From NCBI RefSeq assembly GCF_000381125.1, contig NZ_KB905935.1, positions 62,001 through 126,000 of the forward strand: a stretch of DNA of 64,000 bases, read 5' to 3'. Both the position numbers and the translations under genes were made by a program. The notes under the pieces are model-generated. The model had not been told where the DNA came from. It made no database searches and was given only the letters and a program-made list of their open reading frames with translations. This document shows, one piece after another, positions 1-64,000 of the stretch. How positions within the stretch are numbered: position 1 is the first letter of the stretch; the number at the start of each line of letters is the position of its first letter. Source of the DNA: Caldimonas manganoxidans ATCC BAA-369 (lineage in GTDB: Bacteria > Pseudomonadota > Gammaproteobacteria > Burkholderiales > Burkholderiaceae_C).

Positions 1-980
1 CCGCGCACCACGTCGCCCACGGCCCAGACGTTGGGCAAGTTGGTGCGGCAGTCGTCATCCACCACGATGGCCCCGCGTTCGTCGAGCTTCAGGCCCACCG
101 CCTCGGGGTTGAGGCCCGTGGTGTTGGGCACCCGACCGATGGAGACGATGAGCTTGTCCACCTTCAGCACCTGGGCTTGGCCTTTGGCATCGGTGTAGGC
201 CACGCTCACGCCATGCTTGTCGGCTTGAACCTCGCCGATCTTCACGCCCAGCTCGATTTTCAGCCCTTGCTTGTCGAAGGCTTTCTTGGCCTCTTTGGCG
301 ATCTGCTCATCGGCAGCCCCCAGGAAGGTGGGCAAGGCTTCGAGGATGGTCACCTGGGCGCCCAAGCGACGCCACACCGAGCCCATCTCCAGGCCGATCA
401 CACCAGCGCCGATGACACCCAGCGTCTTGGGCACCGCCGCCATGCGCAGGGCCCCGTCGTTGGAGAGGATGGCTTCTTCGTCGAAAGCCACACCGGGCAA
501 GGCTCGCGGGCTGGAGCCGGTGGCCACGATGACGTGCCTGCCGGTCAGGGTTTCCTCGACCTTTTCACCACGGACCTGGATCTCGTATCCCCCTTCAACG
601 GCCTTGGAGAAAGACCCGCGGCCGTGAAAAAAGCTGACCTTGTTCTTCTTGAACAGGTAGAGGATGCCGTCGTTGTTCTGCTTGACGATGCTGTCCTTGC
701 GGGCCAGCATCTTCGCCACGTCGATGCTGAGCTTGCTCAGCCCGATGCCGTGGTCGGCGAAGTGGTGCGCCGCATGTTCGTAGTGCTCGGACGACTGCAG
801 CAAGGCCTTCGAGGGGATGCAGCCGACGTTGGTGCAGGTGCCCCCCGGTGCCGGGCCACCCTTGTCGTTTTTCCACTCGTCGATGCAGGCCACCTTGAAG
901 CCGAGTTGGGCTGCGCGAATGGCGGCAATGTAACCCCCAGGCCCCCCGCCGATGACGATGACGTCGAATTGTTGGCTCAT
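1..980 (-). CDS. lpdA: Dihydrolipoyl dehydrogenase (E3), 3' part missing at window edge
   Basis: Flavoprotein E3 that re-oxidises the dihydrolipoyl groups of E2 and passes electrons to NAD+. The reading frame starts at the ATG at 980 and is open to base 1, so about 326 residues are present of a family length near 470. The N-terminus has the FAD-binding GGGPGG motif. The redox disulphide motif CTNVGCIPSK follows at about residues 45-54. A second dinucleotide fold (GVIGAGVIGLE) binds NAD, and a late FAD motif (VWAVGDVV) is just reached. It lies 12 bases downstream of the E2 gene, so it is the third gene of the 2-oxoglutarate dehydrogenase operon. The dimerisation domain with its catalytic His-Glu pair would lie beyond the window. 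Confidence 0.95.
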   Translation of the reverse strand, partial: MSQQFDVIVIGGGPGGYIAAIRAAQLGFKVACIDEWKNDKGGPAPGGTCTNVGCIPSKALLQSSEHYEHAAHHFADHGIGLSKLSIDVAKMLARKDSIVKQNNDGILYLFKKNKVSFFHGRGSFSKAVEGGYEIQVRGEKVEETLTGRHVIVATGSSPRALPGVAFDEEAILSNDGALRMAAVPKTLGVIGAGVIGLEMGSVWRRLGAQVTILEALPTFLGAADEQIAKEAKKAFDKQGLKIELGVKIGEVQADKHGVSVAYTDAKGQAQVLKVDKLIVSIGRVPNTTGLNPEAVGLKLDERGAIVVDDDCRTNLPNVWAVGDVVR

Positions 981-992
981 TCCTGCGCCCCC

Positions 993-2243
993 TCAGATGT
1001 CGAACAGCAGGCGGGCCGGGTCTTCCAGCGCTTCCTTCATCGCCACCAGGCCCAGCACGGCCTCGCGACCATCGATGATGCGGTGGTCGTAGCTCATGGC
1101 CAGGTAGTTGATCGGACGAATCACGATCTGGCCGTTTTCGACCACCGGACGGTCCTTGGTGGCATGCACCCCCAAGATGGCCGACTGCGGCGGGTTGATG
1201 ATCGGCGTGGACAGCATCGAGCCGAACACGCCGCCATTGGAGATGGAGAAGGTTCCGCCGGTGAGCTCTTCCAGCCCCAGCTTGCCGTCCTTGGCCTTCT
1301 GGCCGAACTCGGCGATCTTCTTCTCGATCTCGGCAAAGGTCATCTGATCGGCATTGCGCAAGATGGGCACCACCAGGCCGCGCGGCGAACCCACTGCGAT
1401 GCCGATGTCGAAGTAGCCGTGGTAGACGATGTCGTTGCCATCGACCGAGGCATTCAAAATCGGGAACTTCTTCAGCGCATGCACGGCCGCTTTCACGAAG
1501 AAGCTCATGAAGCCAAGCTTGACGCCGTGCTCCTTCTCGAACCTCTCCTGGAACTTCTTGCGCAACTCCATCACCGGCGCCATGTTGACCTCGTTGAAGG
1601 TGGTCAGGATGGCATTGGTGGCCTGCGATTGCAGCAGACGCTCGGCGATGCGGGCGCGCAGTCGGCTCATGGGCACGCGCTGCTCGGGGCGATCGCCCAG
1701 GTTCAGGCCGGGAACGTTGACCTGCGGCAGCGGCTTGGCCACGGCCGGGGCCGCCGGCGCTGGGGCAGCCGCCGGCTTCACCCCAGCCTCGATGGCGCCC
1801 AGCACATCGCCCTTGGTGATGCGGCCATCCTTGCCGGTGCCGCTGACCTGGGCGGCGCTGAGGTGATGGTCGGCCATCAGCTTGGCTGCCGCAGGCATGG
1901 CCACACCGGACTTGGCACCACCGGCGGTTGTGGGCGCCGGCGCTGCGGCCGGGGCGGCCACCGGTGCGGCCTTGACTTCCAGCGGGCTGACCTGGGCATG
2001 ACCCTCGGTGTCGATCTTGGCGATGACTTCGTCACTGACGACCGTCTCGCCATCGTTCTTGACGAGTTGGACGAGCACACCGGCGGCCGGCGCGGGCACT
2101 TCGAGCACGACCTTGTCGGTTTCGATTTCGATGAGGATCTCGTCGGCGCTGACGGCTTCGCCCGGACGCTTCTTCCAGGACAGCAAGGTGGCTTCGGCCA
2201 CCGATTCGGACAGTTGGGGAACCTTGACTTCGATGATTGCCAT
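993..2243 (-). CDS. sucB: Dihydrolipoyllysine succinyltransferase (E2 of 2-oxoglutarate dehydrogenase)
   Basis: E2 core of the 2-oxoglutarate dehydrogenase complex, transferring succinyl groups from the lipoyl arm to CoA. It has 416 residues. Residues 1-75 form one lipoyl domain with the lipoylated lysine in ETDKVVLEV. An Ala/Pro-rich linker follows, then a peripheral subunit-binding domain ([13 protein letters not shown]... [11 protein letters not shown]). The C-terminal catalytic domain carries the CoA-acyltransferase motif [13 protein letters not shown], with the catalytic His and the DG pair. The ATG at 2243 is preferred over an in-frame ATG 42 bases upstream, because the protein then begins [11 protein letters not shown] as in the family and GAAAG lies before it. 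It sits 110 bases after sucA and 12 bases before lpdA. Confidence 0.97.
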
Positions 2244-2353
2244 GATCGTTCTTTCGCTATGCGTGTCGCCGCGCACAGGGGCCACCGCGGGCAGCCCGTG
2301 TCAACGCGTCCGGGTGACGAGGCGCGGCGCCGTCGCCGACCCGGGGACAGGAC

Positions 2354-5212
2354 TTACTTGGTGAGCACGAACCCTTTGAGCTTGGCGAAGGCTTGCTCGA
2401 GCAAGGCCTTCTGCTGCTCGTGGTGAAGGTGAACGTAGCCCACCGCCGGCGAGGCCGAGGCCGGACGGCCGGCATAGCCGAGCTTCTGGCCTTCGAGCAT
2501 GTTCTCGTGGATGTAGTGCTGCACGAAGAACCACGCCCCTTGGTTTTGTGGCTCGTCCTGGCACCACACGACATCGGTGGCGTTCGGATATTTCTTGAGC
2601 TCGGCGGCAAAGGCCTTGTGCGGGAAGGGATAGAGCTGCTCGACGCGGATGATGGCCACGTCGAAGGCCTTCTTCTCTTCACGCTTCCTGACCAGGTCGT
2701 AGTAGACCTTGCCGGAGCAGACGATCACGCGCTTGACCTTGGCGGCGTCGATTTCACTGCCGACTTCGCCGATCACGGTGCGGAATTCGCCCTTGGTGAA
2801 CTCCGACAGCGGCGAGGTGGCTTCCTTGTTGCGCAGCAGCGACTTGGGCGTCATCAGCACCAGCGGCTTGCGGAACATGCGCACCATCTGGCGACGCAGC
2901 ACGTGGAAGATCTGGCTGGCCGTGGTGGGTTGGCAGATCTGCATGTTGTTGTCGGCAGCCAGCTGCATGAAGCGCTCCAAGCGTGCCGAGCTGTGCTCAG
3001 GGCCCTGACCCTCGTAGCCATGGGGCAGCATCAATACCAAGCCGTTGGCACGCCCCCACTTGACTTCACCAGAGGCGATGAATTGGTCGATGACCACTTG
3101 GGCTCCGTTGGCGAAGTCGCCGAACTGAGCTTCCCAAATGACCAGCGTATTGGGGTCGGCCGAGGCATAGCCGTACTCGAAACCCAGCACGGCTTCTTCG
3201 GACAAGATCGAGTCGATCACGACGAACGGAGCCTGGTTGTCGGCCACGTTCTGCAGCGGGATGTAGGTGCCTTCGTCCCACTTCTCGCGGTTTTGATCGT
3301 GCAGCACGGCATGGCGATGGGAGAAGGTGCCACGACCGCAGTCCTCACCCGACAGCCGCACGGGATAGCCACTGGCCACCAAGGAAGCAAACGCCAGGTG
3401 CTCACCCATGCCCCAGTCCACGTTGATCTCGCCACGGCCCATGGCTGCGCGGTCGGCAATGACCTTTTCCACCAGAGGGTGCAGCTTGAAGTTGCTCGGA
3501 ACGGTGGTGATCCGTTCAGCCAGGCGTTTGATCTCGGCCAACGGCAGCGCGGTGTCGGCCGCATCGGTCCATTTCTTGCCGAGGAACGGCGTCCAATCGA
3601 CGGCGTACTTGCTTTTGAAGTTGGTCAATACCGGATCAACGGTATGGCGACCCGCATCCATCGCCGCGCGATAGGCCTTGACCATCTCTTCGGCCTCACC
3701 GGAAGCCAGCACGCCTTGGGCTTCGAGCTTGTCGGCATAGAGCTTGCGAGTGCCGGGATGCTTGGCGATCTTCTTGTACATCAGCGGCTGGGTCAGCGAG
3801 GGCGTGTCCTGCTCGTTGTGACCCAGCTTGCGGAAGCACACGATGTCGACGACGACGTCTTTGTTGAACTCCTGCCGGTAATCCAGCGCCAGCTGGGTGC
3901 AAAACACCACGGCCTCGGGATCGTCGCCGTTGACGTGCAGCACCGGCGCTTCGATCATCTTGACGACATCGGTGCAATACAGCGACGAGCGGGCGTCGCG
4001 CGGGTCGCTGGTGGTAAAGCCGATCTGGTTGTTGATGACGATGTGCACCGTGCCGCCGGTGTAATAGCCGCGGGTTTGCGCCAGCGCCAAGGTCTCCATC
4101 ACCACCCCCTGGCCGGCGAAGGCCGCATCACCATGCACCAGGACCGGCAGCACCTGGTTGCCCTCTTTGTCGCCGCGCCGATCCATGCGCGCTTTGACCG
4201 AGCCTTCGACCACCGGGTTGACGATCTCCAGGTGCGAGGGGTTGAACGCCAAACTGAGGTGCACTGGACCGCCGGGCGTGGACACGTCGCTGGAGAAGCC
4301 CTGGTGATACTTCACATCGCCAGCGGGCAGGTCTTCCTTGGCGGTGTGTTCGAACTCGGCGAACAAGTCCTTGGGCATTTTGCCCAGGGTGTTGACCAGC
4401 ACATTGAGGCGCCCGCGATGGGCCATGCCGATCACGATTTCCTGCACGCCCTTTTCGCCAGCGCGTTTGATCAGCTCGTCCATCGCGGCAATGAAACTCT
4501 CGCCGCCTTCGAGCGAAAATCGCTTCTGGCCGACGTATTTGGTGTGCAGGAAGCGCTCCAAGCCCTCGGCGGCGGTCAGGCGCTCGAGGATGGTTTTCTT
4601 CTTCTCGGCGGTGAACACCGGCTTGGAGCGGGTGCTTTCCAGACGCTCTTGCCACCAGCGCTTTTCGGCCGGCTCGGTGATGTGCATGAACTCAGCACCG
4701 ATGGTGCCGCAGTAGGTCTCGCGCAACGCCTGCAGGATCTCCCGCAGGGTCATTTGGTCGGCCTTGGTGAAGTAGGTGTTGGTCGCACTGAAAGTGATGT
4801 CCATGTCACTTTCAGTGAGGTCATAGAAGGCCGGCTCGAGCTCGGGAATGCGCGGACGCTCGTGCCGCTTGAGCGGATCGAGGTCGGCCCAGCGGGAGCC
4901 AAGGAAGCGATATGCAGCGATCAGGGATTGGACGTGCACCTGCTTGCGCGCCACGGCCAGATCGGCACTGCTGGCCTTGACCGCGAAGGCATTGGACTTG
5001 GCGCGCTGAGCGAAGGACTCGATGATCGGGGCGTGTGCCACGTCACGCGAATCGCTGCCATCGACGGCCGGCACGTTTTGAAGGGCGTCGAAGTAGGCGC
5101 GCCAGTTCTCGGGCACTGCCCCTGGGTTGTCGAGGTAGGTCTCGTACAACTCCTCGACATAGGGGGCATTGCCCCCGAACAGGTACGAATTGGACCTGTA
5201 TTGCTGCATCAT
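2354..5212 (-). CDS. sucA: 2-oxoglutarate dehydrogenase E1 component
   Basis: Thiamine-diphosphate E1 that decarboxylates 2-oxoglutarate and succinylates E2, in the TCA cycle. It is about 952 residues, a normal length for SucA. The N-terminus MMQQYRSNSYLFGGNAPYVE is the conserved E2/E3-binding segment. The ThDP site is seen in HGDAAFAGQG followed by INNQIGFTTS, and MAHRGRLNVLVN and GHNEQDTPSLTQP are E1o signatures. An in-frame GTG lies at 5221, but the ATG at 5212 is preceded at good distance by AGGTGAG and matches family N-termini, so I place the start there. It is the first gene of sucA-sucB-lpdA, and the promoter should lie in 5213-5435. Confidence 0.97.
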   Translation of the reverse strand: MMQQYRSNSYLFGGNAPYVEELYETYLDNPGAVPENWRAYFDALQNVPAVDGSDSRDVAHAPIIESFAQRAKSNAFAVKASSADLAVARKQVHVQSLIAAYRFLGSRWADLDPLKRHERPRIPELEPAFYDLTESDMDITFSATNTYFTKADQMTLREILQALRETYCGTIGAEFMHITEPAEKRWWQERLESTRSKPVFTAEKKKTILERLTAAEGLERFLHTKYVGQKRFSLEGGESFIAAMDELIKRAGEKGVQEIVIGMAHRGRLNVLVNTLGKMPKDLFAEFEHTAKEDLPAGDVKYHQGFSSDVSTPGGPVHLSLAFNPSHLEIVNPVVEGSVKARMDRRGDKEGNQVLPVLVHGDAAFAGQGVVMETLALAQTRGYYTGGTVHIVINNQIGFTTSDPRDARSSLYCTDVVKMIEAPVLHVNGDDPEAVVFCTQLALDYRQEFNKDVVVDIVCFRKLGHNEQDTPSLTQPLMYKKIAKHPGTRKLYADKLEAQGVLASGEAEEMVKAYRAAMDAGRHTVDPVLTNFKSKYAVDWTPFLGKKWTDAADTALPLAEIKRLAERITTVPSNFKLHPLVEKVIADRAAMGRGEINVDWGMGEHLAFASLVASGYPVRLSGEDCGRGTFSHRHAVLHDQNREKWDEGTYIPLQNVADNQAPFVVIDSILSEEAVLGFEYGYASADPNTLVIWEAQFGDFANGAQVVIDQFIASGEVKWGRANGLVLMLPHGYEGQGPEHSSARLERFMQLAADNNMQICQPTTASQIFHVLRRQMVRMFRKPLVLMTPKSLLRNKEATSPLSEFTKGEFRTVIGEVGSEIDAAKVKRVIVCSGKVYYDLVRKREEKKAFDVAIIRVEQLYPFPHKAFAAELKKYPNATDVVWCQDEPQNQGAWFFVQHYIHENMLEGQKLGYAGRPASASPAVGYVHLHHEQQKALLEQAFAKLKGFVLTK

Positions 5213-5369
5213 CTCGCTCACCTCATGCCCCGGTTTCCAGGGCTGTTGGCTGGTTGATCAACCTTCCGCGACACGGCTTGACCGGTTGGCGGATTGCGAC
5301 CCGCCTTCACTGCGAATTCACTCAGAAACCAGCAAAGGGGACGGGAAGGACCGAAAGTCTGAAGCCAAG

Positions 5370-5399
5370 ACTCTAACACTCCTGGCGGTCAAGGACCAA
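5370..5399 (-). promoter_or_regulatory. Candidate sucA promoter
   Basis: On the minus strand TTGGTC (5399-5394), an 18-base spacer, then TGT-TAGAGT, an extended -10 (5375-5370). It lies about 160 bases before sucA. The hexamers are only a partial match to sigma-70, so this is tentative. The rest of 5213-5435 holds short inverted repeats (AGTCT/AGACT and GGCGG/CCGCC) and no gene. Confidence 0.3.
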
Positions 5400-5435
5400 T
5401 CCGCAATCTCCACATCCTCCGACGCGTGCGCCCCC

Positions 5436-7877
5436 TCAGCGGCTGGCCGGGCATCCCGCCGCCGGGGCCACCGTCTCGAGCAGACGCTCGAACTCGTCGG
5501 GATCGGATGGCGGAGCATACAGATAGCCTTGGAACTGGTCGCAGCCAGCCGCGCACAGGAACTGGCGCTGCAGATCGGTCTCGACGCCCTCGGCGATGAC
5601 CGTGATATGCAAAGCCCGTGCCATGCTGACGATGGCGCGCACGATGCCCGCATCGCTCTCATCGGCCGGCAGCCCAGCGATGAAGGAGCGGTCGATCTTG
5701 AGCTTGTCGATCGGGAACCGCTTGAGGTAGCCCAGGCTGGAGTATCCAGTGCCGAAATCGTCGATCGCCAGGCGCACACCGATTTGCGCCAGCTGTTGCA
5801 GGCGGCTGAGCGCCTCCTCGGCATCCTGGATCAGGATGGATTCGGTCAGCTCCAGTTCGAGCCGATCGGGCGCCAATCCGGCGGCCGACAGCGCGCCGGC
5901 GACGCGGTCGACGAAGTTGGCTTGCTGAAATTGCAAGGCCGACACGTTGACCGAAACCTGCAGCGCACGCCCCTGGGCCTGCCAGCGCGCAGCCTGTTGC
6001 ACCGCCTGGGTCAGCACCCAGTCGCCCAAGGCGACGATGAAGCCGCTTTCCTCGGCCACCGGGATGAACTGCGCCGGCGAGACATCGCCGAGGTCCGGAT
6101 CGCGCCAGCGCAGCAGGGCCTCGGCCGACAGCACCTGGCGAGTTTTGATGTCCACCTGCGGCTGGTACACCAGGCGGAAATGACCTGCGGGCAAGGCCTG
6201 GCGCATGGCATGGTCGATCTTCATGCGCGCCAGCAGGTCCACGTTCATCTGCGGCTGGTAGAACCGGAAACTGGCCCGCCCCCGCTCCTTGACCCGGTAC
6301 ATGGCCGCATCGGCATTTTTGATGAGGTCGTTGGCCGTGGCCCCGTCATCCGGATACATCGCGATGCCAACGCTTCCGGTGACCGTGAAGCTGAGCTCGT
6401 CGAGCTGCACTGGCAAGCTCAAGGCCTCGAGAATGCGCCGGGCAGTGGCCTCCGCCCCGCGAGCATCGGCTTGGTGCAGCAACACGACGAACTCATCGCC
6501 GCCATAGCGGGCCACGGTATCGACCTCACGCACGCAGCGCTTGATCCGCTCGGCCACGTCCACCAGCACGCGGTCTCCGTAGAGGTGGCCCAGCGAGTCA
6601 TTGATTTGCTTGAAGCGGTCCAGGTCGATGAACATCACCGCGAAGCGGCCCTGCTCGCGCCTGGCCATCGCAATGGCGAAGTCCACTCTTTCGGCGAAGA
6701 CCAAGCGGTTGGGCAAGGCCGTCAGCGCATCGGTGTAGGCCAACTCTTCGATGCGTCGCTTGGCTGCAAGCTTGTCAGTGAGGTCTTTGACGAAGGCGAT
6801 GTAGTGCAAGGTGTCGCCTGCGTCCCCCTGCAAACGGACCATTGAGACATGGCAGGGGCCGCTGCTGCCATCGGCGCGCAGGTAGTGCAGCTCCGCTTCG
6901 ACGCTGCCACACTCATCGACCGTGGCGCGCAGCCGATCGATGGCCCCTGGATCGGCCGGGTCGTGAACCAACTCGCTCCACCGCCGACCCAGCAGCGTTT
7001 GGCGTGGAGCACCGCACAACCGGGTGCAGGCAGGGTTGGCCGCCAGCACCGAAAGCTGGCCATCGGTGATGAAGATGGCATCGGGGCTGGCATCGAACAC
7101 TTTGGCCGCCAGCTGGAGCTGGGACTCCTGCGCCAGCTGCTGCGTGATGTCGCGGTATGAAAAAACCCGACCAATGGGCCGCCCCCGGCTGTATTGAGGG
7201 CGGGTGACGCGCTCGATCACGCGGCCCGATTTCAAGACGATCAAATCCGTCGTCTCCAGCAAGGGCGAGCGTGCAATGAGCGCGAGCCTGTCGTCGTAGG
7301 TTTGCACGTCGGCCACGGCCTCGCGCAGCCACGCAAAGATGGCTTGGTCGTCACGACGCAAGGTCAACGCCCGAGGAAAGCCCCACAGGTCGGCCAAGCG
7401 TTGGTTGTAACCGCGGATGTTGCCGTGCAGGTCCACGGCGAGGATGCCATCGGCCGTGGATTCGAGCGTGGCGCGCAACTCGGACACCAGGCGCTCGAGC
7501 TCGTCTTCCACACGCCGCTGCTCGCTGCGGTCCCGCACGCCGACGAGGTACAGCGATTGGCCTGGCGCCAAGCGCAGCAGACTCACCCGGCGCTCGACCG
7601 GGACGGTCGTGCCGTCGGCCCGGCACACGAGGCTGTCGGACAGGATGCGGTCGCTCAAGCCGGCGGCCACATCCTCCCAGAACAACATGTCTTCCGGCGT
7701 GGCCGCCAGCTCGATGGCGGCCTTGCCGACCAGGCTGCCCTGACTGACGCCCAGTAGCTCATGGGCGGCTTGGTTGGCCGCGACCACGCGCAGATCCACC
7801 GGATCGACCATCCAAACCGCTTCGAGCATGCCGTCGATCAGATGCTGCAAAACCGGCATCAGATGGGATGCACTCAT
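5436..7877 (-). CDS. PAS-GGDEF-EAL cyclic-di-GMP turnover protein
   Basis: Predicted bifunctional c-di-GMP enzyme of 813 residues, apparently cytoplasmic because no membrane segment is visible. Domain order: three PAS-like sensor modules (about 5-115, 130-250 and 255-375), a GGDEF diguanylate cyclase domain (about 380-540) with an intact YGGDEFVV motif, and an EAL phosphodiesterase domain (about 555-805). The EAL domain keeps the metal and catalytic residues: EALLRW, the VNVSALQF Asn, ELTES, DDFGTGYSSL, LKIDRSF and AEGVET. Both activities could therefore be present; which dominates cannot be told from sequence. Its ATG overlaps the stop of the upstream HD-GYP gene (ATGA), so the two are co-translated. 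Confidence 0.93.
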   Translation of the reverse strand: MSASHLMPVLQHLIDGMLEAVWMVDPVDLRVVAANQAAHELLGVSQGSLVGKAAIELAATPEDMLFWEDVAAGLSDRILSDSLVCRADGTTVPVERRVSLLRLAPGQSLYLVGVRDRSEQRRVEDELERLVSELRATLESTADGILAVDLHGNIRGYNQRLADLWGFPRALTLRRDDQAIFAWLREAVADVQTYDDRLALIARSPLLETTDLIVLKSGRVIERVTRPQYSRGRPIGRVFSYRDITQQLAQESQLQLAAKVFDASPDAIFITDGQLSVLAANPACTRLCGAPRQTLLGRRWSELVHDPADPGAIDRLRATVDECGSVEAELHYLRADGSSGPCHVSMVRLQGDAGDTLHYIAFVKDLTDKLAAKRRIEELAYTDALTALPNRLVFAERVDFAIAMARREQGRFAVMFIDLDRFKQINDSLGHLYGDRVLVDVAERIKRCVREVDTVARYGGDEFVVLLHQADARGAEATARRILEALSLPVQLDELSFTVTGSVGIAMYPDDGATANDLIKNADAAMYRVKERGRASFRFYQPQMNVDLLARMKIDHAMRQALPAGHFRLVYQPQVDIKTRQVLSAEALLRWRDPDLGDVSPAQFIPVAEESGFIVALGDWVLTQAVQQAARWQAQGRALQVSVNVSALQFQQANFVDRVAGALSAAGLAPDRLELELTESILIQDAEEALSRLQQLAQIGVRLAIDDFGTGYSSLGYLKRFPIDKLKIDRSFIAGLPADESDAGIVRAIVSMARALHITVIAEGVETDLQRQFLCAAGCDQFQGYLYAPPSDPDEFERLLETVAPAAGCPASR

Positions 7878-9166
7878 GCGGGCCCCTCGTCCTCGGGCTC
7901 CGACGATTCCACGGCCCGTTCAAAGAAGTAGCAAATGCGCTGGCGGGGAGACAGATAGTCCAGCGCCTCACGCGGCAGTTGCAAAGGCTTGAGGCTGCGG
8001 CGCACACCTAGCTCCGGATGGGCCTCGAGGTTGACGATCAAGGCTTCTTCGGCGGGCGTCTTGGGATCGTGCACGATCACGCGCGGCTTGAGTGGACGGG
8101 CCGAATTGACCGAGACGACCAGAGCATAGCGGCCATCGGTGAGCTCGACCACCGAGCCCGGCGGATACACCCCCATCATCTTGATGAAGGCACTGAGGGT
8201 GGGTGCATCGAAGCGCTGCTTCATTTGCGCGAAGATCAGCGACAAGGCCTCATGCGGAGTCAAGCTCTTGGCCGGATGCAGTGGATTGCACAGGTTGTCG
8301 TACCGGTTGACCAGCGCCACGATGCGCGCCAGCGCACTGATGCGTTCGGCGGGCAAGCGCTGCGGAAAGCCCCGGCCGTCGGCCTGCTCGTGGTGCTGAG
8401 CCACGACCAGCGTGGCCTGGGGGCTGAGCTTCATTTTGCGCACCAGGCTCACGCCATGGGCCACATGTTCTTGATAAAACTGCAATTCAGCCGAGCTGGA
8501 CAGCTCGTCCTTCCAACGCACGCGGTCGGGCAATTCGAGCTTGCCCACATCATGCAGCAACGCTCCCAGGCCCAAATCGCGCAGCTCCTGCGGCCCCATC
8601 CCCATGGCGCGGCCCAAGAGCATGGACAAAACGGTCACGTTCAGACTATGGGTGGAGGCGCGATCACCGGCGGCCTCGTGAAGCAAGCGAATGCAGGTAT
8701 CGTGCGCCCCGTCGATTTTGTCGAGGAAGCCATCGACCAAGCGCTCGGAACGTTCGCGTGCGGACTCCGGCTGGCTTGGCACGATGTCGGTGATTTGACG
8801 GAATTCCCGTGCCGCCTGGGTGAACTCGCGCTCGCAGGCAGCCAAATGCGCCCGCTGCGCCGCGAGCAAGGCACGCCGCCGGTCCCGCTGCCCGCCCTGC
8901 GCCGGCTCGGCCGAGGCATCGGGCTCGGAGCGGGTGGGAGGCTCGGGGGCGCCGACCAGCGCCAGCAGCCCCGGGTCGCTGCGCGAAGGGTCCCACCGCA
9001 CCCGCTGCAGCCCCAGGCCGCGGATGGTGGCGATCTGCTCCGCCGACGAGATGCGGAAGCTGCTCATGGCGAAGGGATGATCCATCCAACCCAAGTCGAG
9101 ATGCACATACATGCCGACCTTGAGTTGGTGAACGTCGACGAAGAGCGGGACCGGAGAATCTTTCAT
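7874..9166 (-). CDS. HD-GYP domain phosphodiesterase with N-terminal DUF3391
   Basis: Predicted c-di-GMP phosphodiesterase. The start is placed at the ATG near 9166, giving about 430 residues beginning MKDSPVPLFVDVHQLKVGM, the usual beginning of the DUF3391 region. An in-frame ATG at 9250 would add 28 residues unlike the family. The HD-GYP domain spans about 170-390 with HSLNVTVLS, LLHDVGKLELP and VVAQHHEQADGRGFPQ. The usual GYP triplet is GFP here; metal-ligand His and Asp residues are kept. No strong ribosome-binding site is seen at the chosen start. It overlaps the PAS-GGDEF-EAL gene by 4 bases, so both probably act on the same c-di-GMP pool. Confidence 0.88.
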   Translation of the reverse strand: MKDSPVPLFVDVHQLKVGMYVHLDLGWMDHPFAMSSFRISSAEQIATIRGLGLQRVRWDPSRSDPGLLALVGAPEPPTRSEPDASAEPAQGGQRDRRRALLAAQRAHLAACEREFTQAAREFRQITDIVPSQPESARERSERLVDGFLDKIDGAHDTCIRLLHEAAGDRASTHSLNVTVLSMLLGRAMGMGPQELRDLGLGALLHDVGKLELPDRVRWKDELSSSAELQFYQEHVAHGVSLVRKMKLSPQATLVVAQHHEQADGRGFPQRLPAERISALARIVALVNRYDNLCNPLHPAKSLTPHEALSLIFAQMKQRFDAPTLSAFIKMMGVYPPGSVVELTDGRYALVVSVNSARPLKPRVIVHDPKTPAEEALIVNLEAHPELGVRRSLKPLQLPREALDYLSPRQRICYFFERAVESSEPEDEGPA

Positions 9167-9318
9167 CTGGAAAGCACTGGAGCGCAAATGTATCCAGGCT
9201 TTCGAGATTTCGACCGATTCAGCTCCTACTTGAGCACGACTGTCGCACATCCCCCACAGGGGGGACGCCAGGCCGCCGGCGCCCAGACCGCCCGACGCAT
9301 CGGCCGCCTGGGCGCGGC

Positions 9319-11217
9319 TCAGCCTGTTGCGCCGAGCAGCGCACGGATCTGTTGCAGGGCCGACGGATCTTCGATGGTGGTCAGATCCCCCGGATCGCGG
9401 TGCTCACACACCGCCTGGATAGCCCGACGCAGCAGTTTGCCCGAGCGTGTCTTGGGCAAGACCGTGACGAAATGCACACGGGCCGGTCGTGCCACGGCAC
9501 CGAGCTGTTGGTCCACCACCTTCATGATTTCGCCTTCGAGCGCCAGCGCCTGCGCCTCTGTCGCTGCCAGTGCGGCATCTTTGAGCACGGCAAACGCCAT
9601 GGCCACTTGGCCCTTGAGGCTGTCGGCCACGCCCACCACGGCCACCTCGGCCACGGCGGGATGGCTGGCGATGCACTCTTCGATCTCGCGCGTGCCCAGG
9701 CGGTGGCCGGCCACATTGATGACGTCGTCGGTGCGGCCAAGGATGAAGTAGTAGCCGTCCTCGTCGCGAATGGCCCAGTCGAAGGTGCTGTAGATCTGCC
9801 GGTTGGGCACGGCGCTCCAGTAGGTCTTGACGAAGCGTTCGTCGTCACGCCAGACCGTTTGCATGCAGCCTGGCGGCAGCGGGCCCTCGATGGCCAACAC
9901 GCCCTTCTGGTGCGCCCCCGTCAGCTCCTCTCCGGTGGCCTCGTGCAGCAACTTGACCCGATAGCCGTACATCGGGACGCCTGGCGATCCGAATTTGCTG
10001 GGCTTGGGTTCGATGCCGTTGGCAATGGTCAGGATGGGCCAGCCTGTCTCGGTCTGCCAATAGTTGTCGATGATGGGCTTGCCCAGGGCTTGGGCGATCC
10101 AACTGGCCGTGGGTTCGTCCAGCGGCTCACCGGCCAGGAAAAGTGCGCGCAAGCTGGACAAATCGTGCTGCTTCAGGAACGCCGTGTCGTGCTTCTTGAG
10201 CACCCGCACCGCCGTGGGCGCGCTGAACATCACGGTGACTTTGTACTTCTCGACCAGCCGCCACCAAATCCCGGCATCGGGCCGGATCGGCAGGCCTTCG
10301 TAAAGAATCGTGGCCATCCCCGCAATCAGCGGACCGTACACGATGTAGCTGTGGCCCACCACCCAGCCGATGTCGCTGGTGGAAAAGTAGGTCTCACCGG
10401 CCTGACCGCAAAAAATATATTTCATGCTCGCCGCCAGGGCCACGGCATACCCGCCCGTGTCGCGCTGCACGCCCTTGGGCTTGCCCGTCGTCCCACTGGT
10501 GTAGAGCGTGTAGCTCGGATGATCGGCCGCCACCCACACGCAAGGCACCTGGGCCTGCAGGTGTTGCTCGCGCAAGGCCGCGTAATCGACATCCCGCCCG
10601 GGCATGCGCTCCATCGGCGCCAAGCCGCGATCGACCAGGAGCACGCGCTCAGGCGCGTGCTTGGCAAGTCGAATGGCTTCGTCCAGCAAGGGCTTGTAGG
10701 GCACCACCTTGCCGCCACGCGAACCCGCATCGGCACTGACGATCACGCGCGGCTGCGCATCATCGATGCGGCTGGCCAGACTGACACTGGCAAACCCGCC
10801 AAAAACCACCGAATGTATGGCCCCCAGCCGCACGCAGGCCAACATCGCAAACACGGCCTCCGGAATCATCGGCATGTAGATCAGCACACGGTCGCCCGCC
10901 ACCACGCCCAGAGACTGCAGCATCGACGCCATGCGCTGGACCTCGGCATGCAGCTCACGGAAGCTGTAGACACGTTCGGCACCCGTTTCGGTGGACACGT
11001 GGATGAGCGCGGCCTGCTCGGCCCGCTGCGTCAGATGCCGGTCCACGGCGTTGTGGCAAAGATTGGTCGTGCCCCCCACGAACCAACGCACGAAGGGCGG
11101 GCGGCTGTCGTCGCAGATGGTCTGCGGCGGCTGCTGCCAGTCGATCAGGCGAGCCTGCTCGGCCCAAAACCCGTCCGGGTCCTCGATCGAGCGCCGGTAA
11201 AAGGCTTCGTAATGCAT
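9319..11217 (-). CDS. prpE: Propionyl-CoA synthetase
   Basis: AMP-forming acyl-CoA synthetase of 632 residues, predicted to activate propionate to propionyl-CoA. The adenylate-forming signature reads YTSGTTGKPKGVQRDTGG, where the QRDTGG extension separates PrpE from acetyl-CoA synthetase. Other motifs are WWRLVEKYKVTVMFSAPTAVR, NYWQTETGWP and, near the C-terminus, LPKTRSGKLLRR with the conserved acetylatable lysine. The ATG at 11217 begins MHYEAFYRRSIEDPDGFW and follows a strong ribosome-binding site (GAGGAGACAAACC); an earlier in-frame ATG at 11343 is rejected for that reason. No other methylcitrate-cycle genes are adjacent, so it stands as a single-gene unit divergent from the NlpC/P60 gene. 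Confidence 0.93.
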   Translation of the reverse strand: MHYEAFYRRSIEDPDGFWAEQARLIDWQQPPQTICDDSRPPFVRWFVGGTTNLCHNAVDRHLTQRAEQAALIHVSTETGAERVYSFRELHAEVQRMASMLQSLGVVAGDRVLIYMPMIPEAVFAMLACVRLGAIHSVVFGGFASVSLASRIDDAQPRVIVSADAGSRGGKVVPYKPLLDEAIRLAKHAPERVLLVDRGLAPMERMPGRDVDYAALREQHLQAQVPCVWVAADHPSYTLYTSGTTGKPKGVQRDTGGYAVALAASMKYIFCGQAGETYFSTSDIGWVVGHSYIVYGPLIAGMATILYEGLPIRPDAGIWWRLVEKYKVTVMFSAPTAVRVLKKHDTAFLKQHDLSSLRALFLAGEPLDEPTASWIAQALGKPIIDNYWQTETGWPILTIANGIEPKPSKFGSPGVPMYGYRVKLLHEATGEELTGAHQKGVLAIEGPLPPGCMQTVWRDDERFVKTYWSAVPNRQIYSTFDWAIRDEDGYYFILGRTDDVINVAGHRLGTREIEECIASHPAVAEVAVVGVADSLKGQVAMAFAVLKDAALAATEAQALALEGEIMKVVDQQLGAVARPARVHFVTVLPKTRSGKLLRRAIQAVCEHRDPGDLTTIEDPSALQQIRALLGATG

Positions 11218-11470
11218 GGTTTGTCTCCTCTTCTGGGGGGCCTCTGTGGGGGGGGCAGCCCTCCTCTCGAGGCACCGATTGGAGGCAGTCAGGCTGACGA
11301 TGCCCTGACGGTCCATGACCGCCCCCCCTTGCATCCCGTGCACATCGTGCCCTCGTGCGCGGCGCGCGACCAGAGGTTCGACCCGCCCCCCCGAGAGCCG
11401 ACCGGAGGATCCGGCACGCCGAGAACGATTCGAGCAAATCGCGCTAAGTGCTTGTCGGAATGAATATTTC

Positions 11471-11500
11471 TTGACGAAGCCGGCGGCCTTGGCCTATGGT
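11471..11500 (+). promoter_or_regulatory. Candidate promoter of the NlpC/P60 lipoprotein gene
   Basis: TTGACG (11471-11476), an 18-base spacer, then TATGGT (11495-11500). Transcription would start about 7 bases later, at or next to the ATG at 11508, which implies a leaderless or nearly leaderless mRNA. The intergenic stretch 11218-11470 between this gene and prpE contains long G tracts (11235-11255) and no other gene. Confidence 0.5.
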
Positions 11501-11507
11501 TGCGGCC

Positions 11508-12221
11508 ATGCGAAAGTCCTGCTTGCCTCTGGTCGGTGTGGTCGGCTCGATGGCCGCCCTGGTGGGCTGCGCCTCGGTGGCGCCGGCTCCGAGCAGCCCC
11601 CCTTCCGTGGACCGGATGTCCGCTTTCCTGGCCGAGCGGGGATGGTCGCCGTCCGCAGCGCAGGCCGCGACCGATCCGGTCGGGCCGATGGCCAAGGGCG
11701 ACGGGGGGGAGCTTGGTCCTCCGCCCCCAAGCGCCGCCCCCCCTGCAGCGCCGCAAGCCGCAGCGCAGGCCGTGGTCACGGCAATGAGCTTTCTGGGGGT
11801 GAATTACCGCCGCGGCGGCACGTCCAGCGAGGAAGGCTTCGACTGCAGCGGCTTTGCCCGCCATGTGTTCGACACGGCCCTGGGGATCGAGCTGCCGCGC
11901 CGCGCCGAGGAACAGGCCCGGGCCCCCGGTTTGGTGCCTGTGCCTCGCCACGACCTCCAACCGGGGGACCTGGTCTTTTTCAACACCCTGCGGCGGGCTT
12001 ATTCGCATGTGGGCATCTATGTCGGCGCCGGCAAGTTCATCCATTCTCCCCGCAGCGGCGCGCAGGTGCGCATCGAAGACATGCGCACGCCCTATTGGAG
12101 CCAGCGTTACAACGGGGCGCGGCGACCCGTGGCGCTGGCGGCCGCCTCGCCCGTGGACGCCGGCAACCCGACCCTGCCGACGACGCCGGCTGCCGATACA
12201 GCGTGGACGCTGTCGCACTGA
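11508..12221 (+). CDS. NlpC/P60 family lipoprotein (cell-wall endopeptidase)
   Basis: Predicted envelope lipoprotein of 237 residues that would cleave peptidoglycan stem peptides. Residues 1-20 are a signal peptide (MRKSCLPLVGVVGSMAALVG) ending in a lipobox with the Cys of VGCASV as lipid anchor. A Pro/Ala-rich linker follows. The NlpC/P60 domain covers about 85-210, with the catalytic Cys in EGFDCSGFA, the catalytic His in YSHVGIYVG and a third polar residue near GKFIHSP. An alternative ATG at 11496 overlaps the -10 box, so the second ATG is preferred. It may be transcribed separately from moaA, which starts 123 bases downstream. Confidence 0.88.
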   Translation: MRKSCLPLVGVVGSMAALVGCASVAPAPSSPPSVDRMSAFLAERGWSPSAAQAATDPVGPMAKGDGGELGPPPPSAAPPAAPQAAAQAVVTAMSFLGVNYRRGGTSSEEGFDCSGFARHVFDTALGIELPRRAEEQARAPGLVPVPRHDLQPGDLVFFNTLRRAYSHVGIYVGAGKFIHSPRSGAQVRIEDMRTPYWSQRYNGARRPVALAAASPVDAGNPTLPTTPAADTAWTLSH

Positions 12222-12344
12222 ACCTTCGGGCGGCGCAGGTCCGTGCCGCATGGCGGCACCGGCTTGCAGGTGCGGCCCGTCAACACCCGGGACACGAACT
12301 GGGACGATAGACCACCCGGCCTGCGCCGATGCACAATCGGGGCC

Positions 12345-13460
12345 ATGGCAGAGAAAGTGATCCCGCTGGCCGATCACCGTGTCCGGGCCGGCGTGCCGCG
12401 GGTGCCGGATCAGTGGCGCCCGCCGGCCGGGCCGCTGGCCGATCGCTTGGGCCGGCCCTTGCGCGACTTGCGGATTTCGGTGACGGACCGCTGCAACTTC
12501 CGGTGCAGCTATTGCATGCCCAAGGAAGTCTTCGACAAGCATTATCAGTTCCTGCCCCACGGCGCGCTGCTGAGCTTCGAAGAAATCACCCGGCTGGCCC
12601 GGCTGTTCGTCGCCCACGGGGTGCGCAAGATCCGACTCACCGGTGGCGAACCGCTGCTGCGCAAGGATCTGGAGCGGCTCGTCGAGATGCTCGCCGCGTT
12701 GCGCACGCCCGACGGCCAGCCCTTGGACCTGACGCTCACGACCAACGGCTCGATACTGGCGCGCAAGGCACAGTCGTTGAAAGACGCCGGCCTGCAGCGC
12801 GTGACGGTCAGTTTGGACGCCTTGGACGATGCGCTGTTCCGGCGCATGAACGATGTCGATTTTCCGGTGGCCGATGTGTTGGCAGGGCTGGAGGCCGCGC
12901 AAAGGGTCGGACTGGGACCGCTGAAGGTCAACATGGTGGTCAAGCGCGGCACCAATGACCATGAGATCATCCCGATGGCGCGCTTTTTCCGCGGCACGTC
13001 CATCGTGCTGCGCTTCATCGAATACATGGATGTCGGCGCCACCAATGGCTGGCGGATGGAGGAGGTGCTGCCCTCGGCCCAGGTGATCGAGCGCTTGAAT
13101 GCCCATTTCCCGCTGGAGCCCATCGATCCGAACTACCCTGGCGAGACCGCCGAGCGCTGGCGTTACCGCGACGGTGGCGGAGAAATCGGCGTCATCTCCA
13201 GCGTCACGCAGGCGTTCTGCCGAGACTGCAACCGAGCTCGCTTGTCCACGGAGGGCAAGCTCTTTTTGTGCCTGTTTGCTCAGCAAGGGCATGATCTTCG
13301 GGCTTTGCTGCGCGCGGGCTACACCGATGAGCAGATCGCGGGGGCCATCGGGCTGATTTGGCAGGATCGCCAAGACCGCTATTCGGAGCTGCGCGCCTCC
13401 TTGCAAGCGACTGCCAGCCCGCCGCTGCGCAAGGTCGAGATGCACTACATCGGAGGCTGA
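12345..13460 (+). CDS. moaA: GTP 3',8-cyclase MoaA
   Basis: Radical-SAM enzyme for the first step of molybdenum-cofactor synthesis, cyclising GTP. It has 371 residues. The N-terminal 4Fe-4S cluster motif CNFRCSYC has cysteines at 50, 54 and 57, followed by the SAM-binding [10 protein letters not shown]. The second cluster is bound by the C-terminal [10 protein letters not shown]...LC motif, and the protein ends in the conserved Gly-Gly needed for activity. The ATG at 12345 is chosen over one 102 bases upstream because homology begins shortly after [11 protein letters not shown]. It is the first gene of the cofactor run moaA, membrane protein, mobA, GNAT, moeA, all on the same strand with gaps of 14 bases or less or overlaps. 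Confidence 0.96.
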
Positions 13461-13464
13461 GCCG

Positions 13465-13761
13465 ATGGCACGCCCTGCGCTGCTGCCCCCGGCCGTCAAA
13501 CGGCGCCTCACGATCGCCACGCTGGCCAGCCTGGCGACGCCCTGGCTGATCGGGGCTTGGATCAAATCTGGCATGCAGCCAGGGCTGCATGATGAGGCGC
13601 ACCGTGCAGCGCAGCTCGTCGACTACATCGTGGCCGGCAGTACGATCTTTCTGTGCGCGATGATCCTCACCGTGGCCGTGGGCTGCGTCGTGGTGTCCGT
13701 GATGCGAGGCCCGCACTACCTGGGCGATCCCTTCCCGAACGAGCGCAGCGATGGATCCTGA
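13465..13761 (+). CDS. Small two-helix membrane protein of unknown function
   Basis: Protein of 98 residues that I do not recognise. Two hydrophobic segments are visible, about residues 15-33 ([18 protein letters not shown]) and 57-80 ([22 protein letters not shown]), with a basic N-terminus and a charged C-terminal tail. It begins 4 bases after moaA and its end overlaps the mobA start by 11 bases, so it is almost certainly expressed with the cofactor genes. Position between moaA and mobA is the only clue to function; a role in cofactor synthesis is not shown by the sequence. Confidence 0.7.
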
Positions 13762-14338
13762 ACTCATCACGGGCCTGATCCTGGCCGGCGGCCGTGGCAG
13801 TCGCATGGGCGGGGTCGACAAGGGACTGCAGAGCTATCGCGGCCTGCCGCTGGCTTTGCACGTGCTGCTGCGACTGTCTCCTCAGGTCGGGCGGGTGATG
13901 ATCAACGCCAACCGCAACCTGGGCGCCTACGAATCCTTCGGAGTGCCGGTCTGGCCCGATGCCCTGCCGGACTATGCCGGGCCGCTGGCCGGTTTTCTGG
14001 CAGGGTTGGAACATTGTGAAACGCCTTATCTCGTCACGGTGCCCTGCGATTCGCCACGCTTGCCCACTGACCTGGTCGATCGGCTGGCGTCGGCCCTGCA
14101 GGCCCACGGTGCCGAGATCGCGATGGCGCGCACTGGGACGCAGCGCCAGCCCGTGTTCACGCTGATGCGCACGTCACTGCAGGAAAGCCTCGTGCGCTAC
14201 TTGCATGCGGGCGGACGCAAAATCGACCGCTGGACGGCCCAGCACCATACCGTGGAGGTGCCATTCGATGACGAGTCGGCCTTTGCCAACGTCAACACCC
14301 AAGACGAGCTGGTGGCGCTCGAGCGCGATGGAGCTTGA
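13751..14338 (+). CDS. mobA: Molybdenum cofactor guanylyltransferase
   Basis: Transfers GMP from GTP to molybdopterin-Mo, giving the guanine dinucleotide cofactor for DMSO-reductase-family enzymes. It has 195 residues, the usual size. The nucleotide-binding loop [16 protein letters not shown] is at about 11-26 and the metal-binding DS of [11 protein letters not shown] at about 97-107. It overlaps the upstream membrane-protein gene and the downstream GNAT gene by 11 bases each, consistent with translational coupling. Confidence 0.95.
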
Positions 14339-14873
14339 ACCCACCGCGCGGATCGAGGTGCGCCGTTTGGGGCCGGAGGATCTGCCGGCGTACAAGCTGC
14401 TGCGCGACGAGGCCCTGCAGCGTCATCCGGAATCGTTCACCTCGGATGCCGAGACGGAGCGGCTGCGCAGCCCCGAGAGTTATCTGGGACGTCTGGGCCT
14501 GGGGGAACCGCTGGGCGGCACCTTCCTGTTGGGCGCCTGGGTCGATGGCGAGCTGGCTGGCTCGGTGGCCTGTGAACGCGAACTCAAGCGCAAGCTGCGT
14601 CATCGCGCCAACATCGTCGGCATGTACGTGCGGGAGTCCCACACCCGGCTGGGCGTGGGCCGTCGTTTGTTGGCTGCCTGCATCGACCTGGCGCGACAAG
14701 CCCAGGGCCTGGAAATGTTGACCCTGACGGTGACGGCCTCCAACGAGCGGGCGGTGCGTTTGTACGAGCGGGCAGGCTTCAAAATGTACGGCCTGCTGCC
14801 GCGAGCCATCCGTGTCGAGACTGGCCGCAAAGTGCAGTACTTCGACAAGGCCCACATGGTATTGATGCTTTGA
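14328..14873 (+). CDS. GNAT family N-acetyltransferase
   Basis: Predicted acetyl-CoA-dependent N-acetyltransferase of 181 residues; the acceptor substrate is unknown. The GNAT fold is supported by the IVGMYV beta strand, the acetyl-CoA pyrophosphate loop [13 protein letters not shown] (Q/RxxGxG/A type) and the later [18 protein letters not shown] motif. The start ATG at 14328 overlaps the end of mobA by 11 bases; further upstream in-frame ATGs lie inside mobA and add sequence without GNAT similarity. It lies between mobA and moeA, but nothing in the sequence ties it to molybdenum cofactor. Confidence 0.85.
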
Positions 14874-14887
14874 AGCCCGCCGCCCCC

Positions 14888-16162
14888 ATGACATCCCTCG
14901 AGCACATCGCGTCCTGCGTGAGCGGCTATGACCCCAACGCCCTGCCGGTGGACAAGGCGCAGGAGTTCATCCGCCGCTTCGTTCCGCGGGTGGACACTGT
15001 CGAGAAGCTGCCCCTGCGCTCGGCGCTGGGGCGCGTGCTGGCCACCGATGTGGTCTCGCCCATCGACGTGCCCGCCCACGACAACTCGGCCATGGACGGC
15101 TACGCGCTGCGCGGTACCGACCTCGCCACCGATGGCCCCACACGGCTGCGCATCGCAGGCACGGCCTTGGCCGGACAGGCCTTCGAGGGGCGGCTGGCAC
15201 CGGGGGAGTGTGTGCGCATCATGACCGGCGCGGTCATGCCCGAAGGGCTGGATACGGTCGTGCCGCAGGAGTTCTGCCACCTCGACGCAGACGTCGTCAG
15301 CATTCCCGCCGGCGCCGTGCGCCCTGGCGACAACCGCCGGCTGCGAGGCGAGGATCTGGCCTGTGGCCGTCCCGCCCTGCCGGCGGGCAAGATCCTGCGT
15401 CCGGCCGATCTGGGCTTGCTGGCTTCGCTGGGGCAGGCCGAGGTGCCGGTCTTCCGGCGGTTGCGGGTGGCTTTCTTTTCCACCGGCGATGAGCTGCGCT
15501 CCATTGGCGAGCCCTTGGAGCCTGGCTGCGTCTACGACAGCAATCGCTACACGATCCATGGCATGTTGCAGCGCCTGGGTGTGGAGCTGCTGGACCTCGG
15601 GGTGGTGCGCGATGACCCGCAAGCCCTGGAAGCGGCCTTTCGGCAGGCGGCCGAAAGCGCCGATGCCATCATCACCTCGGGCGGGGTGAGCGTGGGCGAG
15701 GCCGACTTCACCAAACAAATGATGGCGCGGTTGGGCGAGGTGGCCTTCTGGCGCATCGCGATGCGACCCGGCCGGCCCATGGCCTTTGGCCGCATCGAAA
15801 GCCGCGGCCGTCAGGCCATCCTGTTCGGACTGCCCGGCAACCCCGTGGCGGTCATGATCACCTTTTATGCCTTCGTGCGCGAGGCCCTGCTGGTCATGGG
15901 CGGGGCCATGCCGCCAGCGCTGCCCCTGCTGCGCGCGCACACCGAACAAGCCCTGCGCAAGAAACCCGGGCGCACCGAATACCAGCGTGGGATCGTGCGT
16001 CTGGTGGATGGACGCTGGCAGGTTCGCATCACCGGCTCACAAGGATCGGGCATTTTGCGCTCGATGTCCGAAGCCAATGGGCTGGTGGTTCTGCACCACG
16101 ACCAGGGCCCTGTGGCCGAGGGGGACCTGGTGGACGTGCTGCCTTTCGAGGGCCTGATCTGA
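14888..16162 (+). CDS. moeA: Molybdopterin molybdenumtransferase MoeA
   Basis: Inserts molybdenum into adenylated molybdopterin. It has 424 residues from the ATG at 14888; an in-frame TTG at 14870 is an alternative and would overlap the GNAT stop. Family motifs in order are DVPAHDNSAMDGYALR (about 57-72), the MTGAVMPEG loop, a conserved FSTGDEL, the substrate-loop motif TSGGVSVGEADF, and FGLPGNPVA near 310. The C-terminal beta domain ends the protein. It is the last gene of the cofactor run and converges on the RND pump gene, whose stop lies only 24 bases away. Confidence 0.95.
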   Translation: MTSLEHIASCVSGYDPNALPVDKAQEFIRRFVPRVDTVEKLPLRSALGRVLATDVVSPIDVPAHDNSAMDGYALRGTDLATDGPTRLRIAGTALAGQAFEGRLAPGECVRIMTGAVMPEGLDTVVPQEFCHLDADVVSIPAGAVRPGDNRRLRGEDLACGRPALPAGKILRPADLGLLASLGQAEVPVFRRLRVAFFSTGDELRSIGEPLEPGCVYDSNRYTIHGMLQRLGVELLDLGVVRDDPQALEAAFRQAAESADAIITSGGVSVGEADFTKQMMARLGEVAFWRIAMRPGRPMAFGRIESRGRQAILFGLPGNPVAVMITFYAFVREALLVMGGAMPPALPLLRAHTEQALRKKPGRTEYQRGIVRLVDGRWQVRITGSQGSGILRSMSEANGLVVLHHDQGPVAEGDLVDVLPFEGLI

Positions 16163-16186
16163 TCCGCTGGGGCGGCGGCGCTCGCC

Positions 16187-19100
16187 TCAGGCTCGCACCG
16201 CCTCTTCCACCGGCCGCGTGATCGGCCCAGGCGTGCTGCGCCGCGCAAACAAGGTGTACATCGTGGGCACCACGAACAGGGTCAGCACGGTGCCCACCGT
16301 CATGCCGCCCACGATGACCCAGCCGATTTGTTGCCGGCTTTCGGCGCCCGCCCCCGCAGCGATGGCCAAGGGCACCGCACCCAACACCATGGCGCCAGTG
16401 GTCATCAGAATGGGCCGCAAACGCAAAGCCGCCGCGCGGCGTGTCGCTTCCATCAGCCCCAGGCCCTGCTGGCGCAACTGGTTGGCAAATTCGACGATCA
16501 GAATCCCATGCTTGGTGATCAAGCCCACCAAGGTGATCAGACCGATCTGTGAATACACGTTGAGCGTGCCGCCGCTGAGCTTGAGGGCCGCCAGCGCGCC
16601 CACCATCGACAGCGGTACCGACAGCAAGATCACGAAGGGATCAACGAAGCTCTCGAACTGGGCGGCCAGCACCAGGAAGATGAAGAACAACGCCAGTACG
16701 AACACCAGCCCGAGCGCGCCACTGGAGGCGCGGAACTCGCGCGAGACCCCGTTGAGTTCGGTGGCATAGCCTGCCGGCAGCAACCGTTCGGCGGTTTCGT
16801 CCATGAACTTCAGCGCATCGCCCAGGGCAAAGCCTGGCGCCAGGTTGGCCGTGATGCTGACCGAGCGGCGCTGATTGAAGTGGTTGAGCTCACGCGCAGA
16901 GACGGCCTCGCGCACCGTCACCAGCGACGACAGCGGGATCATGCGGTTGTCACGCCCGCGCACGAACATCCGCTCGATGTCGTGGGGCCGCGCCCGCCCA
17001 CCGGCTTCGGTCTGGACGATCACATCGTATTGCTCGGCATCACGCTTGAAGCGGGTGACGTTGCGACCGCCGAGCATGGTTTCGACCGTACGCGCGACTT
17101 GGTCGACCGAGACGCCGGCATCGGCGGCGCGCTCACGGTCGACCTCGAGGTAGATCTCCGGCTTGTTCAGTCGTAAATCGATGTCGGGTTGCACGAAACC
17201 GCCATGGCGGTTCATCGCCTCGACGAATTGCTGAGCCACTGCATGCAGCTTCTCATAGCTGTCAGAGGTGAGGATGACATAGTTGAGCGAGCGCTCACGA
17301 AAACCCTGCCCCAGTGAGGGCGGTGTGATCGGAAAGGCACTGACGCCAGGCAGGGCCGCCAGCTTGGGTTGAAGCTCACGTGCGAGCTGCTGCGTGCTGC
17401 GCTGGCGCGCGTCCCAGTCGATCGTGCGCATGAACGAGATGCCCTGGGAAACGGTTGGGTTGCCCGCGACCACGAACACACGGTCGAACTCGGGCAGGCT
17501 GGCACCGATGCGTTCGATCTCGAGCATGTACTTCTCGGTGTAGGCCAGGGTCGAGCCGTCCGGCGCATTGACCGTGACGAGCACCACGCCCCGGTCCTCC
17601 ATCGGGGCCAGCTCACTGCGCATGCCGATGAACAACCACCAGCTGGCTGCGGCACTGGCCAGCATGGTCAGCACCACGATCCATCGGCGCGCGAGCGTCC
17701 ATGACAAAGCCCGCTCATAGGCCTGGGTGAGGGCCACCAGCACACGCTCCATGCCCCGATCGAAGCGGGTCGGTCGCGGATTGTGACGCAGCAGCTTGGA
17801 ACACATCATCGGCGACAGCGTCAGCGCCACGAAGCCCGAGATGATCACCGCGCCGGCCAGGGTCAGTGCGAATTCCACGAACAGCCGTCCGGTACGCCCC
17901 GGCGTGAAGGCCAGCGGTGCGTACACGGCCGCCAGGGTGAGGGTCATCGCCACCACGGCAAACCCGACCTCCTGAGCCCCCTTGATCGCCGCAGCGAAAG
18001 GTTCCAGGCCTTCCTCGATGTGGCGATAGATGTTCTCCAGCACGACGATGGCGTCATCCACCACCAAGCCGATGGCCAACACCAACGCCAACAGCGTCAG
18101 CGTGTTGATCGTGAAGCCCACGGCGGCCATCAACGCGAAGGCCCCGATCAGACACACCGGGATCGTGACCAAGGGGATGATCGAGGCCCGCAAGGTGCGC
18201 AAGAAGACGAACACCACCAGGGCCACCAGCACCACGGCCTCGGCGATCGTCTTGTAGACCGCCTTGACCGAGCGGTCGATGAAGACCGAGTTGTCGTTGG
18301 CCACCTGCACCGTCACCCCCTCGGGCAGTTCCTGCTGCAGGCGCGGCAAGATCGCGCGCACGCCTTCGGCCACCTCCAGCGGATTGGCGGTCGCCTGTCG
18401 GATCACTCCAAGCGACACCGAGCGCTGTCCATTCAAGCGCACGCTCGAACGTTCACTGGCTGCGGCCAGCTCCACGCGAGCCACATCACGCAGCCGCACG
18501 GTATAGCCGGCCACTTGGCGCAGCGCCACCTGCCCGAACTGCTCGGGCGTGCTGAGGTCGGTCTGCGCGGTGACGCTGAACTCGCGCTGCTGCCCCTCGA
18601 TGCGTCCGGCGGGCACTTCCAGGTTCTGGCGCCGCAGCGCGTCTTCGACGTCCTGCACGGTCACGCCATAGGCGGCCAGCCGGTCGGGGTCGAGCCACAC
18701 ACGCATCGCATACTCGCGCTCGCCGCGCACCAGCACGTCGGCCACGCCGTTGACCGTCTGCAGGCGCGGCTTGATCACCCGGGTGATGAGATCGGTCACC
18801 TCCAAGGGCGACAGGGTGGTCGTGGTGAAAGCCAGCCAGATCGTCGGCGAGGCATCGGCCTCGACCTTGGAGATGACCGGCTCGTCGACCGAGTCGGGCA
18901 GCCGCCCGCGCACCCGGGCCACACGGTCGCGCACTTCGGCGGCCGCGTCATCGGGGTTTTTGTCGAGCTTGAAGCGCACCGAGATCTGGCTTTGCTCTTG
19001 ACGCGAGATCGAGGTGATGATGTCCACGCCCTCGATCCCGGCGATCGAATCTTCCAGCGGCTTGGTCACTTGCGATTCGATCACCTCGGAGGATGCGCCA

Positions 19101-19255
19101 GCCAGGCGGGTGGCGACCGTCACCACCGGCTCATCGATGCGCGGGTACTCGCGCACCTGCAGCCGCTGAAAAGACACCAAGCCCAGCAACAGAATCAGCA
19201 AGGACAGCACGGTGGCGAACACCGGCCGGCGCACACACACTTCGGAGATTTTCAT
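16187..19255 (-). CDS. RND multidrug efflux permease (HAE1 type)
   Basis: Proton-driven inner-membrane efflux permease of 1022 residues, expected to form a trimer and work with the adaptor encoded immediately upstream. The N-terminal helix begins MKISEVCVRRPVFATVLSLL. The periplasmic porter domains are followed by the TM4 proton-relay motif GLVVDDAIVVLENIYRH with its Asp pair. The second half repeats the fold (FFIFLVLAAQFESFVDP, GLITKHGILIVEFANQ). The ATG at 19255 is preferred over one at 19261 because AGGGG lies 6 bases before it but directly abuts the other. No outer-membrane channel gene is next to it. Substrate cannot be told. Confidence 0.93.
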   Translation of the reverse strand: MKISEVCVRRPVFATVLSLLILLLGLVSFQRLQVREYPRIDEPVVTVATRLAGASSEVIESQVTKPLEDSIAGIEGVDIITSISRQEQSQISVRFKLDKNPDDAAAEVRDRVARVRGRLPDSVDEPVISKVEADASPTIWLAFTTTTLSPLEVTDLITRVIKPRLQTVNGVADVLVRGEREYAMRVWLDPDRLAAYGVTVQDVEDALRRQNLEVPAGRIEGQQREFSVTAQTDLSTPEQFGQVALRQVAGYTVRLRDVARVELAAASERSSVRLNGQRSVSLGVIRQATANPLEVAEGVRAILPRLQQELPEGVTVQVANDNSVFIDRSVKAVYKTIAEAVVLVALVVFVFLRTLRASIIPLVTIPVCLIGAFALMAAVGFTINTLTLLALVLAIGLVVDDAIVVLENIYRHIEEGLEPFAAAIKGAQEVGFAVVAMTLTLAAVYAPLAFTPGRTGRLFVEFALTLAGAVIISGFVALTLSPMMCSKLLRHNPRPTRFDRGMERVLVALTQAYERALSWTLARRWIVVLTMLASAAASWWLFIGMRSELAPMEDRGVVLVTVNAPDGSTLAYTEKYMLEIERIGASLPEFDRVFVVAGNPTVSQGISFMRTIDWDARQRSTQQLARELQPKLAALPGVSAFPITPPSLGQGFRERSLNYVILTSDSYEKLHAVAQQFVEAMNRHGGFVQPDIDLRLNKPEIYLEVDRERAADAGVSVDQVARTVETMLGGRNVTRFKRDAEQYDVIVQTEAGGRARPHDIERMFVRGRDNRMIPLSSLVTVREAVSARELNHFNQRRSVSITANLAPGFALGDALKFMDETAERLLPAGYATELNGVSREFRASSGALGLVFVLALFFIFLVLAAQFESFVDPFVILLSVPLSMVGALAALKLSGGTLNVYSQIGLITLVGLITKHGILIVEFANQLRQQGLGLMEATRRAAALRLRPILMTTGAMVLGAVPLAIAAGAGAESRQQIGWVIVGGMTVGTVLTLFVVPTMYTLFARRSTPGPITRPVEEAVRA

Positions 19256-19267
19256 GATCATCCCCTG

Positions 19268-20512
19268 CTATGGCTGCGACAACGGGCTGGCCGCCACGGT
19301 ACGCTGCCCCTGGCGACGCGCCTGGCCAGCCGCGCTGGCTGCCGCCGGTGCCGACGCCGCCTCCGCAGGACGCGCAGCACCACCGATTGCGACCACCCGC
19401 AAGGGGGTGCCGTCGGCACCAATACGCTGATGCCCGGCAGTGACGACCGTCGCGCCCGCCGGCACGCCCCGCACGATTTCCACCAGGCCCTCACGGCGCT
19501 GTCCCAGCACCACCTCGACGCGACGCGACACCCGAGTACCGGCAGGCATGCCTTCGCCACCGTCGACCACGAGGATCACATACTGCCGTCCGCCCTGCGG
19601 CACGATGGCCTCCTCCGGCACCATCACTGCATCGACACGAGTTGCAAGCACCGCCTCGACACGGGCGAACATGCCCGACCGCAGTAGCCCCCGAGGGTTA
19701 TCGATGCTTGCCCGCACGAGCACCGAACGTCCATTGACATCGACTTGGGGTTCGAGCGCCTGGACACGGGCTTCGAAGCGCTGCCCGGGCAAGGCATCGA
19801 CGCGGACCTGGACCGGCTGACCGACGCGCAGCTGCGGCAGATAGCGCTCGGGCAAGCGGAAATCCACGTAGACCGTGCGCAGGTCTTCCAAGCTCACCAA
19901 ATCGGTTCCCTCTCTCACATAGTCGCCCACGTTGACGAGCCGGATACCGACCGTCCCGTCGAAGGGCGCCACGATGCGTAAACGCTCGATCTGAGCCTGC
20001 ACCAGCGCCACTTGCGCGCGAGCCACCTGCAGATTGGCAGCCCCCTGATCGACCGCCGCCTGGCTGATGAAGTTTTGCGCCAGCAGCTCGCGGTTGCGAG
20101 CATCGTTGGCTCGGGCAATGTCCAGCTGGGCTTGCGCTTGTTGAAGTTGGGCACGAAGCACGCTGTCGTCGAGCTGCACCAGCAGCTGGCCACGACGCAC
20201 CACCTGACCGTCACGAAAGCCCAGTGCGGCCACCCGCCCTGAAACCTCCGGCCGCAGCATCACGCCTTGACGGGACTTCAACGTGCCCACGGCCTGGGCC
20301 AGCTCGGCCACCGGCAGTGACAGCGCTCGCCCCACCTCCACGGCCACAGGACCGGCGGGCCCCGCTGCGCGCGCGGCGGTCGCGGCCTTGTCTGGGGCCC
20401 CCACCGCCGAGGGGCCGGACTTGGATCCTGGCCCGATGTGTTGGTACCAGTAGGCCACAACGCTGGCCAGCGCGATGCCGACCACCGCAACGAGGGTGTG
20501 CAACTTCTTCAT
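19268..20512 (-). CDS. RND efflux periplasmic adaptor (membrane fusion protein)
   Basis: Adaptor linking the RND permease to an outer-membrane channel. It has 414 residues starting MKKLHTLVAVVGIALASVVAYWY, an N-terminal signal-anchor helix. A lipoyl/hairpin region follows (SGRVAALGFRDGQVVRRGQLLVQLDD), a coiled-coil hairpin (AQLQQAQAQLDIARANDARNRELLAQ), a second lipoyl half (IVAPFDGTVGIRLVNVGDYV) and beta-barrel and membrane-proximal domains. The C-terminus is an unusual Ala-rich, basic tail. It lies 12 bases before the permease gene. An in-frame ATG 48 bases upstream is less likely because it precedes the signal sequence. Confidence 0.92.
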   Translation of the reverse strand: MKKLHTLVAVVGIALASVVAYWYQHIGPGSKSGPSAVGAPDKAATAARAAGPAGPVAVEVGRALSLPVAELAQAVGTLKSRQGVMLRPEVSGRVAALGFRDGQVVRRGQLLVQLDDSVLRAQLQQAQAQLDIARANDARNRELLAQNFISQAAVDQGAANLQVARAQVALVQAQIERLRIVAPFDGTVGIRLVNVGDYVREGTDLVSLEDLRTVYVDFRLPERYLPQLRVGQPVQVRVDALPGQRFEARVQALEPQVDVNGRSVLVRASIDNPRGLLRSGMFARVEAVLATRVDAVMVPEEAIVPQGGRQYVILVVDGGEGMPAGTRVSRRVEVVLGQRREGLVEIVRGVPAGATVVTAGHQRIGADGTPLRVVAIGGAARPAEAASAPAAASAAGQARRQGQRTVAASPLSQP

Positions 20513-20623
20513 ACGGCGCGATCCTGCGGGCATGCCGACAATGTACGCGCAAGCCACCAAGCCGGTTCACACTTCTTCACAAGTCCTGGCGGCCCAGTGA
20601 TCGCAGATCGCACACGACGGCTC

Positions 20624-21082
20624 TCAGCCCACGCTGGCTGCTCCGCGGTTGGCCAGCGCATCGGCGCGCTCATTGCCGGGGTCGCCAGCATGGCCCTTGA
20701 CCCAACGCCAATGTACGCGGTGCAAGGCGGCCAACGCCTCCAGCCGCTGCCACAACTCGACGTTCTTCACGGGTTTGCGATCGGCCGTCTTCCAGCCACG
20801 GGCCTTCCAGGCGGGCAACCACTCGGTGATGCCTTTGCGCACGTACTGGCTGTCGGTGTAGATCGTCACATCGCAGCTGCGCTTGAGGCTGGCCAAGGCC
20901 TCGATCACGGCGGTGAGCTCCATGCGGTTGTTGGTGGTGGAGCGTTCGCCGCCGAACAACTCCTTTTCATGGACGCCGCAGACCAGCCAAGCGCCCCAGC
21001 CCCCGGGGCCTGGATTGCCTTTGCAAGCCCCGTCGGTGTAGATGACCACCTGGGGTCTTGGAGTCGTGGTATTCATGGACAT
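20624..21082 (-). CDS. rnhA: Ribonuclease HI
   Basis: Cleaves RNA in RNA-DNA hybrids. It has about 152 residues, the normal size for RNase HI. The catalytic carboxylates are visible: Asp in [18 protein letters not shown], Glu in [12 protein letters not shown], Asp in [10 protein letters not shown], and the last Asp in [14 protein letters not shown]. The start is one of two close ATGs, at 21082 or 21076; neither has a strong ribosome-binding site. It follows the YafS-like methyltransferase gene by 23 bases on the same strand, the gloB/yafS/rnhA grouping also known from E. coli. Confidence 0.95.
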
Positions 21083-21105
21083 CGATCTTGTGTTGATCCC
21101 AAGCG

Positions 21106-21966
21106 TCAGGGCGCCCCCGAACCAGAACCATTCGCAGGCCGATGCGCCTTGCGACGGGCCACGACAGCCGGTGCGGCCTGGGTGCGCTGACGCTGTTTCC
21201 AGGCCGGTCCGATCAGGCGCATGCCTCGCACCCGCTTGACCGCCACCAAAAAGTACACCGCCCCGAGCACGGGCCACCAGCGGTCACCGGCCGGCTCCAT
21301 CCAACGGTAGCGATCCAACCACGATTGGGTGCGCAGCAGGGGGCGGTAACAGCCGAAACGCCCGCCCTCGATGTCGAAACTGAGCAGGCGCAACCAGTCG
21401 CGCAAGCGCCAGTAGCCGATGAATTCCCCCGTTTCGGGCAGCGGCAAGGCCCCCAGGCCCAAGCGCATGCCTATGCGGGCGCAGCGCTGTTGCAAGCCCC
21501 ACAGGCTGGCCGGGTTGAAGCCGAGGATGATCACTCTGCCCTCGGGCACCAGCACCCGCTCGACCTCGCGCAAGGTCTGATGCGGATCGCCGGCCAACTC
21601 CAGACTGTGCGGCAACACCACCAGATCCAGGCTCTGCGTCTCGAACGGCAGGGCGTGGAAGTCGGCCACCACCGCATGCGGGGTCGGCTGCGCAGCCTCG
21701 GAGGTATGGCCGCTGGGCGAAGGTGCCGGCCTCAGGGGCGGTTGTGGCGGGTCACCAGCCGGCGGTCGATCGAGCAGCACCCAGCGATGCGGCATGCGGT
21801 TGTGCCTCAATGCGTCCAGACAGGGCCAGCCCAACTGCACGGCATGGAACCCGAACAGATCGTTGACGGTCCGATCGATTTGCTCGCGTTCCCACGCCAA
21901 CAGGTACTGACCCGCTGGGGTGAGCAGCCACTCCTCCAAACCTATAATCCTTCGGTCTTGCCTCAT
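21106..21966 (-). CDS. YafS-like SAM-dependent methyltransferase
   Basis: Predicted class I methyltransferase of up to 286 residues. The most typical stretch is [23 protein letters not shown] followed by [21 protein letters not shown], which resembles E. coli YafS. The canonical glycine-rich SAM motif I is weak. The acceptor is unknown. The ATG at 21966 lies within the CATG that also provides the gloB start on the other strand. An alternative TTG at 21939, preceded by AAGGAT, would remove nine residues and separate the two start codons. It probably shares a transcript with rnhA. Confidence 0.8.
21943..21948 (+). promoter_or_regulatory. -10 box TATAAT upstream of gloB
   Basis: A perfect TATAAT 16 bases before the gloB ATG. 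No good -35 hexamer is seen 16-18 bases upstream. Transcription would start around 21955, giving a leader of about 10 bases, so gloB mRNA would be nearly leaderless. Confidence 0.5.
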
Positions 21967-22735
21967 GAAACTGCTTGCCTTACCCGCCTTCACCGACAAC
22001 TACATCTGGATGCTCCACGATGGCCGCGAAGCCTTGGTGGTCGATCCAGGCGAAGCAGCGCCGGTGATCGAGGCCTTACAGACCCATGGCCTGAGGCTCA
22101 GCGGCATTCTAGTGACCCATCACCACGGCGACCATGTCGGTGGCATCGATGCCCTGCGCAGTGTGCTGCACGGCCCAGTCTACGGTCCGGCGCGTGAGGC
22201 CATCCCGCCCCCTTACACCCCGCTGTGCGATGGACAGCGCGTACAGTGGAGGGGCCTGGACTTTGAGGTGATCGACGTGCCCGGACACACGGCCGGGCAC
22301 ATCGCTTTCTGGAGCCCAGGTGCGGGCGAAGGCCCCCTGCTCTTTTGTGGTGACACTTTGTTCTCGGCCGGCTGTGGTCGCTTGTTCGAAGGCACACCGG
22401 CTCAGATGAGCGCCTCGTTGGCGCGGCTGGCCGCGCTGCCCGGTTCGACGAAAGTGTGCTGCGCCCATGAATACACCTTGAGCAATCTGCGCTTTGCACA
22501 GGCGGTCGAGCCCGGCAATGCGGCACTGGCAGAGTATGTGCGGCATTGTGAGGCTTTGCGTGCGCGTGGCCAGCCTACCCTGCCCAGCACGATCGCGCGC
22601 GAACGCGCGATCAATCCTTTTTTGCGCTGCCGCGAGCCCGAAGTGGTGGCCGCCGCTCGACGCCGCCAACCCACGGCCGACGATGCCGTGTCCGTGCTGG
22701 CTGCCTTGCGCGAATGGAAGAACGACTACCGATGA
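21965..22735 (+). CDS. gloB: Hydroxyacylglutathione hydrolase (glyoxalase II)
   Basis: Hydrolyses S-lactoylglutathione to lactate and glutathione, completing methylglyoxal detoxification. It has 256 residues beginning [17 protein letters not shown]. The binuclear metal site motif THHHGDHVGG is at about 56-65, further ligands are in VPGHTAGHIAFW, FCGDTLFSAGCGR and CCAHEYTLSNLRFA, and the C-terminal substrate-binding ERAINPFLR is present. The 5' end overlaps the start codon of the divergent methyltransferase gene; the 3' end overlaps mltD by 4 bases (ATGA). A terminator-like hairpin lies inside the last third of the gene. Confidence 0.96.
   Translation: MKLLALPAFTDNYIWMLHDGREALVVDPGEAAPVIEALQTHGLRLSGILVTHHHGDHVGGIDALRSVLHGPVYGPAREAIPPPYTPLCDGQRVQWRGLDFEVIDVPGHTAGHIAFWSPGAGEGPLLFCGDTLFSAGCGRLFEGTPAQMSASLARLAALPGSTKVCCAHEYTLSNLRFAQAVEPGNAALAEYVRHCEALRARGQPTLPSTIARERAINPFLRCREPEVVAAARRRQPTADDAVSVLAALREWKNDYR
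22591..22623 (+). terminator. Terminator-like hairpin inside gloB
   Basis: Perfect 9-bp inverted repeat GATCGCGCG/CGCGCGATC (22591-22599 and 22604-22612) with a 4-base loop. A run of six T follows at 22618-22623, five bases after the stem. It lies within coding sequence for the conserved ERAINPFL region, upstream of mltD. Translating ribosomes would normally mask it. Confidence 0.4.
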
Positions 22736-24315
22736 TGCTTGTACGTTTGTCTCATCGATGTGCCACGCTGCTCGCATTGGCCTGCTTGGGTCTGGCCGGA
22801 TGCGCGAGCCTGAACGAACCCTCGCCTGCAGCCGCGCCAGCGCTGCCTGCGGCGGCGCCGGCAACGGTGGCCACCCCGGCACCGATCGCGCCGCTCGAAT
22901 CCCCAGCGCCGTCCGTGCCGTCGCAGCCGGCCCCCAGCCCCAACGCTGCAGCAGCAGTGATCGTGCCCGATGCTGGCGGCCCCAGCAGTGCGGCCGATGT
23001 GGGCGATGTGCCGGACGAAGTGGCTTCGCGTGACCTGTGGCAGCGCATCCGCGAAGGTTTCGCGATGCCCGACCTGGACAACGAACTGGTACGCGACCGC
23101 GAGCGCTACTATGCCGCCCGCCCGCAGTACATGCAGCGCATGACCGAGCGGGCCAGCCGCTACCTGTTCCACATCGTCGAGGAAGTGCAACGCCGCGGCC
23201 TGCCCACCGAGCTGGCGCTGCTGCCATTCATCGAAAGCGCCTTCAACCCGCAAGCGCTGTCCAGTGCCCGCGCCTCGGGCATGTGGCAGTTCATCCCGTC
23301 CACCGGCCGCCACTACGACCTCAAGCAAAACATCTTCCGCGACGAGCGGCGCGACGTGTTGGCCTCCACCCGGGCCGCGCTGGACTACCTGACGCGGCTG
23401 TATGACATGTTTGGCGACTGGCACCTCGCCCTGGCTGCCTACAACTGGGGTGAGGGCAATGTGCAACGCGCCATCGCACGCAACCGGGAACAGGGGCGCC
23501 CCATCGACTACGAAAGTCTGCGCATGCCCACGGAGACGCGGTACTACGTCCCGAAGCTGCAAGCCATCAAGAACATCGTGGCGCGCCCCGAGGCTTTCGG
23601 CCTGAGGCTCACCCCGATCGAAAACCACCCCTACTTCCTCACGGTCGAGATCCAGCGTGACATCGACGTGGACCTGGCCATCTCGCTGGCTCGCCTGGAC
23701 CGCGCCGAGTTCATGGCCTTGAATCCTCAACTGAACAAGCCGGTGATCCTGGCTGCCGGCATGCCGCAGATCCTGCTGCCCTACGACAATGCCAAGCAGT
23801 TCGTCCGCAACCTGGCCCAACACAAGGGCCCGCTGGCCAGTTGGACCGCCTGGGTCGTGCCGCAAACGCAATCGCCCGCCGAGATCGCGCGCAAGCTGGG
23901 CATGAGTGAAGCGCAATTGCGCGCGGTGAACAAGATTCCCCCGCGCATGGTGGTCAAAGCCGGCTCGACCTTGCTGGTGCCGCGCAATGACCGCAAACAC
24001 CTCCGTGACGTGGACGAACACATCGCCGACCATGCCACACTGTCCTTGGCCCCGCAGCGCCCGCCTGGCAAGCGCATCGTCGTGCGCGCTGGCAGCAAAG
24101 ACACCGTGGCCAGCCTGGCGCGGCGCTACCGGGTCTCGGCTGCCGAACTGGCCTCCTGGAACAACGTGAGTCCCACCAGCCGCTTCACCCGCGGTCAGCG
24201 CGTGGTGGTCTATACCCGAGCCGTTCAAACCACGGCATCGAAAAAACCGTCGACGCGCACGCAGGCCAAGGCGGCCCCGCGCGCCAAGCAAACGGTCAAG
24301 TTGGCGCGCCAATGA
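22732..24315 (+). CDS. mltD: Membrane-bound lytic murein transglycosylase D
   Basis: Envelope lipoprotein of 527 residues that cleaves glycan strands of peptidoglycan, forming 1,6-anhydro ends. Residues 1-20 are a signal peptide with lipobox CLGLAGCASL. A Pro/Ala linker follows. The SLT domain at about 120-270 carries the catalytic Glu in LLPFIESAFNP and the motifs GMWQFIPSTGRHYDL and LAAYNWGEGNV. Two C-terminal LysM repeats (about 385-430 and 450-495) bind peptidoglycan, and the end is a basic Lys/Ala-rich tail. The start ATG overlaps the gloB stop. The last 20 bases overlap the convergent substrate-binding-protein gene. Confidence 0.94.
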   Translation: MMLVRLSHRCATLLALACLGLAGCASLNEPSPAAAPALPAAAPATVATPAPIAPLESPAPSVPSQPAPSPNAAAAVIVPDAGGPSSAADVGDVPDEVASRDLWQRIREGFAMPDLDNELVRDRERYYAARPQYMQRMTERASRYLFHIVEEVQRRGLPTELALLPFIESAFNPQALSSARASGMWQFIPSTGRHYDLKQNIFRDERRDVLASTRAALDYLTRLYDMFGDWHLALAAYNWGEGNVQRAIARNREQGRPIDYESLRMPTETRYYVPKLQAIKNIVARPEAFGLRLTPIENHPYFLTVEIQRDIDVDLAISLARLDRAEFMALNPQLNKPVILAAGMPQILLPYDNAKQFVRNLAQHKGPLASWTAWVVPQTQSPAEIARKLGMSEAQLRAVNKIPPRMVVKAGSTLLVPRNDRKHLRDVDEHIADHATLSLAPQRPPGKRIVVRAGSKDTVASLARRYRVSAAELASWNNVSPTSRFTRGQRVVVYTRAVQTTASKKPSTRTQAKAAPRAKQTVKLARQ

Positions 24316-25378
24316 CGCGCCGCGCCTGCAGCACGAAGGCATTGGTGTGGGCCGAGGCCATCCGTGGGGCCACATCCGGCCGCACACCGACGCCCTCGAG
24401 GCCTTGCACCACGCGCCAAGCGTTGTGTGCGGCCTCGTCGTCCAAGATCCCGTTGGGCGAATAGCCCTCGCGCACACGGAAATAGGCGGCCAGGTAGAGC
24501 GCGCGGTCTGCCCAAGTGTGCGTGGCTGGCACCGCTGCCAGCAGATCCGCCGGGGCGGCCGTCTGCAGCCAACGCAGCGATCGCAGCACGGCCTGCGTGA
24601 GTCCCTGCACGATGTGCGCGCGGGCCTTGACATAGCCGCGATGCGCAAACAGGCAGGTCGAGGGCAGCGGGCCGTCGAAGACATCCTCCGTCCCGCGCAA
24701 GGTGCGGGCATCGGCCAGCAGACGCAACTCACCGCGCCGTTCGAGCTGCGTCATCAAGGGATCGGCATGGCTGAGCGCCTGGATGCGGCCTTGGTCCCAT
24801 GCCACCAGATCGGCCGCGCCGGCAGGCAGCTCCAGCCAATGGACCTCGGCCGGGCTGAGGCCGGCCTTGGCCAACAAGGCCTGGGCCAACAAGCGGGCCG
24901 CCAGACTCTCGGCCGCAACGCCAATGCACTGGCCACGCAGTTGCACGACATGGTCGAACTGCGGCAACTGGGCCGTGGACACGCCCATGGCCACCATGGG
25001 AGAGCGTCCCATCAGCACGAAAGACTGCCACGGTTGGTCTTGCAGGCGCTGGACGATGAGTTGCAGGTAAGAAGCCGCAGCCACGTCGATCCGACCTTGC
25101 CGCAATGCGCGGGCCACGGCGGCCGTCGAGCCCCAACCGACCAGGCGCACGTCCAGGCCCTCGTCGGTGAAGTACCCCAGCTGCCTGGCCACCACAAGCG
25201 GCAAATGAAACAACGAGTCCTCCCGCGTCAGCCCGAGGAGCACACGCGCCCGCGGCCCCGGCGGCTCGGCCCACAGGGCCGGGCAGGCCAATCCAGCCGC
25301 CCCCGCGCTTGCCCGCACGAGCCAGCGCCGGCGGCTGGGCCACGCAGGCCGAGAAGACCAAGCATGCACACGCGCCAT
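24296..25378 (-). CDS. Orphan ABC substrate-binding protein (NitT/TauT/ThiY-like)
   Basis: Periplasmic binding protein of 360 residues in the NMT1/SsuA-like group that includes nitrate, sulfonate and pyrimidine binders; the ligand is unknown. The N-terminus has a basic SRRRWLVR stretch and hydrophobic segment ending ACPALWAE, compatible with a Tat or Sec signal. The mature part opens with LTREDSLFHLPLVVARQLGYFTDEGLDVRLV, typical of the group, and GRIDVAAASYLQLI. The start ATG has the ribosome-binding site AAGGTG. No permease or ATPase gene is adjacent. Its end overlaps mltD by 20 bases, and its leader contains a strong stem structure at 25405-25464. Confidence 0.82.
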   Translation of the reverse strand: MARVHAWSSRPAWPSRRRWLVRASAGAAGLACPALWAEPPGPRARVLLGLTREDSLFHLPLVVARQLGYFTDEGLDVRLVGWGSTAAVARALRQGRIDVAAASYLQLIVQRLQDQPWQSFVLMGRSPMVAMGVSTAQLPQFDHVVQLRGQCIGVAAESLAARLLAQALLAKAGLSPAEVHWLELPAGAADLVAWDQGRIQALSHADPLMTQLERRGELRLLADARTLRGTEDVFDGPLPSTCLFAHRGYVKARAHIVQGLTQAVLRSLRWLQTAAPADLLAAVPATHTWADRALYLAAYFRVREGYSPNGILDDEAAHNAWRVVQGLEGVGVRPDVAPRMASAHTNAFVLQARRVIGAPT

Positions 25379-25404
25379 GCCTGCACCTTAGGCAAGGCGC
25401 GGGG

Positions 25405-25464
25405 CGTCTCCCATCAGGGCGGCTCCTGTCAGGGTAAGCCCGTGGAATGCCGCCTTGGGAGACG
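25405..25464 (-). ncRNA. Structured leader between recR and the substrate-binding protein gene
   Basis: On the minus strand a 60-base segment folds into nested stems: CGTCTCCC with GGGAGACG (8 bp), then GGCGGC with GCCGCC (6 bp), with a small inner GGG-CTTA-CCC hairpin. It ends 26 bases before the start codon. No U-run follows, so it is not a simple intrinsic terminator for recR. It could be a 5' regulatory element. It does not match the TPP, guanidine, SAH or fluoride riboswitch consensus that I could recall. Confidence 0.35.
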
Positions 25465-25468
25465 TAGA

Positions 25469-26056
25469 TCAGCGTCGATCGACCAGCGCATGGGCAATGG
25501 TGCCCACATCGACATATTCCAGCTCACTGCCTGCGGGCACGCCGCGAGCCAGACGGGTGACCTTGAGTCGCCGGGCCTTCAGCCCTTCGGACAACACATG
25601 GGCCGTGGCTTCACCCTCGGCCGTGAAGTTGGTGGCCAGAATGACCTCACGCACCTGGCCGTCGGCCACGCGCTGATACAACTTGGACAGACCGATGTCG
25701 CGCGGGCCCACACCATCGAGCGGGCTGAGCTTTCCCTGCAACACGAAATACAGCCCGCGGTAGCTGCCCGTGCGCTCGATCGCCGCCTGATCCGCAGGTG
25801 TCTCCACCACACACAGCTGGCTGGCGTCTCGTAGCGGATCGCGGCAGATGTCGCAGAGCTCGTCTTCCGTGAAGGTGTTGCACCGCTGGCAGTGGCGCAC
25901 CGCCGTCATGGCCGCTTGCAGCGCTTGCGACAGCTGGTAAGCGCCATCGCGGTCATGCTGCAGCAGGTGGTAGGCCATGCGTGCAGCCGACTTCGGCCCC
26001 ACGCCCGGCAGGCGGCGCAAGGCCTCGATCAATGCATCCAGTGCGCGTGTGGCCAT
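25469..26056 (-). CDS. recR: Recombination mediator RecR
   Basis: Acts with RecO/RecF to load RecA at gaps. It has 195 residues. An N-terminal helix-hairpin-helix ([20 protein letters not shown]) is followed by the zinc finger [16 protein letters not shown] at about 57-72. The Toprim domain contains [14 protein letters not shown] and, further on, [15 protein letters not shown], and the C-terminal Walker-B-like region closes the ring. It lies 18 bases after ybaB in the order dnaX-ybaB-recR, a widely conserved group. Confidence 0.96.
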
Positions 26057-26074
26057 GGCCGGCGGAACGACCGA

Positions 26075-26401
26075 TCAGAAGGGGAACTTCATTCCCGGCG
26101 GCAGCGGCATGCCGGCGGTGAGTTTGCTCATCTTTTCCTGGCTCAGTTCCTCGGCCCGGCGCACCGCATCGTTGAAAGCCGCCGCCACCAGGTCTTCCAG
26201 CATGTCTTTGTCGTCGCTGAGCAAACTGGGGTCGATGCTGACCCGGCGCACGTCGTGCCGGCAGGTCATCAGCACCTTCACCAAGCCCGCGCCCGACTGT
26301 CCTTCCACCTCGGTGTGCGCGAGTTCCTCTTGCGCCTTGCGCAGGTTCTCTTGCATCGCCTGGGCCTGCTTCATCAGGCCTGCGAGTTGTCCTTTGAGCA
26401 T
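26075..26401 (-). CDS. ybaB: YbaB/EbfC family nucleoid-associated protein
   Basis: Small DNA-binding protein of 108 residues, presumed dimer. The N-terminal helix [27 protein letters not shown] and the beta region [27 protein letters not shown] are family signatures, and the end [10 protein letters not shown] is typical. The start at 26401 is chosen over an in-frame ATG at 26509, which would lie within the end of dnaX. It lies 64 bases after dnaX and 18 before recR. Confidence 0.95.
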
Positions 26402-26465
26402 GAGGAGGGTCCTTTCCTGGAGAAAAACGAGGCAGCGGCGGCCTGGGGCCGGCACCGCCTCAGGG

Positions 26466-28316
26466 TCACAGCGGTCTGATCGAACCGGGTACGACGCGAG
26501 CCGTGGCAAACTCCTGCAGCAACGACATCACGTACGGGTCATTGAGGATTTCGGCCTCGGCCGCCTGTTGGCGCAGGGCTTTGGCCTGGGCCTCCCGACG
26601 TGCGGGGGTGTCGTCGGTGGGGCCGACCGACAGCTCCAGCACCACCGGCTGACCCAGCACCTCCGACAGTGCCGCTTGAAGCCGGGCTTGCGATGCCGAC
26701 GAGGCCAGCGTCTCGCGCTCGACCCGAAGTTGCCAGCGCGCCGGTTGGGCCGCATCATCCACCGCCACGCATTGGGCCTGCAAGGCCAGCTCACGCACCA
26801 GTGCCGTCACCAGCCCCCGCTCGATCATCTGGGCCACCAGGGCGTACCAACGGTCCGCCACAGCGGTATCAGCGACGGGGCTCGGCGCCGGCGTGGCCGC
26901 CGTCGCCCGCACTTCGTGGCTGACGCTCGGCGGTGGCAGCCCTGGACTCGCCACTTCGGCCGCCCGCGGCGCACCCGCCCCCCACGATGGCAAGGTGTCG
27001 GCCTGGGGTGCCGCCGTGACGGGCGCCATGGCGGCGGCAGATGCCTGTTGGGGCCCCTGGGACGCCCCGCGCGGCCCGCGCGCCGCTGCGGGGCGCGGCA
27101 GCGCCGCATCAGCCGGCTGGGGCACGGCAGAAGCGGCGCTGGTGCGCGGCGGCACGCTGGCGCGAGCGGCCCCTTGGCGCTGCAAAGGCATCGCCGCCGG
27201 GCGGGTAGAGCCCGGCATGGCCGGCCGGAATGCCAACATGCGCAACAAGGCCATCGTCAGGGCGCCGTATTCGTCGGCGGCCAAGCCCAGCTCATGGCGC
27301 CCGTGCAGCGCGATGCTGTAGAACAGTTGCGTGTCCTCCGGCGGCAAGGCTGCCGCCAGGGTCTGCAAGGTGGCATGGTCGGGATCGTCGGTGGCGCCCG
27401 CCTGGGGCACCACTTGGCGCACGGCCAGCTCTTGCAACACGGCGGCCATCTCCTCCAAGGCCCCGGCCGGCGACAACCCCTGCATGCGCATCTCATCGAC
27501 GAGGCTCAGCAGCGAAGGCCCATCACCAGCGGCCAAGGCCTCGATGAGGCGGAACACATGGCCGCGGCCGACTGCGCCGAGCATCTGTCGCACACTGGCT
27601 TCGGCCAAAGCCCCGGAACCGTAGGCAATGGCCTGGTCGGTCAGCGACAAGGCGTCGCGCATCGAGCCGCGCGCGGCGCGCGCCAAAAGCCGCAGCGCGC
27701 CCGGCTCGGCTTGGATGCCTTCGGCAGCGAGCACCTGTTGCAAGTGCTCCAACACCGTTTGCGGGGCCATCGGACGCAGATTGAACTGCAAGCAGCGCGA
27801 CAGCACCGTGGGCGGCACTTTCTGAGGGTCCGTGGTGGCCAGCACGAACTTCAGGTACTCCGGCGGCTCTTCCAAGGTCTTCAACATCGCGTTGAAGGCA
27901 TGGTTGCTGAGCATGTGCACTTCGTCGATCATGTAGACCTTGAAGCGCCCCACCACCGGTTTGTAGACGGCTTGATCGAGCAGTTGGGCAATCTCGTCCA
28001 CGCCCCGGTTGGAGGCCGCATCGAGCTCGACATAGTCGACGAAGCGACCGGCGTCGATGTCCCGGCACGGCGGGCACACCCCGCAGGGCGTGGCCGTGAC
28101 ACCGCCTTGCCCGTCGGGGCCGACGCAATTGAGCGACTTGGCCAAGATCCGCGACACCGTGGTCTTGCCCACCCCCCGCGTGCCGGTAAAAAGATAGGCA
28201 TGGTGCAGGCGCTGCTGCGTCAGCGCATTGGACAGGGCCTGCACCACATGGCCCTGGCCCACCATCTGCTCGAAGGTGCGCGGGCGGTACTTCCGGGCCA
28301 GGACGAGGTAACTCAT
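26466..28316 (-). CDS. dnaX: DNA polymerase III subunit tau (and gamma)
   Basis: Clamp-loader ATPase of 616 residues. Residues 1-240 form the AAA+ domain, with Walker [13 protein letters not shown] near 40-51, a zinc module with [20 protein letters not shown], and the [24 protein letters not shown] Walker B region. Domain III follows to about 370, then an Ala/Pro-rich linker (about 370-500) and a C-terminal domain that would contact the polymerase. I saw no A6G-type slippery heptamer in the linker, so a frameshifted gamma form is not obvious. It starts 30 bases after the MFS gene on the same strand. Confidence 0.95.
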
Positions 28317-28346
28317 GGAGTGGATTCTACGGGGCAGGTCGCCGCC

Positions 28347-29648
28347 TCACCCTTGAATGGCCGCTGCGCGACCGCGCTCGATGTCCACCGGCTTGAGCAA
28401 CAGCAGCCCTGCCAAGAAGAACAGCCCCGTAGAGACGATGGCCAGCCGATGGTTGCCAGCAGTCCACCAGGTCACCAGGCCGTAGGTGATGGGCCCGACG
28501 ATGGCCGCCAGCCGCACGGCGAATGTCCACAGCCCAAAGAACTCGGCCAGGTGCTTCTGCGGCGCAAAGAGACCGGCCAGGGCGCGTCCGGCCGATTGGC
28601 TCGACCCCATACACAGCCCGGCGATGATGGCAGCGGCCCAGAACAAGGGCGCCGAAGTGGCCAGGTAGGCCAAGACCACCATCGCGACCCAGCCCACCAG
28701 CGTCAAGGCCAACGAGCGCTTGTGACCCAAGCGATCCTGCAGGTACCCAAAACCGAAGGCGCCCAGGGCCGACGCGATGTTGACGAGAAAGACCAGAGCC
28801 ATGGTTTGTTGTTGCTGGAAGCCCAGCACCTGCTCGGCGTAGACGGCCGCCAATGCGATCACCACGGCAATACCGGCTTGGTAGCTGGCGGTGCAGCCCA
28901 GCAGCCAGAGGAAGTCACGATGACCCCGTGCGCGCTGCCAGGTCTGCCACAGTCGATCGATCGAGGCGCGCAGCCCCCTGTCCCGCATGGCTTGCGGCTG
29001 TGGCACGGCCCGCTCCTTCAACAAGGCAAAGGTGACCAGCGAAGCCACGCCGTAGACCGTCGCCGTAATGACCATCGTGACCGGCACGAAATGGGTGGCG
29101 GGCAGTCCCTGGGCCTGGGCCCACAACACATAGGCCAAGCTCAAGCCCAAAGACAGCATGCCGCCAAAGTAGCCAAAGCTCCAGCCCCAGCCCGACACGC
29201 GGCCCAGCGCAGGTGGGCGGGCCAGCTCGGGCAGAAAGGACGCGATCAGCGATTCACCATAGGCATAAAAGCTGTTGGACAAAATGATGGCTACCACGGC
29301 CAGGGCCACGTCACCACGCCCCACCAGGGCCAGCGCCAAGGTCGTCAGCACGCAGCCGGCCGTGGTGAAGGCCAGCAAGCGTTTTTTGGCCGCCCGCCAA
29401 TCGGCATAGGCACCAAGGGTCGGCGCGGTGAACATCACCAACAGGCACGAGGCCGACAGCGAGGCCGTCCAGGCCAAGGTGGCCCATTGGGCACCTTCAG
29501 CGACCACGCCAACGAAGTACGCGTTGAACACGGCCGTCAAGACGACGGTGGTATAGCCCGAGTTGGCGAAGTCGTACATCGCCCACCCGAACACCTCGCG
29601 CTTACGCACGCCTTCGTTGAGGGCTTGCTGAGGAAACACGGCCGCCAT
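28347..29648 (-). CDS. MFS transporter, UMF1 (Atg22-like) family
   Basis: Membrane transporter of 433 residues with about 12 hydrophobic helices; the substrate is unknown. The first helix region FGWAMYDFANSGYTTVVLTAVFNAYFV has the WAMYDFANS signature of the UMF1/Atg22-like branch of the major facilitator superfamily. Later motifs are GYLQDRLGHKRSLALTLVGW, the MFS loop equivalent, and GSSQSAGRALAGLFAP. The ATG at 29648 has a strong ribosome-binding site (AAGGAGATCTC). It lies between tRNA-Leu(UAA) upstream and dnaX downstream, all on the minus strand. Confidence 0.88.
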   Translation of the reverse strand: MAAVFPQQALNEGVRKREVFGWAMYDFANSGYTTVVLTAVFNAYFVGVVAEGAQWATLAWTASLSASCLLVMFTAPTLGAYADWRAAKKRLLAFTTAGCVLTTLALALVGRGDVALAVVAIILSNSFYAYGESLIASFLPELARPPALGRVSGWGWSFGYFGGMLSLGLSLAYVLWAQAQGLPATHFVPVTMVITATVYGVASLVTFALLKERAVPQPQAMRDRGLRASIDRLWQTWQRARGHRDFLWLLGCTASYQAGIAVVIALAAVYAEQVLGFQQQQTMALVFLVNIASALGAFGFGYLQDRLGHKRSLALTLVGWVAMVVLAYLATSAPLFWAAAIIAGLCMGSSQSAGRALAGLFAPQKHLAEFFGLWTFAVRLAAIVGPITYGLVTWWTAGNHRLAIVSTGLFFLAGLLLLKPVDIERGRAAAIQG

Positions 29649-29694
29649 GAGATCTCCTTGTGCACGCTGGCGGGCATGATGCCAGAGTCGACTT

Positions 29695-29713
29695 TGCATG
29701 CCTGGGGCATGCA
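29695..29713 (-). terminator. Hairpin between tRNA-Leu(UAA) and the MFS gene
   Basis: Perfect 8-bp stem TGCATGCC/GGCATGCA with a 3-base loop, 18 bases past the tRNA 3' end. No U-run follows on the minus strand, so it may be a processing or pausing hairpin rather than a full terminator. Confidence 0.35.
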
Positions 29714-29731
29714 CGGCGTGGGCCGCTCCCG

Positions 29732-29823
29732 TGGTGCCCCGGGCCGGACTCGAACCGGCACGCCTCCTCTCGGACGGCGGCGGATTTTAAGTCCGCTGCG
29801 TCTACCACTTTCGCCACCGGGGC
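29732..29823 (-). tRNA. tRNA-Leu (anticodon UAA)
   Basis: On the minus strand the acceptor GCCCCGG (29823-29817) pairs with CCGGGGC, followed by A and an encoded CCA (29734-29732). The anticodon stem GCGGA/TCCGC encloses the loop CTTAAAA with anticodon TAA. A long variable arm (GCCGTCCGAGAGGAGGC) marks a class II tRNA. The T loop is GGTTCGAGTCC. The gene is 92 bases including CCA and lies 44 bases after the pseudokinase gene. Confidence 0.96.
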
Positions 29824-29867
29824 CTTGGGGGGTGAAGTGTACGGGAGGAGCCGCCGTTGAGCCTTGC

Positions 29868-32192
29868 TCAAGCCTTCGTGCGCTGCACAGCCACATAGAG
29901 CTTGCGCAGTTCGTCGCGCAGGCTGCGCATCAAAGACAAATCGCGGTCCGACAACCGGAAGCCATTGGGCTGCGCATGGTCGGCATACAAGGCAGCGGCC
30001 GTCTGTTGGCCATCGCTGATGGGCAGCAGCATGAAGGCCGGAGCCGCCACATGGGCGCGAAACCAGGCCGGCAGCTTGGCGGCCAAACCCGGCACGGTGG
30101 CATCGCGAATGAGCGAATCGGCCCCCTTGGCACACAGGGCACTGAAGGCATCGGCCGCATCGTCCCGCGGGAATCGGAACTGAGCCCCCCAGGCGGTATC
30201 GAACTGCCCCCACACCTTGCGCGCTTGGAACCAACCGCTGGTGGGCTCGAGTTCGATCAGTGCCACGCAGCGGCAGCCAAAGTGTCGCCACACGGCCTGC
30301 CCCACGATGTCCAAACAGGCCTCCCGCCCTTCCCCGCGCCGCAGCGCAGATCGCAGCTGGGCGAGGGCGGCCGACAAGGGATGAACCGGTGAAACGTCCG
30401 CTGTCGTCAGACTTGCTTTGACGGGGGGCTCCAGACCCGAGCGCAGCGTGGCAGTTCCACTGGCGGGGTCGCGTCGCATCGCCGCAGCAGGAGGAGCCGC
30501 CGTGCCCGCCGCATCCCAAATGTCCTGGGCCTGAACGCCCAGTGCCGCGGCGTACTGGTCGAGCCAGCGCAACGTCTGATCCGACACCTCGCGAGCGGCA
30601 TCGCGCTTGCGCGTGCCTGCCACGACATTGCCTACGCCACCGAGCAGGCGAAACCAATCGCTGCGTCGTTGCGGCATGCGCACGGGGCTGCCGGGCTGCG
30701 GCACACGCATCACTCGGAGCAATTCCTCCGGCAACCCCCAGGTGCGCCCGACGGCCACGCCGAGGTCCTCGTAACTCAAGCCCAGCACGGCCTGAGCGGC
30801 CTGTTCTTCGCTTTGCCCTTGGCTGCGCGCCAGCTGACGCACTTGCGCGGCCTCGTCGGGCAGATGGTGCTGCACGAGCACCCGACCCAGGTTTTGCATC
30901 AGCGCGGCGATGTAGCTCTCTTCTTCCGCGGTCTGCGTGGGGCACAAGCGCGCGGCGACCCGCCCGGCCACGCGGCAGCGCGCATATTCGTCGGCCAGCG
31001 CCTCGCGCTGGGCGCTGTCGCGCAGATCCTCCAGCTGCGGCAAGGTGCCTGCCATGTCACGCAAGGCCTGCACCCCCAGCAGCGCAATGCAACGCGACAC
31101 CGTCGTGATGCTGCCACCGCCCACCGAGCTGAAATAGGCAGCATTGGTCATGCGCAACAACTTGTGCACCAGGGCCACGTCATCGAGCACGGCACGCGCG
31201 ATTTCGTCGAGATTGACGGCTTCGGCACCCGCCAGCCGCCGCACACGGCGCACCGACTCGGCCTGCACCGGCAGATCACCGCGCTGGGCCAGGCTGGCCA
31301 GCAGGCGCTGCAAAGTGCGCTGGGCCAGCGTATCGCCGCTGCCGTCGAGCAAGGCGGGGGTGAGCCAGTCCTGCAAGGCTTGACGCAGCGCTTGCGCACT
31401 CTGCGGTCGTTGCCGTGGATCGCGTGCCAGCGCGGCGTGCACGATGGAGCGCAAACCCGCTTCGCCAGGCTGGTCCAACACACCCGCCGGCACGCTCAGA
31501 TCTTCCGATTGCAGCCGCTCTACCGCACGACGCGGCTGTGCATCGGCCACGGCCGGCCGCCCCACCAGCAGCGCATACAACAGCAAGCCCACCCCGTGCA
31601 CGTCGCTGCGCGCATCAGCGCGCATCCCTGCGGCCACCTCCGGTGCCAGATACAACCCGCGCGCGGTGTTCAGCCGCAAAGGATCAATGCTTCGCCCCGC
31701 CGGCTCGAACGCGCCGAGCAAGGCGCGGCCCGTGATGTCCAGCCATACGGCATCGGGCCGCACGCGGCCATGCACCATCCCGGCCTCGTGCACATGCACC
31801 AGGGCATCGAGTACGCCGATGGCCACCAGCACGGCCTGACGCACCGGCATGGTCTCGTGATCGGCCAGCCATTGCGACAGCACCATGCCGGCAAACGGCG
31901 CGCACACCAACACCGCCCGATCGGCTTCGATGCGAGCTTCGACGGCCTGCACGATGTTGGGATGGCTCAGCGCGCATTGCGCCCGCGTGACCTCGCGCCA
32001 CGTCGCCGGGGTCAGGCCAGGCAGCGGTAGCTGCTGCCAAACCTGAAGCAACCAGTCCCGCTCGGTCGTCACGTCGCGCGCTTGCCACCAGGCGCTATCG
32101 ACGTCGCTGGTCATCAGGCGAACCAACTGATAGCGCCCGAGCGATGCGTTGGGGGTCTCGGTATCGACGGTGCTCACATCAAGTCTGGGCAA
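29868..32192 (-). CDS. Pseudokinase-HDOD-GAF protein
   Basis: Signalling protein of about 774 residues, paralogous to the next upstream gene. The N-terminal kinase-like domain (about 19-290) has lost every catalytic motif: no glycine-rich loop (MTSDVDSAWW), Gln50 where the ATP-binding Lys should be, HGRVRPDAV (141-149) in place of HRDLKPxN, and GAF (160-162) in place of DFG. An HDOD domain follows (about 300-510; VALVHKLLRMTNAAYFSSVGGGSI) and a C-terminal GAF-like domain (about 620-770). No membrane segment is seen. There is no ATG near the domain start; TTG at 32192 or GTG at 32177 must serve. It lies 97 bases after the active paralogue, probably in one operon. Confidence 0.82.
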   Translation of the reverse strand: MPRLDVSTVDTETPNASLGRYQLVRLMTSDVDSAWWQARDVTTERDWLLQVWQQLPLPGLTPATWREVTRAQCALSHPNIVQAVEARIEADRAVLVCAPFAGMVLSQWLADHETMPVRQAVLVAIGVLDALVHVHEAGMVHGRVRPDAVWLDITGRALLGAFEPAGRSIDPLRLNTARGLYLAPEVAAGMRADARSDVHGVGLLLYALLVGRPAVADAQPRRAVERLQSEDLSVPAGVLDQPGEAGLRSIVHAALARDPRQRPQSAQALRQALQDWLTPALLDGSGDTLAQRTLQRLLASLAQRGDLPVQAESVRRVRRLAGAEAVNLDEIARAVLDDVALVHKLLRMTNAAYFSSVGGGSITTVSRCIALLGVQALRDMAGTLPQLEDLRDSAQREALADEYARCRVAGRVAARLCPTQTAEEESYIAALMQNLGRVLVQHHLPDEAAQVRQLARSQGQSEEQAAQAVLGLSYEDLGVAVGRTWGLPEELLRVMRVPQPGSPVRMPQRRSDWFRLLGGVGNVVAGTRKRDAAREVSDQTLRWLDQYAAALGVQAQDIWDAAGTAAPPAAAMRRDPASGTATLRSGLEPPVKASLTTADVSPVHPLSAALAQLRSALRRGEGREACLDIVGQAVWRHFGCRCVALIELEPTSGWFQARKVWGQFDTAWGAQFRFPRDDAADAFSALCAKGADSLIRDATVPGLAAKLPAWFRAHVAAPAFMLLPISDGQQTAAALYADHAQPNGFRLSDRDLSLMRSLRDELRKLYVAVQRTKA

Positions 32193-32289
32193 TGAAGGCG
32201 CGCGACATGCCCCGATTTGACCATGATCGTCCCCCCATCGGACCGCAAAACTGGCGGGGGTTTGACCGGTATCTCCGGCAGCAAGGTGC

Positions 32290-34692
32290 TCAGTGAGCGA
32301 CTTGCTTGAAAGCCATCACGGCCTGGTTGCGCAAGGTCCGCAGCAAAGACAGCTCGCGCTCATCGATCGAGATCGAGCCGCTGCGGGCCTTGTCTGCGTA
32401 TATCAGCCCCAGCGGCGCCTGGCGCAGCATCAGTGGCAAGAGCAAGAACGTTGGCGCATCGACCTGGCGGCGATACCACTCGGGCAGGCGCTCGGCCAGA
32501 TTGGGCACGCGAGCATCGGAAATCAGAGTATCGACCCCCTTTTTGCACACCAGCGCAAACAAATCGGTGGCCGTGGGCGAGAGGTCGATGCGAAACCGTG
32601 CGGCCAGCTGCTCGGCATCACGCCCCAGGCCGTAGCGGCCGATCATCATGCCGCTGCGGGCATCACGCAGGCACAGAAGCACATGGCCAAAGCCCAGCGA
32701 GCGGTACATCGTCTCCAGGATCATGTGCAGCACCTCGTTGAGCTTGCAGTTCTCGACGAGGGCGTTGCTGACGTCCTGGATGCCAGCGGCCAAGCCCTGC
32801 GCCGCAAGATCGTGTGTCGGCTCGGCCACATCCTGGAGTTCTCCAGCTTGCGTTTGCACCACGGTGTCGAGGTCGTGCTCGCCGAGTCCGTCGCTTCGCT
32901 GCAAGCCCTGCGCAGGCCCCCGAGTGTCGAGCAAGCGCTGGCTGCGGCTGCCCGCAGCGACCTGGATATCCAGCGCCGGCACCATCTCCGCCATGCGCTC
33001 GCGCGAGCGTTGCACGGCCTCCAGCACATCGCGCTCGGCCAATTCCAAGGCCGCCCCGTACCGAGCGGCCACAGCCTTGAGCGCTTCGACGTGGTGCGCA
33101 CGTTCCAAGTACAGCACGGCATCGGCCAGCTCATTGGCCGCACAGGCCAGCAAGCGCAGCCTTTCGGTGGGCACACTGGGCTTTTTCACCGGCGCATCGG
33201 CGGCCAATTTGCGCATGCTGGCTTGCAGCGCCTGCGGCAAGCCCCAGTGACGGGCCACGCCGAGCCCCAGCTCTTCGAAGCTCAGCCCCAGCACTTGCAC
33301 GGCCGCTGCCGACTCGTCGAGTCCCGAGCCCCGGCCGGCGTGCATCAGGCGGTGGATCTGCTCGACTTCTTCCGGAAAGTAGAACTGAACCAAGGTACGC
33401 CCGAGGTTGTGGAACATGGCCGCAATGAAGGCCTCTTCGGCCTCCCGGCCGCTGAGGGCCAGCTCACGGGCCACGTTGCCGGCCATGAGCGACCGCAGAT
33501 ACTCCTCCTTCAGTGAGGCTGCGTGGGCCTTGTCCTGCATGTGCTCCAGCATCACGAGCGACAGCGCCAAGTTGCGGATGCCTGCAAATCCCACGAGTGC
33601 CACCGCCCGTGTGACCGTGCTGATGCTGCCGCCACCGGCGCTGCGGTAGTGCGCCGAGTTGACCAGGCGCAACAGCTTGTTCGTCAAAGCGACATCCTTG
33701 AGGATCTCGTTGGACAAGCCATGCAAGCTTTCGTGCTCCGAGGCCGCCAGGCGCTGGATGCGCGCCACCGCGTCGGTCAGCGCCGGAAAGTCGCTCTTGT
33801 GGCGCATGCGACGCATCAAGAATTCCAGTGTGGCATGCCCAGCGACTTGGCCACCGGTGTCTTTCGGCGTGAGCCAAGCCTGCAAAGCAGCCGCCAGCTC
33901 GCCAGCACTGGCGTAACGCACGCTCGTCTCACGCGCCGTGGCCCTGTGGACGATGGCCCGCAAAGCGTCGTCCACCGGATGGGGCAGCTGCGCCGGCAGG
34001 GCCACGTCCTCGTGCGTGAGACGGTGCAAGGCCCGATACGGATCGGACTCACGCACGGCCGGCACGCCCACCAGCATCTCATAGAGCACCAAGCCGGCGG
34101 CGAACACGTCGGTCTGCACCGTGGCCGGCAAGCCCTGCGCCAACTCCGGGGCCATGTAGCCCGGCGTGCCGACCAAGGCGTCCTGCACGGTGCCCTGGCC
34201 TTGATTCACCGCAATGCCGAAATCCATCACACGGGCCCGGCCATCACGGTCTACCAAGATGTTGGAAGGCTTCAGGTCGCGATGGATCACGCCGGCCCGA
34301 TGGGCATGCTCCAGTCCCTCCAACACCCCGAGCATCAGGCGCACCGCCTCGGCTGCCGGCATGGCGCCATGCTCTCGCAGGCGCTGCGACAAGGTCGGGC
34401 CTTCGACCAGCTCGAACACCAGATAGGGGTGGCGATCGTGCACATCGGCCTCGAACAGCGGCACGATGTGAGGATGCGTCAGGCGAGCCACCGCCCGCGC
34501 TTCATGCAGCCACTGAGTCAAGGTCTGACCGTCGCTGGCCTGCGCGCGGTGCAACTTGAGGGCGACTTCCCGATCCAACCGCGGGTCGAACGCTTTCCAG
34601 ACCGCACTCTGCCCCCCCTGCCCGAGCAGTTGGCGCAGTTCATACCTCCCCAAGCGACGAACGGGTGGATGGGCGGTGGTCGGGGTTGGCAT
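32290..34692 (-). CDS. Ser/Thr protein kinase fused to HDOD and GAF domains
   Basis: Predicted active Hanks-type kinase of 800 residues, without membrane helices. The kinase domain (about 15-275) keeps the ATP loop GQGGQSAVW (24-32), Lys46 in VALKL, Glu64 in the C helix, HRDLKPSN (137-144) and DFG (157-159). The HDOD domain (about 290-500) contains VALTNKLLRLVNSAHYRSAGGGSI and EEAFIAAMFHNLGRTL; such domains lack the full metal-binding HD set and usually act as signalling scaffolds. A C-terminal GAF-like domain (about 645-795) may bind a ligand. It precedes the pseudokinase paralogue. Targets and input are unknown. Confidence 0.9.
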   Translation of the reverse strand: MPTPTTAHPPVRRLGRYELRQLLGQGGQSAVWKAFDPRLDREVALKLHRAQASDGQTLTQWLHEARAVARLTHPHIVPLFEADVHDRHPYLVFELVEGPTLSQRLREHGAMPAAEAVRLMLGVLEGLEHAHRAGVIHRDLKPSNILVDRDGRARVMDFGIAVNQGQGTVQDALVGTPGYMAPELAQGLPATVQTDVFAAGLVLYEMLVGVPAVRESDPYRALHRLTHEDVALPAQLPHPVDDALRAIVHRATARETSVRYASAGELAAALQAWLTPKDTGGQVAGHATLEFLMRRMRHKSDFPALTDAVARIQRLAASEHESLHGLSNEILKDVALTNKLLRLVNSAHYRSAGGGSISTVTRAVALVGFAGIRNLALSLVMLEHMQDKAHAASLKEEYLRSLMAGNVARELALSGREAEEAFIAAMFHNLGRTLVQFYFPEEVEQIHRLMHAGRGSGLDESAAAVQVLGLSFEELGLGVARHWGLPQALQASMRKLAADAPVKKPSVPTERLRLLACAANELADAVLYLERAHHVEALKAVAARYGAALELAERDVLEAVQRSRERMAEMVPALDIQVAAGSRSQRLLDTRGPAQGLQRSDGLGEHDLDTVVQTQAGELQDVAEPTHDLAAQGLAAGIQDVSNALVENCKLNEVLHMILETMYRSLGFGHVLLCLRDARSGMMIGRYGLGRDAEQLAARFRIDLSPTATDLFALVCKKGVDTLISDARVPNLAERLPEWYRRQVDAPTFLLLPLMLRQAPLGLIYADKARSGSISIDERELSLLRTLRNQAVMAFKQVAH

Positions 34693-34777
34693 GCTGGCAC
34701 GCGAGGTGGAGGATCACACCCCATTGGACACCGCCTTGGCCTGCCGCAAACGGGAAACTAACCTGAGCAAAGCGGGC

Positions 34778-37700
34778 TTATTTCCCCGCAGGCTCGACTT
34801 CCACCAACCGTCCGTCTCCGGTGATGAATGCCGCACGCACCGGCCGAGAGGGGTCGCCCGCCTGCACGGCACGCCGATACCGTTCCAGCTGCATCCGCAA
34901 GGCCGGGTCGTCCTCGGGGCGGAACTCGGTCTTGTAGTCCAGCACCCACCATCGCTGCCCATCGGGCTCCCGGCGCAACACCAGCCGATCGATACGACCC
35001 GGACGGCCATCGACCACCACCGGCACCTCATTGCCGGCCCACAGCAGCGTCTCGCCCCCCAACAACGCAACAATGCGTGCATCGGCCAGCATGCGCCGCA
35101 CCACCTCTGCTGCGGCCCTCGCGGTCCCCTCGTCAGCGCCGAGCTCTTCGGCCGCACGCTGCACCAGCGCGTCCACGCGGCTCGGCACCAAGCCAGACGG
35201 TACGGCCAACCACTCCAGACAACGGTGCACCACTTCCCCCAGTCGCGCGCCCTCGGTCGATCGCAGTGCAGAAGTGGACTCGATGGCCAGCTGGGCTTGG
35301 CGATGCAGACTCGGCAAACGCCAGACGCCCACCTCGGCGGCCACGCTTTCCTGCGACGACTCGCCGCGCCCCGCAGCCGGCTCCCACGGCACACACACGG
35401 CGGCCAACCGCGACCACCAGCTCTTTCCGTCTTGCCCCAGATGAGGGGCACTGGCGCTGATCACGAGCTGCTGGCGTGCACGTGTCATCGCCACGTACAA
35501 GCTGTTCATCTCCTCGCGCGCGCGCGCGGTGCGCTCCAAGGCCATCGCCTCCACCAGGCTGGGCGCAGGCTGCCGCTCGTCGGCCACGAACGCAAAGCAA
35601 CGCGGCTGCGGCGCCTCGGCCGGCCAGTCCACCAAGACGGTGCCGCTGTCGTGGCGATCGGCACTGCTACGACGCTCCGGGTCGGTATCGATCAGGAAGA
35701 CCACACGGGCCTCCAAGCCCTTGGCCCCGTGAATGGTGAGCAGCTGGACCGCCTCGGGGGCGCCGTCCAAGGAGAATTTGGGCGAATGTTTGCGCAGGGC
35801 TTGCACGAACTGATGGGGCGTGGCGTAGCGACCACCGTCGAGCTCCAGCGCACAGGACAACAACGCCTCCAAGTGTGCGATCACCGATGGGCGCAACTCC
35901 GGTGGCACCCGTTGCGCATACCGGGCCAACACGTCACCCTCGGCGTAAATGCGGTCCAGCAAATCGTGCGGCGGCAAATGGCGGGCAGCCTCGGCCCAGC
36001 CCGGCAAAAGCGCGCGAGCTCGTCGCAGCGCCGGCCCTGGCAGGTCGTCCAGCGTGCTGGAGGCCATCAGCGCCTCCCACCAGCCCCCCATCTGGCGCGC
36101 GCGGCCGGCCAGCCAGACGAGTTCCTCGTCATCGGCGTCAAAAAGCGGAGACCGCAACGCCTGGGCCAGCGACAACGCATGACCGGGGGAGACCAAGGCA
36201 TCCAGCAAAGCCACGAGATCGCGCACCTCCAGCGCATCCATCAAGGCGTGTTCCTCGGGGCTGGCGCAGGCGATATGCCGCTCGCGCAAGGCTCGGGCGA
36301 CCCAGCCCAGCGGTGCGCGCCGGCGCGCCAGCACATGGATCTCTCCTGGGGGCACCCCCTCGGCCCGCACCAGGTGCTCGATGGCTTGCGCCACGGCGCG
36401 GGCTTCCTGTGCCCGCCAGGGTTCCTGCTCCTCGTGGCGCGACTGCGTCAAGCTGTCACGCCATGCCGACTCGTTCGGCTCGATCCGCGCTTGCCGTTCG
36501 GGTCGCTCGATGCGCGGCAGCGCACACACCCGCCCGGCCCAACCCTTGTCTCGGTGCTCGGTCGTATGGGGCCGAAAACCCTCGAAAGCCCCTTCGGCTT
36601 GCGCCTCTTCGAACACCACTTTCAGGGCATCGATCACCGCTTGCGCATTGCGTCGGGTGTGGTCGCACGCCAAGACCGAGCCGCCCAGACCCTGCACCAC
36701 CAGGGTTTTGGCCGCCTCGAAGACCCGGGGTTCAGCCCGACGGAAGCGGTAGATGCTTTGCTTGGGATCACCCACGATGAACACCGCCGGCGGCCGCCGC
36801 CCGCTTTGGCCGCCGCCCGCACCGGCATAAGACGACAGCCACTGAGACAATGCTTGCCACTGCAGCGGGTTGGTGTCCTGGAACTCATCGATCAGAACCT
36901 GACTCACTCGGGCATCCAAGCGCTCTTGCATCCAGGCCGCCATCGCGCCATCGCCCAGCAGCCTCAGGGCACATCGCTCCAGGTCGGCCATATCGGCCAG
37001 GCCCCGTTGCCGCTTCACCGCCCCGTAAGCCTGCAGCAGCACCCTGCCCAAGCGCACCAGACGTTGGTGCTCCCGGTGGGCGATCTCCTGAGCCATCCCC
37101 TGTTGGATCTCGTTCAGCCAAGCCACGGCATCGTCCAGCCCTGGAGCCTGGAGGTGCTTGCGCAGCGAGCCCGACTGGGTGAACAAAGCCGCGCGCACCG
37201 CATGAAATGCCGCCTGGTCATCGGACAAGGACAGCGCCTGCTCCAGCGCCAGGGCGGCCTTGCGCGGCGTGGCGTTTTTCTGCGCGCCCAAAGCACGGGC
37301 CACGGCCTGTAGCACATCCCGCACGGCCGCATGCCGCATGCGTTGAGCCGGGTGCTCCAGCCCTGCAAATTCGGCCCGCCACTGCGCGGCCGCCGGCACG
37401 CTGGCGGCCAACGTGCCGGCGCCGTCGGCCAGCTCGAACTCCACACGCCTGTCGATCAAACCCAGCAACCACTGGCGCACCCGCGTCTGAGAATGGTCTC
37501 GCATCAAGGCCGCCAAGTCGTCACGCAAGCCCGGATCCGCGTGCACTCGGCGCAACCATTCCAGCCAGGTCGGCCCCTGCAATTCGGCAGTGTCCTCGAG
37601 CAAGCGGGCCTGCGGCACCAAGCCGAGCTCGTCGATCACGTGCAGGGGCGCCGCCCGCAGCAGCTGGGCAAACCAGGCATGGAAGGTGCGGACCTCCACC

Positions 37701-38098
37701 TGCTCGCCGGACTCCAACAAGCGCTCGTACAACCCTCCCAGGGTCGCCGCTTGCCGGTGTGCCTCAGGCTCGCTCAGGCCTCGCTCCACCAGCGCCTCGA
37801 CCCGAGCGTCCTGGCCCGCCAGCGCAAGCTCAGCCAGCCACTCCATCAGCCGGGCACGCATTTCCGCAGCCGCCTTCTTCGTGAAGGTGATGGCCAAAAT
37901 CTCGCGCGCGGGCACCCCGTCGAGCAAGGCCCGCAGAATGCGCGACACCAACATCCAAGTTTTGCCCGCGCCGGCGCAAGCCTCCACGACCACGCTGCGC
38001 CTGGGGTCGCAGGCCTGCGCATAGAACGCCTCGCGGCTAACCCGTTGCCCGTCGATGTAATAAGACGGTGCATCGGCATGCCCCACGTCCCCCCTCAT
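34778..38098 (-). CDS. addA: AddA-type helicase-nuclease (UvrD-like helicase with RecB-type nuclease)
   Basis: Double-strand-break resection enzyme subunit of 1106 residues. It has UvrD-family helicase motifs: Walker A EACAGAGKTWMLVSRIL near 38-54, TFTKKAAAEMRARL, Walker B LIDEFQDTNPLQW, GDPKQSIYRFRRAEP, LLTIHGAKGLEARVVFL and LYVAMTRARQQL. The C-terminus carries the PD-(D/E)XK nuclease motif VLDYKTEF. The start ATG at 38098 overlaps the addB stop (ATGA). A longer frame from 38368 is rejected because it runs through addB and adds a Gly/Arg-rich stretch. A 14-base alternating CG run at 35515-35528 lies in the gene. Confidence 0.92.
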   Translation of the reverse strand: MRGDVGHADAPSYYIDGQRVSREAFYAQACDPRRSVVVEACAGAGKTWMLVSRILRALLDGVPAREILAITFTKKAAAEMRARLMEWLAELALAGQDARVEALVERGLSEPEAHRQAATLGGLYERLLESGEQVEVRTFHAWFAQLLRAAPLHVIDELGLVPQARLLEDTAELQGPTWLEWLRRVHADPGLRDDLAALMRDHSQTRVRQWLLGLIDRRVEFELADGAGTLAASVPAAAQWRAEFAGLEHPAQRMRHAAVRDVLQAVARALGAQKNATPRKAALALEQALSLSDDQAAFHAVRAALFTQSGSLRKHLQAPGLDDAVAWLNEIQQGMAQEIAHREHQRLVRLGRVLLQAYGAVKRQRGLADMADLERCALRLLGDGAMAAWMQERLDARVSQVLIDEFQDTNPLQWQALSQWLSSYAGAGGGQSGRRPPAVFIVGDPKQSIYRFRRAEPRVFEAAKTLVVQGLGGSVLACDHTRRNAQAVIDALKVVFEEAQAEGAFEGFRPHTTEHRDKGWAGRVCALPRIERPERQARIEPNESAWRDSLTQSRHEEQEPWRAQEARAVAQAIEHLVRAEGVPPGEIHVLARRRAPLGWVARALRERHIACASPEEHALMDALEVRDLVALLDALVSPGHALSLAQALRSPLFDADDEELVWLAGRARQMGGWWEALMASSTLDDLPGPALRRARALLPGWAEAARHLPPHDLLDRIYAEGDVLARYAQRVPPELRPSVIAHLEALLSCALELDGGRYATPHQFVQALRKHSPKFSLDGAPEAVQLLTIHGAKGLEARVVFLIDTDPERRSSADRHDSGTVLVDWPAEAPQPRCFAFVADERQPAPSLVEAMALERTARAREEMNSLYVAMTRARQQLVISASAPHLGQDGKSWWSRLAAVCVPWEPAAGRGESSQESVAAEVGVWRLPSLHRQAQLAIESTSALRSTEGARLGEVVHRCLEWLAVPSGLVPSRVDALVQRAAEELGADEGTARAAAEVVRRMLADARIVALLGGETLLWAGNEVPVVVDGRPGRIDRLVLRREPDGQRWWVLDYKTEFRPEDDPALRMQLERYRRAVQAGDPSRPVRAAFITGDGRLVEVEPAGK

Positions 38099-40764
38099 GC
38101 CAACGCCTCCTCGCCCATCGAGCCATCCCAATGCGCCTTGCGGCACAAGCCGGCCGCGGCGCAATGCTCGCATGCCGGCCCCTGCCCCAAGGGCGGCAGC
38201 GGCGCCCCCGCTGCCAAACGGGTGAAGTCCTCGGCCAGTCCTGCCCGCAGCGCCGCCGCACTGTCGGTCACTCGTGGATGCTCGATCCACTTCACTGGCG
38301 TCTCCAGTGCCAAATAGCCAGCCTCCAACCCCTCCAATTCCTCCACCGCCCCGACGAGGCCTTCCCACAAGGCCGCATAGAAGGCCAGCTGCGTATCCTC
38401 CAGCGGCCGACGCACACGGGCTCGCAAGCTATCGGCCGAAGACGTCTTGTAGTCGATCAACCGGGCCCGGGCCCCACCGTGCTGCTGCATCAGCCGGTCC
38501 ACCCGATCCAGCCGACCTTTCAAATCGGCCGGCCCTGCACCAGACATCGAAACAGCCCACTCGCCGCGCTCGAAGCGCCACCCCTGAGCCTCTTGAGCAT
38601 GCAGCCAGTCCACATAAGCCGGGGCCAAACGCTCGAAATACAACCACTCGGCCAAAAAGGCCGCATCGTCCAGGCCCAGTGCCTGCTGTTGCTGTCGCCC
38701 CATCGCCAGCAGTCGATCGACATCGGCCTGCCAATCGTTGCTCGGTGATGCGCGCGACACATGGAATGCATGCAGCACCCCGTGCAGCCACTGGCCCAGG
38801 TCGCGCCGGTCCGGCGCATCATCGAGCACCTCGACCTCCTGCAGGCCCAGCATGTGCAGCGCAAAAAAACGATAGGGACAGGCTCGCAAGGCCTCATAGG
38901 CCGACGCGCTGACCTTCGATGGCAACAAAGCCGGCGCCGAAGGCCGCGTCGGCCGCACGACACGCACGGGCAAGACCTGGCGCACCAACCCATCGGTGGC
39001 CGCCGCCCAGTCGCGCCCGGCGCGGCGCAGCGCCAGGCGCAGGGGCTCCAGCAGCGGCGACACCTGCAGCGGCTCGCCCTGATGCGTGCGCCGCCATGAC
39101 AGGCTCAAGCGCGGGTGGGTGAGCACATGGCGCAGCGCCAGCCGCTCGCGCTGCCAGAGCGCTTGCCCCGTGGGCAGCCCCAAATCACGGCGCTCGGCCT
39201 CACTCAAGCAGCCACCGACACTGGCTGCAGCCCCCAGGTGCGTGTGATCGCAGCCGGGCAAGACCACCGCCGCAAAGGGCCGCAGCATGCATCGCGACAG
39301 CGGCGCAATCACCACCTCGGCGGGCTCCTGAGGCGCCGGTCGAAACGACACCGCCTCCAGCACTTCGTCCACCCAGGCCCGATACTCCACGCGGTCGCAC
39401 ACCAATTGCGCGGCCTGCCTGCCGTAGGCACCGGCCCCAGCCTCCCCCTCGTGCAAATGCAAGGCCTGCAACAACTGGGCTCCTGCAGGATCGCGCTGCA
39501 GGCGCTGCCAGGCTCCGCAACGCTGCAACCCTTGCACGAGAGCCTGCTGCCATCGAGCGAGAAGCGTCTGCGTCAGACGCGCCAGCGGTTCGCGCACCTC
39601 GCTCCAAAACTGCCATAGCGACCGCGCCGCTTCCGGCAGAGCCTGCAGCCGCACCTGCGCCACCGAAGCCGCTTGCTGTCGGCGCAGCGCCTCCTCCAAC
39701 GCCACGAGCCCCGCCTCGTGCCCTTGAAGGTCCACGAACCCGCTCTTGAGCCAGTCCAGCAGTTCATCCGTGGACGCCCCGGCCTCGCACAGCCGCAGCA
39801 GCCCCATCACGCATGCGCCCGCCCGGGTCGTGGACAGCTTCCAGCCCGTCTCATCATGAACGCGGACCTTCTCCCGCTCCAACAAGGCCCGAATGCGGCG
39901 CACCAGCCCGCGGTCCTGGGCCACCAAGGCCACTGGCACCTCGCCGTCGGCCACATGACGCAAAACCCGGGCTGCCGCCACCTGGGCCTCCTCCTCGGCG
40001 TCCCGACACGCCACCAAGGACGGCACCTGCCGCATGTCGGTGATCGCGGTCCCTTCGGGTGGATTCACCTCCAGCCACAGCGCCGGACCAGGAAATTGCG
40101 CCACGACCGATGCCATGAGCGCATCGACCTCGCCGGCCTGCACGACCGCCCAAGCCGCCGGCCGCACCCGGAACAACGCATCGGTGGGCAGCGTGTCGCG
40201 CTGGCGTGCCCAGGCCCAGGCCACCCGAGCCAAGGCCCCCTCCACCTCACCGGCGGCCACCTGAGCCGCCAGCCGGCTTTCGAGCCGCTCCTGCACACGA
40301 GCCCACCAAGCCTCCCGCAGATCGGGAGGCTGACAAGCCGCCCCCTCCATCAGCTGATGGGTCGTCTCCACGAGCAGACGCACCCAGTGCCGGAACATCA
40401 CTACATCGTTCTGCGCGGTCCATCGGGCCCAGGACTGGCTGGCCAGCAAAGGCGCCGCGGCCAAGCGGTCGACCAGCGCATTGCCGGTTGGCAACGCCTC
40501 TGGGATGTCCTGCGGCGGCCCCAACGCGGCCGCCAGCGTCTGCGTGGTTTCGAACCGGGGCATCCATCCGGCACCGACCTGACTGGCCCAAGCTTCGCGG
40601 GCCAAGGGCAGATGTTGCGCAAAAGGCACGATCACCCACAGGTCACGCGCCGCCATGCCGTGCCGTTCGAGGAAGCGACGCAGCGCCAAGATGACGTCCG
40701 CCCAGGACTCCGGTGCGCTGGGCAGCTGGCATCGTTCGAGCGAAGTCGGCATCGAAGAAGACAT
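38095..40764 (-). CDS. addB: AddB-type nuclease subunit with Fe-S cluster motif
   Basis: Partner of AddA, 889 residues, with an inactivated helicase-like N-terminus and a C-terminal PD-(D/E)XK nuclease. The nuclease motif LIDYKTSSADS lies near 780. Four cysteines likely bind a 4Fe-4S cluster that staples the nuclease domain: one in LRACPYRFFALHML (near 655) and three in the C-terminal CEHCAAAGLC. The start ATG at 40764 has no strong ribosome-binding site; a second ATG lies 12 bases on. It is divergent from trxA with 131 bases between, and translationally coupled to addA. Confidence 0.9.
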   Translation of the reverse strand: MSSSMPTSLERCQLPSAPESWADVILALRRFLERHGMAARDLWVIVPFAQHLPLAREAWASQVGAGWMPRFETTQTLAAALGPPQDIPEALPTGNALVDRLAAAPLLASQSWARWTAQNDVVMFRHWVRLLVETTHQLMEGAACQPPDLREAWWARVQERLESRLAAQVAAGEVEGALARVAWAWARQRDTLPTDALFRVRPAAWAVVQAGEVDALMASVVAQFPGPALWLEVNPPEGTAITDMRQVPSLVACRDAEEEAQVAAARVLRHVADGEVPVALVAQDRGLVRRIRALLEREKVRVHDETGWKLSTTRAGACVMGLLRLCEAGASTDELLDWLKSGFVDLQGHEAGLVALEEALRRQQAASVAQVRLQALPEAARSLWQFWSEVREPLARLTQTLLARWQQALVQGLQRCGAWQRLQRDPAGAQLLQALHLHEGEAGAGAYGRQAAQLVCDRVEYRAWVDEVLEAVSFRPAPQEPAEVVIAPLSRCMLRPFAAVVLPGCDHTHLGAAASVGGCLSEAERRDLGLPTGQALWQRERLALRHVLTHPRLSLSWRRTHQGEPLQVSPLLEPLRLALRRAGRDWAAATDGLVRQVLPVRVVRPTRPSAPALLPSKVSASAYEALRACPYRFFALHMLGLQEVEVLDDAPDRRDLGQWLHGVLHAFHVSRASPSNDWQADVDRLLAMGRQQQQALGLDDAAFLAEWLYFERLAPAYVDWLHAQEAQGWRFERGEWAVSMSGAGPADLKGRLDRVDRLMQQHGGARARLIDYKTSSADSLRARVRRPLEDTQLAFYAALWEGLVGAVEELEGLEAGYLALETPVKWIEHPRVTDSAAALRAGLAEDFTRLAAGAPLPPLGQGPACEHCAAAGLCRKAHWDGSMGEEALA

Positions 40765-40895
40765 GCATCACGAGGATTCGATCCACGCGGCCCACTGCCG
40801 CGCGGACTCCCTGACGGCTCAAGGGCCAGCAGGCTTTGTGTCAAAATCATTGTGCCTTGTCGGGCTGGAGGCCTGACGCACACGAGGATTGAACA

Positions 40896-41225
40896 ATGAG
40901 CAGCGAGCTGATCAAACACGTCTCGGATGCGTCTTTCGACGCCGACGTGCTGCAGGCCGACAAGCCTGTGTTGGTGGACTACTGGGCGGAGTGGTGCGGT
41001 CCTTGCAAGATGATCGCTCCCATCCTGGACGAAGTGGCCAGAGACTACAACGGCCGTCTGCAAGTCGCCAAGATGAACGTCGACGAAAACCGGGAAGTGC
41101 CCGCCAAATTCGGCATTCGCGGCATCCCCACCTTGATGCTGTTCAAGGGAGGCCAGCTCGCCGGCACCAAAGTTGGCGCACTGACCAAGGCCCAGTTGAC
41201 GGCCTTCGTCGACGGGCATCTATAA
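40896..41225 (+). CDS. trxA: Thioredoxin 1
   Basis: Small cytoplasmic dithiol-disulphide oxidoreductase of 109 residues. The active site WCGPC places Cys34 and Cys37 as the redox pair, and the cis-proline loop [10 protein letters not shown] and GALTKAQL are typical. The ribosome-binding site ACGAGGATTGAACA lies just before the ATG. Its last codons and stop contain the -10 box of the rho promoter. The trxA-rho order is common in proteobacteria. Confidence 0.97.
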
Positions 41226-41226
41226 T
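41196..41226 (+). promoter_or_regulatory. Candidate rho promoter within the end of trxA
   Basis: TTGACG (41196-41201) and a perfect TATAAT (41221-41226) with a 19-base spacer. The TAA stop of trxA lies inside the -10 box. Transcription would start near 41233, giving rho a leader of about 255 bases. The leader 41227-41488 contains no gene that I can support. Confidence 0.6.
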
Positions 41227-41488
41227 CAGCGCGAAAGTTGGCTGACGCCGGAGCCACAAGCCCGGCGCAGCTCGACGGGCAATAGGTCGCTGAACTCGCC
41301 GCTGCGCCCCATTCATTGCCGGCGCTCAGTTTCGGCTCACCACCCTTCCTAAACGCAGCATCCGCGGACATCGCGGACGCAAACCGGCGCAGGTTGACGG
41401 CGCTGCCTGCCTCATGGGCAGCGCAGCCGCCTCGCTGATGCCTCAGGTTTCTCCAGTTTCGTCTTCACACCGACCAGGGTTCGCACCC

Positions 41489-42751
41489 ATGCACCTTTCA
41501 GAACTCAAAGTCCTGCACGTCTCGGAGCTCATCAAAATGGCCGAGTCGCTGGAGATCGAAAACACCAGCCGTATGCGCAAGCAAGAGCTGATGTTTGCGA
41601 TCATGAAAAAGCGCGCCAAACAAGGCGAGCAGGTGTTCGGCGATGGCGTGCTGGAAGTGCTGCCCGACGGTTTCGGCTTCCTGCGCTCGCCCGAGACCAG
41701 CTTCCTGGCCAGCACCGACGACATCTACCTTTCGCCCAGCCAGATCCGCCGCTTCAACCTGCACACCGGCGACATGATCGAGGGCGAAGTTCGCACTCCC
41801 AAGGACGGTGAACGCTATTTCGCCTTGGTCAAGGTCGACCGTGTCAACGGCCTCACCCCCGAGGAGAACAAGCACAAAATCATGTTCGAGAACTTGACCC
41901 CGCTCTTCCCCAAAGAGCAGTTCAAGCTCGAACGCGACATCCGTTCGGACGAAAACATCACCAGTCGCATCATCGACCTCATCGCCCCCATCGGTAAAGG
42001 CCAACGCGCCCTGCTGGTGGCCCCGCCCAAGAGCGGCAAGACCGTGATGATGCAGCACCTGGCCCACGCGATCACGGCCAACTACCCCGACGTCTACCTC
42101 ATCGTGCTGCTCGTCGACGAGCGCCCCGAGGAAGTGACCGAGATGCAGCGCACCGTGCGCGGTGAAGTGATCAGCTCCACCTTCGACGAGCCTGCCGCTC
42201 GTCACGTGCAAGTGGCTGAAATGGTCATCGAGCGGGCCAAACGCCTGGTCGAGCTGAAGAAGGACGTGGTCATCCTGCTGGACTCCATCACCCGCCTGGC
42301 GCGTGCCTACAACAACGTGCTGCCCTCCTCGGGCAAGGTGCTCACCGGCGGTGTGGATGCCAACGCCCTGCAGCGGCCCAAGCGCTTCTTTGGCGCGGCC
42401 CGCAACATCGAAGAAGGCGGCTCGCTCACCATCATCGGGACGGCCCTGATCGACACTGGCAGCCGCATGGACGAAGTGATCTACGAGGAATTCAAAGGCA
42501 CCGGCAACTGCGAGATCCACCTGGACCGCCGCATGGCCGAAAAGCGGGTGTATCCCTCGATCCTGCTCAACAAGTCAGGCACCCGCCGCGAGGAACTGCT
42601 GCTCAAGCCCGAGATCCTGCAAAAGACCTGGATCCTGCGCAAGCTGCTGTACCCGATGGACGAAATCGAAGCGATGGAATTCATCCTCGACAAAATGAAG
42701 TCCACCAAGAACAACCACGACTTCTTCGACCTCATGCGTCGAGGTGGGTGA
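41489..42751 (+). CDS. rho: Transcription termination factor Rho
   Basis: Hexameric RNA-dependent ATPase of 420 residues. The N-terminal helical and RNA-binding OSB domain (about 1-125) includes [14 protein letters not shown] and [13 protein letters not shown]. The ATPase domain has Walker [13 protein letters not shown] near 178-189, Walker [17 protein letters not shown], the Q-loop region and [19 protein letters not shown]. The ATG at 41489 ([15 protein letters not shown]) matches family N-termini; an in-frame ATG at 41414 would add 25 unrelated residues. It is preceded by a long leader, as E. coli rho is, where attenuation occurs. Confidence 0.97.
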
Positions 42752-42795
42752 GTCGGGACCAGGAACAGTCCTTGGCGGACTGTTCCGCGCCCGAC
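42752..42795 (+). terminator. Long hairpin directly after rho
   Basis: Starts at the base after the rho stop. The inner stem GGAACAGTCC/GGACTGTTCC (42762-42771, 42777-42786) is a perfect 10-bp stem with a 5-base loop. An outer stem GTCGGG/CCCGAC (42752-42757, 42790-42795) extends it. No U-run follows directly, the nearest being at 42830-42834, so it may protect the 3' end rather than terminate. Confidence 0.5.
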
Positions 42796-42875
42796 GAACC
42801 GGTCGAGCTCTGCGAGACCGTGGACTCGGTTTTTGTGAACTGCGGCGGCTGTGATCCTCAGCAACCTTCGAGCAC

Positions 42876-42886
42876 TGCTATATAAT
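42876..42886 (+). promoter_or_regulatory. Candidate rpmE2 promoter (-10 region)
   Basis: The sequence TGCTATATAATTA contains an extended -10 (TGC-TATATA) and an overlapping TATAAT at 42881-42886, about 80 bases before the rpmE2 start. No good -35 hexamer is visible, which suits an extended -10 promoter. Confidence 0.5.
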
Positions 42887-42965
42887 TAAAGGTTTCCTGT
42901 ATTCCGGAAAGTGCGCCGAGGGGTTCGGCGTGGCTCCCGGCGCGATTGCGATCAAAGGACTCGGC

Positions 42966-43226
42966 ATGAAAGAAGGCATCCACCCCAACTACCGCGAAGT
43001 CTGCTTCGTGGATCTGTCCAACGGTTTTCAATTCGTGACGCGTTCGTGCGCGCCCACCAAAGAAACCATCAAGATGGACGACGGCCGTGAACTGCCGCTG
43101 TTCAAACTGGAAACCTCCAGTGAGTCGCACCCCTTCTATACGGGGACGCAAAAAAGCGTGGACAACTTGGGCGGCCGCGTCGAGAAATTCCGCAACAAGT
43201 TCGCCCGCGTCGGCCTCAAGAAGTAA
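42966..43226 (+). CDS. rpmE2: 50S ribosomal protein L31, type B
   Basis: Zinc-independent large-subunit protein of 86 residues. It begins [20 protein letters not shown] and contains [14 protein letters not shown] and [10 protein letters not shown], as in the L31 family. The CxxC zinc-ribbon pairs of type A are absent; two single cysteines (in EVCF and RSCA) are far apart. The start at 42966 has AAAGGA upstream. A longer frame from 42930 adds 12 unrelated residues. It follows rho and is closed by an intrinsic terminator. Confidence 0.95.
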
Positions 43227-43274
43227 TCCCTGCGGCGGCAGGGTCTGTTCGCCACACACCCCAGCCCCGATCAC

Positions 43275-43310
43275 AAGGCAGCCCAGACATCGGGCTGCCT
43301 TGTTCGTTTT
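43275..43310 (+). terminator. Intrinsic terminator after rpmE2
   Basis: Perfect 10-bp stem AAGGCAGCCC/GGGCTGCCTT (43275-43284, 43292-43301) with a 7-base loop, followed by the T-rich TGTTCGTTTT. It lies 48 bases after the rpmE2 stop. Confidence 0.8.
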
Positions 43311-43359
43311 CGGGCCCGCTCTGTAAGACACTGCCCCAGCAGCGCCGAAATCCTGCATC

Positions 43360-45036
43360 ATGGCGGCCGTGCTGCACGCCTGCCCTCCTGCCTTGAACCG
43401 CCCCACCCCAGCCATCGTCACCCAACGCGCTGCGCGGCGCTTGCCCCGTTGGGCCTTGTTGCTGCTGTGCGCGGCCTATGTCCTGCCGGGCCATTTCGGG
43501 CGAGACCCCTGGCGCAATGCAGACGTCACCGCGTATGGCTACATGCACGCGCTGGCCCACGGGGGCGACTGGTGGCACCCGACGATCGCCGGACTGCCCT
43601 CTGACGGCGGCTTGTTGCCTTATTGGCTGGGGGCGCTATTCATCCAGGCTTTCGGCAGTTGGATCGGGCCGGAGCTGGCGGCTCGCGTGCCCTTTGCGCT
43701 ATTGCTGGCCACCACCCTGGCCCTCACCTGGTACAGCTGCTACCACCTGGCCCGTACGGAAGCGGCCCAGCCGGTGGCCTTTGCCTTTGGCGGCGAGGCC
43801 CATCCCATAGACTACGCACGGGCCGTGGCCGACGGTGCCGTGTTGGCCCTTTTGGCCAGCCTGGGTTTGTTGCAGCTTGGGCATGAGATCACGCCCGAGC
43901 TGGTCCAGCTTGCCGGCGTGAGCTTATGCCTCTATGCCGTCTCGGCCAGCACCTACCGAGGCTGGCAGCCCCGTCTGGCCATCGTGCTTGCCCTGCCGCT
44001 GATGGCCGGCAGCGGCGCCCCCAGCTTGGCATTGACCCTGGCGGCGGCCGCCACGATCGTGTGTTGGCGCTCTCATTACGACGCCACCCGCGCCTTTGTT
44101 CCCTGGGTGCTGGTTTCGGCCTTGTTCGCCGCCCTGCTGGCAACCGCTTTCGGCACTTGGGGCTGGCGGATCAACCAATGGCCGTCCGTGACCCAGATCC
44201 TGCGGCTGCTCGTTTGGTTCACCTGGCCGGCGTGGCTGCTGGCCGGGTGGACATTGTGGCGCTGGCGCCAGCACCTGCAGCATCGACACATCGCCTGGCC
44301 TGCATCGATCGTTGCGATCGCGGTGATCGCCTGTGCCGCGATGAACGGCTCCGACCGGGCATTGCTGCTGGGCCTGCCCGCCCTGGCCGTGCTATCGGCC
44401 TTCGCGTTGCCGACGCTGCGGCGGACCATGGCTTCGGCCATCGACTGGTTCTCCGTGTGCTTCTTCAGCGCCGGCGCCCTGTTCGTGTGGGTGATGTATG
44501 CCGCCATGCACACCGGTATCCCCGCCAAGCCGGCCGCCAACATCGCCAAGCTCGCCCCGGGTTTCGAAGCCAGTTTTTCCTTGCCAGCACTGTGCCTGGG
44601 CATCGCCGCGACCCTGGCCTGGGGCTGGTTGGTGCGCTGGCGCACGGGCCGGCATCGGGAAGTGCTGTGGCGCAGTCTCGTGCTGCCCGCCAGCGGCGTG
44701 GCCTTGATCTGGTTGCTGATGCTCACCCTGTGGTTGCCCTTGCTGAACTATGCCCGCAGCGACCGCCCGCTGGTCGAGCGCCTGACACGCCATCTACCGG
44801 CTGGCGCCTGCGTGCTGACCAGCGGCTTGCCGCGCCATCAGCTCGCAGCCCTGCAAGCCCTGGGAGGCTTGCGCGTGCAAGCCAGCCTGGAGGCAGGCCC
44901 TCGAGATTGCCGCTACCTCTTGTTGATCGGCTCACGGCGCAGCCCGCCCGTGGCACCTGCGGGGTGGACCTTGGTGGCCGCCGAACGGCGTCCGACGGAT
45001 CGCCACGAGCAGACCTATCTCTACCGCAGGGACTGA
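43360..45036 (+). CDS. Polytopic GT39/ArnT-like glycosyltransferase, putative
   Basis: Integral membrane protein of 558 residues with about 11-12 hydrophobic helices. Near the N-terminus, after the first helix, lies FGRDPWRNADVTAYGYMHAL, resembling the acidic catalytic loop of GT-C enzymes such as ArnT and PMT, where an Asp/Glu pair contacts the polyprenyl-sugar donor. A soluble C-terminal part (about 470-558) follows the last helix. Donor and acceptor are unknown. The gene starts 50 bases after the rpmE2 terminator and is followed after 6 bases by a MATE exporter gene, so the two probably share a transcript. The assignment rests on the loop and topology only. Confidence 0.6.
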   Translation: MAAVLHACPPALNRPTPAIVTQRAARRLPRWALLLLCAAYVLPGHFGRDPWRNADVTAYGYMHALAHGGDWWHPTIAGLPSDGGLLPYWLGALFIQAFGSWIGPELAARVPFALLLATTLALTWYSCYHLARTEAAQPVAFAFGGEAHPIDYARAVADGAVLALLASLGLLQLGHEITPELVQLAGVSLCLYAVSASTYRGWQPRLAIVLALPLMAGSGAPSLALTLAAAATIVCWRSHYDATRAFVPWVLVSALFAALLATAFGTWGWRINQWPSVTQILRLLVWFTWPAWLLAGWTLWRWRQHLQHRHIAWPASIVAIAVIACAAMNGSDRALLLGLPALAVLSAFALPTLRRTMASAIDWFSVCFFSAGALFVWVMYAAMHTGIPAKPAANIAKLAPGFEASFSLPALCLGIAATLAWGWLVRWRTGRHREVLWRSLVLPASGVALIWLLMLTLWLPLLNYARSDRPLVERLTRHLPAGACVLTSGLPRHQLAALQALGGLRVQASLEAGPRDCRYLLLIGSRRSPPVAPAGWTLVAAERRPTDRHEQTYLYRRD

Positions 45037-45042
45037 TCGCAA

Positions 45043-46410
45043 ATGGCCGCCTGGCGATCCATCGCCCGCGATGCGAGCTCCATTTTGATCGGTCAACTCG
45101 CCACCATCGGCTTCGGTGTGGCCGATACCCTGATGGCCGGGCGCGCGTCGAGCGAGGACCTGGCCGCGCTGTCCGTCGGCGCGGCTTTTTACATCAGCAT
45201 CTTCATCGGGCTGACCGGCGTCGTGCAGGCCTTGATCCCCGTGGTGGGCCAGCATCACGGCAGCGGCCATCCTCGCCTGGTGGGACGCGCTTTTCAACAA
45301 GGCGTGTGGCTGGCCTTGGGGCTGGCCGTGCCCGCCATGCTGCTGATGTTCTTTCCCGATGCGCTGCTGGCGCTGACCGACATCACGCCAGAAGTGGCTC
45401 AGCGCACGCGCGAGTACCTGTTTTGGCTCGGTTGGGGCCTGCCGCTGGCACTGCTGCTGCGCTGCTACAGCGCGCTGAACCAGGGCATGTCCCGCCCCCT
45501 GCTGGTGACCATGCTGCAACTGGGCGGCCTGGCGCTCAAGTTGCCGCTCAACGCCTGGCTGGTGTTCGGCGGCGGCGCCGTCCCGGCACTGGGCGTGAAG
45601 GGCTGCGCGCTAGCCACGTTGTTGGTCCTGGCGCTGCAACTCCTCGTGGCCTGGGTGATGCTGTGGCGACTGCCGATCTACGCCCCCTTCAGGCTTTGGC
45701 ACGACTGGGAAGGGCCCCGTTGGTCAGACCAGAAAGAGCTGCTGCGCCTGGGTCTGCCCGCCGGAGCGAGCTACTTCGTCGAAGTCACGGCTTTCACCTT
45801 GATGGCCGTCTTCATCTCACATTTCGGCACGACCGCCTTGGCCGGGCATCAGATCGTGGCCAACCTGGCCTCGGTGGCCTATATGCTGCCTTTGTCCATC
45901 GCGGTGGCCACGGGGGCCCAAGTGGCCCAGTTACGTGGTGCCGGCAATGCCCAAGGCGCCTGGCACGCCGGCTCTCAAGGCATCGGCATGGCCGTGGGCC
46001 TGTCGGTGGGCCTGGGCTTGGGCCTGTTCGTCCTGCGTGGCCCCATCGTCTCGGCCTACAGCCTGGACCCCGCCGTGCGAACCATCGCACTGCAGCTGTT
46101 CGTCTTCATCGCCATCTACCAGATTTTCGATGCGGCGCAGGTCACGACAGCGTTTGCCCTGCGTTCCTTTCGTATTGCCGCGGCGCCTGCGGTGGCTTAC
46201 GTGGTGTCACTGTGGGGCATCGGCTTGGCCGGAGGATGGGTGCTCGGCTTCAACTTCGGGGGCCACATCCCCCGCGCCTTGCACGGTGCCAGCGGTTTTT
46301 GGGCCGCCAATCTCGCCGCCCTCGCCCTGGTGGCCACCCTCCTGCTGCTGATGTACCGACGGCTTGGCCGCGGCTTCATGCAGACGGCGCAGCCACTGGC
46401 GAGGCCATGA
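45043..46410 (+). CDS. MATE family efflux transporter
   Basis: Cation-coupled exporter of 455 residues with 12 predicted helices in two similar halves. Typical NorM-branch stretches are ATIGFGVADTLMAGRAS, GLTGVVQALIPVVGQHHGSG, GLPLALLLRCYSALNQG and, in the second half, HFGTTALAGHQIVANLASVAYMLPLSIAVATGAQV. Substrate is unknown. It starts 6 bases after the GT39-like gene with AGGGA upstream. Its last 35 bases overlap the convergent phoR gene, an unusual tail-to-tail coding overlap. Confidence 0.92.
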   Translation: MAAWRSIARDASSILIGQLATIGFGVADTLMAGRASSEDLAALSVGAAFYISIFIGLTGVVQALIPVVGQHHGSGHPRLVGRAFQQGVWLALGLAVPAMLLMFFPDALLALTDITPEVAQRTREYLFWLGWGLPLALLLRCYSALNQGMSRPLLVTMLQLGGLALKLPLNAWLVFGGGAVPALGVKGCALATLLVLALQLLVAWVMLWRLPIYAPFRLWHDWEGPRWSDQKELLRLGLPAGASYFVEVTAFTLMAVFISHFGTTALAGHQIVANLASVAYMLPLSIAVATGAQVAQLRGAGNAQGAWHAGSQGIGMAVGLSVGLGLGLFVLRGPIVSAYSLDPAVRTIALQLFVFIAIYQIFDAAQVTTAFALRSFRIAAAPAVAYVVSLWGIGLAGGWVLGFNFGGHIPRALHGASGFWAANLAALALVATLLLLMYRRLGRGFMQTAQPLARP

Positions 46411-47737
46411 CATCGTCCTGCGCCGGCGCGACAGGCGCCACACGCAATGGCGGCACGATGAGTCTGAACTGAGAGCCCTTGCCCGGTTCGCTGCGCATGT
46501 CGAGCTCTCCGCCGTGGCGCTGCATGACGTGCTTCACGATGGACAACCCCAAACCGGTGCCCCCCGTTTCCCGCGAACGGCTGCCATCGACGCGGTAGAA
46601 CCGTTCGGCCAAACGCGGCAGATGTTCTTTGTCGATGCCGATACCGGTGTCTTGCACGAGGAACTCACCGCTGCCGTCCGCACGCACACGCCAGACCACA
46701 TCGATGCTGCCGCCCTCGGGGGTGTAGCGGATGGCATTGCTCACCAGATTGCTCAACGCACTGAAGTATTCACTTTCGACACCGGCCACCCGAGCAGGCT
46801 GCTCCACACGGAAACTGAGGTGGTGACGCCCACGCGACAGGTTGTGCGCATCCTGCTCGGCCTGGAGCATCAGCCGTCCCACATCACACCAGACATCGGT
46901 CGGGGGCCGGGGCCCGCCTTCGAGGCGGGCCAGGGTCAGCAAATCGCTGACCAGCGTCTGCATGCGTTCGGTCTGCTGCGCCATCAGCCCGAGTACGCGC
47001 GTGCGCTCGGCGTCCGTCAACGGCAGGTTGGTCAAGGTCTCGATGAAGCCCGCCAACACCGTCAGAGGTGTGCGGATCTCATGGGAGACATTGGCCACGA
47101 AATCACGCCGCATTCTCTCGGCCCGCTCACGCTCGGTAATGTCTTGCGACAGCACCAGCTTCATGCCCTCTCCGTACGGGCGTACCGTCACCGACAAGCT
47201 CACCCCCGCGCGCGCGCCAGGAAACTGAATGGAGCCTTTGAACTCCCCCTCCTGGAGATAAGCCACGAAAGCCGGTGCACGCACGAGGTTGGTCACGCGC
47301 TGCTGCAAGTCACGCTGAGGGTCGAGCCCGAAATGCTCGGCCGCCACACGGTTGCACCACTGGATATGATCCTCCGCGTCGAGCATCATCACGCCATTGG
47401 GCGAAGCTTCGATGGCCGAGAGGAACTGCGTCAAACGCGTCTGCTCGTGCTGCACCTGCTGCTCGCGCTTGCGCAAAGCACGCTCGATTCGATAGCCGAG
47501 CTCGCCCCAAAGCCCGGCATCTCGCGGGGCAGCACCCTGCTGGTCTTCACGCAGCCAGCGCAGCAGCCGATGGCCTCTCAGCGTATCGAGGAGGATCAAC
47601 ATCGCCGCGGCCCCGCAGGCGCCCAACAGCCCCATCAGCAGCGCGGACTCCAGCATCCGCCCGACCCCATAGCCCGCAACGGCCCCCGCCAAAACCACGG
47701 CAATGCCAGCGAAAGCCCGAGGAAACAACCAGTTCAT
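46376..47737 (-). CDS. phoR: Phosphate regulon sensor histidine kinase PhoR
   Basis: Membrane histidine kinase that phosphorylates PhoB when phosphate is scarce. It has 453 residues from the ATG at 47737; a GTG at 47749, abutting the phoB stop, is an alternative. Two hydrophobic helices (about 4-25 and 30-48) are followed by a PAS domain (about 90-195). The dimerisation domain carries the phosphoacceptor His in FVANVSHEIRTPL, and the ATPase domain has the N box LVSNAIRYTPEGG, G1 DTGIGID and G2 GGTGLGLSIV. It is the last gene of the pst-pho operon and its end overlaps the MATE gene. Confidence 0.95.
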   Translation of the reverse strand: MNWLFPRAFAGIAVVLAGAVAGYGVGRMLESALLMGLLGACGAAAMLILLDTLRGHRLLRWLREDQQGAAPRDAGLWGELGYRIERALRKREQQVQHEQTRLTQFLSAIEASPNGVMMLDAEDHIQWCNRVAAEHFGLDPQRDLQQRVTNLVRAPAFVAYLQEGEFKGSIQFPGARAGVSLSVTVRPYGEGMKLVLSQDITERERAERMRRDFVANVSHEIRTPLTVLAGFIETLTNLPLTDAERTRVLGLMAQQTERMQTLVSDLLTLARLEGGPRPPTDVWCDVGRLMLQAEQDAHNLSRGRHHLSFRVEQPARVAGVESEYFSALSNLVSNAIRYTPEGGSIDVVWRVRADGSGEFLVQDTGIGIDKEHLPRLAERFYRVDGSRSRETGGTGLGLSIVKHVMQRHGGELDMRSEPGKGSQFRLIVPPLRVAPVAPAQDDVMASPVAAPSA

Positions 47738-47749
47738 GCTCGGCAGCAC

Positions 47750-48451
47750 TCAGGTCGTGGGGGGCGGCAGATGCTGCGCGAGGCGATAGCCCGCGCCGCG
47801 CACCGTCTCGATCAACTGTGAACACTGCACCGGCGCCAAGGCCTCACGCAAGCGCTTGACATGGACATCCACGGTGCGCTCTTCGATGAACACATGATCA
47901 CCCCAGACACGATCGAGCAACTGCGCACGGCTGTGCACGCGCTGCGGGTGCGTCATGAAAAAGTGCAGCAGGCGAAACTCCGTCGGACCCAACTTCACTT
48001 CCCGTCCCCCGTGTGTGACGCGGCGCGTGCTGGGGTCCAGCCGCAGGCCGCCGACTTCCACCGCCGCATCCAGCGCCTCGGGCGCCTTGCGCCGCAAGAC
48101 CGCGCGAATGCGCGCCATCAACTCGTTGGTGGAAAACGGCTTGGTCAAATAGTCGTCCGCGCCGGCATCGAGGCCGGCCACCCGATCGGGTTCGTCGCCG
48201 CGCGCCGTCAACATGATGATGGGAACGTCCTTCGTCCGAGGCTCGGCACGCCAGCGCTTGGCCAAGTCCAAGCCGGATTGCCCCGGAAGCATCCAGTCCA
48301 GCAGGATCAGGTCGGGCAGGATGCGATCCACTTCGGCCTGAGCCTGAGTGGCATCCGCCACGACCGTGACCTCATAACCTGCGTGACGCAGGTTCAGCGA
48401 GACCAACTCGGCGATCGCATTCTCATCTTCGACGACGAGCACTCGGCTCAT
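47750..48451 (-). CDS. phoB: Phosphate regulon response regulator PhoB
   Basis: OmpR-family regulator of 233 residues that binds Pho boxes when phosphorylated. The receiver domain (about 1-120) has the acidic pair in VEDENAI, the phosphoacceptor Asp in LILLDWMLPG, and the conserved Thr and Lys (MLTAR, YLTKPF). The C-terminal winged helix (about 135-230) contains GPTEFRLLHFFMTHPQRV and RTVDVHVKRLREAL. It lies 15 bases after phoU and runs directly into phoR. The likely target site is at 53179-53198, before pstS. Confidence 0.96.
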   Translation of the reverse strand: MSRVLVVEDENAIAELVSLNLRHAGYEVTVVADATQAQAEVDRILPDLILLDWMLPGQSGLDLAKRWRAEPRTKDVPIIMLTARGDEPDRVAGLDAGADDYLTKPFSTNELMARIRAVLRRKAPEALDAAVEVGGLRLDPSTRRVTHGGREVKLGPTEFRLLHFFMTHPQRVHSRAQLLDRVWGDHVFIEERTVDVHVKRLREALAPVQCSQLIETVRGAGYRLAQHLPPPTT

Positions 48452-48466
48452 GCGGCCACCCCTCCT

Positions 48467-49174
48467 TCAGCGTACCGCCGACTCGACGCTCTCCATCGAG
48501 GCGTGCCGCACGTCGGTGCCCTTGACGATGTAGATGATCTGCTCAGCCAGGTTCTTGGCATGATCGCCCACACGCTCGATCGCCTTGGCCACGAACACCA
48601 AGTCGATGCTGGCCGAAATCGTGCGCGGGTCTTCCATCATGTAGGTGATGAGCTTGCGCATCAGGCCATCGAATTCCTGATCGATCTGATTGTCCTGCTT
48701 GATGACTTCCAGCGCCTGGTTCACGTCCAGCCGCGCAAACGCATCGAGCGTTTTGCGCAACTGGGTGGTCGCCAGCGAGGCTTCGAAAGACACGTCATTG
48801 ACGGGTAAGCGCAGGCGGCTGAACACCCCCGTGTTGATGAGTCGTTGGACGGTGCGAGCAATGCGTGCTGCCTCGTCACCCACACGCTCGAGATTGCCGA
48901 TGGTCTTGGAAATCGCAATCAGCAAGCGCAGATCGCGCGCGGTCGGTTGCCGACGGGCAATGATGGTCGACAAGTCGCGGTCGATCTCGACCTCCATCTG
49001 GTTGACGCGCTCCTCCTGTGCGATCACCTCGGTGGCCGCATCACCACTGAAGTTGGACAGCGCATAAATGGCTTGCGCCACCTGCGACTCGACCAGCCCG
49101 CCCATCTCCAGCACGCGGGTGGAAATACCGGACAGCTCGGCATCGAATTGGGTGGACAGATGTTTGTCAGTCAT
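48467..49174 (-). CDS. phoU: Phosphate signalling protein PhoU
   Basis: Cytoplasmic regulator that links the Pst transporter to PhoR and restrains PhoB activation when phosphate is plentiful. It has 235 residues, entirely helical in appearance. Two similar PhoU repeats contain EIDRDLSTIIARRQPTARDLR and the metal-binding-like ERVGDEAARIA and ERVGDHAKNLAEQ motifs. It lies 82 bases after pstB and 15 before phoB. Confidence 0.96.
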   Translation of the reverse strand: MTDKHLSTQFDAELSGISTRVLEMGGLVESQVAQAIYALSNFSGDAATEVIAQEERVNQMEVEIDRDLSTIIARRQPTARDLRLLIAISKTIGNLERVGDEAARIARTVQRLINTGVFSRLRLPVNDVSFEASLATTQLRKTLDAFARLDVNQALEVIKQDNQIDQEFDGLMRKLITYMMEDPRTISASIDLVFVAKAIERVGDHAKNLAEQIIYIVKGTDVRHASMESVESAVR

Positions 49175-49256
49175 GCGGATCTCCTATGGCCCAGGGGCAA
49201 ACGCGTGTCGGGGGAAGTCTGGACTGGCGCGGGCGCGCGCTGCCGCGCCCACCGCA

Positions 49257-50042
49257 TCACCCGAAACGACCAGTGATGTAGTCCTCGGTGTCCTTCTGCT
49301 TGGGCTTCATGAAGAGTTCGGTCGTTGCACCGAACTCGACCAGCGTGCCCAGGTACATGTAGGCGGTGTAATCGGACACCCTTGCCGCCTGCTGCATGTT
49401 GTGCGTCACGATGATCACCGTGTAATCGTTCTTGAGCTCATGAATCAGCTCCTCGATCTTGCCGGTGGAGATAGGGTCCAGTGCCGAACAAGGCTCGTCA
49501 AGCAGCAACACCTCCGGTTTGATGGCAATACCGCGGGCGATGCACAGGCGCTGCTGCTGCCCCCCGGACAACCCGGCCCCACTCTGGTCGAGCTTGTCCT
49601 TGACTTCATTCCACAGGGCTGCCTTGCGCAGCGCCCACTCCACGCGTTCGTCCATTTCCACACGCGGCAGGTTCTCGAACAGCCGCACACCGAAGGCGAT
49701 GTTGTCGTAGATCGACATCGGAAACGGGGTGGGCTTTTGGAACACCATGCCGATCTTCGCCCGAATGAGCGAGACATCCAGCTTGGAACGCAAAATGTCC
49801 TCACCGTCCAGCAGAATCTGGCCTTCCGCGCGCTGTTCGGGATAGAGCTCGAACATGCGATTGAAGGTCCGCAACAGCGTGGATTTGCCGCAGCCCGACG
49901 GGCCGATGAAGGCCGTGACCCGCTTTTCCGGAATCTCGAGATTGATGTCCTTCAGAGCGTGGAAGTTGCCGTAATAAAAGTTGAGGTTGCGCACCGAGAG
50001 CTTGATCTTCTCGGCCACGGGCACATCGACTTTCGCGTCCAT
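49257..50042 (-). CDS. pstB: Phosphate ABC transporter ATPase PstB
   Basis: ATPase subunit of the high-affinity phosphate importer, 261 residues. Walker [13 protein letters not shown] is near 52-63, the Q loop lies in [10 protein letters not shown], the ABC signature is [14 protein letters not shown], and Walker B is [12 protein letters not shown]. The PstB-typical ending is [12 protein letters not shown]. It lies 21 bases after pstA and acts with PstA and PstC at the inner face of the membrane. Confidence 0.97.
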
Positions 50043-50063
50043 CAGGGATGCCTCTTGGGGAAA

Positions 50064-50930
50064 TCAGTGTTTGTTGCGGAACAACACGCGCGCGGTGATG
50101 TTCAGCACCAGCACGCCCAGCGTGATGAGGAACACACCGGTCCAAGCCAGCTTCTGCCAGTTCTCGTAGGGGCTCATGGCGAACTTGAAAATGGTCACCG
50201 GCAGGCTTGCCATCGGCTGTGACAGATCGGAGGTCCAGAACTGGTTGGACAAAGCGGTAAACAACAGGGGCGCCGTCTCACCCGCGATACGAGCCAACGC
50301 CAGCAACACGCCGGTGATGACACCAGCGCCCGATGCCTTGAGCGTCACGCTCAAGATCACTTTCCACTTCGGCGCTCCCAAAGCATAGGCCGCCTCTCGC
50401 AATGAATTGGGAACCAGCACCAACATGTTTTCGGTCGTGCGGATCACCACCGGGATCACGATCAGCGCCAGCGCCAAAATCCCGGCCCATGCGGAAAACG
50501 ACTTCACCCGCGCCACCACCACGGCGTAGATGAACAAGCCGATCACGATGGAAGGCGCAGACAGCAAAATGTCGTTGATGAAGCGCGTGATCGACCCCAA
50601 CCAGCTGCGCTGACCATACTCGGCCAAATAAATGCCAGCCAGCACCCCGATGGGCGTGCCCATGGCAGTGGCCAGCGTCACCATGACGATCGAACCAAAG
50701 ATGGCATTGGCCAAGCCCCCGGTTTCTGCTTGCGGCGGCGGGGTCATTTCGGTGAACACCGACAGCGCCAGGCCGCCGATCCCCAGGCGAATGGTTTCCA
50801 CCAAGATCCACACGAGCCACACCAAACCGAAGGCCATGGCGCAAAGCGACAGCGTCAGTGCCACGGCATTGACCCGCTTGCGACGGCGGTGCATGGCCAG
50901 ACGACCGGGATCGAAACTTGCCAGGCTCAT
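50064..50930 (-). CDS. pstA: Phosphate ABC transporter permease PstA
   Basis: Integral membrane permease of 288 residues with six predicted helices. A basic N-terminus precedes the first helix ([20 protein letters not shown]). The coupling-helix region is [27 protein letters not shown], where the permease contacts PstB. The ATG overlaps the pstC stop (ATGA), so the two permease halves are translationally coupled. Confidence 0.96.
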
Positions 50931-51949
50931 GAGCGCGCTCCCTCGTTCTTCTTCAGTTGCATCAGCAAGATCTTGGACAATGCCAACACCACGAAGGTGA
51001 TCAAAAAGAGCACCAGGCCCAAATAGATGAGCGACGCCTGATGCAAGCCAGCAGAGGCTTCGGCGAACTCGTTGGCCAGCGCCGAGGTGATGCTATTGGC
51101 CGCTTCGAACAGCGACAGCGAACTGAGTTGATTGAAGTTGCCGATCACGAAGGTCACGGCCATGGTCTCGCCCAGCGCGCGCCCAAGCCCGAGCATGATG
51201 CCCCCGATCACGCCGGTTTTGGTGTAAGGCAGCACCACTTTCCAAACCACCTCCCATGTGGTCGACCCCAAACCATAGGCCGACTCCTTGAGCATGGCCG
51301 GCGTGACCTCGAACACGTCACGCATCACCGCCGTGATGAAAGGGATGATCATGATGGCCAGGATGATGCCGGCCGACAAAATACCGATGCCCACGGGCGG
51401 CCCGGACACCAACGTTCCCAGATAGGGCACGTCCCCGAAGGCCCGCTGCAAGGGTTGCTGCACATAGTTGGCCAACAGCGGGCCGAACACCAGCAACCCC
51501 CACATGCCATACACGATGGAAGGCACCGCCGCCAGCAATTCGATGGCCGTGCCCAAAGGCCGCTTGAGCCAGCGCGGGGACAACTCGGTGAGAAACAGCG
51601 CAATCCCGAAGCTCACCGGCACCGCGATCACCAGCGCGATGAACGACGTCATCAGCGTTCCGTAAATCATCACCAGGCCGCCGAAGTTCTCCTCCACCGG
51701 ATCCCACTGGCTGCGCCACAGAAAGCTCAGCCCGTACTTCTCGATGGCAGGAGCCGCACCGATGAACAGCGACACGATGATGCCCACGAGCATCCCCAGC
51801 GTCGCCAGAGCCGCTCCATGGGTGAGCATGGAAAAAAGCTTGTCGGCCCAAGGAGAGGAGCGCCGCACGACGGGCGGTCCTCCCACGGGATGAGAATGTT
51901 CCATCTTTGGGGTCTGGTCCAAGGAAGCAGCTGGAAGTGTAGCGGCCAC
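50927..51949 (-). CDS. pstC: Phosphate ABC transporter permease PstC
   Basis: Second permease subunit, 340 residues with six predicted helices. The first helix is around 45-68 ([21 protein letters not shown]), and the coupling segment [23 protein letters not shown] contacts PstB. The start is read as GTG at 51949, since GGAGGA lies four bases before it; an ATG at 51904 is possible but would shorten the N-terminal tail. It is separated from pstS by 122 bases holding a GC-rich stem-loop. Confidence 0.94.
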
Positions 51950-51984
51950 AAGTCCTCCGAATCACGCAGGGATCCACATGCAAA

Positions 51985-52001
51985 GGGGGCGCAAGGCCCC
52001 C
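51985..52001 (-). terminator. Stem-loop between pstS and pstC
   Basis: GGGGGC/GCCCCC, a 6-bp all-GC stem with a 5-base loop, in the 122-base gap after pstS. There is no U-run. Such intercistronic stems can raise the yield of the upstream binding-protein mRNA by blocking 3' decay; that role is inferred. Confidence 0.45.
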
Positions 52002-52071
52002 ATCGATGACGACACCGCCGGCGCACCGACCCCCATGGTGCAGAGGGAGTCGATGCCCCCAAGCCCCGGAG

Positions 52072-53112
52072 TCAGTTGGCAAAAACCGGCTTGCCCGAGG
52101 CGTCTTTGATGTCACGCGCCCAGTGAGCACGAATCAACTGCTTGACCGACTCCGGCAGCGGCACATAGGCCAAGCTGGAAGCCATGGCATCGCCGCTCTT
52201 GAACGCCCAGTCGAAAAACTTCAGCGCATGGGCGCCTTGCTGTGGTTTGTCCTGCACCTTGTACATCAGGATGAAACTGGCGCCGGTGATCGGCCAAGCG
52301 TCCTTGCCCGGCTGATCGGTCAGGATCTGATAAAACGTTTTGTCCCACTGCGCACCGGCTGCCGCCGCTTTGAAATTGGATTCATCCGGCGCGACGAACT
52401 GGCCATCGCGGTTGCGCATCAGGACATGCGCCATGCGGTTCTGCTTGGCATAGGCGTATTCCACATAACCGATGGAGTTGGGCAGACGTTGGACGAACGC
52501 CGACACCCCTTCGTTGCCCTTGCCCCCGGCACCCGTGGGCCAATTCACGGCAGTGCCCTCGCCCACTTGGGCTTTCCACTGAGCGTTCACCTTGGACAGG
52601 TAGTTCGTGAAGATGAAGGTCGTCCCGGAACCGTCGGCACGTCGAACCACGGCGATCTGGGCATCGGGCAGCGGCACGCCCGGGTTCAGCGCGGTCAGGG
52701 CCGGGTCGTTCCACTTGGTGATCTTGCCCAGGTAAATATCGCCCAACACCTGTCCGGTCATGCGAATCTGGCCGGGCTGGATGCCGCGAATGTTCACCAC
52801 GGGCACCACGCCACCAATCACCGACGGGAACTGAATCAAGCCGATTTTGTTCAGCTCCTCGTCCTTCAGAGGCATGTCCGAAGCCCCGAAGTCCACCGTC
52901 TTGGCCGTGATCTGACGGATCCCGGCCCCAGAGCCCACCGATTGATAGTTGATGCGCACCCCGGTGGCTTTGTGATAGGCATCAGACCATTTGGCATAGA
53001 TCGGCGCGGGAAATGTAGCGCCAGCACCGGTCACATCTTGGGCATGCACCGAAGCCACCCCGCCCGCAAGCGCGACGGCAGCCAAGGTCAGTCGGAACAA
53101 GGAAGACTTCAT
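52072..53112 (-). CDS. pstS: Phosphate ABC transporter substrate-binding protein PstS
   Basis: Periplasmic phosphate-binding protein of 346 residues. Residues 1-24 are a Sec signal peptide (MKSSLFRLTLAAVALAGG...) with likely cleavage after VHA. The mature start DVTGAGATFPAPIYAKW, then SVGSGAGIRQI and VRRADGSGTTFIFTNYL, are phosphate-binding motifs of the family. The ATG at 53112 is chosen because the signal sequence begins there; a frame from 53202 would run through the promoter. It is the first gene of pstS-pstC-pstA-pstB-phoU-phoB-phoR, behind a Pho box. Confidence 0.96.
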   Translation of the reverse strand: MKSSLFRLTLAAVALAGGVASVHAQDVTGAGATFPAPIYAKWSDAYHKATGVRINYQSVGSGAGIRQITAKTVDFGASDMPLKDEELNKIGLIQFPSVIGGVVPVVNIRGIQPGQIRMTGQVLGDIYLGKITKWNDPALTALNPGVPLPDAQIAVVRRADGSGTTFIFTNYLSKVNAQWKAQVGEGTAVNWPTGAGGKGNEGVSAFVQRLPNSIGYVEYAYAKQNRMAHVLMRNRDGQFVAPDESNFKAAAAGAQWDKTFYQILTDQPGKDAWPITGASFILMYKVQDKPQQGAHALKFFDWAFKSGDAMASSLAYVPLPESVKQLIRAHWARDIKDASGKPVFAN

Positions 53113-53164
53113 GAGAGCACGTGTCGATGAAGGTTGGAACAAGCCAGTCCACAGCACCGGGCGC

Positions 53165-53198
53165 ACTGTAGGCCGGTTCTGTGACATCTTGATGACAA
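53165..53198 (-). promoter_or_regulatory. Pho box and -10 of the pst operon
   Basis: Reading on the minus strand, TTGTCATCAAGATGTCACAG (53198-53179) is a direct repeat of TGTCAT and TGTCAC with an 11-base period, matching the PhoB-site consensus. The -10 candidate TACAGT (53170-53165) follows ten bases after the second half-site, the spacing expected when PhoB replaces the -35 contact. Start of transcription would be near 53158, giving a leader of about 45 bases. Confidence 0.85.
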
Positions 53199-53226
53199 CC
53201 ATTGTGCCGTTTTCCGGCGAGATACC

Positions 53227-53253
53227 GTCACAAAACGGTCACCCGAGGGTCAC
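53227..53253 (-). promoter_or_regulatory. Three phased GTGAC repeats upstream of the Pho box
   Basis: On the minus strand GTGAC occurs three times at an exact 11-base period (plus-strand GTCAC at 53249, 53238 and 53227), 29 bases upstream of the Pho box. The spacing equals that of PhoB half-sites, so they may be extra, weaker PhoB sites. The rest of 53260-53395 shows nothing I can assign. Confidence 0.5.
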
Positions 53254-53395
53254 ACACGCCGTCTGCCGCCATACGCCGCGCAATGCGCCACCGCCGGGGG
53301 AGCGTCCGGCGCAGTGAATCGCGCGATCATGGCGCACTAGCCTCTGCCGGTCGGCCCCGGCCAGCTGGCCTCTCTTGCGGGATGGACCGGGCCGC

Positions 53396-54445
53396 TCAAG
53401 CCACGGGCGGCTCCCGGGTCACGCCCAGCAGTTCATCGACATGGGCCAGCGTGCCCGGATCCTTCAACACCACTTGCAGCCACTGATGCAGGGACATCTC
53501 TCCCCAGCGCGCTGCCTTCTCGGCCAAGTAGGCCACCGGGCTGTGGGGCTCGGTGCGTCGAAAAAAAGCCGCCACCTCACGCAGTTGCCGCAAGGCCTGT
53601 TCGCGGCTGAGCGGCGCCGCAACAGGAGCCATCCGGGGCGCATCCTGCGCCGGGTGCGCTGGCAGGGGTTGATCGCTCGCCGCCTCCGGCGGACGGTCGG
53701 CCGACACCCCAGCGCTCTTGCACAGCCGGCCGATCTCATGGGCGGCGGCATCCAAGGCTTCACGCGCCGCAGCAAAGCTCGGGCCCTCCTCGCCCAGGCG
53801 ATCGTCGCACAACGCCTGCAGCGCCGCCAGTTGGTCTTGGCATGCTCGCACGGCCGACTCGACGGCCAGCAATTGCGGCGTCGGTGTCTCGCGGATGGCA
53901 CGCTGCAACTGATCCATCGTCAGCCGCCCCTCGGCCAGTTCAGCCGCTGCGTCGGGATGGCGCTCCATCTGCTGCTGGAGCTGCCGCGCCGCCGCCCAAT
54001 CACGCAAGCTGTGACGAGCGGACGTGATCGGCAGATCTTGGGCCAGGCCGACGATGCGATGCAGCAGCCAGGCCAGGTTCCCGATGCGTTGCGTCGCGTC
54101 GCCATCCTCGGGCAGTGGATGCAGATGGTCCCAGTGACGCTCGCACAGCGCAACACACAAGTGCAGCCCCTCTGCCAGCCCCGCATAGCCGCGCTGCATG
54201 GCCGCGGCCTCCGTCCACCACATTGCCAAACGCAAATCTTTGCTGCGCTCGGCCAATAGCTTGGCACACAAGGCTTCCACCCCCGGCCAGTCGGCCACCT
54301 TCAAGGCCGTGACCCAGGCCCCCTGATCGAGACTGGGATCGTCTTCGCGCCGCATTTCGCGGATGGCATCGAATTCACCCGAAAACGAAAGGTCTTCGCC
54401 GCAGGGTTGCTCCAGAGACAAAGGTTCAATCAGACGTGGGTCCAT
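53396..54445 (-). CDS. tssA: TssA/ImpA family type VI secretion protein, isolated
   Basis: Protein of 349 residues with an ImpA N-terminal domain (about 8-130): QPCGEDLSFSGEFDAIREM, followed by WPGVEALCAKLLAERSKDLRLAMWWTEA and GLHLCVALCERHWDHLHP, all typical. A helical middle region and a C-terminal part with FFRRTEPHSPVAYLAEKAARWG complete a short TssA. In type VI secretion TssA primes and caps sheath assembly. No other secretion genes lie within the window, so its role here is uncertain. It lies between tRNA-Cys and pstS; codon use looks like its neighbours. Confidence 0.85.
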   Translation of the reverse strand: MDPRLIEPLSLEQPCGEDLSFSGEFDAIREMRREDDPSLDQGAWVTALKVADWPGVEALCAKLLAERSKDLRLAMWWTEAAAMQRGYAGLAEGLHLCVALCERHWDHLHPLPEDGDATQRIGNLAWLLHRIVGLAQDLPITSARHSLRDWAAARQLQQQMERHPDAAAELAEGRLTMDQLQRAIRETPTPQLLAVESAVRACQDQLAALQALCDDRLGEEGPSFAAAREALDAAAHEIGRLCKSAGVSADRPPEAASDQPLPAHPAQDAPRMAPVAAPLSREQALRQLREVAAFFRRTEPHSPVAYLAEKAARWGEMSLHQWLQVVLKDPGTLAHVDELLGVTREPPVA

Positions 54446-54622
54446 GCACGAGGTTCAGGTTGCAGCCACGAGACGCGCAGGATACTGAAAGCCCTACATC
54501 ACAATCGCTACAAATTGCGACAAACCCTCAAGCATGGGGGCAGGCCATGCCACGGCCGATGCTGACCGCAGGAGCCCGCGCCAAACTCGAGCCCTGAGAA
54601 GAGAACGTGGGGAAAGAGAAGA

Positions 54623-54696
54623 TGGAGGCGGAGGCCGGAATCGAACCGGCGTACACGGCTTTGCAGGCCGCTGCATAACCACTTTGCTACCCCGCC
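54623..54696 (-). tRNA. tRNA-Cys (anticodon GCA)
   Basis: On the minus strand the acceptor GGCGGGG (54696-54690) pairs with CTCCGCC with one G-U pair, then T and encoded CCA. The anticodon stem-loop GCGGCCTGCAAAGCCG gives anticodon GCA. The T arm GCCGGTTCGATTCCGGC is canonical. The gene is 74 bases including CCA. It lies downstream of a terminator that follows tRNA-Gly, so it may need its own promoter. Confidence 0.96.
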
Positions 54697-54771
54697 CTGG
54701 GGGAAGGCTGCGACGACTCGCCAAAGGCACGAGCCGCCAAAGCCTCTCACTGGCAACGAATGCTACCAATG

Positions 54772-54819
54772 AAAAAGGGAAGCTGCTTGGATCCAGGAGA
54801 TCTGAAGAAGCTTCCCTTT
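54772..54819 (-). terminator. Intrinsic terminator after tRNA-Gly
   Basis: Perfect 11-bp stem AAAGGGAAGCT/AGCTTCCCTTT (54819-54809 and 54784-54774) with a 24-base loop, running into TTTTTC on the minus strand. It starts 7 bases after the tRNA-Gly 3' end. Confidence 0.8.
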
Positions 54820-54826
54820 CAGCATC

Positions 54827-54902
54827 TGGAGCGGGAGACGAGTCTCGAACTCGCGACCTCAACCTTGGCAAGGTTGCGCTCTACCAACTGAGCTACTCCC
54901 GC
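54827..54902 (-). tRNA. tRNA-Gly (anticodon GCC)
   Basis: On the minus strand the acceptor GCGGGAG (54902-54896) pairs with CTCCCGC, followed by T and an encoded CCA. The anticodon arm CAACCTTGCCAAGGTTG gives anticodon GCC. The D arm (GCTCAGTTGGTAGAGC) and T arm (GCGAGTTCGAGACTCG) are canonical. The gene is 76 bases with CCA, and has a strong promoter upstream. Confidence 0.97.
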
Positions 54903-54967
54903 ATGGGCTCCGTCGATTCGCTACTGACTTTTGTTTTCGAAGTCTTTAGCGTTTCGCAGAAGCTCGC

Positions 54968-54997
54968 ATTATAGGCGAATTTTTTTTCGTTGTGCAA
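54968..54997 (-). promoter_or_regulatory. Promoter of tRNA-Gly
   Basis: On the minus strand TTGCAC (54997-54992), an 18-base spacer that contains a run of eight A, then TATAAT (54973-54968), followed by the GC-rich GCGAGC discriminator typical of stringently controlled tRNA promoters. The start would be near 54961, about 58 bases before the tRNA. The remaining bases of the 54446-55037 gap hold only the two tRNAs and a terminator. Confidence 0.8.
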
Positions 54998-55037
54998 GCC
55001 CTCTGTCATTCATGCCGAGCACGCGGCCTGCCCCCCC

Positions 55038-57461
55038 TCAATGCGTGAGGACGTCGGCACTGCTGCCAGCCACCGGGGACTCCTTGGCGGCCTCGACCTT
55101 GACCGCATCCTCCTCGGGCAGCGGCACGGGCTTGGTCACCAGCGCCGTCTCCAGCACCTTGTCGATCCACTTCACCGGAATGATCTCGAGCTGGCTCTTC
55201 ACGTTCTCAGGGATTTCCTGCAAGTCCTTGACATTCTCTTCGGGGATGAGCACGGTCTTGATGCCACCTCGATGGGCTGCAAGCAGCTTCTCCTTCAGGC
55301 CACCGATGGCCGTGACCTCGCCGCGCAAGGTGATCTCACCCGTCATCGCCACATCCGCCCGCACGGGAATGCCCGTCAGGGCCGACACCATGGCGGTGGT
55401 CATGGCAATACCCGCACTCGGACCATCTTTCGGGGTCGCGCCATCGGGCACATGGATGTGGATGTCGCGCTTCTCGAACATTTCGTCCTTGATCCCCAGG
55501 CGCCGGGCACGCGAGCGCACCACCGAACGCGCCGCCTCGACCGACTCTTTCATCACTTCGCCGAGCTGACCGGTACGGATCGTGTTGCCTTTGCCGGGCA
55601 TCACCGCCGCTTCGATGGTCAAGAGATCACCACCGACCTCGGTCCACGCCAAGCCCATGACCTGGCCCACCTGGTTCTCTTGTTCGGCGCGGCCATACTG
55701 GAACTTACGCACACCGAGAAACTCGTTGAGGTTGTCCTCCGTGACGACGACCTTGCCCTGATACTTTTTGAGCGCCTGGCCTTTGACCACCTTGCGGCAA
55801 ATCTTGGAGATTTCACGCTCGAGCGACCGCACTCCGGCCTCACGGGTGTAGTAGCGGATGATCCCTCGGATGGCCGACTCGGTCACCTCGAGCTCATCGT
55901 CCTTCACACCGTTGTTCTTGCACTGCTTGGGCAACAAATAGCGCTGCGCGATATTGACCTTCTCGTCCTCGGTGTAGCCAGACAGGCGGATCACCTCCAT
56001 GCGGTCGAGCAACGCCGGCGGGATGTTCAGCGAGTTGGACGTCGCCACGAACATCACATCGGACAAGTCGAAGTCGACCTCGACGTAGTGATCGCTGAAG
56101 GTATGGTTCTGCTCGGGGTCGAGCACCTCCAACAGCGCCGACGACGGGTCCCCACGGAAATCCATGCCCAGCTTGTCGATCTCGTCGAGCAGGAACAGCG
56201 GGTTGCGCACCCCCACCTTGGTCAGACTCTGCAGCACCTTGCCCGGCATCGAGCCGATATAGGTGCGGCGGTGGCCGCGGATTTCGGCCTCGTCACGCAC
56301 GCCCCCCAGGGCCATGCGCACGAATTTACGCCCGGTGGCACGCGCCACGGACTGCCCTAGCGAGGTCTTGCCGACGCCCGGGGGGCCCACCAGACACAAA
56401 ATGGGCGCCTTGACCTTGTCCACACGCTGCTGGACGGCCAGGTACTCGAGAATGCGCTCTTTGACCTTGTCCAGGCCATAGTGGTCCTGGTTGAGCACTT
56501 CCTCGGCGTGCAGCAGGTCATGCTTGATCTTGGTCTTCTTGCTCCACGGCAGGTTGACCAGGGTGTCGATGTAATTGCGCACCACCGTGGCCTCGGCCGA
56601 CATCGGCGACATCAGCCGCAGTTTCTTCAGCTCGCTCTCGGCTTTCTTGCGCGCCTCCTTGGGCATGCGCGCGGCCTTGATGCGTTTTTCGAGTTCCTCG
56701 AGGTCGGCGCCTTCCTCACCCTCGCCCAGCTCTTTCTGGATGGCCTTGACTTGTTCGTTCAGGTAGTACTCGCGCTGGCTCTTCTCCATCTGACGCTTGA
56801 CGCGGCCACGAATGCGCTTTTCCACCTGCAGGATATCGACCTCATGCTCGAGCTGCTCGAGCAGGCGCTCCAGGCGCTTGGCCACCGAGAACAGGTCGAG
56901 CACGGCCTGCTTGTTCTCCAACTTCAGCGGCAAATGGGCGGCGATCGTGTCGGCCAGGCGCCCGGCATCGTCGATCCCGGCGATCGAGGTGAGAATTTCG
57001 GGCGGAATCTTCTTGTTGAGTTTGACGTACTGGTCAAACTGCTGGGTGACGGCGCGGCGCAAGGCCTCGATCTCCGCAGAGCTCTCGGTCTCGGGCGGCA
57101 CTGGACGCACCACCGCAACGAAATGATCACCGCGGTCATCGATGCGGTCGGTGGTGGCCCGCTGCAACCCTTCGACCAGCACCTTCACGGTGCCATCGGG
57201 CAACTTGAGCATCTGCAGGATGCTGGACACGCACCCCACGGAGAACATGTCATCCGGTCGGGGCTCGTCTTTGCCTGCGGCCTTCTGAGCCACGAGCATG
57301 ATCTGACGGCCAGCCTCCATGGCCGATTCCAGCGCTTTGATCGATTTGGGTCGCCCCACGAACAGCGGGATGACCATGTGGGGGAAAACCACGACGTCAC
57401 GCAACGGCAGCAGGGGCAGCTCGATGGGATCGGCGGGTAAAACGGGATGTCCAGACATCAC
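55038..57461 (-). CDS. lon: ATP-dependent protease Lon
   Basis: Cytoplasmic AAA+ serine protease of 807 residues that degrades misfolded and regulatory proteins. The N-terminal substrate domain ([23 protein letters not shown]) is followed by a coiled-coil region, the ATPase domain with Walker [16 protein letters not shown] near 360 and Walker [11 protein letters not shown], and the protease domain with the catalytic Ser in [11 protein letters not shown] and Lys in [14 protein letters not shown]. It is the last gene of the tig-clpP-clpX-lon cluster and has its own heat-shock-like promoter in the 86-base gap before it. The ribosome-binding site is GAGAGG. Confidence 0.97.
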
Positions 57462-57483
57462 AGACCTCTCTTTCTCAAGCCGG

Positions 57484-57511
57484 ATGTGGGGCTCGAGAGT
57501 TCAATTGCAAG
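57484..57511 (-). promoter_or_regulatory. Candidate sigma-32 (heat-shock) promoter of lon
   Basis: On the minus strand CTTGCA (57511-57506), 14 bases, then CCCCACAT (57491-57484), close to the RpoH consensus CTTGAA-N(13-15)-CCCCATNT. The start would fall about 15-17 bases before the lon ATG, leaving room for its ribosome-binding site. Confidence 0.55.
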
Positions 57512-57513
57512 AC

Positions 57514-57540
57514 GGGCGCGCCTGGGGCAACAGGCGCCCC
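57514..57540 (-). terminator. GC hairpin after clpX
   Basis: 7-bp stem GCGCCTG/CAGGCGC with a 6-base loop, extendable by G-C pairs with one bulge, starting 10 bases after the clpX stop. The minus-strand tail is TCTTGC, so any termination would be weak. It abuts the lon -35 box. Confidence 0.4.
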
Positions 57541-57547
57541 CTTGCCC

Positions 57548-58825
57548 TCAGGCGCTGGCCTTGGCCTGCTCGCGATAGACCAGCAGGGGCTTGGTGTTTT
57601 CTTCGATGGTGTGTTCGTCCACCACCACCTTGGCCACACCGTCCAAGGCAGGCAGGTCGAACATGGTGTCGATCAGGGCCTGTTCCATGATCGAACGCAA
57701 ACCACGGGCACCGGTCTTGCGCGCCAGGGCCTTGCGGGCGATGGACACCAATGCCGAAGGACGGACTTCCAGTTCGACACCGTCCATGGCAAAGAGTTTC
57801 TGATACTGCTTGACCAGGGCGTTTTTGGGCTCGGTCAAGATCTGCACCAGCGCGTCCTCGGTCAATTCGCCCAAGGTGGCCACCACCGGCAGACGGCCCA
57901 CCAATTCAGGGATCAGGCCGAACTTGATCAAGTCCTCCGGCTCGACATCGCGGAACACGTCCGACAGCCTGCGCTCGGACTTGCTCTTGACCGAAGCGGC
58001 AAAGCCGATACCGGACTTCTCCGATCGGTTTTGGATGATTTTCTCCAGCCCATCGAAAGCCCCACCGCAGATGAACAGGATGTTGGTCGTGTCGATCTGC
58101 AAAAAATCCTGGTTGGGATGCTTGCGCCCCCCCTGAGGTGGCACGGAGGCCATGGTACCTTCGATCAGCTTGAGCAGCGCCTGCTGCACTCCTTCGCCAG
58201 AGACGTCGCGCGTGATCGAGGGGTTGTCGGCCTTGCGCGAGATCTTGTCGATCTCGTCGATGTAGACGATGCCGCGCTGCGCGCGTTCGACGTCGTAGTT
58301 GCAGTTTTGCAGCAGCTTCTGAATGATGTTCTCGACGTCCTCGCCCACGTAGCCCGCCTCGGTCAGCGTGGTGGCATCGGCAATCACGAAGGGCACGTTG
58401 AGCAACCGCGCCAAGGTCTGGGCCAGCAGGGTTTTACCCGAGCCGGTCGGGCCGATGAGCAGGATGTTGCTCTTGGCCAACTCGACATCATCCTTCTTGC
58501 CCGCCTGAGCGCTCATGTGTTTGAGGCGCTTGTAGTGGTTGTAGACCGCCACCGACAAAATGCGCTTGGCCGTCTCCTGCCCGATCACGTATTGATCGAG
58601 GCTGGCCTTGATCTCGGCCGGGGTGGGCAGGTCGGAGCGGGCCGTGCGGCCTTCTGCGGACTCGGCCGGCACCTCGTCGCGGATGATGTCATTGCACAGG
58701 TCGATGCACTCGTCGCAAATGAACACCGACGGCCCGGCAATGAGCTTCTTCACCTCGTGCTGGCTCTTGCCGCAAAAGGAGCAATACAAGACTTTCTCGC
58801 TGGAAGAGCCTTTTTTCTCGGGCAT
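57548..58825 (-). CDS. clpX: ATP-dependent Clp protease ATP-binding subunit ClpX
   Basis: AAA+ unfoldase of 425 residues that feeds substrates to ClpP. The N-terminal zinc-binding domain has two CxxC pairs (CSFCGKSQ and CDECIDLC) within residues 15-45. Walker [16 protein letters not shown] lies near 123, the pore loop [10 protein letters not shown] follows, Walker B is [10 protein letters not shown], and the sensor-2 end ([15 protein letters not shown]) is intact. The ATG at 58825 is the family start; an in-frame ATG 120 bases upstream would run through a terminator hairpin and is rejected. It lies 138 bases after clpP. Confidence 0.97.
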
Positions 58826-58870
58826 GGTTCGGGACTCGGCTGAGAGGGTGCTTGTCGAAGATGATAAGTC

Positions 58871-58910
58871 AAAAGAAAACGGGGCCCGGGTCAAAGGAAA
58901 GGCCCCGTTT
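58871..58910 (-). terminator. Terminator-like hairpin between clpP and clpX
   Basis: Perfect 10-bp stem AAACGGGGCC/GGCCCCGTTT (58910-58901, 58886-58877) with a 14-base loop. It is followed on the minus strand by TCTTTT, 54 bases after the clpP stop. Confidence 0.65.
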
Positions 58911-58963
58911 ACTGTCCTGTTTTTTGGACCGTCCACGGCAGGCACGGCCCTGAGCGTTCGGTC

Positions 58964-59572
58964 CTACTCGCGGCGCTCGAGCACGCGGTCGATCAGGCCA
59001 TAGGCCTGCGCTTCCGGGGCCCCCATGAAATAGTCCCGCTCGGTGTCGGCCTGGATCTTCTCCAGGGGCTGGCCGGTCCGCTCGGACAGGATGCGGTTGA
59101 GTTGATCGCGCGTTTTGAGGATTTCCCGGGCGTGGATCTCGATGTCCGAGGCCTGTCCCTGGGCGCCGCCCAAGGGCTGGTGGATCATGATTTTCGAGTT
59201 CGGCAGCGCAAAGCGCTTGCCCTTGGCGCCGGCAGCCAGCAAGAACGCGCCCATGCTGGCGGCCATGCCCATGCACAGCGTGGACACGTCCGGCTTGATG
59301 AACTGCATGGTGTCGTAGATCGACATGCCGGCACTCACGCTGCCGCCGGGAGAGTTGATGTACAGCGAAATGTCCTTGTCCGGGTTCTCGCTTTCCAGAA
59401 ATAGCAGTTGGGCCACCACCAGGTTGGCGGTTTGGTCGTTCACCGGCCCGACCAGGAAGATCACACGCTCGCGCAGCAGGCGGCTGTAGATGTCGTAGGC
59501 GCGCTCGCCGCGGCCGGACTGTTCGATGACGATGGGCACCATGCCCAAGTTCTGGATATCCAGGGAGCTCAT
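58964..59572 (-). CDS. clpP: ATP-dependent Clp protease proteolytic subunit ClpP
   Basis: Self-compartmentalised serine peptidase of 202 residues, expected to form a 14-mer with ClpX (or ClpA) rings. The catalytic Ser lies in [12 protein letters not shown] (about residue 105) and the catalytic His in [13 protein letters not shown] (about 130), with the catalytic Asp in the C-terminal part. The start ATG at 59572 ([18 protein letters not shown]) is chosen over an in-frame ATG at 59719, which lies in a hairpin region directly after tig. Gap to tig is 153 bases. Confidence 0.96.
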
Positions 59573-59660
59573 GAAGTCGATCCTTGCGATGCGCACGAGA
59601 GGAAGTTGGAAGCAAAGCCGATTATGGCTGTTCGCCCGTGCCCGCGCCGACGACCCGGGC

Positions 59661-59707
59661 AGGAAAAGCGAACGGGGCGCGCGCCTTCGCCCGGCGCAGC
59701 GCCCCGT
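59661..59707 (-). terminator. Terminator-like hairpin between tig and clpP
   Basis: Perfect 9-bp stem ACGGGGCGC/GCGCCCCGT (59707-59699, 59680-59672) with an 18-base GC-rich loop that can pair further. The minus-strand tail is TCGCTTTTCC. It starts 18 bases after the tig stop. Confidence 0.55.
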
Positions 59708-59725
59708 GGCGGGCTTCACGCGGGA

Positions 59726-61033
59726 TCAGGCCCCCATGAGTTCATCGAAGGGCAGGGTCTTGTCCACCACCTTGGCGCGCGACAGCACGAAGTCCGTGAC
59801 GTTGTTTTCGAGCACCACCGCCTCGACCTCCGCCAGACGCTGCATGTCGCTGTAGTACCACCGCACGACCTCCTCTGGCTTCTCGTAGCTCTGGGCCAGC
59901 TCTTCGATGTGGGCCTTGATCTGCTCGGGTTGGGCCTTGAGGTCATGCGCTTTGACCAGTTCGGCCACCACCAGACCCAGGCGCACCCGACGCTCGGCCT
60001 GTGGGCGGAACATCTCGGCCGGAATCGGCGCCTTGTCGGCATCCTTGACCCCACGGGCTTTCAGGTCCGCACGGGCTGCCTCGGTCATGCGCTCGACCTC
60101 GCTTTGCACCAAGGCCTTGGGCACGTCGAGTTCAGCCACCTTGAGCAAGGCATCCATCACGGCGCTCTTGTTGCGGGCCAACACACGGAACTTCACCTCA
60201 CGCTCGAGATTCTTGCGGATGTCGGCCCGCAAGGCTTCGACCGAACCATCGGCAATGCCCAACGAGCGAGCAAAGTCCTCGTTCACCTCAGGCAACTGCT
60301 GGGCCTCGACCTTCTTCAGGGTGACGAGAAAGTCGGCCTCCTTGCCGGCAACGTCCTTGCCGTGATAGTCATCCGGAAACTTCAGCGGGAAGGTTTTGGA
60401 CTCACCGGCCTTCATGCCGCGCACAGCCTTCTCGAAGGCTTCGAGCATGCGGCCCTCGCCCAGCAAGAACTGGAATCCCTCGGCTTTGCCGCCCTCGAAC
60501 GGCACCCCGTCAATCTTGCCTTCAAAATCGATGGTCACGCGGTCACCATCGGCAGCCGGCTCCGCAGCCGGGCGTTGGTGGAACGTGCGGCGCTGCTTGC
60601 GCAGGATCTCCAACGTCTTGTCGATGGCCGCATCGGTCACTTCGGAGGACACACGTTCGACTTCGGTGCCCGACAGGTCGCCGATTTTGACTTCCGGATA
60701 GACCTCAAAAGTCGCATCGAAGGTCAGCTGCCCCTCGGGGGCGCCCTCTTTCTCGGTGATGCGCGGCACGCCGGCCACCCGCAGCTGAGCCTCATTGGCG
60801 GCCTTGGCGAAGGCTTCGCCGACTTTGTCGTTCATCACCTCGTATTGCACCGCAGAACCATATCGCTGGGCGACGATGCTCAGAGGCACTTTGCCGGGAC
60901 GGAAACCGTCGGCCTTGACGGTGCGGGCCAGGCGCTTGAGGCGGGATTCGACCTCGTTCTTGATGACCTCGGCCGACAGCGTCAGCGTGATCTTGCGTTC
61001 CAATTTGTCGAGGGTTTCAACAGTCACGGCCAT
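59726..61033 (-). CDS. tig: Trigger factor
   Basis: Ribosome-bound chaperone and peptidyl-prolyl isomerase of 435 residues. The ribosome-docking signature GFRPGKVP is near 43-50. The FKBP-type PPIase domain (about 150-240) includes [20 protein letters not shown] and [21 protein letters not shown]. The helical C-terminal arms complete the chaperone cradle. The ATG at 61033 ([15 protein letters not shown]) follows GAGAGAGATCACC. It starts only 22 bases after tRNA-Leu(UAG) on the same strand, so an mRNA 5' end made by tRNA processing is possible. It heads the tig-clpP-clpX-lon cluster. Confidence 0.96.
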
Positions 61034-61055
61034 GGTGATCTCTCTCGTTTGAATG

Positions 61056-61142
61056 TGGTGCGCGGGGGGGGACTCGAACCCCCACACCATCGCTGGCGTC
61101 AGGACCTAAACCTGGTGCGTCTACCAATTTCGCCACCCGCGC
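61056..61142 (-). tRNA. tRNA-Leu (anticodon UAG)
   Basis: On the minus strand the acceptor GCGCGGG (61142-61136) pairs with CCCGCGC, followed by A and an encoded CCA (61058-61056). The anticodon arm CCAGGTTTAGGTCCTG gives anticodon TAG. A class II variable arm (CGCCAGCGATGGTG) and the T arm GGGGGTTCGAGTCCCCC are present. The gene is 87 bases with CCA and sits 22 bases before the tig start. Confidence 0.96.
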
Positions 61143-61148
61143 AAATCG

Positions 61149-61173
61149 AAAGGGGAGCGGCCTGCTCCCCTTT
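61149..61173 (-). terminator. Hairpin between the RND gene and tRNA-Leu(UAG)
   Basis: Perfect 10-bp stem AAAGGGGAGC/GCTCCCCTTT with a 5-base loop, 37 bases after the RND stop and 7 bases before the tRNA 5' end. The minus-strand tail is CGATTT, so termination may be partial. A TAAAAT that could act as a -10 overlaps the RND stop (61212-61207), which would place the hairpin inside the tRNA precursor instead. Confidence 0.6.
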
Positions 61174-61209
61174 AGGTGTTCCTATGGGTGTTCCAGGAAA
61201 CCGCAAATT

Positions 61210-64000
61210 TTAACCCGGCGTCGAACCGTGGGGCTCTTTCACCCGGAACCAGGCGGCATACATCGCCGGCAACGCCAGCAGGGTCAGGACCGTGGCCACG
61301 ATCAGTCCCCCCATGATGGCCACGGCCATGGGGCCCCAGAAGATGCTTCTGGACAGCGGGATCATCGCCAACACGGCCGCCGCGGCCGTCAGCAAGATGG
61401 GCCGCAGCCGACGCACGGCGGCCTCGACCACCGCCTGCCAGTCGGGCACGCCGCGCGCGCGATCTTGTTCGATCTGATCGATGAGAATGACCGAGTTGCG
61501 CATGATCATTCCCATCAGCGCAATCACCCCCAGCAAGGCCACAAAGCCAAACGGACGGTTCAGGATCAGCAAGGCAGCAGCCACGCCGGCAATGCCCAAG
61601 GGTGCGGTCAGGAAAACCAAGGCTGCACGACTGAAGCTGTGCAACTGCAGCATCAGCAAGGTGAACGTGATGAAAAGCATGACCGGCACGCCCGCAGCGA
61701 TCGAGCCCGTGCCTTTGTTGCTTTCGGCCACGGTGCCGGCCATCTCGATGCGATAGCCTGCCGGCAGCCTGGCGCGGATCGCGTCGAGCTGCGGATCGAT
61801 TTGGAAGCTCACGGTGGCCGGCTGCAATCCTTCCACGACATCGCCCTGCACGGTCACGGCATAGTCGCGGCCCTCGCGCCAGAGCACACCGGGCTCCCAG
61901 ACGAATTCCGCGCGGGCCACCTGAGTGAGCGGAATGCTACGGCCGCTGGCCGTGGGCACATAGGCGTTGTACAAGTCGGTCAGCGCGGCGCGTTCGTGCG
62001 CCGGTGTCCGCAGCACGATGTCGATCAGCTTGTCACCGTCTCGGTACTGCCCGATGGTATTGCCGGTTTGCGCCGTGCGCAGCGCCTGCGCAATGGCCTG
62101 ACTGGTCACTCCCAAGGCGCGGGCGCGCGTCTGGTCGATGTCCAGGCGCAACACCTTGATCGACTCGTTCCAGTTGTCGTTGACGCCGCGCAGGTTGGGG
62201 TTGGCCCGCATCACGGCCTTGACCTCGTCTGCGATGCGCCGCACCTCGGCCGGATCGGTGCCCATCACCCGAAACTGCACCGGGTAAGGCACCGGCGGAC
62301 CGTTGGGCAGCAATTTCACCCGGCCTCGCACCTCGGGGAACTCCTCGGCCAGCAAGGCCGGCAGCCGGCGTCGCAGTGCCTCGCGGGCCGGAAGATCCTT
62401 GGGCATCACGATCATCTGGCTGACGTTGGACTGCGGAAAGATCTGGTCGAGCACGAGCGCGAAACGCGGCACGCCACTGCCCACCCAGGTGCTCACCGTG
62501 GCCACCCCCTCCTCTTTCATCAGCCGCGCCTCGACACGACGCGCCACCTCCTCGGTGGCCTGGAAGGATGCCCCTTCGGGCAACCACAGGTCCACCAGCA
62601 CTTCCAGCCGGTTGGAATCAGGGAAGAACTGCTGTTGCACACGCCCCATGCCCAGCAGCCCCAACACCAATGACAGCACGGTCAAGCCGATGGTGATCCA
62701 CCGATGGCGCACGCACCACCCCACCCATCGCCGAAAACGGTTGTAGAACGGTGTGTCGAACACCTCGTGCGGCCCTTGGTCGGCATGCGCGCGCACCTTG
62801 AGCAACACCGTGCCGAGGTAAGGCACGAAGTAGACCGAAACGACCCACGAGATCACCAGGGCGGCCGCCGTGACCGCAAAAATCGCAAAGGTGTATTCGC
62901 CCACGGCCGATTTGGCCAGGCCAATGGGCAAGAAGCCCACCGCGGTGATCAGGGTGCCGGTGAGCATGGGCATGGCGGTGATCTCATAGGCCGCCGTGGC
63001 GGCTCGCAGCTTGTCGTAGCCCTCCTCAAGTTTGCGCACCATCATCTCGACGGCGATGATCGCGTCATCGACCAGCAAGCCCAGTGCAATGATCAGCGAG
63101 CCCAGCGAAATCTTGTGCAGACCGACGCCCCAAAAGTACATGGTGACGAAGGTGATCGCCAAGACCAGTGGGATGGTGATGGCCACCACCATGCCCGGAC
63201 GCCAATCCAGCCGCAGCGGCCGCACGTGCAGCCCCAAGCTGACGAAACTGACGGCCAACACGACCACCACGGCCTCGATCAATACTTTGACGAACTCGTT
63301 GACCGAGCGCGAGACCACGGAGGACTGATCCTGGAACTGCGTCATCTCGATGCCCACGGGCAGCTCGGAGCGGATCTGGCTGACGACCTTTTCCAGGTCA
63401 CGGCCCAAGCGGATGATGTCGCCCCCCTTGGTCATCGACACCCCCAAAGCCAACACTTCCTGGCCTTGGTGGCGCACTTTGACTTGCGGCGGATCGACAT
63501 AGCCTCGTCGCACCTCGGCAATGTCCCCCAGCCGCAGGGTGTTGCCCCCCGCACGGATGGGGAAGGCCCGCAGCTCCTCCTCCGAATTGAAGGGGCCGCT
63601 GACGCGCAACTGCACCTGATCGGTCGGCAGCGTCACGACCCCCGCAGACACGATCGCGTTTTGCTGGCCCAGCTGGGCGATCACTTGATTGAAGTCCAGC
63701 CCCAGCTGCGCCAAGCGCGCCTGTGAGACTTCGATATAGATCTTCTCGTCCTGCGCGCCAAAGATTTCGACTTTGGCCACGTCCGGTACGCGCAGCAGCC
63801 GCTGACGCACTCGGTCGGCATACTCCTTCAGCTCGCGCGGGCTGAAGCCATCGGCGGATAGGGCATAGATCGCCCCATACACATCGCCGAACTCGTCATT
63901 GAAGAACGGCCCGATCACCCCCTGCGGCAAGCTGCCGCGCATGTCGTTGACTTTCTTGCGCGTCTGGTACCAGATCTGCTGGAGCTCCTCGGGCGGCGAG
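61210..64000 (-). CDS. RND efflux permease, 5' end beyond the window
   Basis: Resistance-nodulation-division permease. The frame is open from the window edge at 64000 to the stop at 61210, giving 930 residues, so roughly the first 100 of about 1030 are missing. The periplasmic porter region opens with QQIWYQTRKKVNDMRG and GVIGPFFNDEFGDVYG. The TM4 proton relay is LGLLVDDAIIAVEMMVRKLEEGYD. The second half has the corresponding GVIALMGMIMRNSVILIDQIEQD. It differs clearly from the RND gene at 16187-19255 and resembles the branch with an FFNDEFGDV porter motif. Its adaptor is presumably upstream, outside the window. Substrate unknown. Confidence 0.93.
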   Translation of the reverse strand, partial: SPPEELQQIWYQTRKKVNDMRGSLPQGVIGPFFNDEFGDVYGAIYALSADGFSPRELKEYADRVRQRLLRVPDVAKVEIFGAQDEKIYIEVSQARLAQLGLDFNQVIAQLGQQNAIVSAGVVTLPTDQVQLRVSGPFNSEEELRAFPIRAGGNTLRLGDIAEVRRGYVDPPQVKVRHQGQEVLALGVSMTKGGDIIRLGRDLEKVVSQIRSELPVGIEMTQFQDQSSVVSRSVNEFVKVLIEAVVVVLAVSFVSLGLHVRPLRLDWRPGMVVAITIPLVLAITFVTMYFWGVGLHKISLGSLIIALGLLVDDAIIAVEMMVRKLEEGYDKLRAATAAYEITAMPMLTGTLITAVGFLPIGLAKSAVGEYTFAIFAVTAAALVISWVVSVYFVPYLGTVLLKVRAHADQGPHEVFDTPFYNRFRRWVGWCVRHRWITIGLTVLSLVLGLLGMGRVQQQFFPDSNRLEVLVDLWLPEGASFQATEEVARRVEARLMKEEGVATVSTWVGSGVPRFALVLDQIFPQSNVSQMIVMPKDLPAREALRRRLPALLAEEFPEVRGRVKLLPNGPPVPYPVQFRVMGTDPAEVRRIADEVKAVMRANPNLRGVNDNWNESIKVLRLDIDQTRARALGVTSQAIAQALRTAQTGNTIGQYRDGDKLIDIVLRTPAHERAALTDLYNAYVPTASGRSIPLTQVARAEFVWEPGVLWREGRDYAVTVQGDVVEGLQPATVSFQIDPQLDAIRARLPAGYRIEMAGTVAESNKGTGSIAAGVPVMLFITFTLLMLQLHSFSRAALVFLTAPLGIAGVAAALLILNRPFGFVALLGVIALMGMIMRNSVILIDQIEQDRARGVPDWQAVVEAAVRRLRPILLTAAAAVLAMIPLSRSIFWGPMAVAIMGGLIVATVLTLLALPAMYAAWFRVKEPHGSTPG

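Follow-up and report, generated by a model that had tools for sequence, protein, structure and literature searches.

Two adjacent open reading frames on the minus strand, here named gene A and gene B, were found in the window (the whole stretch of 64,000 nucleotides analysed, from Caldimonas manganoxidans ATCC BAA-369). As originally predicted, they are same-strand genes with colinear products, similar to each other at E 1.4e-120. Gene A (32290..34692) codes for 800 aa, with a Hanks-type Ser/Thr kinase domain of PknB/StkP type (aa 12-273, 33874..34659; Pfam Pkinase E 1.2e-48, also identified by Foldseek), an HDOD domain (aa 303-494, 33211..33786; Pfam E 1.1e-35) and a GAF domain (aa 651-795, 32308..32742; Pfam E 8.7e-5); the lysine, the glutamate and both catalytic aspartates are present. 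Gene B (29868..32192), located downstream, codes for 774 aa when read from a TTG codon. Pfam searches and residue reading identified in it a pseudokinase domain (aa 16-276, 31365..32147; Pfam Pkinase E 4e-15) in which the catalytic residues are lost, an HDOD domain (aa 307-496, 30705..31274; Pfam E 1e-29) and a GAF-like domain (aa 605-763, 29904..30380), the last recognised from a weak Pfam match, from relatives and from a structure model. All these domains are encoded on the minus strand.

The start codon of B is either TTG 32192 or GTG 32177, the latter agreeing with the N-termini of relatives. Measured from the TTG, the two genes are separated by 97 nt, with no translational coupling, and a promoter/terminator scan gave nothing above chance. 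A tRNA-Leu (TAA) gene (29732-29823, minus strand) lies 44 nt past the end of B. From their sequences, the flanking genes were named as an AddA/UvrD-type helicase and its neighbour upstream of the pair (34778-38368 and 38095-40764) and DnaX downstream (26466-28316).

The HDOD and GAF parts had been described as well conserved between the two proteins, which was half right: A-B identity was 42% for HDOD and 34% for GAF, as compared with 40% for the kinase part. The Pfam GAF family was found in 19/20 A proteins at E ≤ 0.1. In B itself GAF_2 reached only 0.069, below the Pfam cut-off, and 8/9 B proteins reached it at E ≤ 0.1, the best at 3.3e-7; the B model predicts an alpha/beta GAF-like end (aa 601-770, block pLDDT 72-91). 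No fused domain beyond kinase, HDOD and GAF was detected in B by Pfam.

The catalytic residues of A were read at the predicted positions (K46, E64, HRD at 137 and DFG at 157). Among full-length A frames these motifs are complete and conserved, with the lysine in 88/88, the glutamate in 87/88, the HRD aspartate in 86/88 and the DFG aspartate in 88/88, and from their completeness we infer that A is a working Hanks kinase. Its kinase domain can be aligned over the full length with PknB and StkP (StkP E 6e-45); in Foldseek, PknB/Stk1 chains share 31-35% identity with A and the best matches are PknB structures (TM by target 0.80-0.87). While the kinase domain is alike, A differs from these PASTA kinases by its C-terminal HDOD and GAF domains: no PASTA match was obtained for A by Pfam, and with the NCBIfam PASTA kinase equivalog NF033483 (cut-off 450 bits) A scored 263.7 and B 84.3 bits, both below the cut-off. 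In 14/20 A proteins Pfam also gave a weak match to TCAD9 (ternary complex associated domain 9), the best at 1.9e-5.

Genes of the A type are sparse across the class (9/185 genomes, two of these from this family). Degenerate-looking kinase domains were observed in several A relatives (L131 with HRN, L183 with HRR, L182, L189 and L202), and at five loci from family genomes (L204-L208) the A relatives consist of HDOD and GAF only (537-564 aa), without a recognisable kinase domain. From these damaged and shortened proteins, kinase loss seems to be recurrent in the A superfamily. One locus from another family of the order (L079, genome G049) carries two A-type genes in tandem, with the catalytic residues intact in both, which may resemble the state that precedes inactivation of one copy. 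A second tandem A-type pair was found at G603:C113:10826-15552.

The B protein had been described as devoid of all catalytic residues. Glutamine Q50 (codon 32043..32045, minus strand) indeed stands in place of the catalytic beta3 lysine (K46 of A), valine in place of the alpha-C glutamate and HGR in place of HRD, and the glycine loop is gone. The DFG motif is also lost, but the alignment places AFE (161-163) in its slot and not GAF, as first read. B thus shows all three pseudokinase losses, those of the beta3 lysine, the HRD aspartate and the DFG motif.

Gene B in Caldimonas and gene C across the family

The genus sample comprised nine Caldimonas genomes (in the broad GTDB sense), with strong B matches in Caldimonas caldifontis, C. 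mangrovi, C. tepidiphila and Aquabacterium sp. A7-Y. B was found in 9/9 genomes, as a full-length frame in 9/9, and its protein retained a Pkinase match in 9/9 at E ≤ 0.1, indicating that the kinase fold is kept. The beta3 lysine, the alpha-C glutamate, the HRD aspartate and the DFG glycine were each found in 0/9 B proteins and the first DFG aspartate in 4/9; the positions corresponding to K46, E64, the HRD Asp, K141, N144 and the DFG Gly of A are lost in all nine. The HRD slot reads HG[RCHQ] across the B proteins. Three residues are invariant and specific to B: Trp at 31, Ala at 70 and Gly at 138 (A numbering).

Another pseudokinase-HDOD protein, C, has no GAF domain and is encoded on the opposite side of A from B. 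A Pkinase match was obtained for 18/18 C proteins at E ≤ 0.01. The catalytic lysine was found in 0/61 and the DFG aspartate in 0/61 (one gap), and 12 further C proteins also have neither; the HRD aspartate is present in 57/61, mostly as H[RGHLQ]D (H-x-D), together with GLE/ALx and not GLW. C therefore shows two of the three pseudokinase losses (Lys and DFG), the HRD aspartate being kept. These residues were read in 73 (61 + 12) of the 82 genomes with C; genomes G084, G090, G128, G130, G136, G147, G235, G271 and G278 were left out.

A search with B against 250 genomes of the family gave a match at E ≤ 1e-30 in 122. The loci examined were the window and 100 others picked from the best matches, and so are not a random sample. 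Among these 101 loci, 56 had A with C upstream, seven A with B downstream, 29 A alone, five C alone, two B alone and two neither (L071 and L186). Among the 29 loci with A alone, four (L079-L082) belong to genomes of the order outside this family; L087 was scored as A alone although C is present there as two short frames. Thirteen of the 122 matching genomes, one of them with a strong match (G128), lay outside the fetched loci and were covered by the profile search.

With profiles, the 250 genomes gave A in 83, C in 82, both in 59, C without A in 23 and neither A nor C in 144. A occurred without C in 24 genomes, two of which are Caldimonas with B; the other 22 have A and lack both partners. Nine genomes whose A relatives have no kinase domain, their matches beginning only beyond profile position 200, are excluded from the A count, and the two Caldimonas self-matches and G113 from the C count. 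In 59/59 genomes with both genes, C is directly upstream of A on the same strand. The co-occurrence of A and C has an odds ratio of 15 (Fisher p 2e-19 over the 250 genomes, a statistic that ignores shared descent). A 4-nt overlap of the two frames, taken from longest-ORF starts, was found in 15/56 fetched C-A pairs and is a sign of translational coupling.

No C was seen in the nine Caldimonas genomes, and the exact A-B pair is restricted to this genus. Over 200 genomes from across the order, at least five belonging to the family, a search with the C profile gave only two matches at E ≤ 1e-100, both of them A proteins of the family. Whether the pair recurs in this order across Burkholderiales had been posed as a check, and it does so in a looser form: the A-B order belongs to a single genus, but A next to a pseudokinase-HDOD gene is a recurrent arrangement across the family. 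The module is both recurrent and separable, hence more general and less rigid than had been supposed.

Some C genes appeared interrupted. The gene is split at L087:4072-5855, and an internal stop lies within the C match of G094, G098, G170, G205, G263, G130, G084 and G090, some of these being draft genomes. This could be due to assembly error, to the match running on beyond the stop or to real decay.

Other genera show synteny at their A-C locus with the flanks of the window pair (the AddA-type helicase and its neighbour, and DnaX). B of Caldimonas occupies that same place, with an AddA-type gene upstream at 6/9 loci and DnaX downstream at 5/9, the flanks sometimes being short. At least one of A, B and C is present at 99 loci, where flanks are often short; an AddA-type helicase was found upstream in 25 of them, an HrpA-type helicase in 28 and DnaX downstream in 38, all named from their sequences. 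A functional tie to these neighbours was considered and discarded, since they are housekeeping genes that differ between genera; their presence was taken as synteny and not function.

Nucleotide pocket, dimer contacts and origin of B

Two residues of the catalytic spine (C-spine) line the adenine pocket of A: a beta2 valine packing on adenine (V31), which we take to correspond to PKA V57, and a beta3 alanine at what is presumably the PKA A70 position. The beta2 site is Val in 87/88 A proteins and Trp in 9/9 B proteins (W35 in the window, codon 32088..32090, minus strand). The beta3 site is Ala in 87/88 A proteins and Met, Leu, Val or Ile in 57/61 C proteins (Met or Leu in 45). The tryptophan should plug the adenine pocket of B, which, being filled, should therefore not bind ATP. 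As judged from these alignments, the residues that appear to occupy the nucleotide pocket differ between B and C. The retained motifs differ as well: the APE glutamate is present in 9/9 B and 2/61 C proteins, the HRD aspartate in 0/9 B and 57/61 C proteins.

A similar solution has been described for the pseudokinase domain of MviN from mycobacteria (family ActPs3), a PknB substrate in which a bulky residue completes the C-spine instead of ATP (PMC12599244). B would likewise be a bacterial pseudokinase with a bulky residue at the C-spine. MviN is an actinobacterial transmembrane protein of which the pseudokinase forms one domain, whereas B is fused to HDOD and GAF and encoded beside its catalytic relative A. 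MviN/ActPs3 proteins combine full motif loss with a hallmark deletion in the activation loop; B largely shows the motif loss.

Models of A and B were built from nine-row alignments and reached mean pLDDT values of 72 and 69, respectively. In the B model the N-lobe is of low quality (pLDDT below 50 for aa 20-51), and HDOD is partly poor in both models. The best 50 Foldseek matches of each model were kinases, PknB first; for the B model the TM by target to PknB was 0.70-0.77. PDB titles among the matches include PknB L33 and D76 mutants. PknB residues R10, L33 and D76, which we take to be dimer contacts, map in the alignment to R16, L39 and E81 of A. Of the two polar positions, R16 is kept in 7/9 B proteins and position 81 is E or D in 9/9, both being mostly kept in A and C; the hydrophobic L39 is Leu in 85/88 A, 0/9 B (two gaps) and 10/61 C proteins. 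On this mixed basis A may homodimerise in the PknB manner, and a canonical back-to-back A:B dimer is doubtful because L39 is lost in B.

The prediction that B is a duplicate of A was approached with separate trees of the kinase, HDOD and GAF parts (40-55 rows each, every fourth or fifth protein, the long rows L183 and L188 being left out) and with a combined kinase+HDOD tree (68 rows, every third A and C). B formed a single clade in every tree. In the combined tree B did not stand beside Caldimonas A, but holding the two together was not rejected with kinase+HDOD (p 0.086), GAF (p 0.33) or HDOD (p 0.18). The kinase+HDOD and kinase trees separated B from C, although one clade was not rejected (p 0.19 and p 0.38, respectively), and the HDOD tree joined B and C, two long branches, with support of 93/88 (95 in the quick tree). 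The trees thus reject neither descent from A nor descent from the C line: B may have arisen as a separate copy of an A-type gene, or it may be kin to C and have retained its GAF domain.

Relation between the kinase and its pseudokinase neighbours

We give even chances to the reading that A and B form a functional kinase/pseudokinase unit in which the pseudokinase serves as a docking or allosteric domain. Most likely, the pseudokinase fold of B would be a nucleotide-independent docking or allosteric domain that ties the HDOD (and GAF) output of B to A. The kinase would sense through its GAF/HDOD part, become active as a PknB-type dimer and then phosphorylate B or control it by conformation, the output being carried by the HDOD part of B. 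Physical contact, the direction of control, a ligand and the output are all proposed parts of this model; gene adjacency alone is no proof of contact. HER3, STRAD and KSR are eukaryotic dead relatives that act as allosteric partners of catalytic kinases. The Caldimonas pair is alike in setting a catalytic kinase with a dead relative, here a predicted partner; its domain context differs.

The partners are also found apart. Among the nine Caldimonas genomes, seven have A and B and two have B alone: G001, a genome of one contig in which an AddA-type helicase adjoins B at the place that A takes in other genomes, and G007 (C. tepidiphila). A was probably lost twice, since these two genomes do not group in the B tree. 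As for the 23 family genomes with C and no A, C of G106 is at a contig end and A could be cut off, and G065, G190 and G271 have a kinase-less A relative elsewhere in the genome. Since B or C can persist in genomes lacking A, the pseudokinase-HDOD protein must do something by itself, and other kinases can probably serve it. An obligate form of the heteromeric unit originally predicted is contradicted by these genomes. The broader idea of a regulatory partner stands in part, with a conserved pseudokinase and the recurrent adjacency in its favour and strict co-dependence given up. Rare co-occurrence of the genes had been named as evidence against the unit; A was found with B in 7/9 genus genomes and with C in 59 family genomes, B alone in 2/9, C alone in 23 and A with neither in 22.

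These separations also suit a different explanation, possible but on the whole unlikely, in which B and C act by themselves as HDOD(-GAF) proteins for output or scaffolding. Their kinase fold would be a retained structural cap or a protein-binding platform that does not depend specifically on A, and the gene neighbourhood would be left over from duplication and shared expression. The kinase fold is dispensable in the superfamily, as L204-L208 are HDOD-GAF only, and the slowest-evolving part of B is its HDOD domain. Over six genome pairs, dN/dS of B was 0.17-0.42 for the kinase part, 0.11-0.33 for HDOD, 0.12-0.53 for GAF and 0.30-1.03 for the linker, rough values, as dS approaches or exceeds 1 for some pairs. 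Within B, GAF and the pseudokinase domain diverge at about equal rates, and HDOD more slowly than both in 6/6 pairs. The kinase part of A gave 0.08-0.20, that of B evolving faster. The same values show, however, that the pseudokinase domain of B is under purifying selection, which argues against a mere cap free of A, as do the single order and strand of C and A in 59/59 genomes and the 4-nt overlaps in 15/56 pairs.

AMPylation, glutamylation and non-canonical phosphotransfer are known for a few kinase-fold proteins. That B keeps such an unusual catalysis, or nucleotide binding, is very improbable: other bacterial pseudokinase families are predicted to be non-canonical ATP binders (PMC12599244) and most C proteins keep the HRD aspartate, but K46, E64, the HRD Asp, K141, N144 and the DFG Gly are gone in 9/9 B proteins and a tryptophan stands in the pocket. 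The last explanation, that B is an ordinary duplicate of A decaying in one genus, its kinase domain being lost as in the degenerate or kinase-less A relatives (L131, L183, L182, L189, L202 and L204-L208), is hardly credible and largely refuted: local decay, which had been named as one finding that would overturn the prediction, is ruled out by the absence of the beta3 Lys and the HRD Asp from all nine genus genomes, each with a full-length frame, and by purifying selection. The invariant B-specific residues, together with dN/dS well below 1, indicate that the function of B is maintained.

The kinase/pseudokinase-HDOD module apparently has not been described; a search of open-licence literature found no system joining HDOD with a kinase or pseudokinase, as the original prediction had supposed. 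The bacterial pseudokinase families reviewed are GLW, CP1, DLHK, DYD and ActPs1-3, of which GLW, CP1 and DLHK occur in proteobacteria (PMC12599244). Like B, all seven have the Hanks fold with catalytic motifs lost. Their descriptions set B and C apart from them, and a text search of that review found no mention of HDOD; in the GLW family, GLW replaces HRD, a motif read as HG[RCHQ] in B and mostly as H[RGHLQ]D in C. Among HDOD proteins, SadB, GsmR, HdpA and I2285 regulate motility, biofilm formation or attachment (PMC6543031, PMC9040570), by a mechanism said not to be established (PMC6543031). They share the HDOD output domain with A and B, and the consulted portions of these papers mention no kinase or pseudokinase domain for them.

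Bacterial pseudokinases are many but almost untested, according to the review (PMC12599244). Few have a predicted partner, and here the gene order names one. Genomes missing one member of the module offer natural controls, the invariant pocket-plugging residue gives a direct prediction, and the part of HDOD in the output of Ser/Thr signalling could be tested in harmless bacteria. A bolder proposal, which we hold tentatively, is that Burkholderiales possess a signalling unit in which a dead sister encoded alongside exerts allosteric control over a Hanks kinase-HDOD-GAF protein, B and C having sealed the ATP pocket separately. If true, bacteria would have an equivalent of STRAD or HER3, the partner having been replaced at one conserved locus.
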